Positions 1-31,168 of a stretch of DNA of 31,168 nucleotides are shown here, in pieces. Position numbers and translations under genes: made by a program. Position 1 is the stretch's first letter. Each line of letters begins with the position of its first letter. Under the pieces are notes generated by a model that searched no databases, had not been told where the DNA came from, and worked only from the letters and a program-made list of their open reading frames with translations. Origin of the DNA: a virus; IMG/VR virus record IMGVR_UViG_3300046167_000134, positions 1-31,168 of that record. One strand, written 5' to 3'.

Positions 1-258
1 GTCTACCCCATAGAAGATTTCGTCTTCATCTCTTGGGTCATCCTTACTCACATCAGCAACATCCATAAATAGAATGCTCATTGAGTAGGTAACTCCAATG
101 TCATTGAATGTCACACTATTTATCATAATATGTGACAAGGGGAATATAGTCTGCTTGTTGAGGTCTACATCAAAGATGTCTCCCTCTGTTACGGTGTTCA
201 CCTGCTTATTAGCAATAAGGTGTTCTCGTATCTTTGTGGTAATGTCGTAGAAGCTCAT
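1..258 (-). CDS. Tail completion-like protein, N-terminal 86 residues (gene continues at 31168)
   Basis: The frame starts at the ATG at 258-256 (MSFYDITTK...) and is open through base 1 with no stop. It resumes in the same frame at base 31168 and stops at 30962, giving one 154-residue protein. The N-terminal half has an acidic segment and the pattern DLNKQTIFPLSHI, which I recall from small virion proteins encoded beside gp10-like proteins in Bacteroidota siphophages. The position between the chaperone-like gene and the gp10-like gene suggests a tail-completion or head-tail joining role; this is inferred from order, not from a motif. GTTAAC lies exactly 5 bases before the ATG. The split is an effect of where the circle was opened. 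Confidence 0.85.
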   Translation of the reverse strand, partial: MSFYDITTKIREHLIANKQVNTVTEGDIFDVDLNKQTIFPLSHIMINSVTFNDIGVTYSMSILFMDVADVSKDDPRDEDEIFYGVD

Positions 259-288
259 AATATGTTAACCTCTATGAGCGAAAGGTGT

Positions 289-1025
289 TTAAGATAGTTT
301 CATTTGCTTACGCTCTACATCTGCCTTCTCCTTGTCATATACCAATTTAGTAAGGCATTGTCTCAAGGGTAGGTTGGTTATAGAATCATATCTTGCTGCA
401 TCACCACCTGCGAGGTGGTCTACACTACCATACCATCCCCACTTCCTTGAAAAGTTTGCGGAGGCTGAAAGGTCGGTGTTGTCTCCACCTGTGAAGAGGT
501 CGGAGTATTCTTCAATAACTTGTTGCTTAAACGATAAAAAAAAAGCGTTGCACCTAATGCAACATCTAAAGGAAAGTCTGAATATCCATCCGTACCTGTG
601 TACGGCTCTATCTCATACAAGTCCCCCTTATCTTTTGTTATAGGTCTATACAAGACCCCAACTGTCTTATGCAACATATCCATATCGGACAGGTAGTTAT
701 CTAAATCTATGTACTCCCCAAAGCTCATCTCTTCCAGATTAGGAACGAATCCATATTCCTTGCCTCTAAAGGACAATCTCCTAACGAGTGGATGCTTACC
801 ACCTACGATAGATAAGATGTGTTGTGAGATGTCTAATATGTCATCAGCCTTCATAGCATAGGCTACCTTCAATGGGATATTAGCAAATATCTCTATTGCC
901 TTTAGTGTCATAAAGGTTTCATCTCCTTTAACCTTGAGAAACTTTTGGTACTGCTCTATAGTCAGTTCTCTTGCGTTCTCTGGTAGTATAACCTTTACCT
1001 CCTTACCTAACTGCGTATGTTCCAT
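289..1025 (-). CDS. Predicted -1 frameshift product of the chaperone-like gene (about 245 aa, gpGT-like)
   Basis: A -1 slip on the T9 run (544-536) after codon 163 (CTT TTT TTT) enters a frame open to the TAA at 291-289 and adds 82 residues: LSFKQQVIEEYSDLF, then ANFSRKWGWYGSVDHLAGG, then a charged end VERKQMKLS. This extension looks like real protein, with an aromatic KWGWY motif I recall from small proteins next to this family in Bacteroidota phages. The frame contains no ATG, GTG or TTG between the slip site and its C-terminal third, so frameshifting is the simplest route to expression. The alternative is a homopolymer length error. The logic parallels lambda gpG/gpGT, but homology is not shown. 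Confidence 0.6.
420..1025 (-). CDS. Tail assembly chaperone-like protein, zero-frame product (201 aa)
   Basis: The 201-residue zero-frame product starts at an ATG that overlaps the 3' end of TerL by 23 bases. Residues 1-160 look like a conserved soluble domain (LTIEQYQKF near 22-30, EEMSFGEYIDLDNYL near 98-112, VLYRPI near 124). The end is low-complexity Pro/Thr/Gln, finishing GSGDGMVV. Similar proteins occur in Bacteroidota phages without a firm function. A second conserved-looking frame reached by a -1 shift on a T9 run makes a lambda gpG-like role attractive (inference). It lies between TerL and the tail-completion-like gene, with the tape measure further down the same strand. Confidence 0.8.
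   Translation of the reverse strand: MEHTQLGKEVKVILPENARELTIEQYQKFLKVKGDETFMTLKAIEIFANIPLKVAYAMKADDILDISQHILSIVGGKHPLVRRLSFRGKEYGFVPNLEEMSFGEYIDLDNYLSDMDMLHKTVGVLYRPITKDKGDLYEIEPYTGTDGYSDFPLDVALGATLFFYRLSNKLLKNTPTSSQVETTPTFQPPQTFQGSGDGMVV
536..545 (-). promoter_or_regulatory. Candidate -1 ribosomal slippery site (C-T9)
   Basis: On the minus strand the sequence is GCA ACG CTT TTT TTT TAT. It contains the slippery heptamer T TTT TTT in the zero frame, so tandem tRNA-Phe slippage by one base is possible. It is the longest T run within this gene, and the -1 frame downstream encodes a conserved-looking extension. I did not identify a confident stimulatory hairpin or pseudoknot within the next 15 bases. 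Confidence 0.5.
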
Positions 1026-2221
1026 ATGTCTTATTCTTCTTTCTGTTGTAGTTGCATAGAGCCAAGCTCATAACCGTGTCATCGTGTAACCCTGTAGGGT
1101 GTCCGTATCTAATGCTTCGTGTCTTTGGGCTATACTCGTATGTGAAGTAGCTTAACTCGCTATATAAGGGACTGAATAATTCTTTTGATGGTATGTGTAC
1201 ACTCACCTCATTAAAGTCCAATATAAGCCCCTCTATGATTTCATTCTTGCTTTTGTTCGTAGTGACAAAGGGATGGGTATTTGCATACTGACTCTTTATC
1301 TGCTCAAAGATAGGGTCACCTACACCATTGACCTCAACGAGTAAAGAAGCGTTGTACTTGCGTACTCGCTCTACTACCTCCTTAATCATTACACTCCATT
1401 GGTTCTTATTGTCCCTATAGATATCTACAATCCTACCTTTAGAATCCATTAGCGTAAGGACTGTGTAGTCCTCTTGCTTACCAATATCCAATCCTGCGAA
1501 TACCTTACCTTGTGGTTTAGGATATACAGGGAAAGTACATTGGTCTATGTTAGCGAAGACCTCACCACCACCATCTATGAACTCTGCTAAATACTCTTGC
1601 TTGAAGATAGCATCTGGCACTGTTCTCTTGGCATCGTCTATCTCATCTCTTGAAATAAACGGAGTGTCGTAAGAACTGCCCTTATATGATTTGTAGTTAG
1701 GGTAGTCATCGCTCTGCCCATATTGGAATAGTTCGTAGAACCAATTCTTACCTTTAGGTGTAGAGATGAAGAGAACCTTCTTACCTCTTACAAGTAGGGT
1801 CGGCTTGATAGCCTCACTCCAAGCATCGTCTTTAATGAACGCTGCCTCATCTATGATGGCATAGTCCAGAGTCATACCCCTTATGTTGTCGTATCGTTCT
1901 GCACTACGGAAGTAGATGGTACTGCCGTTCTTTAGTTCAAGCTCATTGGTTGAGTAGTTATTAGATTTCACTACACCACTTGCACCTACGGCAGACATCA
2001 GTTCTTTCTGCACCTTATTCGCTTGTGAGTAGACTGGAGACACCCATAGTATTTTACAAGGGCTATTGTTAAAGCCCCCAATACAATGCAAGGTTCATAC
2101 CCATCATAGACTTGCCGAACTGCCGTCCTATAGAAGCTATGTGGTATTTCTCTTTACCCCCTACAATAGATTGTAAGAGTTCTGCTTGAACCTTATGTGG
2201 ACTAAAGCCCGTTACCGTCAT
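1003..2221 (-). CDS. terL: Terminase large subunit, in two frames joined by an apparent +1 shift
   Basis: DNA-packaging motor ATPase and nuclease. The first frame (2221-2069, 50 aa) begins at an ATG overlapping the TerS stop and carries the Walker A-like loop GRQFGKS (residues 32-38); it stops at TAA after YWGL. The second frame (to 1003) continues NNSPCKILWVSP, then Walker B IIDEAAF, the ATPase coupling motif ISTPKG, and RNase H-fold nuclease acidic residues in GLDIGKQEDYT and LHDDTVMS. Skipping one base at 2075-2071 fuses them into about 405 aa, a normal TerL length, so neither half is enough alone. The junction is TGG GGG CTT TAA C, like the prfB +1 site; an extra G in the G5 run would explain it equally well. 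Confidence 0.9.
2069..2080 (-). promoter_or_regulatory. Frame junction in terL: TGG GGG CTT TAA, candidate +1 shift site or 1-base error
   Basis: On the minus strand a G5 run directly precedes CTT TAA C. In E. coli prfB the shift is made at CUU UGA C with a G-rich SD-like element just upstream; here CUU could slip to UUU while the UAA waits for release factor, then AAC is read. Removing one G from the run gives almost the same protein (WGF instead of WGL). Confidence 0.4.
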
Positions 2222-2523
2222 TCGTCTCTTTCATTGATTGGTGTACCGAACTCAAAGGTAATGTTCTTGAATAGGTCTTTGCCATCTGCACCTGTAACTT
2301 CTTGCCTTGCAAGTTTAGGAATCATATACTCACTTAACTTGAGCATCAAGTCCATCGCTCTCTCTGGGTTTTGGTCTGCCACTTGCTTAAGCCACTCGGT
2401 CATATTAGTGAGGTTGTCCTCTACTAACTTTTGATAGGCTTCTCTAATCTCGGCAGTAGTCTTGTTAGGTTTGCCCTTCGGTCTTCCCTTTGGATTGGTT
2501 ACCTCTCCTTTCTTAAATGCCAT
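2218..2523 (-). CDS. terS: Terminase small subunit (DUF5681-like)
   Basis: The 101-residue protein opens with the basic, Gly/Pro-rich stretch FKKGEVTNPKGRPKGKPNKT, typical of short DUF5681-type small terminases of Bacteroidota phages. A helical region with a predicted DNA-binding and oligomerisation role follows (EIREAYQKLVEDNL, residues 26-39). It would bind phage DNA at the packaging start and load TerL. The TGA overlaps the TerL ATG (ATGA), so the two are translationally coupled. The leader contains GTTAAC (2552-2547) and an AT-rich stretch before the ATG. Family placement rests on motif and position. Confidence 0.8.
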   Translation of the reverse strand: MAFKKGEVTNPKGRPKGKPNKTTAEIREAYQKLVEDNLTNMTEWLKQVADQNPERAMDLMLKLSEYMIPKLARQEVTGADGKDLFKNITFEFGTPINERDE

Positions 2524-2552
2524 TATAAATCGTTATAGTTTATAATGTTAAC

Positions 2553-2795
2553 CTACTCTTCTCTCTTGCGTTTAGCCTCTTCTCTAAATAGCTTCTTGAT
2601 TGCTTGGGTGTTGGCTCTACGAGCTTGTCTGTTCTCTCGTGTAGGAGCATCTGGTAGTTCTATGAAGTTTCGTACAAAGGCTTGTTCATCTCTTGATAGT
2701 TGACCTCGCAGGTGTATCTGTACTAACAACTCAAATAGGTTGTTTAGGTTGTTTCTATTGATGAGTACATTAGCACTCTTTCCTTGTTCTTCCAT
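2553..2795 (-). CDS. Hypothetical protein, 80 aa
   Basis: No family recognised. The first half is mildly hydrophobic and helical (NNLNNLFELLVQIHLRG), the second half very basic with many Arg and Lys (RENRQARRANTQ, EEAKRKREE). This suggests a nucleic-acid-binding or protein-binding tail. It lies directly before TerS and overlaps the stop of the 64-residue gene by one base, in the same coupled run. A role in packaging or early takeover is possible from position only. Confidence 0.65.
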   Translation of the reverse strand: MEEQGKSANVLINRNNLNNLFELLVQIHLRGQLSRDEQAFVRNFIELPDAPTRENRQARRANTQAIKKLFREEAKRKREE

Positions 2796-2989
2796 TACAT
2801 TTTAATTAGTCGTAGTCTTCTTTGGTATTTTCTTATTAGTAAAGCATTGTTGGTAATAGTGTCTTGCAACTCCGTAGTCCAACCGAACCTACTTGCTTGG
2901 ATGGATAGATTGATGTTGTCAATCATTAGCATCTCCAGATACTTCTGTACCTCTCTAATGTGTTTTCTTTTTCGTAGTATCGTCTTCAT
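2795..2989 (-). CDS. Hypothetical basic helical protein, 64 aa
   Basis: A 64-residue basic protein, predicted mostly helical, with clustered charge at both ends (ILRKRKHIREVQ at the start, RKYQRRLRLIKM at the end). No family recognised. The start overlaps the end of the small membrane protein gene upstream by 35 bases, and its stop shares one base with the next start, as in a coupled operon. Its length, basic nature and clean stop support a real gene, but function is unknown. Confidence 0.6.
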   Translation of the reverse strand: MKTILRKRKHIREVQKYLEMLMIDNINLSIQASRFGWTTELQDTITNNALLIRKYQRRLRLIKM

Positions 2990-3083
2990 ATCTTTTGAGT
3001 ATTTTCTCTAATGCTTTGCAGCGTAGGTATTCCCTGCGGAGCATATACATTACCATTATGGTAACAAGTATTAAACTAATCAT
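2955..3083 (-). CDS. Small single-pass membrane protein, 42 aa
   Basis: The frame runs from the ATG at 3083-3081 to TAG at 2955. The first 14 residues (MISLILVTIMVMYM) form a hydrophobic membrane segment, followed by a basic, cytoplasm-like tail (LRREYLRCKALEKILKRY). The start overlaps the stop of the 19-codon reading frame before it, in line with local coupling. No family recognised; small membrane proteins of this shape are common in phage early regions. Support is the membrane signal plus filling an otherwise empty gap. Confidence 0.5.
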   Translation of the reverse strand: MISLILVTIMVMYMLRREYLRCKALEKILKRYEDDTTKKKTH

Positions 3084-3135
3084 TCTCTATTCCGTTATCG
3101 TCTAAATCTCGTAGACATAAATCTGTTATACTCAT
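3076..3135 (-). CDS. Possible 19-residue leader peptide
   Basis: A 19-codon frame (MSITDLCLRDLDDNGIEND) starts in an ATGA overlap with the stop of the 67-residue gene and ends overlapping the ATG of the membrane protein. Its start region duplicates that of the 67-residue gene: a 26-base repeat with one mismatch covers the leader and the ATG. That makes initiation here believable. It may be a coupling peptide only. Confidence 0.35.
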   Translation of the reverse strand: MSITDLCLRDLDDNGIEND

Positions 3136-3156
3136 CTCTCTTTTGTTTTAAAGGTT
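3131..3156. repeat. 26-base direct repeat, copy 1 (copy 2 at 3331-3356)
   Basis: ctcatctctcttttgtttta followed by aaggtt occurs here and, with one change, at 3331-3356, exactly 200 bases apart. On the minus strand it is the leader and start codon of two different small genes. It looks like a duplicated translation-initiation region or a short duplication that made the 67-residue gene context. Confidence 0.8.
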
Positions 3157-3335
3157 TCTATTTCACAATCTGGATAGGTGCAGTTGTTGTTTAGTCTGCA
3201 ACTTTCACCTTCTCTTTTGATGTGCTTACACTTTTCTATTTTCTCAAGTGTGTCCTTCAGTATCACATTCCAAGCCCACTTGTCCTTGTCAGCGTTCCAA
3301 AGTTTATCGTACATCTCAAGTAGTATCTCTCTCAT
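3132..3335 (-). CDS. Hypothetical protein with C-terminal cysteines, 67 aa
   Basis: The N-terminal half is an amphipathic helix-rich segment with several Trp (LWNADKDKWAWNV). The second half has four cysteines and a His (CKHIK, ESCRLNNNC, YPDCE) that could bind a metal. No family recognised. It starts after an A-rich leader (AACCTTTAAAACAAAAGAGA) that recurs 200 bases downstream. The ATGA end overlap couples it to the next small frame. Confidence 0.6.
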   Translation of the reverse strand: MREILLEMYDKLWNADKDKWAWNVILKDTLEKIEKCKHIKREGESCRLNNNCTYPDCEIETFKTKER

Positions 3336-3360
3336 TTCTCTTTTGTTTTAAAGGTTATAA

Positions 3361-3418
3361 AGGGAGGGAACGAATTAACCATTCCGTTTTAGTTTTAAGT
3401 TAGTAAAAACCCCTCCCT
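3361..3418 (-). other. Inverted repeat with long loop between small genes
   Basis: AGGGAGGG at 3361-3368 pairs with CCCTCCCT at 3411-3418 across a 42-base loop, directly after the TAG of the 46-residue gene and before the 67-residue gene. On the minus strand the second arm is followed by TTTATAACC, so a weak intrinsic terminator or an mRNA stability element is possible. The long AT-rich loop is unusual for a terminator. Confidence 0.5.
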
Positions 3419-3559
3419 CTATAAGTCTTTTTCTATATTCTGTCTCTCAACATACCTGCGCCACATATTAGCTGCCCAAGCCCTTCTCTGTTGCTTGTTA
3501 GGGTAAACCTTCTTTAGTCTCGCATTTGCTATGCGTAGGAATTGCTCCATCTTTCTCAT
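3419..3559 (-). CDS. Hypothetical basic protein, 46 aa
   Basis: Reads MRKMEQFLRIANARLKKVYP, then NKQQRRAWAANMWRRYVERQ, ending in NIEKDL. It is strongly basic and helical with spaced Trp residues, the kind of small protein that may bind nucleic acid. The start overlaps the stop of the HNH gene (ATGA). It ends next to the long-loop inverted repeat. No family recognised. Confidence 0.6.
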   Translation of the reverse strand: MRKMEQFLRIANARLKKVYPNKQQRRAWAANMWRRYVERQNIEKDL

Positions 3560-3801
3560 AATAGTTTTTGGTGTATTTGGTTTAACATCTCTTTGTACTG
3601 TGGGTAGTCACCATACTTAATATGGTCTTCTCTACATAGAGCCATTAGGTTCTCTATCGTGTCTTTGCTCTTGCTACCACCAGAGCCTCTATTCTCTATG
3701 TGATGAATATCTACCGCTCTCGCTCCACAAACCTCACATCCTATGAAGTCATCTAACACATAGCCGAAGTAGTCCATATATATTTTAGTATGCTTCTTCA
3801 T
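3556..3801 (-). CDS. HNH-family nuclease-like protein, 81 aa
   Basis: A compact HNH-type treble-clef zinc finger: CEVCG (Cys pair near residues 22-25), DIHHIENRGSGG (His pair near 32-33), then ENLMALCREDH (Cys and His near 56-60). These are the metal ligands and catalytic His expected of a beta-beta-alpha-metal nuclease. The length is that of a bare HNH domain with no DNA-binding extension. Such genes in phages can be homing enzymes or packaging-associated nucleases; here it sits in the early nuclease cluster rather than beside TerL. The start overlaps the GIY-YIG gene by 17 bases. Confidence 0.8.
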   Translation of the reverse strand: MKKHTKIYMDYFGYVLDDFIGCEVCGARAVDIHHIENRGSGGSKSKDTIENLMALCREDHIKYGDYPQYKEMLNQIHQKLL

Positions 3802-4213
3802 ATATACTTTTAAGAAGTCTCTCCTCCGACCTTACTTTATTGTATGGTGGTTTTAGTGTCTTTATAGTGCAGTATTCTAAATCAAATACCTCAACTTCTG
3901 GGTGTTTTAATTGAATGACTTTGTTATACTCATTACGCAACTGATTTAATCTAAAGGTGTATTTAGCGTAAGCAATTCTGTGTTTTATATCTTGAGTGTT
4001 TGTATAACTAACAAAGTGCGCTCCTAATCTCTGTGCTATATATCTTGCCCAACCGATGTAAAGAAGATTATCTTTGGAATCATAAAGAGCATACATAGCT
4101 TCAGTACTCCCTATTTTACTTGTAGCCATCCGTTGGGATGCTAATGAGATATAGGTTTGTTTGTCAACCCTATTATCGTTCAAGAACTTATTTGCAATCT
4201 TAACCAAACTCAT
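3785..4213 (-). CDS. GIY-YIG nuclease-like protein, 142 aa
   Basis: After an N-terminal 38-residue region comes a GIY-YIG-like core: AMYALYDSKDNLLYIGWA (about 39-56), where the usual GIY and YIG are YAL and YIG, then RLGAHF with the expected Arg. A Glu in VEVFDLEYCTIKTLKPPYN near 113 and the late Asn fit the fold. It lacks a NUMOD module, so it may be a repair or resolution nuclease rather than a homing enzyme. It is coupled by ATGA to the exonuclease gene. Confidence 0.7.
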   Translation of the reverse strand: MSLVKIANKFLNDNRVDKQTYISLASQRMATSKIGSTEAMYALYDSKDNLLYIGWARYIAQRLGAHFVSYTNTQDIKHRIAYAKYTFRLNQLRNEYNKVIQLKHPEVEVFDLEYCTIKTLKPPYNKVRSEERLLKSIYEEAY

Positions 4214-5019
4214 AACTCTCCGCTAATGGTATAGTTGTTAATCATTTCTTGTATCTCCTCCAGAGGTCTGTTCTCAAAGAAGTCGTGGTATTGATTCAAA
4301 GCAAACATTACCTTCTCCTCTCCCTTGTTGAAGAACTCCTCACTAACAGAGTAAACACCTACATCACACGATAGCTTATCTATAACCAAGAACTTAAACT
4401 TGGTGTAGTCTACATTAAATAGACGGCAGTATAGATATACCTGTACATCGTAGGAGTATTTGTGTCTTGCGGAATACACAAAGTTGCGTAGGTCACTCGT
4501 AGTCTTGAGGTCAATGATAGTACCGTCATTCTTTATGATGTCGGCTTTGCCTCTAAAGGGGTATCCCTCTACATAGTCTACGGCAGGTACTTCAAAGGTA
4601 GAGTCTCTTAATAGCTCTACTGCTTGGTGATTCTTGAAGAGGGCTTCAGTCATACGCTCTGCAAGTTTACGCTCCTTTGTAGTGTAGAGTAAGTGGTTGG
4701 GGTGGATTGCTTTCGCATCTTTCCACTTCTTGGTATTCTTACTTGCTACATCTATGAAGGTCATCTCATTTATCTTGTGAGGTTCTAATACCATTGTGTG
4801 TATTAGTCTACCATCTCGTAGAGCTTGGCTATTGGTCTCCTCACCATACTGCATTAGATTGTAGTAGGTTCTTGGAGAGTCCAGAAGTTTCTTTAGGTTA
4901 GATGAACTGAACGCTACCTTACCGAGATAGCCATAGTAGAAGTCATCTTCAATAGCTTGTTGTACAAGCCATTCTTGAGAGTGTTGCTCACCATTGAGCA
5001 TTGTGATTTGTTTAGACAT
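4210..5019 (-). CDS. PD-(D/E)XK exonuclease (RecB/exonuclease VIII-like)
   Basis: A 269-residue nuclease of the RecB-like PD-(D/E)XK class. Visible motifs in order: SSSNLKKLLDSPRTYY near 38-53, GRLIHTMVLEP near 69-79 (motif I His), FRGKADII near 154-161 (metal-binding Asp), TIIDLKTT near 166-173 (D-x-K catalytic core) and YDVQVYLYC near 189-197 (QxxxY motif). It is likely a 5'-3' double-strand exonuclease used in phage recombination or host DNA degradation; I see no recombinase partner beside it. Leader AAACACACCTATG. The end overlaps the GIY-YIG gene by 4 bases. Confidence 0.85.
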   Translation of the reverse strand: MSKQITMLNGEQHSQEWLVQQAIEDDFYYGYLGKVAFSSSNLKKLLDSPRTYYNLMQYGEETNSQALRDGRLIHTMVLEPHKINEMTFIDVASKNTKKWKDAKAIHPNHLLYTTKERKLAERMTEALFKNHQAVELLRDSTFEVPAVDYVEGYPFRGKADIIKNDGTIIDLKTTSDLRNFVYSARHKYSYDVQVYLYCRLFNVDYTKFKFLVIDKLSCDVGVYSVSEEFFNKGEEKVMFALNQYHDFFENRPLEEIQEMINNYTISGEL

Positions 5020-5031
5020 AGGTGTGTTTAT

Positions 5032-5277
5032 TTATCGGGTTAATCCCATTGCTTGAATAAAGCGTTGACCCTTATCATAGTCAATGCCTTTTATAAGTCG
5101 GTAGATAAAAGCAGATGCCCTCTTAACGGATTCCATCTCTGCCTTGCTTGTGTCCTTTCCAGTATTAGCATACATCTGGGCATCTATGTGTAAGAGTTTG
5201 TCAATCGTCTCTTTGTCGCTTAACGCTTCCTCAAATACTATTTGAGCCTTATAGATTGCTTGAGTGTGTGTCATCAT
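5032..5277 (-). CDS. Hypothetical helical protein, 81 aa
   Basis: A soluble, mostly helical protein (AIYKAQIVFEEALSDKETID, later RASAFIYRLIKGID). No family recognised. The start overlaps the stop of the Cys-rich gene by 4 bases, and it is 12 bases before the exonuclease start, so it is co-expressed with the exonuclease and could be an accessory protein; there is no direct evidence for that. Confidence 0.6.
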   Translation of the reverse strand: MMTHTQAIYKAQIVFEEALSDKETIDKLLHIDAQMYANTGKDTSKAEMESVKRASAFIYRLIKGIDYDKGQRFIQAMGLTR

Positions 5278-5456
5278 TTTTGATAGTCTATTTGTCGTGT
5301 GATTATTTCTTCTTCGTCATCGCATACGCAAGTCTCCTTCTCACAATCGTGGCAGCAGTTACATACCCAACTGTCATCACAATACTCATAGCAGATGTCA
5401 CATTGCGATGCTTGGTCTTCTTGGTACGAAGCCAACTCTCTGTCCAGATAGTACAT
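5274..5456 (-). CDS. Cysteine-rich probable zinc-binding protein, 60 aa
   Basis: Eleven cysteines and one His lie within 28 residues: CDICYEYC, then CNCCHDC, then CVC. The spacing (CxxC, CxCC, CxxxxCxC) is that of a small two-site zinc ribbon or treble clef. The rest is acidic (DDEEE). It could be a protein-protein or nucleic-acid-binding zinc domain. No family assigned. It overlaps the neighbouring genes by 1-4 bases. Confidence 0.65.
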   Translation of the reverse strand: MYYLDRELASYQEDQASQCDICYEYCDDSWVCNCCHDCEKETCVCDDEEEIITRQIDYQK

Positions 5457-5575
5457 TATATTCTCTCTATTAGTTCGTAGATAAACAAAAAGAATGCAAT
5501 GCCTATTGATGAGGCAATGAATAGAGTGCCTCCGTACAGGAGGTCTTCTTTAAGGGTGTAGGTCTTCTTTGACAT
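5456..5575 (-). CDS. Small single-pass membrane protein, 39 aa
   Basis: I take the ATG at 5575 because it follows the leader AAAACACCTTATT, an exact repeat of the leader at 5915; the longer frame to 5644 has no such leader and overlaps the gene upstream. The protein is a short hydrophilic start (MSKKTYTLKEDLLYGG) plus one membrane segment (TLFIASSIGIAFFLFIY) and an acidic end. Function unknown. Confidence 0.6.
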   Translation of the reverse strand: MSKKTYTLKEDLLYGGTLFIASSIGIAFFLFIYELIERI

Positions 5576-5597
5576 AATAAGGTGTTTTGTGGTTATA

Positions 5598-5915
5598 TTA
5601 AAATGCGTATCCCTTCTGTCTCTTGCCGTTGTTCGTTTTATCAAACCAACTGCTAATGCTTAATTGGGGAATAGTGACTAACTCAAAGTTGTTTTGACCA
5701 TCGTAGTGCTTTCTCTCAACCATAGTAACATCAATGATTTGCGATTTAGGCAACCATTCGTCATCAATAAGGATTGCCTTTTCGGTAACCCTACTGATAG
5801 TCCAGATGCCCTCGTTCCAACTTACGCAATTCCCGTCAAAGGTTACGAGGCTAAAATCGGTCAAGTTCTCAATCTCGGTGAAAGACACGGGTTGTAATAC
5901 AGTTGAATTTTTCAT
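5598..5915 (-). CDS. Hypothetical protein, 105 aa
   Basis: A soluble protein with alternating beta-like segments (FSLVTFDGNCVSW, WTISRVTEKAILID). No family recognised. It opens a small transcription unit: the leader repeats the AAAACACCTTATT-ATG arrangement and a likely -7 box lies 22 bases further up. Near its C-terminus a basic GKRQKGYAF segment follows a Trp-containing stretch. Confidence 0.6.
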   Translation of the reverse strand: MKNSTVLQPVSFTEIENLTDFSLVTFDGNCVSWNEGIWTISRVTEKAILIDDEWLPKSQIIDVTMVERKHYDGQNNFELVTIPQLSISSWFDKTNNGKRQKGYAF

Positions 5916-5936
5916 AATAAGGTGTTTTTGTTTCTG

Positions 5937-5944
5937 CTAATATA
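5937..5944 (-). promoter_or_regulatory. Possible -7 box TATATTAG
   Basis: The minus strand reads TTTTGTGTATATTAGCAG, seven of eight to the Bacteroidota TAnnTTTG -7 box and very similar to TTTTGTTTACATTAGCAC at the early promoter (11077). It sits 22 bases before the 5915 start. A TTG at the usual -33 spacing is absent (closest leaves 14 bases), so this is tentative. Confidence 0.35.
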
Positions 5945-5967
5945 CACAAAATTCTTAACAACCTACA

Positions 5968-6447
5968 TTACAACACAATTTTATTTATAAAAAATGGTTG
6001 GGTAACTAACTGATGTAGTGGAGGTATCCATCCTAATGCGTTGTCATCACCCGTAGCAGAGTTACCTACTGTCTTGTAAGTAACCTGCTCCAAGTGCCTT
6101 AACATACCCTTCCTCTCAAATACAAAGGCGGTATTGGATTCATCTCTTTTTAAGATGTAGATGTAGTACATAGCCTTACTTGCTTTGATACCACTATCCT
6201 CATCTTTGTTTGTGTTCTTGAACTCTATGTATAGATTTGGTTGCTCTGGTGTTCCTCGTCTATTAGCCCACCAATAAGCCTTGCTATCGTACTTCACCTC
6301 AAAGGTCAGTTCCTCTTTCTTGTAGATGCTCTTGACATCCCAATCATAGAACTTCTTTTTAGGCGCACGGATAATATCGGTGTGTCCTCGTTTCTTGATG
6401 TAATCACACCAAAGGTCTTCACCAATATCTCCTTTAACGAAACTCAT
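5968..6447 (-). CDS. PD-(D/E)XK-like nuclease, 159 aa
   Basis: The order GEDLW (Glu, residues 9-10), YDWDVKS (Asp, near 34-40) and LTFEVKYDSKAYWW (E-x-K, near 48-61) matches the restriction-endonuclease-like core, with an aromatic patch after the catalytic Lys. Length is that of a single-domain nuclease. It could act on host DNA or on recombination intermediates. The start overlaps the next upstream gene by 14 bases. Assignment is by motif only. Confidence 0.6.
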   Translation of the reverse strand: MSFVKGDIGEDLWCDYIKKRGHTDIIRAPKKKFYDWDVKSIYKKEELTFEVKYDSKAYWWANRRGTPEQPNLYIEFKNTNKDEDSGIKASKAMYYIYILKRDESNTAFVFERKGMLRHLEQVTYKTVGNSATGDDNALGWIPPLHQLVTQPFFINKIVL

Positions 6448-6667
6448 TCAAGTCTGTGTCTTTTAGTTTCTTGTCACCATCATAGAATGAGAATCTATTA
6501 TGTGTGTACTCTACACGAAAGCCTCCGTAGTTGCCACTAACATCAAACTTGTACTCGTCTTTGTCGTGTACAGTTGTAATGCCTTCAGCCTCTTTGTACT
6601 CCTTCACCTTATGACCTTGAGTCCAAAGCCATACAAGAAGCAACTTACTAACCTTCGTATTCTCCAT
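6434..6667 (-). CDS. Hypothetical protein, 77 aa
   Basis: A small soluble protein with a Trp-rich start (LLLVWLWTQGHKVKEY) and beta-like second half (GGFRVEYTHNRFSFYDGDKK). No family recognised. Overlaps both neighbours by 14-20 bases, consistent with a tightly packed operon with the nuclease-like gene downstream. Confidence 0.6.
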   Translation of the reverse strand: MENTKVSKLLLVWLWTQGHKVKEYKEAEGITTVHDKDEYKFDVSGNYGGFRVEYTHNRFSFYDGDKKLKDTDLNEFR

Positions 6668-7073
6668 ATATCTTTCTCAAGTCTGCAATATGTTGTGACC
6701 ATTCTCTCGGATTGCAAGAACAAGGAATGTAATACTTGTGTTGGAATACTCTGGAGTGTACCCTGCTTAATGGCTCTTGGTACATCTCTTTGACCTCTCT
6801 ACCATCAAAGTCATTAAAGAACTGCTTGAGGGTCGTGTACTCCCCTTCCTCTAAACATAGAGGTTGTGTTCTTCTTGGGAACAATTTATTGAGCTTCTCC
6901 TTACGAGCATCACACCCACAATCAATTCCCGTGAGTTCAGCAAAGGTGTCTACTACTTTCTTGATTCCTGTAGCCTTTGTGATTTTTTCAATGTCATCAC
7001 CTAACCCTTTAGATGAGGTCGCTTTCACCGTTCTCGTAGTCTTGGTAGTCTTCTTTGATTTCTTCTCGGACAT
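6648..7073 (-). CDS. Conserved phage protein with GLGDDIEK and DCGC motifs, 141 aa
   Basis: A basic Lys/Thr-rich N-terminal tail (about 22 residues) is followed by GLGDDIEKITKATGIKK and CGCDARKEKLNKLFP, a combination I recall from many Bacteroidota phages, without known function. The second half has a CSC pair (PCSCNP near 119). The start overlaps the sigma-like gene by 65 bases; no other ATG lies before the conserved core, so I keep this start. The basic tail may bind nucleic acid. Confidence 0.7.
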   Translation of the reverse strand: MSEKKSKKTTKTTRTVKATSSKGLGDDIEKITKATGIKKVVDTFAELTGIDCGCDARKEKLNKLFPRRTQPLCLEEGEYTTLKQFFNDFDGREVKEMYQEPLSRVHSRVFQHKYYIPCSCNPREWSQHIADLRKIYGEYEG

Positions 7074-7542
7074 AATTCTTTGTTTTATTTAATGTGTCAA
7101 AAATACTAAAGAGAGATATTTTCGTTTCTTTCTCAATGTCCCTCATACTCATATCAGTAGTGTGGTAGATTTCAAACATCTTCTTGTCATACCAATGTAG
7201 TTCATTGACCTTATCCCATATCTTGTCTATTAGCCTTTCAAAGCCCTCTGCCGTTTCATAGTCAAAGGCATCTAACTCTGTATCATACTCTACCATATCT
7301 CCAGAGAATACAAGTATCTCTTTCTTGTTCTGGTAGTTCCTAACCATATTGCGAAGGGTAACCCATACAAACAACTTGTTGGGTTGGTCTTTGTACATAA
7401 TCCGTTCTGGGTTCTCTATGTACTTATGAAGGCGTAGGTACATCTCTTGCACAATGTCTTCGGCATAGTCTCCTGCACCGAACTTGTACGCCATCTTTAT
7501 CCACTCCTTATGGTTAGCGGCAAGTAGGTCTAATACTGTCAT
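7009..7542 (-). CDS. Sigma-70/ECF-like transcription factor, 177 aa
   Basis: The ATG at 7542 overlaps the stop of the 55-residue gene (ATGA) and begins directly before the fold, so I prefer it to longer versions. Region 2-like sequence: AGDYAEDIVQEMYLRLHKYI (about 23-42), the usual D-x-V-Q-E core-binding signature, then LFVWVTLRNMVRNYQ. A region-4-like helix-turn-helix near the end: SMRDIEKETKISLFSIFDTL. The linker is acidic. It probably redirects host RNA polymerase to phage promoters in the middle or late phase; which promoters is unknown. Confidence 0.75.
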   Translation of the reverse strand: MTVLDLLAANHKEWIKMAYKFGAGDYAEDIVQEMYLRLHKYIENPERIMYKDQPNKLFVWVTLRNMVRNYQNKKEILVFSGDMVEYDTELDAFDYETAEGFERLIDKIWDKVNELHWYDKKMFEIYHTTDMSMRDIEKETKISLFSIFDTLNKTKNYVREEIKEDYQDYENGESDLI

Positions 7543-7706
7543 TCTTCTCTCTCGGTTGCCCAAGTGATTACTAACGCAAGAACCCCGAAGCACAACTGCA
7601 AAGAGTGGTACTTGGGGTTCTCAAAATCGTCATTCATCTCGGAGTTCCAATAGTTAACTCCTACAAGTAATCCTGCAAGGGGTGCTATGTCAATCGCAAA
7701 GTTCAT
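7539..7706 (-). CDS. Small membrane protein, 55 aa
   Basis: Reads MNFAIDIAPLAGLLVGVNYW, then NSEMNDDFENPKYHSLQLCF, then a membrane segment GVLALVITWATEREE. One clear C-terminal transmembrane helix and a half-hydrophobic N-terminus. I recall similar small proteins in flavobacterial phages near replication genes. Starts inside the DnaA-like gene end (17-base overlap) and ends ATGA into the sigma-like gene. Function unknown. Confidence 0.7.
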   Translation of the reverse strand: MNFAIDIAPLAGLLVGVNYWNSEMNDDFENPKYHSLQLCFGVLALVITWATEREE

Positions 7707-8130
7707 ATTCCTTTTTAAGTTGTATCATATCTTGCTCCATAATATACAACTTTTCACGAGTTATTGACAACTCCTCACGAGTTTTTTGTAAACGCTCCGT
7801 TAGTAAAGCATTCTGCTTGGTTAGTCCCCAATCTATTCCTTCCTCTTGTGAGCCTCGTAGCTTGTCCATAATAGCACAACATTGGTTAAAGAACTGCATA
7901 TAGTTCCTGTCAAACTTTAGGTTCATCTCGTGTCCTTTAGTTGCGTGTATTATAGTTGCGTGGTTCTTCTTACAGACCCTTGCAATCTCAAGGGTGGTGT
8001 ACAAGTCTCTTGCAGCTACCATAAAAGCAAACCTTGCCATCACATTCCTTTGCTCTCTGGTCTTTGTAATCTTATGGTGCGTTGTGTAGTTGTCGTATTC
8101 TTCTTGTAACTGTAGTACGGTTGCTCTCAT
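7690..8130 (-). CDS. DnaA domain IV-like DNA-binding protein, 146 aa
   Basis: Residues about 29-75 resemble the C-terminal DNA-binding domain of DnaA: RFAFMVAARDLYTTLEIARV then KKNHATIIHATKGH, matching the DnaA-box signature helix around (D/N)H(A/S)T(V/I)xHA. No AAA+ domain is present. The C-terminal 50 residues form a coiled coil (RLQKTREELSITREKLYIME). It likely recognises DnaA-box-like sites, acting as an origin-binding or helicase-loading protein or as a repressor. The helicase and sigma-like genes on either side fit a replication operon. Confidence 0.65.
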   Translation of the reverse strand: MRATVLQLQEEYDNYTTHHKITKTREQRNVMARFAFMVAARDLYTTLEIARVCKKNHATIIHATKGHEMNLKFDRNYMQFFNQCCAIMDKLRGSQEEGIDWGLTKQNALLTERLQKTREELSITREKLYIMEQDMIQLKKEYELCD

Positions 8131-8465
8131 TTGAGGTGTTCGTTAAGGTTATCAAATCGCTCTTCGTAAGCGTTAATCTTTCTTGTAAGGTTGCGAATGG
8201 TTAGCTTGAGGTCAGCGTTCTTTGCTTCTGCTGCCCATACCATCTGCTGCACATCCTCTACCATACCTATGGCGGAATCTATAGCAGAGTAGATACTAAC
8301 GAGGTCAATGAATATATCCATCTCATACTCGTTCTCTGGGTCTTGAGGTTTAAGGGCATTGGCTATCTGCATTAGGTCTTGATTCTTTTGTCTCAACCAT
8401 AATAGAGCAATGCTCTTACTTCCCCCTCTTACCCATCGGTAATCTTCGTCTTTTAATTCTTCCAT
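8127..8465 (-). CDS. Hypothetical coiled-coil protein, 112 aa
   Basis: Mostly helical: SIYSAIDSAIGMVEDVQQMV, and heptad-like C-terminus LKLTIRNLTRKINAYEERFD. No family recognised. It lies one base from the helicase stop and overlaps the DnaA-like start by 4 bases. A helicase-loader or adaptor function is possible from position only. Confidence 0.55.
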   Translation of the reverse strand: MEELKDEDYRWVRGGSKSIALLWLRQKNQDLMQIANALKPQDPENEYEMDIFIDLVSIYSAIDSAIGMVEDVQQMVWAAEAKNADLKLTIRNLTRKINAYEERFDNLNEHLK

Positions 8466-9386
8466 CTAAAAAGGCATTTTGCTTTGTTCTTTTTCTTTCT
8501 TTCCTATCAAGTTCTCTCCGTGAATCTCAAACCCTACATTGTTAGGGATGCTCCTAAATCTTACAGGCTCATCTAATGGAGTTGGTCTACCACCTGTCTC
8601 CACCTCTTTCACCTTGCGGATATGTACTTGGTTATACATCCATTCCGTAGGGTGTTGAATATAACGATGAATCACTACAAAGTCATCTGCTCTGTTTACA
8701 AACTTACCACCGCCTTCAATATCTGCTGCGCTTGGTGGCATAGGGTGACCTGCATATTCGTGTCCTGCGGAGTGCTTCATTCTTAAAGCATTCGTTACTG
8801 CGTGAGCATTTAACCAGATACTTACATCGTGTTGTTTTGCCCAATTTCTAAAGTGGGTACTAACTTCGTAATCATATTCGTGACCGCCAAGTGTTTTGAA
8901 CATCTCTTTGTCCTTCACCAAAGAATTGTAAGGGTCAATTAAGAAACCATCAAAGCCCTCTTCGTGGTAGATGTCTGTAGCCTCCTCAATTAAATCTTTG
9001 TAGGTGTACATCTTCTTATCACTATCAATGATAATGAAGTAGCGTTGTACTAAATCAAGAGCCATCTGGAACTCATCTTCATCTATCTTATTAATGGGTT
9101 TACCCAAGAAGAACTCGGATAGTTTCTTTGCGAGAGATACAGGTGTGTTCTCGGAACTGAATACAAGCCACTTAACATCATTGACAATCGTTTGAAGTAG
9201 CATTAAATATAACATCACGGATGTCTTACCAACATTTGCGTGACCTAATACAACATTGAAGTTGCCTCGTTTGAATCTCAAGTGTTCATCAAGATTCCAT
9301 TGACCGAACTTTAGCCCTTCCTTGACTTTACCCATTCGGACATCGTCAAGTTTACCAAAGACATCGGCATAAGATATTTTAGACAT
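8466..9386 (-). CDS. DnaB/RecA-fold replicative helicase-like ATPase, 306 aa
   Basis: Walker A GHANVGKTS near residues 48-56, a catalytic-Glu-like FSSENTP near 77-83, Walker B FDGFLIDPYNSL near 144-155, and a later sensor-like WLNAHA near 191. This is the DnaB C-terminal RecA-like fold without the usual N-terminal primase-interacting domain, as in short phage helicases. It would unwind DNA at the fork. Leader CTAAAACACACTATG. A terminator hairpin lies between the SSB-like gene and this one, so part of the transcription from the SSB promoter may end before it. Confidence 0.85.
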   Translation of the reverse strand: MSKISYADVFGKLDDVRMGKVKEGLKFGQWNLDEHLRFKRGNFNVVLGHANVGKTSVMLYLMLLQTIVNDVKWLVFSSENTPVSLAKKLSEFFLGKPINKIDEDEFQMALDLVQRYFIIIDSDKKMYTYKDLIEEATDIYHEEGFDGFLIDPYNSLVKDKEMFKTLGGHEYDYEVSTHFRNWAKQHDVSIWLNAHAVTNALRMKHSAGHEYAGHPMPPSAADIEGGGKFVNRADDFVVIHRYIQHPTEWMYNQVHIRKVKEVETGGRPTPLDEPVRFRSIPNNVGFEIHGENLIGKKEKEQSKMPF

Positions 9387-9403
9387 AGTGTGTTTTAGGT
9401 GTT

Positions 9404-9428
9404 AAAAAGGGAGAGCAAATGCCCTCCC
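9404..9428 (-). terminator. Intrinsic terminator-like hairpin after the SSB-like gene
   Basis: On the minus strand GGGAG (9428-9424) pairs with CTCCC (9413-9409), extended by a GC/GC pair after a bulge, and is followed by TTTTTAACACC. It lies 14 bases after the SSB-like stop and before the helicase start; it may attenuate rather than fully end transcription. Confidence 0.6.
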
Positions 9429-9442
9429 CTAATGATTCTTCT

Positions 9443-9943
9443 TTAGAATGGTAAGCCGTCCTGTCCTACAGGAGCTTCCTCTCTTCCTTGAAAGTGTTGC
9501 TGATGAGTTGAAGTGGCTTGGGCTGCGCCTTTCTTCATTACCCAATCAGCAAAGAGTTGAGCATTCGCAATAACTACTTGCGGAGTTCCACCAATCTCGG
9601 CTGCTGCCTTGAGAGCCGTTTGGCGAATGATTGATTCGTCTTTAGAGGTATGTGTACCACTTGGAGCAGATGTGCCGTTAGAACCACTCTGTGGAGCTAC
9701 ATTAGCGTATTGTGGGTTAACAGGCTTTACCGTGTAGTAGGTCTTGCCGTTGTACTCTCTTGGGATGTAATCGTAAGTAGCCTCTTGTCCTACCAAGAAC
9801 TTGTTCTGGTCGGCAGACTTGGAGTTGTACTTACCATTATCTCCATTTTCAAATGTTACATAGAACCCATAAAGTGTTCCATACTGACCGTTGTACGGCT
9901 CTCCTGCGGACTTGATGTCCTTTACAATAGATGTTTTTGTCAT
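9443..9943 (-). CDS. ssb: Single-stranded DNA-binding protein-like, 166 aa
   Basis: The N-terminal ~75 residues look like a beta-barrel (TLYGFYVTFENGDNGKYNSK, then TYDYIPREYNGKTYYTVKPV). A Gly/Ser/Thr-rich linker and a helical stretch follow, ending in VGQDGLPF, the Pro-Phe tip of SSB proteins that binds partners. Length matches small phage SSBs. Assignment rests on the tail, the fold impression and the replication context. It has its own strong promoter match at 9968-9997. Confidence 0.7.
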   Translation of the reverse strand: MTKTSIVKDIKSAGEPYNGQYGTLYGFYVTFENGDNGKYNSKSADQNKFLVGQEATYDYIPREYNGKTYYTVKPVNPQYANVAPQSGSNGTSAPSGTHTSKDESIIRQTALKAAAEIGGTPQVVIANAQLFADWVMKKGAAQATSTHQQHFQGREEAPVGQDGLPF

Positions 9944-9967
9944 CGTTATTTAATTTAGTTAATAGTT

Positions 9968-9997
9968 CAAAGTTAATAAAAATGTTTATACTCGCAA
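9968..9997 (-). promoter_or_regulatory. Bacteroidota-type promoter for the SSB/replication operon
   Basis: On the minus strand TTG (9997-9995), 19 bases, TAACTTTG (9975-9968). This matches the Bacteroidota consensus TTG / TAnnTTTG exactly, with the usual spacing. The predicted start lies about 18 bases before the SSB ATG. It overlaps the 3' end of the RusA gene. Confidence 0.75.
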
Positions 9998-10357
9998 GGT
10001 TGCACCCTTTAATCTAACCTCAACTTCACAATAATTCTTTTCAACGCTTGGGTCAAAAGTGATAGTGAGCCTGTGGTAGTGTTTAGGATTATCGTCTGCA
10101 ATCCATTCGTTAGCAACGAGAGTATCAGCAGTAAATTTTGAAACAAGTACAAGGTTGTCCACATCGGCACGAGTATTGTACCTAATATGGATAGACATAC
10201 TCTTTGCAATATGGTGGTCGTAACGAGCCAATTCTGTTTCAACGATTTTTTTATATTCATCTTTTATCTTTTTTCTAAATGTCCAATGTTTACCTGCGTA
10301 TAGTGCGTTAAGACTTATTGTCTTCGGTAGCGTGAGGGAGAGCGTTAATTCGTTCAT
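9986..10357 (-). CDS. rusA: RusA-family Holliday junction resolvase, 123 aa
   Basis: Starts LTLSLTLPKTISLNALYAGK, the N-terminal pattern of RusA-like proteins, with a basic HWTFRKKIKDEYKK stretch, then RYNTRADVDNLVLVSKFTAD near 59-78 carrying the metal-binding D-x-D-N signature and a later Asp in EWIADDNPKHYH. RusA cuts Holliday junctions so branched DNA can be packaged. The length is typical. It overlaps the DUF3310 gene by 50 bases. Confidence 0.85.
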   Translation of the reverse strand: MNELTLSLTLPKTISLNALYAGKHWTFRKKIKDEYKKIVETELARYDHHIAKSMSIHIRYNTRADVDNLVLVSKFTADTLVANEWIADDNPKHYHRLTITFDPSVEKNYCEVEVRLKGATLRV

Positions 10358-10667
10358 ATTCCAATTCTTTTTCTAAATGGTGAATAGCCTTAAGTATGTC
10401 CTGTGATTTAGGATTGTCTTCTTTCTTACCTGCACGAAGTAGGTAGGCGATAGCTACACCAATGTTGTAAGAGTCTCTTGCAAAGTCCATACACACATCA
10501 AAAGCCTCAATGCCCTTGTACTTACCTAAATAGTAACTTGGTGTCAATCTCTGGTTGGTGGTACTTGGAGAGTGCATCTCCATTGAATCGTTTGTAGAGT
10601 CTTCTGTCATCGGGAAATCCGAAGTGTAAGTAGAAGTGGTCTTGTATTGTGAGTTCATTGATTTCAT
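10308..10667 (-). CDS. DUF3310-type protein (start uncertain)
   Basis: The core YKGIEAFDVCMDFARDSYN, then GVAIAYLLRAGKKEDN and LKAIHHLEKELEYE, is the DUF3310 signature, annotated in phages as nucleotide-kinase-like; biochemical function is unproven. The first 30 or so residues (Thr/Ser-rich) lie over the end of the gene upstream and are probably not translated; the ATGs at 10583 or 10577 give a protein of about 90 residues with a normal DUF3310 length. Confidence 0.75.
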   Translation of the reverse strand: MKSMNSQYKTTSTYTSDFPMTEDSTNDSMEMHSPSTTNQRLTPSYYLGKYKGIEAFDVCMDFARDSYNIGVAIAYLLRAGKKEDNPKSQDILKAIHHLEKELEYERINALPHATEDNKS

Positions 10668-10713
10668 ATTCTTCTGGGTATTCAGTTTGCTTAATCTTGA
10701 CTACTGTCTTCAT
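10522..10713 (-). CDS. Hypothetical protein, 63 aa
   Basis: I choose the ATG at 10713, which gives MKTVVKIKQTEYPEEYEINE and avoids reading back through the gene upstream. The protein has beta-like segments and an aromatic middle (DHFYLHFGFPDDRRLYKRFN). No family recognised. It overlaps the upstream stop by 23 bases and the DUF3310 start region downstream. Confidence 0.55.
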   Translation of the reverse strand: MKTVVKIKQTEYPEEYEINELTIQDHFYLHFGFPDDRRLYKRFNGDALSKYHQPEIDTKLLFR

Positions 10714-10858
10714 TCTCTTTGAATGCTTTAAATAAATCCATTGCCATTTGTCCCGATATGCCTTTAGTGGCATAGTCTCTAATGATGAACTCCTTCAGGA
10801 GTCTCACTTCATTGTACAAAGCCTCAACACGAGCTTTAGTGTATTCTCTGTCTTCCAT
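10691..10858 (-). CDS. Hypothetical helical protein, 55 aa
   Basis: Start taken at the ATG of MEDREYTKARVEALYNEVRL, preceded by the A-rich leader AATCAAAACAACTATGG; the longer reading crosses a terminator. Helical and charged, ending ENEDSSQD. No family recognised. A weak -7-like box TACATTCG lies at 10876-10869, so this gene may begin the transcript that runs into DUF3310 and RusA. Confidence 0.55.
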   Translation of the reverse strand: MEDREYTKARVEALYNEVRLLKEFIIRDYATKGISGQMAMDLFKAFKENEDSSQD

Positions 10859-10885
10859 AGTTGTTTTGATTTGATACGAATGTAA

Positions 10886-10915
10886 TAAAAAAAAGTAAAC
10901 CCCTCCGTAGAGGGG
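10886..10915 (-). terminator. Intrinsic terminator after the 40-residue gene
   Basis: On the minus strand CCCCTC (10915-10910) TACG GAGGGG (10905-10900), then TTTACTTTTTTTT. A strong GC stem, stable tetraloop and T tract. It ends the short transcript that carries the 40-residue gene. Confidence 0.8.
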
Positions 10916-10925
10916 CTTTGCCTTT

Positions 10926-11048
10926 TTAGTATTTACCAAGATGTGAGTTAAACTCTGCTTCTTCTTTTAAGTATTCAATTGCAAGGTTGCGATTACCAGA
11001 TGTGTAACTCATCATAGCTTGAATTTGGGCTTCTGTAAAATTAATCAT
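10926..11048 (-). CDS. Small early protein, 40 aa
   Basis: From the ATG at 11048: MINFTEAQIQAMMSYTSGNR, then NLAIEYLKEEAEFNSHLGKY. The longer upstream reading would pass through the promoter, so this start is preferred; it follows GTTAACCAAAACACTTATACA. It has its own promoter and terminator, so it is a one-gene transcript, possibly a host-takeover or regulatory protein. Family unknown. Confidence 0.6.
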   Translation of the reverse strand: MINFTEAQIQAMMSYTSGNRNLAIEYLKEEAEFNSHLGKY

Positions 11049-11076
11049 TGTATAAGTGTTTTGGTTAACAATAGTG

Positions 11077-11105
11077 CTAATGTAAACAAAATAATTAACA
11101 TACAA
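11077..11105 (-). promoter_or_regulatory. Probable early promoter
   Basis: On the minus strand TTG (11105-11103), 18 bases, TACATTAG (11084-11077), seven of eight to TAnnTTTG, about 28 bases before the ATG of the 40-residue gene. It stands immediately downstream of a terminator hairpin (11116-11157), as expected for the first promoter after the late operon. Confidence 0.6.
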
Positions 11106-11115
11106 CATAAATAAC

Positions 11116-11157
11116 AAAAAAAAAGAGGGGAAGTGTCTACAAGACACAACTCCCCCC
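11116..11157 (-). terminator. Intrinsic terminator (second of two in tandem)
   Basis: Minus strand: GGGGGGAGTTGTGTC, a five-base loop TTGTA, GACACTTCCCC, then CTC and nine T. The two stem parts (GTGTC/GACAC and GGGGA/TCCCC-type pairing) are separated by a small internal bulge. The long T tract makes it a convincing minus-strand terminator. Confidence 0.75.
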
Positions 11158-11181
11158 TTATATAAATCTATATATAGTTAT

Positions 11182-11204
11182 AAAAAAAGAGGCTATAAGC
11201 CTCT
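11182..11204 (-). terminator. Intrinsic terminator (first of two in tandem)
   Basis: AGAGGCT TAT AGCCTCT on the minus strand (perfect 7-bp stem, 3-base loop), followed by TTTTTTATAAC. Together with the next hairpin it closes the late transcript that ends in the holin gene. Confidence 0.7.
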
Positions 11205-11318
11205 ATCTATATATCTCTCTATTAGAATAGAGACTTACAAGTCTCCGTCTCTATATCTTTATATATACAAAGTTCAAAGAAAAAAAAGAGATATTCAACT
11301 ATTGTGAATAAAAGTTAA
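11205..11318. other. AT-rich region with nested short inverted repeats, no gene
   Basis: Contains overlapping palindromes: TCTCTAT taga ATAGAGA (11215-11232) and GAGACTT ac AAGTCTC (11230-11245), which compete for the same bases, plus tatata-rich stretches. No reading frame of note. It lies after the holin stop at the late/early boundary and could hold a processing site, a protein-binding site or a replication origin; the sequence does not decide. Confidence 0.5.
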
Positions 11319-11684
11319 TTACTTAACATTACCTCTCTTATCAAGAGAGCGTACTGCGAAGTATCCACCTACAACGGTTACACTTAACATATTCCACAAA
11401 CTTATCCAAGCAGGGTCTACCTGTAGGTAGCCCAACCCATCAAAGAAAGTAGTAACTACCAGAAAGCTAATCACTACAATCAAGGTTAGTGGTCTTACAT
11501 TCTTGCTTAACCAACTATCGCTTTTCATATCCGCTCTCCAACGAGAACTTATCTCGGACTCAATAGAAGCCTTTAGAGTGGCTTTCTCCTCTGGAGTGGA
11601 TACATACTTGTCTACGACATTAGAAACGGCTTCTATCGTCTCCTGTGCGCTTTTTCCGAGTAGTTTTGTTATTAGTGGGTTCAT
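11319..11684 (-). CDS. Holin, 3TM/GTA-type family, 121 aa
   Basis: Start at MNPLITKLLGKSAQETIEAV. The N-terminal half is an amphipathic helical domain that ends RWRADMKSDSWLSKNVRPLT, the pattern of GTA-type (3TM) phage holins. Two hydrophobic helices follow (LIVVISFLVVTTFF and MLSVTVVGGYFAV). It permeabilises the inner membrane to release the endolysin. It is the last gene of the late operon, and two terminators follow it. Confidence 0.75.
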   Translation of the reverse strand: MNPLITKLLGKSAQETIEAVSNVVDKYVSTPEEKATLKASIESEISSRWRADMKSDSWLSKNVRPLTLIVVISFLVVTTFFDGLGYLQVDPAWISLWNMLSVTVVGGYFAVRSLDKRGNVK

Positions 11685-11731
11685 TACAATTCTTTTTACA
11701 AGTACATTCCTTTGGTTCGGTAATACACCAC

Positions 11732-11857
11732 TTAACTGCCACAAGCCTCACAATCTGGGTTGTCAATAGAACAAGCCTTGTCGTTAGCAGTATCGTTAGT
11801 TAAATCGTTTACAAAGTCCTCAAAGTCGTTTGAGAATCCAAAGTCTGTGTCGTTCAT
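11732..11857 (-). CDS. Small acidic protein with C-terminal cysteines, 41 aa
   Basis: MNDTDFGFSNDFEDFVNDLT, then NDTANDKACSIDNPDCEACG and a final Ser. The acidic body and the CSIDNPDCEACG end recur, as I remember, beside lysis genes in flavobacterial phages. The ATG overlaps the stop of the spanin-like gene (ATGA). No signal peptide is visible. Function unknown; codon-level coupling is the main support. Confidence 0.6.
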   Translation of the reverse strand: MNDTDFGFSNDFEDFVNDLTNDTANDKACSIDNPDCEACGS

Positions 11858-12138
11858 CGTATGTTCTTTAGTCTTTCGTTTTCTTTAGTCAAGAAGTGTA
11901 CCTCCGTTCGTAGAGCGTGTACTTCAGCCGTCAAAGCTAATACTTTTTCATTGCTTTCAGTAAGCAAATCCTCTAACCTTTGTACACGAGATTTCAAGTC
12001 ATCACGATAGGCGAAGTCCTCTTCTCTGTCTATTTCTCTCTCTTGTTGTTTTGCTTTGAGTCTTGCCTCCCAAAACTTCCAAGCTGCTCCAGAGGTTAGT
12101 GCGGCTACCACCGCTATAATTACGCCTTGTTGTTCCAT
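11854..12138 (-). CDS. Spanin-like membrane-anchored coiled-coil protein, 94 aa
   Basis: One N-terminal membrane helix (GVIIAVVAALTSGAAW) followed by a long charged coiled coil (residues 25-94, heptads in RVQRLEDLLTESNEKVLALT). This is the shape of an inner-membrane spanin, but no outer-membrane lipoprotein partner is evident. It lies in the lysis cassette and overlaps the membrane protein gene by 19 bases and the 41-residue gene by 4. Confidence 0.6.
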   Translation of the reverse strand: MEQQGVIIAVVAALTSGAAWKFWEARLKAKQQEREIDREEDFAYRDDLKSRVQRLEDLLTESNEKVLALTAEVHALRTEVHFLTKENERLKNIR

Positions 12139-12513
12139 TGTCTATGCCAGTATTCGCTATGTACTCTTTTAACACTACTCAACGAGGATAGCCATAAGAC
12201 CACCCAACCCCAATGAGAAGCGGAGTTATTAAGATAACCTTCAAGAGCGTAAAATGTTACGGTTGTCGTAAAGACTGTAAATGAGAGTAATGAGGCAGTC
12301 TTTCTGTACTTGATGTTCTTGTTAGCAACTGCAAAGAGCTGATAACCCTCCTACCAACAAACCATAGATTTGATACGCAGGTATCCAACCCAACTCTATA
12401 ATAGTCGCAGGAAGCAATAGGATGAAGTTTAACGCACCTAACATTATCTCCGTAGGCTGACTATCAGCATAGAGGAATATCTCCTTTAAATTACCTAAAC
12501 AACGCTTTACCAT
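12120..12513 (-). CDS. Membrane protein in two frames joined by an apparent +1 shift (about 130 aa)
   Basis: The first frame (12513-12325) gives 56 residues with a hydrophobic segment (MLGALNFILLLPATIIELGW), then drifts to LSALCSC and stops. The +1 frame from 12344 to TAA at 12120 gives 74 residues that continue the protein: YQLFAVANKNIKYRKTASLL, then membrane helix SFTVFTTTVTFYAL, ending with WGWVVLWLSSLSSV and a basic tail. It resembles small three- or four-helix phage membrane proteins. The +1 frame has no start of its own near the junction. Skipping T12345 (GGG T TAT) or slipping at CTT T (12336-12333) both restore it. Confidence 0.6.
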
Positions 12514-12965
12514 TTTGCGTACTTGGTTTTGTTGTTATCGTCTTTATATGCTATCAGTACCTCACCTCTATTACCCTCCGTTTTATACGAACAATGTACC
12601 CAAGCAAATTCACCTACATTATCTGGAAACTCTCCTATGAGTTGGTCAAAGCTCAAGTGGTCTTTGATGTACATAAAGAGGTCACGATTCGTGTACCCCT
12701 CTGTAGACTGCATATCCAATGCCTCACCCTTTGAGTGTTGTGAGTTGTTAGAACCGCCTATGGCTTTATTCAACTCCTTTGACCGATAACCAGAAGTAAC
12801 TCTTAAGGGCTTTCCAAAGTGTTCTCGGCAGGGTTGAAAGATATTCTTGGCTACTTCCTTCAAATTGATTAGGTGTGTAACCGTTGGCTTGTTTACAATC
12901 CCCTTTCGTAAAGCAGTCGCAGAGTATATCACTTCTGCAAGGCTTAAGTTTTCCGTTAGTTTCAT
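12507..12965 (-). CDS. Peptidase M15 (D-Ala-D-Ala carboxypeptidase-type) endolysin, 152 aa
   Basis: Zinc peptidase of the M15A type that cuts peptidoglycan peptides. Motifs: RVTSGYRSKELN near 54-65, SQHSKGEALDMQ near 76-87 with the His and Asp zinc ligands, and EFAWVHCSY near 118-126 with the third zinc His. Length equals a bare catalytic domain; there is no signal peptide, so it depends on a holin. Coupled by ATGA to the 51-residue gene and overlapping the membrane protein gene by 7 bases. Confidence 0.9.
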   Translation of the reverse strand: MKLTENLSLAEVIYSATALRKGIVNKPTVTHLINLKEVAKNIFQPCREHFGKPLRVTSGYRSKELNKAIGGSNNSQHSKGEALDMQSTEGYTNRDLFMYIKDHLSFDQLIGEFPDNVGEFAWVHCSYKTEGNRGEVLIAYKDDNNKTKYAKW

Positions 12966-13117
12966 TCCTCATCTGTCAAATACACGCTACCTACACCTTG
13001 CGCTCTTACAGAACCATCACAACAGTCTATAGAGTAGGTTGAGGTTTCCCAACAAAGACAACCTCGCCTCCCCCCTTTAGGGGAAGTACGAGATGGTATG
13101 TAGTTCTTATCGTTCAT
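12962..13117 (-). CDS. Small Cys-containing conserved protein, 51 aa
   Basis: MNDKNYIPSRTSPKGGRRGC, then LCWETSTYSIDCCDGSVRAQ, ending GVGSVYLTDEE. The (G)CLCW...YSI-CCDG-RAQG pattern recurs, as I recall, in flavobacterial phages upstream of lysis genes. Four Cys in CLC and CC suggest a structural or metal site. Starts with a one-base TAATG overlap and ends ATGA into the peptidase. Function unknown; possibly a small virion part. Confidence 0.7.
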   Translation of the reverse strand: MNDKNYIPSRTSPKGGRRGCLCWETSTYSIDCCDGSVRAQGVGSVYLTDEE

Positions 13118-13500
13118 TAGATTAAGTCTTCGCTTGGCTCTGGGAAGTATTCAGGATGCAACTCCTTACACTTTTCAGTCCACTCCGCAATAGCAGAAGA
13201 TGAACCGAAGGTATGAATACCCATAGGCGCACACCATACCATAGCACTATCCCAAGCCTCAACAGGCTCACCATCCCACAATACATCTATATGGTAGGTA
13301 GTAGATAGTACAGGTGCGGTGAGTTCGTTTCCTTCATCATCGTATGTACCTTCAGTCTCTACCAAGTGTCCAAGATGAACAATAGCGTGAGGGTGATTAG
13401 GTACAACATCTCCTTCGGGAGTTGTCTCTGTACCCAATGCGTTGATTTTAGTTGTTGCTGCTCCTTTAGAGCCGAATGAGTATTTTCTAAATGTTTTCAT
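13117..13500 (-). CDS. Conserved virion-associated hypothetical protein, 127 aa
   Basis: Opens MKTFRKYSFGSKGAATTKIN and contains HAIVHLGHLVETEGTYDDEG, a small soluble protein pattern I recall downstream of the fibre genes in Bacteroidota phages. Aromatic and acidic, no membrane segment. Probably a fibre assembly helper or virion protein, from position. It follows the second fibre gene directly and shares one base with the 51-residue gene. Confidence 0.7.
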   Translation of the reverse strand: MKTFRKYSFGSKGAATTKINALGTETTPEGDVVPNHPHAIVHLGHLVETEGTYDDEGNELTAPVLSTTYHIDVLWDGEPVEAWDSAMVWCAPMGIHTFGSSSAIAEWTEKCKELHPEYFPEPSEDLI

Positions 13501-13501
13501 A

Positions 13502-15161
13502 TTAGATTGTTGTTAGTGCTGCTAATTCTTCGTTTGATAAAGCGGTGTTGAAAGTGAGGACTTGCTTGGTGTTAGCGTATAGATAATTTGTATATAAATC
13601 TGAAAACCTTAATTCGTTTAAAGTATTATTACTAAAGGTCGCACCACTTGTATTAGTTGAATACTCAACACCATCTATCCAAAAGGCAAAATCATTTAAG
13701 CCCCATTTAACTGCGTATTTATGGTTTGAAGTTATGTCTATCGTTCCGCTTGTTGATGCACCAAAAACCGAAACACCATCTACTTGAATTAAAACGACTA
13801 ATGATGTTCCCGAATTATATAGTTGAACTCTGTTTGAACCCGAACCAATAATCGCAATAGCACCTGCCGTTGTAGATGTTGAATCAAATGAACCTTCCCA
13901 AAATAAAACCCCTTCAGTAGAATTAAAGGTTGAAGCATCTCCTGCACCTAAACAAGCATCAACTACACGACTCACACTACTCCCATAGGTAGGTATGTAG
14001 GATGTTGCGTAGCTTCCTGCTTCAAGTTGTGCGCCATAAATTAGCAAGTCTCCATCATTGCTATGAATATCAATACGAAATTGAAAAGTGCTTGAACCAC
14101 TTGTTCTTGTTACTTCTACTCTCTGCCATTCACTTGTTGGGGTAAAAGTTGTTGTTGTACTTGCTCCCGTTGACCCATCAAATAATCTTAATTTGCCTGT
14201 TGTTGCCCCTGCACTTTTTACATAGATACTACATACATATTGAGTGCTTGAAAGCACTCCTATAATTTTAAGAATACCATTTCCAACACCGCTATTTGAT
14301 GCAATGTTATATGCATTTCTAACACCTTCGGGGCTAATATCAGCGTTTGCGGTAATTGTAGCGTTTGCCGACCAAGCTCCAAAGTATTCGGATTGATTGT
14401 TGTTGTTCGTCCTACTCGGCTCAAGCAACAAAGCAGGACACGAACTATCCGTATAATCTAATCTTGGAGTATTGTCTGTAATACCTCCGTATACGGCAGC
14501 AGTAGTTGTAGTAAGCACCTCTTGCGCTATCAACCCTTGATTTACTTGTGCATCTTGGATGTAGATGTATTGACCATCACTAATATCAGTAGCGTTATTG
14601 GTATTACTTGCAAAAATGTTTACACTTGATAGAGAACTTGGATTTCCTACAATAGTAAATCTCCACCAATCATTACCTACATCTTCTGCATTAACATCTA
14701 TGTTACCAAGTCCTGCTCCATCAGTACCATCAACTAAACTAAAGTATTCATAAAATCCTCCTGTACCTCCACATTCAAGAGCAATGTAATTTGCAGTACC
14801 TGCTTTAGCATATACCGAAAAACTAATTACACCGCTTGTGGAAATTTGTTGCTGAACTTTTCTACCTCCACCTGTTCCAACTGCCGTAATTTTCCAAGCA
14901 TTTGTTGAGCCATCATATCCTGCTTGTCCACCTGCAAGTGTTGTGTTTAGAGCAGACCAAGTAGTATCAAACTGATTACTCTGAAGCAATAAGGTTACCT
15001 GTCTCCTTCTCTATATTACCATCTGCATTAACTCTCGTAGCAGCACTTGCACGAGTGAAAGTAAAATCACCATCACCGCTTACAGGCTTTTGGCTAAACA
15101 CTTTACCTGTCTTTGTTCCGCTTGGTATAAGTACCAAACTTGATTTATCGTATATGCTCAT
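13502..15161 (-). CDS. Tail fibre / receptor-binding protein 2, in two frames joined by an apparent +1 shift (about 552 aa)
   Basis: Paralogue of the gene just upstream. The first 57 codons (from 15161) give SLVLIPSGTKTGKVFSQKPV up to TGNL, then the frame runs IASE-stop. Skipping T14990 (minus: CTT A TTG) continues LLQSNQFDTTW, matching the paralogue's NLLLQSNQFDTTW residue for residue, and stays open to 13502. It holds two copies of a sandwich module (LLLQSNQF..., LLLEPSRTNNNNQ...YATSYIPTYGSSVSR) and a LamG-like C-terminal domain. Host recognition is the likely role. Broken, miscalled or frameshifted are all possible. Confidence 0.75.
14976..14995 (-). promoter_or_regulatory. Frame junction in fibre 2: AAC CTT ATT, candidate +1 site or 1-base error
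   Basis: Minus strand AAC CTT A TTG CTT CAG. Comparison with the paralogue (AAT CTC TTG CTG CAA) shows one extra A after CTT. CUU could slip to UUA, as in the yeast Ty1 +1 site, but no stop or rare codon follows directly; the stop is four codons later. Confidence 0.35.
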
Positions 15162-15164
15162 ATC

Positions 15165-16799
15165 TTATTCAGTTAATGCGATACACTCGCTATCAGTTAA
15201 TGCCGTAGGGAAATACATTTCACTATATAAATTCATAGCACCTCTTTGGAGGTTTACCAACTTATCAAATTCTAAAGGATTTACAATAGTGTAATCATTT
15301 CCTATTTTAGAGCCGTTAGCAAATACTTTTATAGTATTTCCATCAGAGGTTAAGATTGTTTTGATTCGTGAATTTGATGGTGTTGAAATTGAACCTCCTA
15401 TATCTGAATAACTATTATTTGCATCTCTCCATCTAACTTGAGCAGAAGGTGCATCAAAATGCAATCTAATTTCTTCACTACCTCCTGACGATACTAATTG
15501 AGTAAAAGCACCTGTCCAAGAGGTGTCTATTGCAAATCTCTCAAACTCTACAAAAATAGAACCTACTTGACCACCGCCTAAAACTCCATAATCAGTGGCT
15601 TGACTTTCAGCAGACCTCGTAACCGCAGAACCCATAGTAGGTATGTAACTTGTGGGGTAACTTGCTGATTCAAGTTGCGCTCCCCATATAATTACCTCAT
15701 CAAGGTCTCCTGCTCTAAAGTCTACTGCATAATAATTACTTGAAATTAGAGGAGTAGATGTTACTTCAAATCTTTGCCATTCTTCAGTAATTGTAAAGAG
15801 GCTATTTGAATTACTATTATGAGAAGTTAAATTGACTTGACCTGTTCCACTTGTGGTTCTCGCATAAATACTTCTGGAATCATCTGCTGCACTAATACCT
15901 GTCAAGTATAAATATGCTTGTGTTCCGTTTTTAATAATCTTGTATGCACTATTTGTTCCATCAGGTGCGGAATAGCCAAAATCAAAAAGCACTTCATTAT
16001 TGTTCCAAGATTCAAAATACTCGGACTGCGTTATAACATTCGTTCTTTGAGGCTCAAGTAAAAGAGCAGGACACGAAGCACCACCACTATAATCTAATCT
16101 CGGTAAGTCCTCTAATATACCTGCTTGTGCAGTAGATGCTCCTGTTTCAATGTAGTCAGTAGCAACCAAGCCTTGCTCTAATTGAGCGTCTTGGATGTAG
16201 ATGTAGTTTTCTGCGGATACACTTACACCCCCATCACTTGGAGCTGCATATATTGTAGCACCCGTGTGAGTGCCTTGAGCAGTAATTGAACATCTATACC
16301 ATCCGTTTCCAATTGATTCAATTTTAGAATCAATAACATTTATTTCAGTACCAACCGCACCATTAGTTAAATCAAACCAAGCATAAGAGGCTGTACCACC
16401 ACCACATTGAACAATGACATAATCATAACTTCCTGCTTTAGCGTAGACACTACAAGACTTTATTGATGTAAGTGATGCGGCATTTGAAATATAAGCACTT
16501 CCGCCAATTGCAGTTGCTTCTAATTTCCAAGCGTCACTTGTACCATCATATCCCGATTGCCCACTCGTTAGTGTTGCATTGTTTTTTGACCAAGTAGTAT
16601 CAAACTGATTTGATTGCAGCAAGAGATTCTCTCTACCCTTCTCAATAAGACCATTAACATCTACCCTTGTAGCAGCAAGATTTGAACCCCTACTAAATGT
16701 AAAATCACCACTACCATCAGTAGGGCGTATGCTATACAACTTACCATCCTTGTAAGCACTCGGTATCATTACTAAACTTGCGTCTTTATATAACGACAT
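15165..16799 (-). CDS. Tail fibre / receptor-binding protein 1, 544 aa
   Basis: The N-terminus (SLVMIPSAYKDGKLYSIRPT, residues ~8-27) is probably the virion-attachment part shared with fibre 2. Then come two similar carbohydrate-binding-like modules: LLLQSNQFDTTW...IQDAQLEQG and LLLEPQRTNVITQSEYFESW...YPTSYIPTMGSAVTRSAE, and a LamG-like beta-sandwich end. Thr/Ser/Gly/Asn-rich as expected for fibres. It probably binds a surface polysaccharide. Its end is 3 bases from the start of fibre 2, and its start shares one base with the GIY-YIG gene. Confidence 0.8.
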   Translation of the reverse strand: MSLYKDASLVMIPSAYKDGKLYSIRPTDGSGDFTFSRGSNLAATRVDVNGLIEKGRENLLLQSNQFDTTWSKNNATLTSGQSGYDGTSDAWKLEATAIGGSAYISNAASLTSIKSCSVYAKAGSYDYVIVQCGGGTASYAWFDLTNGAVGTEINVIDSKIESIGNGWYRCSITAQGTHTGATIYAAPSDGGVSVSAENYIYIQDAQLEQGLVATDYIETGASTAQAGILEDLPRLDYSGGASCPALLLEPQRTNVITQSEYFESWNNNEVLFDFGYSAPDGTNSAYKIIKNGTQAYLYLTGISAADDSRSIYARTTSGTGQVNLTSHNSNSNSLFTITEEWQRFEVTSTPLISSNYYAVDFRAGDLDEVIIWGAQLESASYPTSYIPTMGSAVTRSAESQATDYGVLGGGQVGSIFVEFERFAIDTSWTGAFTQLVSSGGSEEIRLHFDAPSAQVRWRDANNSYSDIGGSISTPSNSRIKTILTSDGNTIKVFANGSKIGNDYTIVNPLEFDKLVNLQRGAMNLYSEMYFPTALTDSECIALTE

Positions 16800-17317
16800 T
16801 ATGATATTTTTTTAATTCGGATTAAGCCGAGATGATTCTTGGCTTTATCTTTTTTGTTAGACATCGCTCTAATATGCAAATGAGTATATCCTAAATCATC
16901 TGCTGCTTCAGTAGCACTTTTATATGTTTTGCCGTTAGCCTCACAATACAAACTATATTTTGTTTTTGATTGGCTCATCTTGCGTTTAGTTTCTTCGGAT
17001 AGAATAGTACCCTTTCTTTTTTTACGCATCTTCTCAATACCTTCTTCTCCCATATGACCTCCAATAGCAGAGTTCTTTAGGTTGTAAGACATTGAGTCGT
17101 TAGCTGCATCCATCTCTTGCAAAATAAACTCCTCAAGCTCTCTGTAATCTACACCATTGTAGATAATCTCTCTGGAGAATGCTTTAGGTCTTTTTGAGTA
17201 CGCTCTGCTAAAATGAAGTCCGCTACCAATATAGTCATCACTCGGAGAACCTTTGTGGCTTCCGATATAGTACATATCGTTAGAAGAATCTATCCATTTG
17301 TATACGAACCCACTCAT
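16799..17317 (-). CDS. GIY-YIG homing-type endonuclease with NUMOD3-like repeat, 172 aa
   Basis: GIY-YIG core at the start: GFVYKWIDSSNDMYYIGSHKG (residues 3-23, shown in part), followed by the expected Arg in FSRAYSKRP and Glu in ELEEFILQEM. The C-terminal half is a DNA-binding NUMOD-type module: GTILSEETKRKMSQSKTKYS, then a helix-turn-helix-like KSATEAADDLGYTHLHIRAM. This is the layout of free-standing phage homing endonucleases. It is embedded in the structural operon between a small virion gene and fibre 1 with one-base overlaps on both sides. Confidence 0.85.
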   Translation of the reverse strand: MSGFVYKWIDSSNDMYYIGSHKGSPSDDYIGSGLHFSRAYSKRPKAFSREIIYNGVDYRELEEFILQEMDAANDSMSYNLKNSAIGGHMGEEGIEKMRKKRKGTILSEETKRKMSQSKTKYSLYCEANGKTYKSATEAADDLGYTHLHIRAMSNKKDKAKNHLGLIRIKKIS

Positions 17318-17631
17318 TATAGAATTTCGTTTAATTCATTTATTGTACAGGTTCTCGCTTCCGTATCACCTCCTGCGGCAACTACCCTAACATCATAAGC
17401 ATCCATCAATTGTCTGCCTCTATCCGCTTGTGGGAATCTTCTCAATGATTTACTTACACATTCAAAGGCTTCCATTGTAGCACCATCCTCCAACGCTCTA
17501 TTCTGGAATTGAGCAGGGTCAAGGATATAGAACATAGCACTACCCCATCCGATTTGATTAGTGAAAGCATCTCCGCTACCCCACCAAGTTGAGCCATATA
17601 TTGACCCGTATCCTTTTTCGTCAGTTGCCAT
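17317..17631 (-). CDS. Small virion-associated hypothetical protein, 104 aa
   Basis: Gly/Trp-rich N-terminus (YGSIYGSTWWGSGDAFTNQI), then a more regular domain with LRRFPQADRGRQLMDAYDVR. I recall similar small proteins downstream of the portal in marine Bacteroidota phages. Probably structural from its place between the connector-like gene and the fibres. No enzymatic motif. The start overlaps the 34-codon frame. Confidence 0.65.
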   Translation of the reverse strand: MATDEKGYGSIYGSTWWGSGDAFTNQIGWGSAMFYILDPAQFQNRALEDGATMEAFECVSKSLRRFPQADRGRQLMDAYDVRVVAAGGDTEARTCTINELNEIL

Positions 17632-17725
17632 TGTTCTCTAATTTTTTAATCAGCTTTTGCAGCTTCTTTAAGTTAACCTCCTTGACCTTGTAGCGTTTAT
17701 AGTTGCCATCCGTTGAAGACCGCAT
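17621..17725 (-). CDS. Possible 34-residue basic protein
   Basis: MRSSTDGNYKRYKVKEVNLK, then KLQKLIKKLENNGN. Very basic, helical. It starts 29 bases inside the connector gene and ends 11 bases into the next gene, the tight overlap seen elsewhere here. Longer readings of this frame only run backwards through the connector gene, so they are ignored. It may be a real coupled small gene. Confidence 0.45.
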   Translation of the reverse strand: MRSSTDGNYKRYKVKEVNLKKLQKLIKKLENNGN

Positions 17726-18197
17726 CTTTGTCTGGGTAGATGTCATCATTATTGTTTGTATAGTATTCTGGATATGTAGACTGATTGAAAGACATAAAGT
17801 CAATAAACCTACGAGTGTAGTGTTCAGCAATATCTCTATGCTTGTTTGTTAAGAAGTCTACCTCGTCTTTCTCCATAGCTATACTGTTCTCTGCCGTGTG
17901 CTTGTAAGCACCACCATTGCCGATAGTATAAGCTGCGTGAGGTAGGTATTCTACCATAGCCCAATGAATCAACATAGGCTGAATATAGTCATCTAACAAA
18001 GTCTCGTAAGCAGGAGTCAATGTACCGCCTATAATGTCATTGCGTAACTTATCGTAGAGCTTTGTGCCAAGATAGTTCTGCAAATGGATTTCTTGAGAAA
18101 TCTCTATGAATTGAAGAAACTTGTCCGAATCAATGTTGCCAGACAACACGCTATTGCGTACTAAATCGTCTCTCTTTATAAATAATACCTTTGCCAT
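17697..18197 (-). CDS. Head-tail connector-like protein (DUF6712-like), 166 aa
   Basis: MAKVLFIKRDDLVRNSVLSG and EISQEIHLQNYLGTKLYDKL are typical of DUF6712-type proteins of Bacteroidota phages, which are predicted head completion or connector proteins of the helical gp6/gp15 type. The next genes and the portal before it support the role. It shares one base with the portal stop (TAATG). Confidence 0.7.
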   Translation of the reverse strand: MAKVLFIKRDDLVRNSVLSGNIDSDKFLQFIEISQEIHLQNYLGTKLYDKLRNDIIGGTLTPAYETLLDDYIQPMLIHWAMVEYLPHAAYTIGNGGAYKHTAENSIAMEKDEVDFLTNKHRDIAEHYTRRFIDFMSFNQSTYPEYYTNNNDDIYPDKDAVFNGWQL

Positions 18198-19960
18198 TAT
18201 TTTCCGTAATTAGGGTGATGACCTTGTCTCGGCATATCAATAGGAGCTTGAGCCACCTCTTTAGGGTTCTTTGGCATCTTAAATCCTTCTCTTACCGCTT
18301 GGTTTACATTCACAAACTTTGTCCCCTGTAGAGCGTTACCACCCCATTCAGTTCCGTCTTTCTTTAACTTCTTCTTGTAGATTCTACGCTCCCATCTATG
18401 GTAGCAGTTTACACCACCCTTGTACTTAAATAGTGAGTAGTTTCTACCCTTGTGTCCAAATGATTTATTGACACCTCTTGCACTCATCTGTCCAATGTCT
18501 TCCTTACGGTATAACATCTTTTTAGACATCATAGTCTTACAGAAAGTTCTGCTTTGACCCATAGGTGTCTTTGAAGTGCCTTTAGAGTACTTGTAACGCA
18601 CTTTGTAGAGTTCGGTGTCTTGGTTGCTATCTTGCGTAGCAGAAAGGCTTACAAGCCCGTTTAAATAGCTTTCAACATCAAAGTCTTCTGGCTCTTCATC
18701 TCCTACTTCTTCTGCATCAATGAGTTCATAGCCCTCTGGCTCTTCCTCACCCAAGTCAGCCAATGCATCTAACATCTCGTGGGCTAACTCGTCATCAAGA
18801 AAAGGGCGGCTATCGTCCCCCAACTCTACTTTGCTTAATTCTTCTTTCTCTTCCTCTGTAATATCCGCTTGAAGCTCCAAAGGTTGTAGTGTCTTGAAGA
18901 ACACATTGAGTGAAGCACCATTCACCGCAAGGATGTCATCAATAGCATCAAGAATCATTTCTTGGATAGGTCTAACAACCGTGTTGTGAAATAGCAAACT
19001 TGCCGTCTTCAACTCGTCAGCATTGTTACCCAATCCTGTATTGTCCTTAATACCCATCAACATAGGTGAAGTAACCCTATGGGCTACCATCAACTTACGC
19101 ATAGCCTCGTCAGCTAAAAACTGATACTGCTCACTCGCATCACTCAACTGAACAGGCTCAATACTTGCAGCCATCTCCTTGTTGTCGTTAAACGCCAAGA
19201 TAAACTTACCAGAGTTAGATGAACCACTAAACTTCTGTATGATTCGTCTCTCTATAAGCTCACGCTCCTCTTCAGTAGGCACACCATTGTTGAAGTTAAT
19301 CAACATACTTGGTGAGAGTCCGTTCTTAATGTTATTGATGTGGTAGTTTGCTACCTCCTCTTCCAACTCTGCATAAGGCAAACCACCTTGATAGTCTACA
19401 GGTGAGTAGTAGTAAAATCCACTACGATAAGGCTTAATACAATAAATCTCTAAACCCTCACCTTTCTCTCCATAACCAAAAGCAGGTATTCTAATAGGCT
19501 CAAAACCTTTCTTGCGAATCTTTGTCCAATCTTTAGAGTAGTAGTATCCTGTAACCTCACCATCGTCATTCATCTTCTCCATACGGAGAGTCTCAATAGG
19601 CATATGCTCTACTTGGACAATCTTTGTCTTGTCCTTGTTGTAGATAACCTGCATAGCCGCTTGACCCATAGCCTTTAAATCAAAGGTTATCTTACGCATA
19701 CAAGTACGAGAGAAGAGACTCTTCATCATAGCGTACTCATCGGGCTTTCGTGATGCATCGGTAGCATACAAACCCTTTCCGTAAATAAGCTCGGTCATAC
19801 CATTTATAATGGCATTGTTGGTAGCACTCCCATTGTACCTGTCTATAAGAAATTGGAAGTAGTTGTTATCCTCACCATAGGCTACCCATTGCTTACGATT
19901 GTCTTCAACAACCGCAGGGGTAGTATGCGTTGCGAGGTTTACGATGCGTATATTGCTCAT
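18197..19960 (-). CDS. Portal protein with C-terminal extension, 587 aa
   Basis: Forms the dodecameric DNA gate at one capsid vertex. Portal-like features: WVAYGEDNNYFQFLIDRYNG near 26-45, GMTELIYGKGLY near 54-65, YYSPVDYQGGLPYAELEEEV, LADEAMRKLMVAHRVTSPML and GLGNNADEL near 311-319. An acidic linker (about 390-435) leads to a 130-residue Cys/His-containing extension (SRTFCKTMMSKKMLYRKEDI, then GGVNCYHRWERRIYKKKLKK) seen in Bacteroidota phage portals; it resembles the small head-morphogenesis domain often fused to portals. ATGA-coupled to the 110-residue gene. Confidence 0.85.
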   Translation of the reverse strand: MSNIRIVNLATHTTPAVVEDNRKQWVAYGEDNNYFQFLIDRYNGSATNNAIINGMTELIYGKGLYATDASRKPDEYAMMKSLFSRTCMRKITFDLKAMGQAAMQVIYNKDKTKIVQVEHMPIETLRMEKMNDDGEVTGYYYSKDWTKIRKKGFEPIRIPAFGYGEKGEGLEIYCIKPYRSGFYYYSPVDYQGGLPYAELEEEVANYHINNIKNGLSPSMLINFNNGVPTEEERELIERRIIQKFSGSSNSGKFILAFNDNKEMAASIEPVQLSDASEQYQFLADEAMRKLMVAHRVTSPMLMGIKDNTGLGNNADELKTASLLFHNTVVRPIQEMILDAIDDILAVNGASLNVFFKTLQPLELQADITEEEKEELSKVELGDDSRPFLDDELAHEMLDALADLGEEEPEGYELIDAEEVGDEEPEDFDVESYLNGLVSLSATQDSNQDTELYKVRYKYSKGTSKTPMGQSRTFCKTMMSKKMLYRKEDIGQMSARGVNKSFGHKGRNYSLFKYKGGVNCYHRWERRIYKKKLKKDGTEWGGNALQGTKFVNVNQAVREGFKMPKNPKEVAQAPIDMPRQGHHPNYGK

Positions 19961-20289
19961 CGGTAAATGTATTGATTATCATTATCAGTATCCTCGTAGT
20001 AGGTGAACTCACCACTATTGACACTGAACTTCTCAAGGTTAGTCTGATTAGTACAATAGACCTTACCTCTGTATATCTCGTTTGTTCCTGTAATTCTTAT
20101 TGTGTAGTACCTACCCTCTACGAATGTATAAGCAGGTGTTATATGGAGGTAGTTCGCCTCCTTCGTAGCCGTTAAAGACTCCGTAGCAGATACATTTGTT
20201 TCCTCATCAGTAATAACTACCGACACGCTTAAATCAAACGCTCTGGGAACAAAATATATCTTCTTGTCTGTTGTAGTTACAATATGCAT
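19957..20289 (-). CDS. Hypothetical virion-associated protein, 110 aa
   Basis: A beta-rich small protein (KKIYFVPRAFDLSVSVVITD, then EGRYYTIRITGTNEIYRGKV). No family firmly recognised; similar genes precede portals in some Bacteroidota phages. It is the first gene after a predicted promoter and a leader with a hairpin; GTTAAC stands 5 bases before its ATG. Confidence 0.65.
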   Translation of the reverse strand: MHIVTTTDKKIYFVPRAFDLSVSVVITDEETNVSATESLTATKEANYLHITPAYTFVEGRYYTIRITGTNEIYRGKVYCTNQTNLEKFSVNSGEFTYYEDTDNDNQYIYR

Positions 20290-20320
20290 AATAGGTTAAC
20301 CACAAGAGAGGTAAAGTGTT

Positions 20321-20353
20321 ATCAAAAAGAAAGGGTAGCCCGAAGACTACCCT
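20321..20353 (-). terminator. Intrinsic terminator or leader attenuator before the portal operon
   Basis: Minus strand AGGGTAG tcttcggg CTACCCT followed by TTCTTTTT. A clear 7-bp stem with T tract. It is downstream of the virion gene at 20405 and also downstream of the promoter at 20389-20418, so transcripts from that promoter would start just ahead of it. Confidence 0.75.
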
Positions 20354-20388
20354 AACCAAAACACCTATTATCCGCACCAAGTGCAGAA

Positions 20389-20418
20389 CAAATATACTAC
20401 TTTATTATGAAAGCACAA
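20389..20418 (-). promoter_or_regulatory. Bacteroidota-type promoter for the portal operon
   Basis: Minus strand TTG (20418-20416), 19 bases, TATATTTG (20396-20389): a full match to TTG / TAnnTTTG with standard spacing. It overlaps the last codons of the virion gene upstream. The predicted leader is about 90 bases and includes the hairpin at 20332-20353. Confidence 0.7.
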
Positions 20419-20944
20419 TAGTATCAGTTGCAGAAGTCATACCTGCAAATGGGTTACCATCTGTTGCTCCTGCAATGAAGTTTGCAGCAGTACGCTCCAT
20501 AGCGTTGAAGGTAAGAGTGTAACCACTCATATCTCCCATAGCAGCACCACTAACAATAGTACCACCTGTTACATCTGCTCCGTGTTCACGACCTACCAAG
20601 TAAGCGTTACCATTGTAGTCCTCTACAACAATGTGAGGTCTTCCGTAAGCCATTAACTTCAACTCGTTGTTATCTTCCTTGCTTAATTGAGGCAAAGTAA
20701 GGCTAACCGCTTGGTCAAAGAATACTGTTCCGTTCTCACGAGAAGCGTTGATTGTTTGCTCTACTGAAGATGTGCCTTTCAACACATACTTGTAAGCAGA
20801 GAATGTTCCTGTCATATCTGTTACCTCATCCGAAGTAAGAGAAATCGTACCCAAGTCACCGAAGTCTACAAAGTAAACGGCTTTAATACCACCTACAGAC
20901 TCACGGCAAGGGAGCGCACGACCTTTTGTTAAATCACAAGCCAT
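20405..20944 (-). CDS. Virion structural protein, probable tail tube, 179 aa
   Basis: MACDLTKGRALPCRESVGGI then AVYFVDFGDLGTISLTSDEV; later YVLKGTSSVEQTINASRENG and DVTGGTIVSGAAMGDMSGYT. A beta-rich protein typically found near the capsid gene in Bacteroidota phages, annotated only as structural. The size and the LKGTSSVEQTI...YTLTF alternation suit a tail-tube fold; that is inference. Separate transcription from the capsid gene is suggested by terminators on both sides. Confidence 0.7.
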   Translation of the reverse strand: MACDLTKGRALPCRESVGGIKAVYFVDFGDLGTISLTSDEVTDMTGTFSAYKYVLKGTSSVEQTINASRENGTVFFDQAVSLTLPQLSKEDNNELKLMAYGRPHIVVEDYNGNAYLVGREHGADVTGGTIVSGAAMGDMSGYTLTFNAMERTAANFIAGATDGNPFAGMTSATDTIVLS

Positions 20945-20960
20945 AATTTCTTTTATTTTT

Positions 20961-20999
20961 TTTATAAAAAAGGGCAGACAAGCATATGCCTACCTGCCC
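20961..20999 (-). terminator. Intrinsic terminator after the major capsid gene
   Basis: Minus strand GGGCAG (20999-20994) pairs with CTGCCC (20977-20972) around a loop that contains the palindrome GCATATGC; then TTTTTTATAAAAAAA. It separates the capsid gene from the structural gene that follows. Confidence 0.75.
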
Positions 21000-21024
21000 C
21001 TTTAATTATTAACTAAATTACTTC

Positions 21025-21945
21025 TTAAGAGTAAAGTACGATGTCAGCACCAATACCATATTGTACAGCAGCAGTAAAGCGCATTACAACACGAACATTT
21101 TGCGAACCATCAAGGTCAGCCATATCAATTAGCTTCACCTCGTTGTGGTCAGCCAACAAACCTGTACCGAAGAACAAGTTAGATTTTTGAGCAGCTACCA
21201 TAGTGTTGTCACTCAAGCCAGAACATACGAACAATTTAACACCGTCAAATGCAAGGTCACCACCATTGAACCAAGTAGTACCTTCGTTGTTCACACCATT
21301 AGCACCAAGACCTGAAGCACCGAATCCACCTAATGCACGAACATAAGCACGAGCAACATTGCTTGAAACATAGATGTATAAGTCCTCTTTTCCGTATACT
21401 GCAGTAGGGATAGCATCAACTACTTTACCCATTTCAGTAATAACATTAGCAGCAGTAACAGAAGTACCTGTAACATCAATTACAGTTCCGTCAGCAGCCA
21501 ATAGAGTTTCAAATCCGTCAAACTCACCTGCGTTAGCAGTAACACCTTGCCAGATATTCTCTTCAGTCTTCTGTGCTACTTTAGCAGCGATGTGACCAAT
21601 TAAGAAATCAGCGAATGAAGGAGGCAAAGAATCAAATGCAGAGTAACCCATTTGAACTGCTTCCCAATCGTTGTGGAAATCTTTCTTACATAATTCCAAG
21701 TTTACTTGGAACTCTTCTGGTTGAAGAACACGCTCTGCAAGAGTAACTGTGCTTTGGTCAGCGAAGTCACACGCAGCGTCTTTAACCAATGCGTTAGTAG
21801 AAAGAGTTTTCATTACCTCTTTGTACTTAACATTTGGTTTTACAGTAATACCGCCACCTTCAATAGTGTCGGCTGATAACAATGCAGCAGAAATGTATTT
21901 TCCTGCAAATTCTCCTGCATATGTAGTTGTGATTGATGTAGCCAT
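21025..21945 (-). CDS. Major capsid protein (HK97-fold type), 306 aa
   Basis: Forms the capsid shell. Recognisable by FAGKYISAALLSADTIEGGG near 13-32, KEVMKTLSTNALVKDAACDF near 42-61, LQPEEFQVNLELCKKDFHND near 74-93, and a C-terminal P-domain-like stretch with KLIDMADLDGSQNVRVVMRF. This is the pattern of Bacteroidota phage capsid proteins. The scaffold-like and protease genes lie upstream in the same direction. Long AT-rich leader and own terminator suggest separate, strong expression. Confidence 0.85.
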   Translation of the reverse strand: MATSITTTYAGEFAGKYISAALLSADTIEGGGITVKPNVKYKEVMKTLSTNALVKDAACDFADQSTVTLAERVLQPEEFQVNLELCKKDFHNDWEAVQMGYSAFDSLPPSFADFLIGHIAAKVAQKTEENIWQGVTANAGEFDGFETLLAADGTVIDVTGTSVTAANVITEMGKVVDAIPTAVYGKEDLYIYVSSNVARAYVRALGGFGASGLGANGVNNEGTTWFNGGDLAFDGVKLFVCSGLSDNTMVAAQKSNLFFGTGLLADHNEVKLIDMADLDGSQNVRVVMRFTAAVQYGIGADIVLYS

Positions 21946-21978
21946 CTTTCTGTTTATTTAATTATTGATTATTCAATT

Positions 21979-22020
21979 TTATATAAAGTTAACTATGTAG
22001 GTGTGTGTGTGTTAGTTTTT
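21979..22020. repeat. Repeated upstream element, copy at the capsid gene (other copy 24163-24201)
   Basis: Minus strand: AAAAAACTAACACACACACA, then CCTACATAGTTAACTTTATAT. The copy before 24162 reads AAAAAAACTAACAATAACAA, then ACACATATAGTTAACTTGATAT. The pieces shared are A6-CTAACA, ACACA, TAGTTAACTT and TAT in the same order and spacing. Both lie upstream of head-gene starts, so a late-gene control element is likely. Confidence 0.55.
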
Positions 22021-22024
22021 TATG

Positions 22025-22032
22025 TATGTTTG
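22025..22032 (+). promoter_or_regulatory. Possible -7 box TATGTTTG for the plus-strand gene
   Basis: TATGTTTG fits TAnnTTTG and lies 24 bases before the ATG at 22056, giving a leader GGAGAAACCAAAACAC. A TTG at -33 is missing (GTG/GTT-rich instead), so strength is uncertain. The 110-base gap also holds the capsid gene leader in the other direction. Confidence 0.45.
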
Positions 22033-22055
22033 GAGAAACCAAAACACAAAAAACG

Positions 22056-22283
22056 ATGGATAAAGTAAAAAGCATTGAGCAACTTAAAGAGCTTGACCTT
22101 AACCCTTACAACACTTCTGGCTTTGTAACGGACTTCTCTAATTTCTACACGGTAGAGGACTTTATTGATAGTTGGGATATGTACTATGATGAAGAAAGTC
22201 TATTTGTGTATGCTATAAATTGGGAAGACCCCGACCTAATGTCGGAAGATGGACAAAGTATACCACCTGCATATGGTGAATAA
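22056..22283 (+). CDS. Acidic hypothetical protein, the only plus-strand gene, 75 aa
   Basis: MDKVKSIEQLKELDLNPYNT, then acidic and aromatic segments (FYTVEDFIDSWDMYYDEESL, DPDLMSEDGQSIPPAYGE). Start chosen at 22056 because it follows AACCAAAACAC, the leader also seen before minus-strand genes; the longer frame begins upstream inside the promoter. No family recognised. Negatively charged small proteins of this size are often inhibitors of host enzymes (general knowledge, not shown here). It has its own promoter-like box and a bidirectional terminator, like a cargo gene. Confidence 0.65.
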   Translation: MDKVKSIEQLKELDLNPYNTSGFVTDFSNFYTVEDFIDSWDMYYDEESLFVYAINWEDPDLMSEDGQSIPPAYGE

Positions 22284-22284
22284 A

Positions 22285-22314
22285 AAAGGAGGGCTATGCC
22301 CTCCTTTCTTTTTT
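22285..22314. terminator. Bidirectional intrinsic terminator
   Basis: AAAGGAGGGC TAT GCCCTCCTTT is a perfect 10-bp stem with a 3-base loop, T-rich on both sides (TTTCTTTTTT on the plus strand, TTTTTT on the minus strand). It ends the plus-strand gene and the scaffold-like operon that meet here. Confidence 0.85.
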
Positions 22315-22317
22315 AAT

Positions 22318-22800
22318 CTATCTTCTTAAATCTGGATAGTTGGCTTTCTTTGCTTTATCAAAAGCCTCTCTAATCTCATTGATTCGTGATTGAGGAACTT
22401 CATTTACTTTAGCTCCATAACGATTCAACTCTTCATTGATATCCATTAGTTGATTTAGTTTGCCAAAGATGTCATTAGACTTTTCTCTTGCTGCTAAATC
22501 ATTTGCAGATTTAATCTCTTGACCGAACTTATTGTATGTTTTAGCATACTCATCATAAGCAGATTTTGCATCTTCATATAATTTGTCAGCAGTTTCATAA
22601 GCTGCAATTACATCTCTACCCCAAGCTGAAGCAGAAAGAATGTCTTGCGAAAGGTCGGATGCTTCTTTTTGCATTTTCTTAATGGCATCTTCAACTGCCC
22701 CAAGTTCTACTTGCTCTTCGCTCAACTCAACTTCTTGAGTGGTCTCAACTTCTTTTGCTTTAGCAGATAACTCTGCCCAAATAGATTCTACTTTCTTCAT
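22318..22800 (-). CDS. Helical head-region protein, 160 aa
   Basis: Almost entirely predicted helix (EDAIKKMQKEASDLSQDILS, then AYETADKLYEDAKSAYDEYA). It begins MKKVESIWAELSAKAKEVET, which resembles the starts of its two helical neighbours. Likely an internal head or scaffold-associated protein by position between scaffold-like and capsid genes. One-base overlap with the scaffold-like stop. Confidence 0.6.
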   Translation of the reverse strand: MKKVESIWAELSAKAKEVETTQEVELSEEQVELGAVEDAIKKMQKEASDLSQDILSASAWGRDVIAAYETADKLYEDAKSAYDEYAKTYNKFGQEIKSANDLAAREKSNDIFGKLNQLMDINEELNRYGAKVNEVPQSRINEIREAFDKAKKANYPDLRR

Positions 22801-23384
22801 TATCCTAATTTGTCAAAGATTCTTGATAGTGTGTCTTTTCTTGCTCCTTTAGAGAACTTCTGCAAGTCAGCAGTCTTCGTGTCTGGAGAGTGCTTAATAG
22901 GCTTTGCAGCAGGTTCGTCAGCAGATAAGTCTACTTCAGCAACCTCTTCAGCCATCTCTTCTTCTTTAGGAGACATCATTGCTTTGATTTCTTCAATCAT
23001 AGCCTTCATCTCTTCAACCGCAGCAGATAACTCCTCTTTAGTAGCGTAGCTCATTTCCTCTTTAGGCTCTTCTTCAGCTTGTTCTACTTCCTCAACTTCT
23101 TCAGTTGCAGGTGCTTCTTCAGCCTCTGGCTCTCCTGCCTCATTAACTTCAGCAATGATACCTTCTTCAGCTACCACAAGGATGCGACCATCTTCCAAAG
23201 TGTACTCACCTACAGGTAGAGCAATCTTCTCGTCTTCTTCAGTTACGATGAACACCTCTTGGTTGGCTTCAAATGCTTCGGCTTCAATAGTAGTGCCGTT
23301 CTCTAATTTCATAGACTCTAACTTAACCTCGTCTTGTAGGTTAAGCAGTTCCATAATCTTGCTTAATGTTTCTTGTGATTTCAT
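22800..23384 (-). CDS. Scaffold-like acidic protein, 194 aa
   Basis: A short N-terminal domain, then a very acidic, Glu/Ala-rich low-complexity middle (EAEEAPATEEVEEVEQAEEE near 81-100), a coiled coil (SAAVEEMKAMIEEIKAMM), and a basic C-terminus (KFSKGARKDTLSRIFDKLG) that could bind capsid protein. This is the normal build of phage scaffolds, and the gene lies between protease and capsid genes. No enzymatic motif. Confidence 0.65.
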   Translation of the reverse strand: MKSQETLSKIMELLNLQDEVKLESMKLENGTTIEAEAFEANQEVFIVTEEDEKIALPVGEYTLEDGRILVVAEEGIIAEVNEAGEPEAEEAPATEEVEEVEQAEEEPKEEMSYATKEELSAAVEEMKAMIEEIKAMMSPKEEEMAEEVAEVDLSADEPAAKPIKHSPDTKTADLQKFSKGARKDTLSRIFDKLG

Positions 23385-23387
23385 ATC

Positions 23388-23789
23388 TTACTTAATATAT
23401 TTTTTTGATTCTTTCACAATATCCGAAAGTATATTAACTCTCTTTTGCAAGTCCTTAATAACTGTTCTTGCTTCACGAGCTTCTTTTACCGAGTCTTCGC
23501 TAATACCCATCTTATCAAGTCCTTGAGTAAATACCACAAGACCACTTGCAAAATCTTGAGACTTGTTAAACGCCTCTTTCATAAAAGACTCTTTGCGTTC
23601 AATCTCTTGACTTAAACCTTTAATACGGTTAATCATATTAGCCAAGTCGCTTGATGCATCGTTTACTGAATCTCTATATATTTCAGCATTGCGAATAACC
23701 TTCTGCAATTCACCAACAGATTTAGCCAACTCCACCTTCTCGGTAGAGAGCTTTGCGAATACCGCCTTTTCAGTTTTGCCTTGTTTCAT
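23388..23789 (-). CDS. Helical coiled-coil head-region protein, 133 aa
   Basis: Starts MKQGKTEKAVFAKLSTEKVE, then long helices (LQKVIRNAEIYRDSVNDASS, NRIKGLSQEIERKESFMKEA). No family recognised. The N-terminal AKLSTEKVELA resembles AKLAEEQ...LELAS in the next gene upstream. Likely an internal capsid or scaffold-associated protein. Confidence 0.6.
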   Translation of the reverse strand: MKQGKTEKAVFAKLSTEKVELAKSVGELQKVIRNAEIYRDSVNDASSDLANMINRIKGLSQEIERKESFMKEAFNKSQDFASGLVVFTQGLDKMGISEDSVKEAREARTVIKDLQKRVNILSDIVKESKKYIK

Positions 23790-23790
23790 A

Positions 23791-24162
23791 TTAGATGTAT
23801 AAAGAGTTTAGTTTAGACATAAGTGAATCAATGTCTTTGCTTACACTTGAAGCCTCGTCTATCGCTTTTTCTAATTCACGGTACTTTTGTAAGTCATTTG
23901 GGTCAACACCTATTTCCTTTGCCTTTCTTTCTAAATCGCCTTTGGCTTTGATAGCCTCCATACCAGATTTTTTTAAGTCTGATTGGTATTTCTGCGCCAC
24001 ACCCTTTACATCTATTAACGCTCCGTTGACCTTGCCTTTTGCCAAGTCTATTTGAGAGCTAATTCCTTTTGCCGCATCGTAAGATGCTAATTCAAGTTTT
24101 TCTTGTGGTGTTTGCTCTTCGGCTAATTTAGCCATCACCTTATTTAGCGATATTCTTTTCAT
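23791..24162 (-). CDS. Helical coiled-coil head-region protein, 123 aa
   Basis: Starts MKRISLNKVMAKLAEEQTPQ and continues with helices (ALIDVKGVAQKYQSDLKKSG, DLQKYRELEKAIDEASSVSK). Same shape as the 133-residue gene downstream. Its leader is the GTTAAC-N5-ATG arrangement, within a 40-base element also found before the capsid gene, so it may begin a transcript. Confidence 0.6.
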   Translation of the reverse strand: MKRISLNKVMAKLAEEQTPQEKLELASYDAAKGISSQIDLAKGKVNGALIDVKGVAQKYQSDLKKSGMEAIKAKGDLERKAKEIGVDPNDLQKYRELEKAIDEASSVSKDIDSLMSKLNSLYI

Positions 24163-24191
24163 ATCAAGTTAACTATATGTGTTTGTTATTG

Positions 24192-24587
24192 TTAGTTTTT
24201 TTCAATCTGCTTGAGTTTGCTCTCTGCCCATCTCTTGGCACTCTTGCCACCCCATAGTAGATAGCTAATATATCCGCAAGAACTTGTGTCACCTTCTTCA
24301 TAGTATTCCTCTGCACGAGATAAGTAAGATACCATACGCTTAATAGTCTCTACACTAATGGCTTCACCATTGGCTAACTGTTGCGCTCTAACCTTACCTA
24401 CCTGCGTAGCACACTTGTTGTTCACCTTCTTGTTTAACTCAATACCCCTTTTAGCATTGTTGCGTACCGAAGTGGGGTAATCCTTGTAGGATTCTAATTC
24501 AGTACGCTTACCCTTTTTTGTGCGGAGGTCTTTCTTAATGATTGCCTTGATAGCGTTAAGTTTAATATGTGCTTCTTGTTCGTTCAT
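24192..24587 (-). CDS. Conserved phage protein near the prohead protease, 131 aa
   Basis: The sequence ELESYKDYPTSVRNNAKRGI and NNKCATQVGKVRAQQLANGE, then YLSRAEEYYEEGDTSSCGYI and SYLLWGGKSAKRWAES, matches a domain that I recall both as a separate gene and fused to head-maturation proteases in phages. Its role is unknown; a DNA-binding or head-assembly role is suggested by its basic nature and place. It begins 4 bases after the protease stop. Confidence 0.75.
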   Translation of the reverse strand: MNEQEAHIKLNAIKAIIKKDLRTKKGKRTELESYKDYPTSVRNNAKRGIELNKKVNNKCATQVGKVRAQQLANGEAISVETIKRMVSYLSRAEEYYEEGDTSSCGYISYLLWGGKSAKRWAESKLKQIEKN

Positions 24588-24591
24588 CTCT

Positions 24592-25500
24592 TTAACCTAA
24601 TTTAGAAATTTGCTTAACGGCTGATTTTTGTTTTTCAAAAACCTTTTTGTTTTGGTTGTACTCACCTATTTTTTTTGTGTCAACAAGATTACTTAATGGG
24701 ATACCAAGTTCTTTTACTTTAGACTCTAATTCTCTTAAGGCTTTGTCAATAGATGACATATTGCTATCAACATTTTTAACCATTCCATTTAGCGATGAGC
24801 TTACACTTTTTATTTCGCTCTCTAATTTTTTAACACCAGAGTTAAAATCAATTACACCAATAAGAACTTTAGAAAGTATGCTCATCTCAACTTTTATTGA
24901 TTGTTTTCCTATGGCTTCTAAAATAACATTTTTAATGTTATCTAATTTACTTTGCGCTTCTAACTCCTCTGGGTCTTGTTTAGATGCCTCAACCTTGTCT
25001 ACAAAGTAGCCCTCAATACTAAAGCCCTTGACACGACCATTCTTTACATAGTCATTCCAAATCTCATCATTGTGAACCTTCATACTAACCATCCAAGTGC
25101 CTACAGGTAAATTCATACCATACATCTTGCTCTTGTCTTGCTCACCTTCAATAATCCAACTCTCTACAACACTTAATCCTGTGATGTCTATTTGGTGTTC
25201 TAATGTGGCTTTGTTCTGGTTGCCGTTGATGAAGAATAATTCACTTGCCTTTCTAACCGTGTCTTGCGAGAAGTAGATGTAGTATTCATCTTCTCCATTT
25301 CTACGATAGATAGGTTTGTTAGGTACAAGAGCTGCACCCAATAGTACACGCTTGTCCTCATCTATGGTTTTCAATTCTACTCGCTCCTCTTCCTTGAGGG
25401 CTACGAAGTCCTCCTCAATAGCAGGGGACTCTACGATGCTTATAGCTTGGATACCTGCTTGTAGGCTCTCCTCGTCTAATAATAGTTCTACGATTCTCAT
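24592..25500 (-). CDS. XkdF-like prohead protease with coiled-coil extension, 302 aa
   Basis: Residues ~1-190 fit the XkdF-like (Peptidase S78-2) protease: an N-terminal AISIVESPAIEEDFVAL, ATLEHQIDITGLSVVESWII near 98-117 with the catalytic His, and GRVKGFSIEGYFVD near 159-172 with the nucleophile Ser. The last 110 residues are a coiled coil (LESEIKSVSSSLNGMVKNVD), a scaffold-like part fused to the protease. It matures the procapsid, probably cutting scaffold and itself. One-base overlap with the tape-measure-like gene stop. Confidence 0.85.
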   Translation of the reverse strand: MRIVELLLDEESLQAGIQAISIVESPAIEEDFVALKEEERVELKTIDEDKRVLLGAALVPNKPIYRRNGEDEYYIYFSQDTVRKASELFFINGNQNKATLEHQIDITGLSVVESWIIEGEQDKSKMYGMNLPVGTWMVSMKVHNDEIWNDYVKNGRVKGFSIEGYFVDKVEASKQDPEELEAQSKLDNIKNVILEAIGKQSIKVEMSILSKVLIGVIDFNSGVKKLESEIKSVSSSLNGMVKNVDSNMSSIDKALRELESKVKELGIPLSNLVDTKKIGEYNQNKKVFEKQKSAVKQISKLG

Positions 25501-27053
25501 TATGGGAATGATACTTGGTTAATTCTATTTCTGTCTAATTCTTGTTGTGAGGTAACATCGCTTCCTACGACATATGCTCTTACAGGATTGTTTTGTAATG
25601 ACTCTAAAATGGCATTCGCTCCTGTAGACCCTACAATGTTAAAAGATGGAGATTGGGGTTCGGATATGTTACTATCTAAACTCCCAACTCCCCCTCCGAA
25701 TTGCGTGGCTTGTATCGTTTTAATCTGTGCAATACCTGTTGCAAGGGCTATACCTGCCTTCACAAAGTTAGCACCTGTGAGGGCATCTTGAGGTACTGCT
25801 AATTGTGCGGTCACCGCTTGTGCGGTATTCACTACGGCTTGTGCAGTTTGTAGTTTCTTGTTTCTTTCAAATGCTCTCTCGGCAGATGCCTCGTCATCTT
25901 CAGCGAAGGCTTCATTGAGTTGCATAATAGCATCAAATCCTTGAGAGGTTAAATCAAAGTTCTCTTGGATATTGTCTCTACGAAGTTGTGCTTCCTCTGC
26001 TGCATTCTGCTTTTTAAAGGCGGCTAACTCCGCTTCAAGAAGCATCCTTTCACCATAAGCCTCTTGGTACTCAAGAGTGCCTTCTTTTAGTTTAGATATT
26101 TCTTCATCAAGTACATAAATCCTTGCGTTGCCTAATCCTACCTCAAGGTCATATTGTTTTTTAAGGGCTTTCATCTTATTGCCCATAAGAGAGATGTCAC
26201 CCTCTTCTACAATACGAAGTTGCTCTTGTCCTTGCTCGTGAATCATTCGTTTGAGGTCAGCCTCTTCTCTTATTAAAGAGTTCTTATTCATTTGGTATTC
26301 GGACATCTGTCCTTCAATACGCTCTTGAATATCTATCTGCTCGGTCTGGGCTTCTAACAGTTGTAGGTAATTCTCATTGTTAGGATTACGGTCATACTCA
26401 AGTTGAGCAACCTGTAGCTTTTTATAAGCAGCCTCTTCCTCTTTTATTAACTGCTCACCAAGAATACGATTCAACTCTTGATTAGCCGTTATCCTATCTT
26501 GGATACTTAAACGCTCATCGTCTCTTATCTGTCTTTGGCGTTCTGCAAGTATTTGAGATTCTAATTGTAGTTTGTTTCTTTCAGCATCAGCAATCATTGC
26601 AATCTTCTGGAGTTCTACAAACTCCTTTGCTTGTGCCATACTATCTGTAAGGGCTGAAGCAAACTGCGACCAAGACTTATTCTGTATCGCTTGAATAACG
26701 CCATTAAAAGCAAAGATTAAAGTCTGTAGTGCTACCGCAAACGCATCGGTGACACCTTGATTAGACTTACCCACCTCTTTAAATAGTTGGAATCCTTCAA
26801 GAAGAAGACCAATACCTGCTGCCTTGATAGAAAGACCAAGAGTCTTAAACCCTGTTGACATAGAGTCAATACCCTTCTTCGCTTCTTTAGCATTGTCACC
26901 AACATCCTCTACAGATTCAGCAATGTCATCTATACTATCAGCAGTTTTATTGGCTTGTTTTTGAGACTGCTTTAAGAGGTTAATTAACTCTTGTAGCTTT
27001 GCCTCAAGACCAGAGAGGTCTGCACCAATAACTATGTTCTTCTCTATTGCCAT
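25500..27053 (-). CDS. Tape-measure-like protein, 517 aa
   Basis: A long helical protein. N-terminal coiled coil (LEAKLQELINLLKQSQKQAN, then DDIAESVEDVGDNAKEAKKG), a hydrophobic patch (GLSIKAAGIGLLLEGFQLF and AVALQTLIFAFNGVIQAI), Gln/Glu-rich helices to about residue 400, and a C-terminal Ala-rich region (TAQAVVNTAQAVTAQLAV). This is the tape-measure layout, and at about 0.15 nm per residue it would suit a tail of roughly 75-80 nm (estimate). The order of tail before head genes is notable. Confidence 0.7.
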   Translation of the reverse strand: MAIEKNIVIGADLSGLEAKLQELINLLKQSQKQANKTADSIDDIAESVEDVGDNAKEAKKGIDSMSTGFKTLGLSIKAAGIGLLLEGFQLFKEVGKSNQGVTDAFAVALQTLIFAFNGVIQAIQNKSWSQFASALTDSMAQAKEFVELQKIAMIADAERNKLQLESQILAERQRQIRDDERLSIQDRITANQELNRILGEQLIKEEEAAYKKLQVAQLEYDRNPNNENYLQLLEAQTEQIDIQERIEGQMSEYQMNKNSLIREEADLKRMIHEQGQEQLRIVEEGDISLMGNKMKALKKQYDLEVGLGNARIYVLDEEISKLKEGTLEYQEAYGERMLLEAELAAFKKQNAAEEAQLRRDNIQENFDLTSQGFDAIMQLNEAFAEDDEASAERAFERNKKLQTAQAVVNTAQAVTAQLAVPQDALTGANFVKAGIALATGIAQIKTIQATQFGGGVGSLDSNISEPQSPSFNIVGSTGANAILESLQNNPVRAYVVGSDVTSQQELDRNRINQVSFP

Positions 27054-27175
27054 TTGCCTAATGCTTCTTTAAGAGTACGAGGGTATTGGTACTTGCCTTT
27101 GGCAATCCTTACATCCTCACTCTTGTCGTTAGTCTCTTTGAGAGCCTTTATAAGATAACCTAATCTACTATACAT
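27044..27175 (-). CDS. Small basic protein between tail genes, 43 aa
   Basis: MYSRLGYLIKALKETNDKSE, then DVRIAKGKYQYPRTLKEALG and KWQ. It starts inside the last codons of the 669-residue gene and ends inside the start of the tape-measure-like gene. Such a short frame exactly filling a gap, with basic and aromatic composition, suggests a real coupled gene. No family recognised. Confidence 0.6.
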   Translation of the reverse strand: MYSRLGYLIKALKETNDKSEDVRIAKGKYQYPRTLKEALGKWQ

Positions 27176-29177
27176 CGTTGAGCAATTCCATTTGAGCCTC
27201 ACCTGTGGATAGGTTTAACTTCATTTGATTGATAATGTAGTTTCTTTCACCTATTGTGAGCTTGTCATTAATCTTCAATGCTAACATCACGCCAAGAGGT
27301 AGTTGAGCCTTGTACATAAATACTCGTCTCTTTCTATCGTACAAGTCTGTAATGTAGTCCTTCCAATAGTTATTGTACAACCCTTGACTAAATCCTTGCA
27401 ATAGATAAGGGTCTACCTCTGTGCCGAAGTTTAAGGTCTTGGTAACGGTTTCAGCAGTAGGGTTGTTTACATTTCCTATCAACCACATATCTTGCTTTTC
27501 ATTAGCACCACCATTCATATCAGTATAACTCCAATGGTTTGATAACTGAATGCGTAGGTTTCCTGCTGCATAGAAGATAATAGGCTGACCGATATAAGGC
27601 TCTAACTCTCTGGTCACACATTGACCTACATTAATTTCAGTAAGACCTACACCATTAACATAGGTGTCCGTCAATCTCTCAAAGAGCATATTGTCAAAGC
27701 CTACCTCAACCTCAAACTCTTCACCATCAAATGAGAAGTCTGCTTTAAGGTCACCATAGCCTATGTCGTTTTGGAGTCTGTATTGTTCTCCAAGTATAGC
27801 TCCTGTCTCGTTGTACTTAAAATTGATTCTACGATATAGTGATGGTTTATTGATATTGACCTCTTCTGTATCAACATACTCACTAACTTCTCTTGTAGTC
27901 CCTTCTGCATACCAATCGTCTAATGGTTCAATATCGTATTTACCGTTTCCTACAGGAACTATAACCAAGTTAAAAGCCCTTACAAGGCTTCCTATGAAAT
28001 CACCAATCTTCTGCTCTGGCATTTGGTCTGCCATTGTTACCAAACCTGCCGTAGTCGTAGCTAAAGGTGTGGCGGTAGCTGCTAATATAGTTGTCCCTGC
28101 TGCATCGGCATACCAATTAGCTACCATCCCTACGGTGACGGCAGAATTATCACCCGATGGTGCTAACCTCATATCTACATAATCTCCTACCGAAAGAGTT
28201 GGTAAGAAAACAAAGACATTAGTTGCACTACCCGAATGTTCTTTATAAGAGAATAGTTCGTCATTAATAAATACATCTACTCTATAATTGGTAGAGGCAG
28301 TTGCAGAAGGACTGTAAGATATTAATGCAGGGTTTGATGAAGATGTTACATCAAATCTATGTAGCGTATTGTTCCAATCCGTACCACCTCCATCTACCAA
28401 TGGTATTAATTCTCCACCTACAGATAATGGTTGGTCTTTGAACATATACCCTGCTCTCCTATGACACCACATAAATAGCTTACCAAAGTCAGCAGAGTCA
28501 AAGAAGTTGCTTTGGAAAGTGATACCATACTTCGTCTCTATCGCATCTATAATCTTCTGCAATTTGATTGCAGGTTTTAAGTCGTAGTAGAATACTCCGT
28601 GAGAAGGGTCATTGTGAAAATGAATGTTACCATCTCCGTGAGAGCCTTGTGAGTCGTAATACCATCTTGTAACAGGTGTAATCATTGGATAGATTACCGC
28701 ATCTCCTGTACCTGCTACATAACTATTGATACCTGTCTCAATGTTAGTATCGTTATAAGTATGGTCTTGTGCCGATAGGTCAAGGTCGTTGAGTGTATCC
28801 TCACCGAACTTATCCTTCAAAGAAGTGACATTACTATAGAACCCTACACTATAAGAATATGGTTGATGTGATTTTAACTGCACACCCTCCAACTCTAACA
28901 CCCCTACTCTAAACAAGTTGTTATTCACCTCTATGAACGCATTGGTACGAAGGTTAGATATATACCCACCATCAATGTCTACATTATAGTAGTGCTTAAA
29001 TATCTTGTTGTTTACTTTAGAGGCAGGAATAGTAAAGCTATTAGTAAAGTCACCAAAGACTTTAGAGATGTCCTTAATGTTCTGCACACTCAAGTTCATC
29101 TCTATGCTCTCGTCTGGAAATAGGTCAGCTTTTTGACCATTTATATACAAGTCTACTCTATACATACCTTGTGTCAA
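27168..29177 (-). CDS. Large tail protein, distal-tail/baseplate-like, 669 aa
   Basis: MTQGMYRVDLYINGQKADLF and VFGDFTNSFTIPASKVNNKI are a pattern I recall in large tail proteins of Bacteroidota phages. The body is beta-rich with aromatic and Asp/Asn-rich loops, as in distal tail or hub proteins. No enzymatic motif found. It sits between the 416-residue protein and the tape measure. Functional call is by size, fold impression and position. Confidence 0.65.
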   Translation of the reverse strand: MTQGMYRVDLYINGQKADLFPDESIEMNLSVQNIKDISKVFGDFTNSFTIPASKVNNKIFKHYYNVDIDGGYISNLRTNAFIEVNNNLFRVGVLELEGVQLKSHQPYSYSVGFYSNVTSLKDKFGEDTLNDLDLSAQDHTYNDTNIETGINSYVAGTGDAVIYPMITPVTRWYYDSQGSHGDGNIHFHNDPSHGVFYYDLKPAIKLQKIIDAIETKYGITFQSNFFDSADFGKLFMWCHRRAGYMFKDQPLSVGGELIPLVDGGGTDWNNTLHRFDVTSSSNPALISYSPSATASTNYRVDVFINDELFSYKEHSGSATNVFVFLPTLSVGDYVDMRLAPSGDNSAVTVGMVANWYADAAGTTILAATATPLATTTAGLVTMADQMPEQKIGDFIGSLVRAFNLVIVPVGNGKYDIEPLDDWYAEGTTREVSEYVDTEEVNINKPSLYRRINFKYNETGAILGEQYRLQNDIGYGDLKADFSFDGEEFEVEVGFDNMLFERLTDTYVNGVGLTEINVGQCVTRELEPYIGQPIIFYAAGNLRIQLSNHWSYTDMNGGANEKQDMWLIGNVNNPTAETVTKTLNFGTEVDPYLLQGFSQGLYNNYWKDYITDLYDRKRRVFMYKAQLPLGVMLALKINDKLTIGERNYIINQMKLNLSTGEAQMELLNDV

Positions 29178-30408
29178 ATGCTTCTTCTACCTCAATGATG
29201 TAGTTAATCATTTTATCGTTTACTGACTTCTGTAAGTTTAATGAGTTGGTAGTAACATTGACAGGTAGACCATCTAACATCACACGCTCACTCATCAACA
29301 TCTGCTCCATAATAGTATCGTAGTCTTCACCTACCCAACCTGTATTAAGAGTAAATCTCTTTCTACCATTGGTGTTTATGCGTTGATACTTATGGGCAGT
29401 CGTGTCGTAGGTGAACCCTGTAGAACCAGAACTCCCTAAAGACTTTCTGTACTCACTCGTAGTGGTGCTTATTGTAGAGTCACTTCTTTTAAAGAAGGTA
29501 ACACTCTCCCAAATTCCGTTCTTGTTTATAAACTGCATCACGCTTGGTGAATACTTCGCTTCACAAGTAGGGTAAAATCTACGAGTGTCAAGCACCGTGC
29601 CGTCCTTGTCTTTTAATCGTAGGTCATAGTAGCTTGTGTAGTTGAGTGACTCACCTACGCTATCTAACCAAGTTGTAAGGTTGGTAACGCCACAAGGTAG
29701 TAACATAATGCGCTCCTCTGCTTGTATCCCTTGTAGTTCCGACTCTGTTATTCTTATCTCTACATTGTATCCGCTATCACCTAAAAACTCAACCACATCT
29801 AATCCAATGTTAGCACATTGAGTACCTCCCTCAACAGTACCACCATCTGCAATAACTCTATCCTTGTATGCCCAATAGATGTCATAACCCTCACCCCACT
29901 TACCAAGATATACAGGCACTACTTCGTTGCCTGAATCCTGAATGTATTTAACTGCATTGACACTTGCGAATCCTTTGTTCACCTCTTTGTTAGCCGCCTC
30001 AATAAATATGTGGTAGCCATTAGAAGCCTCAAAGATTTCGCTGCTTCCTGTATCGTTTACAATAGCAGGTGGGTATCCCTTGTCCGCATAGTTTACCGTG
30101 TAATCCATCTGCACCCATACTACGCTACCATCAGGTGCATAGGTTACCGTTGTACCATCAAGGTTCTCGTAAGCATTAGATAGGTACTCTTGTACCATAG
30201 GAGCAATGTCAAAGGAGACATCAGTTCCTGCAAACACATCTCTAAATAGAGTGTATTGTGGTGATGCAGGTCTTGAAGACCTTGACCCTTGCCATATATA
30301 TACTTCAAATTCTACATCCGTTAGAGATGAAGAAAGGGCTGAATAGTTAGCCGTAACATATATGGGGCTTCTTGCCCCCACTAAACTTGTTGGTGTTATT
30401 ACACTCAT
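29158..30408 (-). CDS. Tail protein, 416 aa
   Basis: Beta-rich: SPIYVTANYSALSSSLTDVE, YTVNYADKGYPPAIVNDTGS, YTSYYDLRLKDKDGTVLDTR. No recognised enzyme motif. Its start overlaps the gp10-like gene by 4 bases and its end overlaps the 669-residue gene by 20. Probably a baseplate or tail-tip component from position. Confidence 0.65.
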   Translation of the reverse strand: MSVITPTSLVGARSPIYVTANYSALSSSLTDVEFEVYIWQGSRSSRPASPQYTLFRDVFAGTDVSFDIAPMVQEYLSNAYENLDGTTVTYAPDGSVVWVQMDYTVNYADKGYPPAIVNDTGSSEIFEASNGYHIFIEAANKEVNKGFASVNAVKYIQDSGNEVVPVYLGKWGEGYDIYWAYKDRVIADGGTVEGGTQCANIGLDVVEFLGDSGYNVEIRITESELQGIQAEERIMLLPCGVTNLTTWLDSVGESLNYTSYYDLRLKDKDGTVLDTRRFYPTCEAKYSPSVMQFINKNGIWESVTFFKRSDSTISTTTSEYRKSLGSSGSTGFTYDTTAHKYQRINTNGRKRFTLNTGWVGEDYDTIMEQMLMSERVMLDGLPVNVTTNSLNLQKSVNDKMINYIIEVEEAFDTRYV

Positions 30409-30971
30409 CGCTTGGTAAATTTCAAAAATTCATCTACATCCATTGAGATAGCTTGTAGTACCTCTTCTGGTAACTTCTCAAACTCTAATCTAAATGGTGC
30501 TTGGAAGAACTCACTCTTGGGAATCCCTCGTTGCTTAATACTTCTACTTATTAAGAAGGCTGCCGTGTTGAGGTTCGCCTCTGTCTGCTTCACAAAGCTA
30601 TTGGTCTTTAGGTCTCTTGCTTTAACTTTCTTTTGAGCCATCCAAGTACGGATAGAACCCATAGGAGGTTGCTTACCATCAAAACCAAATCTACTTCCAT
30701 TAGGCACTTTGTACTTCGTACCACTAACCCCCTCATCAATATACTTACCATAGTCTTCCATAGTGAAAGACATAAGTAGGTGTACTCCTGTAGTAATGTC
30801 GTAGTCTAAACTATCCTTTAGCTTTCCAGAGGATACTTGTCTTCGTCTCTTTTTCTTACCATCATTGTAAGTAATAGTACGAGTAGCACCAAGATTCAGC
30901 CTCGCTGCCTTGATTACTCTCTCGGCAAACTGCCGTAAGACTCTCTCTGTATTTTGAGTTACTACGGACAA
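30405..30971 (-). CDS. HK97 gp10-like tail/head-completion protein, 188 aa
   Basis: RVLRQFAERVIKAARLNLGA, then SGKLKDSLDYDI and YGKYIDEGVSGTKYKVPNG are typical of HK97 gp10-type minor virion proteins. The start is most likely TTG at 30971-30969, since no ATG precedes the conserved region and the next in-frame ATG comes more than 60 codons later. It overlaps the 154-residue gene by 10 bases. It probably acts in head-tail joining or tail completion. Confidence 0.8.
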   Translation of the reverse strand: MSVVTQNTERVLRQFAERVIKAARLNLGATRTITYNDGKKKRRRQVSSGKLKDSLDYDITTGVHLLMSFTMEDYGKYIDEGVSGTKYKVPNGSRFGFDGKQPPMGSIRTWMAQKKVKARDLKTNSFVKQTEANLNTAAFLISRSIKQRGIPKSEFFQAPFRLEFEKLPEEVLQAISMDVDEFLKFTKR

Positions 30972-31168
30972 GTGGTAATAGTATTAGCAATGTCTATAGA
31001 CAAGGTTAGATTCCAACCTACCAATAGGTTCTCAAACCTATCCTCAAAAGGCTCACAAGATGGTGTGCCATTAAGTTGGTACTTGTCTTGCATTAAGTCA
31101 CCTCTCTTTAAGTTGCTCACCAAATCGTTAGCTACCAGAAGTTGGGTGTTTAGAATGTCGTGTCTGTT
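30962..31168 (-). CDS. Tail completion-like protein, C-terminal 68 residues (gene begins at 258)
   Basis: Open from base 31168 (NRHDILNTQLLVANDLVSNL, then QDKYQLNGTPSCEPFEDRF, ending TLSIDIANTITTCP) to TAG at 30962. No start of its own. Joined to the 86 residues ending at base 1 it makes one 154-residue protein that fits a family of small Bacteroidota phage virion proteins. The in-frame join is the main evidence that the window is a closed circle. Confidence 0.85.
   Translation of the reverse strand, partial: NRHDILNTQLLVANDLVSNLKRGDLMQDKYQLNGTPSCEPFEDRFENLLVGWNLTLSIDIANTITTCP

Follow-up and report, generated by a model that had tools for sequence, protein, structure and literature searches.

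We examined a gene encoded in two frames on the minus strand of a 31,168-base virus record from IMG/VR, the whole of which is referred to here as the window. The gene starts at position 1025, directly after TerL, and its coding strand carries a run of nine T's (T9) at 544-536, in the context ACG CTT TTT TTT TAT CGT TTA AGC. Past this run the zero-frame ORF (1025-420) turns into a Pro/Thr/Gln tail, exactly as a preliminary description of this DNA had noted, and the -1 frame is open from 537 to 292, with a stop codon at 289-291, and reads LSFKQQVIEEY...KWGWYGSVDHLAGGDAARYDSITNLPLRQCLTKLVYDKEK. Along the -1 frame, no ATG, GTG or TTG occurs before a TTG at about codon 58 out of 82, in agreement with the earlier remark that this frame has no early start. 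We refer to the arrangement as the junction and to the gene as the junction gene. The features of the window that are relevant to this work are the following:

1003..2221, minus strand: TerL, disrupted by a private 1-base indel near 2070
537..1025, minus strand: N-domain shared by both predicted products, 163 aa; its start codon overlaps the end of TerL
420..1025, minus strand: short, gpG-like product, 201 aa, i.e. the N-domain with a 38-residue alternative tail
536..544, minus strand (A9 on the plus strand): T9, candidate slip site, zero frame CTT TTT TTT T
500..535, minus strand: dual-coded stretch, about 12 codons read in both frames
289..537, minus strand: -1-frame domain, T-like, predicted C-terminus of the long product, 82 codons and a stop
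1..258, minus strand: first part of the phrog_30964 gene, 86 aa, the next gene past the junction gene
30962..31168, minus strand: second part of the phrog_30964 gene, 68 aa
30405..30971, minus strand: protein matching phrog_29822, neck candidate
25500..27053, minus strand: tape-measure candidate, 517 aa; the window copy matches phrog_32985 and is syntenic with relatives L106 and L152

The junction gene and its place in the genome

The N-domain matches phrog_32199, a PHROG without known function, and its AlphaFold model has a pLDDT mostly above 90; in our scans of homologous loci its relatives reach down to ~25% identity. The -1-frame domain, which would bring the predicted long product to about 245 aa, is modelled as helical (pLDDT 75) and has a KWGWY...LA.GD pattern that is conserved across relatives. 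In the zero-frame model, residues 174–201 of the short-product tail have low model confidence and are predicted to be disordered. The count of nine T's in the window contig itself rests on the relatives described below. A second coding-strand T9 was found at 11116-11124 (minus strand), close to where a short, doubtful ORF (10926-11147) begins, and probably lies in an intergenic stretch.

In the relatives examined, the gene order is TerL, junction gene, phrog_30964, phrog_29822, a protein of ~320-540 aa, a protein of ~700-880 aa, and then the tape measure, a protein of 500-620 aa that matches tape-measure PHROGs in L106 (8e-10) and L152 (2e-10) and is followed by an XkdF-type protease. The ~320-540 aa protein is split into two genes in L120, and in L039 an additional gene follows the junction. 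We take the phrog_29822 protein to be a neck protein like HK97 gp10, and summarise the conserved order as TerL, junction gene, neck, tail and tape measure. The junction gene is located upstream of the tape measure but separated from it by about four genes, instead of sitting immediately between the genes for the major tail protein and the tape measure. Its place after TerL, which the preliminary description had considered unusual, turned out to be the normal and conserved one in this phage group.

The same gene order was observed in the window across its joined ends, which meet without gap or overlap: the two parts of the phrog_30964 gene (86 and 68 aa) are co-linear with the 154-aa protein of L039. 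Because both contig ends fall in one gene and join gaplessly, the window, although recorded as linear, is most simply read as a complete, circularly permuted genome. The TerL gene of the window is split by an extra G at about 2069-2075 (minus strand), with GGGGG where around 30 relatives have one base fewer. Compared with these intact copies, the indel is private to the window contig, either as an error or as a mutation.

Homologous junctions and selection on the T run

We recovered 367 distinct homologous junctions, corresponding to 110 clusters at 70% amino acid identity and 48 clusters at 50%, from IMG/VR, MAGs, flavobacterial prophages and the Nonlabens phages P12024S/L. They belong to a large, mostly marine group of phages with Bacteroidetes hosts. 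One contig of this group (L157) was found in a MAG labelled Epsilonproteobacteria, a label that is likely a binning error because the other hosts are Bacteroidetes. The first scan gave 79 loci, and the matches that reached the junction (37-99% identity) all had T9 at the same point and the same pair of frames; a profile scan added remoter loci, four contigs from MAGs and the Nonlabens phage isolates. The peptide pattern used in one scan included FF, i.e. TTY TTY was required and T9 was not. A query consisting of the -1-frame domain only, blind to both the run and the N-domain, returned 80 loci, all of them with an upstream frame and T9 or T10. Scans seeded with remote members recovered the same layout again, and 397 genomes of the seed's family provided two new prophage copies (L389 and L390), both with T9. 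We did not detect any match in 395 sampled Bacteroidota genomes, except for the seed genome, and a tblastn search of the -1-frame domain against phage records gave no matches.

The run comprised nine T's in 327 junctions, ten in 36, eleven in two, and twelve and eight in one junction each; at least nine T's were thus present in 366 out of the 367 junctions. The -1 frame, seen in the preliminary description as open for 82 codons and apparently conserved, is kept in all 367 junctions, well beyond what chance would give, at about 80-90 codons (80-88 in nearly all relatives). A single continuous frame, named there as an observation that would speak against frameshifting, was found among close homologues only in L343, and perhaps in distant proteins of 234-280 aa; the split layout is otherwise kept. 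L343 (T11) is 99.8% identical to L344 (T12), with 7 mismatches over 4,489 bp, and the only indel between them in these 4,489 bp falls in the T run; the long product of L343 would be encoded in one continuous frame. As this pair shows, some copying step, whether natural or technical, fails to keep the tract stable.

Slippery runs that differ among homologues had been expected at the outset; instead, the run was near-invariant in length and independent of the codon phase. It is divided among codons mostly as NTT TTT TTT T, but also as NNT TTT TTT TT and as TTT TTT TTT followed by C. T9 is hence reached in three codon phases, and where one side is short of a T, the other side makes up for it. In particular, the clusters without an extra T 5' of the heptamer T_TTT_TTT had two extra T's 3' in 5 out of 5 cases (Fisher 7e-5), and those without an extra T 3' had two 5' in 4 out of 5 cases (Fisher 3e-5), both P values ignoring phylogeny, since the clusters compared are phylogenetically non-independent. 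The in-frame heptamer itself was present in all 367 junctions, and replacement of the run by an equivalent heptamer such as T_TTT_TTC was almost never seen in relatives. Runs of at least nine T's were absent from the other coding sequence of the same loci (318 kb), where synonymous shuffling led to an expectation of 5.8 +/- 1.8, and runs of at least nine A's were observed 8 times in the same 318 kb against 26.7 expected. The depletion of T runs was already visible from a length of 6-7 upwards, including T7 and T8; a length threshold at exactly nine is therefore not unique. Judged from these alignments, selection acts on the run length itself and not on the heptamer alone.

We also compared synonymous change on both sides of the run, using pairs of sequences that are 80-97% identical. 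In the -1 frame, the synonymous difference rate was 0.047 over the first 12 codons, followed by 0.22, 0.19, 0.25 and 0.28; the N-domain had a rate of 0.278, which dropped to 0.133 over the final 12 codons. Because synonymous change is suppressed there, about 12 codons past the run appear to be read in both frames, or to carry another nucleotide signal. This dual-read stretch continues a helix in each of the two predicted products (helix 153-172 in the zero-frame model), and the rest of the Pro/Thr/Gln tail of the short product looks free of visible constraint. The earlier suggestion that both products look meaningful is thus qualified for the zero-frame tail, where only the first ~12 codons show constraint.

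Possible routes into the -1 frame

Programmed -1 recoding that gives a short and a long product is, in our view, almost certain at this junction. As for its route, we favour slippage of RNA polymerase over ribosomal frameshifting with moderate confidence, mainly because evolution protects the length of the run and not the heptamer alone; a run that is near-invariant in length in every codon phase points to transcription rather than to translation. Slippage has been described in vivo at runs of nine A or T (review, PMC5009743) and transcriptional realignment at runs of more than eight T's (review, PMC3711429), and a survey of bacterial genomes used runs of nine as its criterion (PMC1088944). 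According to this model, RNA polymerase would slip on the T9 and a fraction of the transcripts would gain one U (10 U); ordinary translation of these transcripts would enter the -1 frame and yield the long product, probably at a lower level than the short one. Loss of a U would instead put translation into the +1 frame, where it would end after about two codons at most. A near-invariant TTTA at 528..531 (minus strand), four bases past the run, serves Phe-Lys/Arg when read in the -1 frame and Leu when read in the zero frame, and makes a +1-frame stop two codons past the run in 332 out of the 367 junctions; any product of a one-base deletion would be cut short by this stop.

The genes known for transcriptional slippage (Shigella mxiE and spa13, Thermus dnaX and some IS elements) likewise have a long A or T homopolymer in the overlap of two frames, and in them too the run length is protected, a stimulator is not needed and such runs are avoided elsewhere; they are bacterial or IS genes, unlike the phage junction described here.

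A -1 ribosomal frameshift at T_TTT_TTT, as in lambda G/GT or P2 E/E', would yield the same products by two tRNA-Phe slipping back by one base, and it is a possible, if less probable, reading. Tail chaperones are usually made in this way (PMC5009743; PMC10885494), and the reading would agree with the heptamer being in frame in every junction and retained in the sole T8 junction (L412), as well as with a depletion of T runs that begins already at T7. Against this reading, the two extra T's are kept in every codon phase, though the heptamer would suffice for a ribosome, whereas a polymerase needs length, and relatives with an equivalent heptamer are nearly absent. Stimulators are usual in ribosomal frameshifting, though not always needed, and no structure or Shine-Dalgarno-like element was found at the junction. 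Minimum free energy z-scores in eight windows up- and downstream of the run, calculated for 76 representatives and for structures free of pseudoknots, had means of about -0.5 to +0.3 (around -0.3), RNAalifold predicted no conserved pair in 16 diverse sequences, Rfam gave no match at the junction, and a Shine-Dalgarno-like motif was located upstream in just 3 out of 74 representatives. The near-invariant bases past the run, for their part, could hide a signal.

It is very unlikely that the -1-frame domain is made independently, as a protein with a start codon of its own and an incidental overlap with the zero frame. P12024S gp39 has been annotated in this way. Nevertheless, apart from codon 0, the first 20 codons contained an ATG, GTG or TTG in only 2 out of 74 representatives, and we rejected an internal start for this lack of start codons; conservation and dual coding, moreover, both begin at the run, and distant proteins seem to hold both domains. 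In particular, seven BFVD viral proteins of 234-280 aa (A0A6J5N0W0, A0A516L5A8, A0A6J5SVK3, A0A6J5N3F3, A0A6J5MY57, A0A6J7XA66 and A0A6J5LWA8) matched both the N-domain and the -1-domain models. According to these model matches, the two domains are probably joined in a single ORF in distant lineages, which speaks for the long product being a real protein and means that the split gene is not universal.

Phase variation, in which replication slippage at the run would turn the long form on in a part of the phage population, is extremely improbable and was rejected on the uniform register: the 99.8% identity of L343, with its continuous long frame, and L344 speaks for it, but the register is the same in all but two of the 367 junctions, and phase-variable tracts vary far more among relatives. 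Finally, an assembly or sequencing error in one continuous gene, to which the private TerL indel of the same contig might point, is barely credible and was rejected for the family, given the identical split in hundreds of independent assemblies, in the isolated phages P12024S/L and in flavobacterial prophages; the preference of the preliminary description for frameshifting over an error thus holds.

A candidate tail-assembly chaperone pair

Polymerase slippage on T9 would give two products that resemble a G/GT-type pair of tail-assembly chaperones, and we consider this role likely because the place of the gene, ahead of the tape measure, is conserved and because of weak structural matches. The N-domain had a fold match to a 191-aa protein of Flavobacterium phage 6H (E 6e-5) in a library of viral-protein folds; its length fits gp10, which is encoded upstream of the tape measure of that phage. 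A weak Foldseek match of the N-domain to an annotated tail-assembly chaperone (E 0.08) and a match to phrog_166 'tail protein' in 3 out of 31 members were also obtained. Searches of Pfam, NCBIfam, PDB sequences and PDB folds gave no useful match for either domain, and no tail-chaperone family. Therefore, of the gpG/gpGT-like pair that had been proposed, the recoding is strongly supported and the pair itself is likely, but no sequence family proves the analogy and the polymerase is favoured over the ribosome as the site of the shift.

The layout predicted here from sequence resembles that of lambda G/GT and P2 E/E', which comprise a short protein and a frameshifted longer form with a common N-domain; in lambda, too, the slippery run is close to the end of the short form and the gene lies upstream of the tape measure in the late operon. 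The junction gene has no detectable sequence kinship to lambda G/GT, follows TerL at a distance of several genes from the tape measure, and has a near-invariant T9 with no stimulator seen, whereas the lambda type uses a varied heptamer. The closest isolated counterpart is the gp38-gp39 pair of Nonlabens phages P12024S/L (Inhavirus; phrog_32199), which is homologous at ~25% identity, comes after TerL and has the same T9 and -1 domain, but was deposited as two hypothetical proteins with the recoding unannotated. Flavobacterium phage 6H gp10 (Duneviridae) has a similar predicted fold and lies upstream of its tape measure, with only TTTTTTC at the corresponding FF, unlike the T9 of the junction. 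In this phage (L240, NC_021867; 9950-10927, minus strand) gp10 ends with CFFYSTR at TTTTTTC, and a possible T-like domain occurs in a different frame, to which no simple slip site leads; the arrangement represents another recoding route or an error.

Our best explanation of the whole, that slippage on T9 makes a pair acting as a tail-assembly chaperone, is somewhat probable. The short form would coat the tape-measure protein, and the long form would bring in the tail-tube protein. The sequences show the conserved split layout, the selection on run length, the dual coding over about 12 codons and the conserved place upstream of the tape measure; we infer that both proteins are made, that the polymerase and not the ribosome slips, and that the pair has this chaperone role. 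The G/GT idea is already known, and paired chaperones made by frameshifting have been described as ribosomal; the near-invariant T9, the likely transcriptional route and the fixed place after TerL appear to be new, and we found no report in the open-access literature that links a tail-chaperone pair to transcriptional slippage. The more general claim, that the two forms of a tail-chaperone pair are set by slippage of RNA polymerase on an obligatory stretch of about nine T's conserved across a large group of Bacteroidetes phages, is evenly balanced in our judgement.

The ribosomes of Bacteroidetes make little use of Shine-Dalgarno signals, and the junction is for this reason a test case for recoding without them. 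A practical rule for annotating these phages is to join the ORF that follows TerL across T9, and this common but poorly annotated group would acquire a tail module of likely function. If the proposed mechanism is true, the chaperone ratio would be fixed at transcription by RNA polymerase and not by the ribosome, and, if polymerase slippage is confirmed, the same protein ratio would be reached by two unrelated recoding routes.
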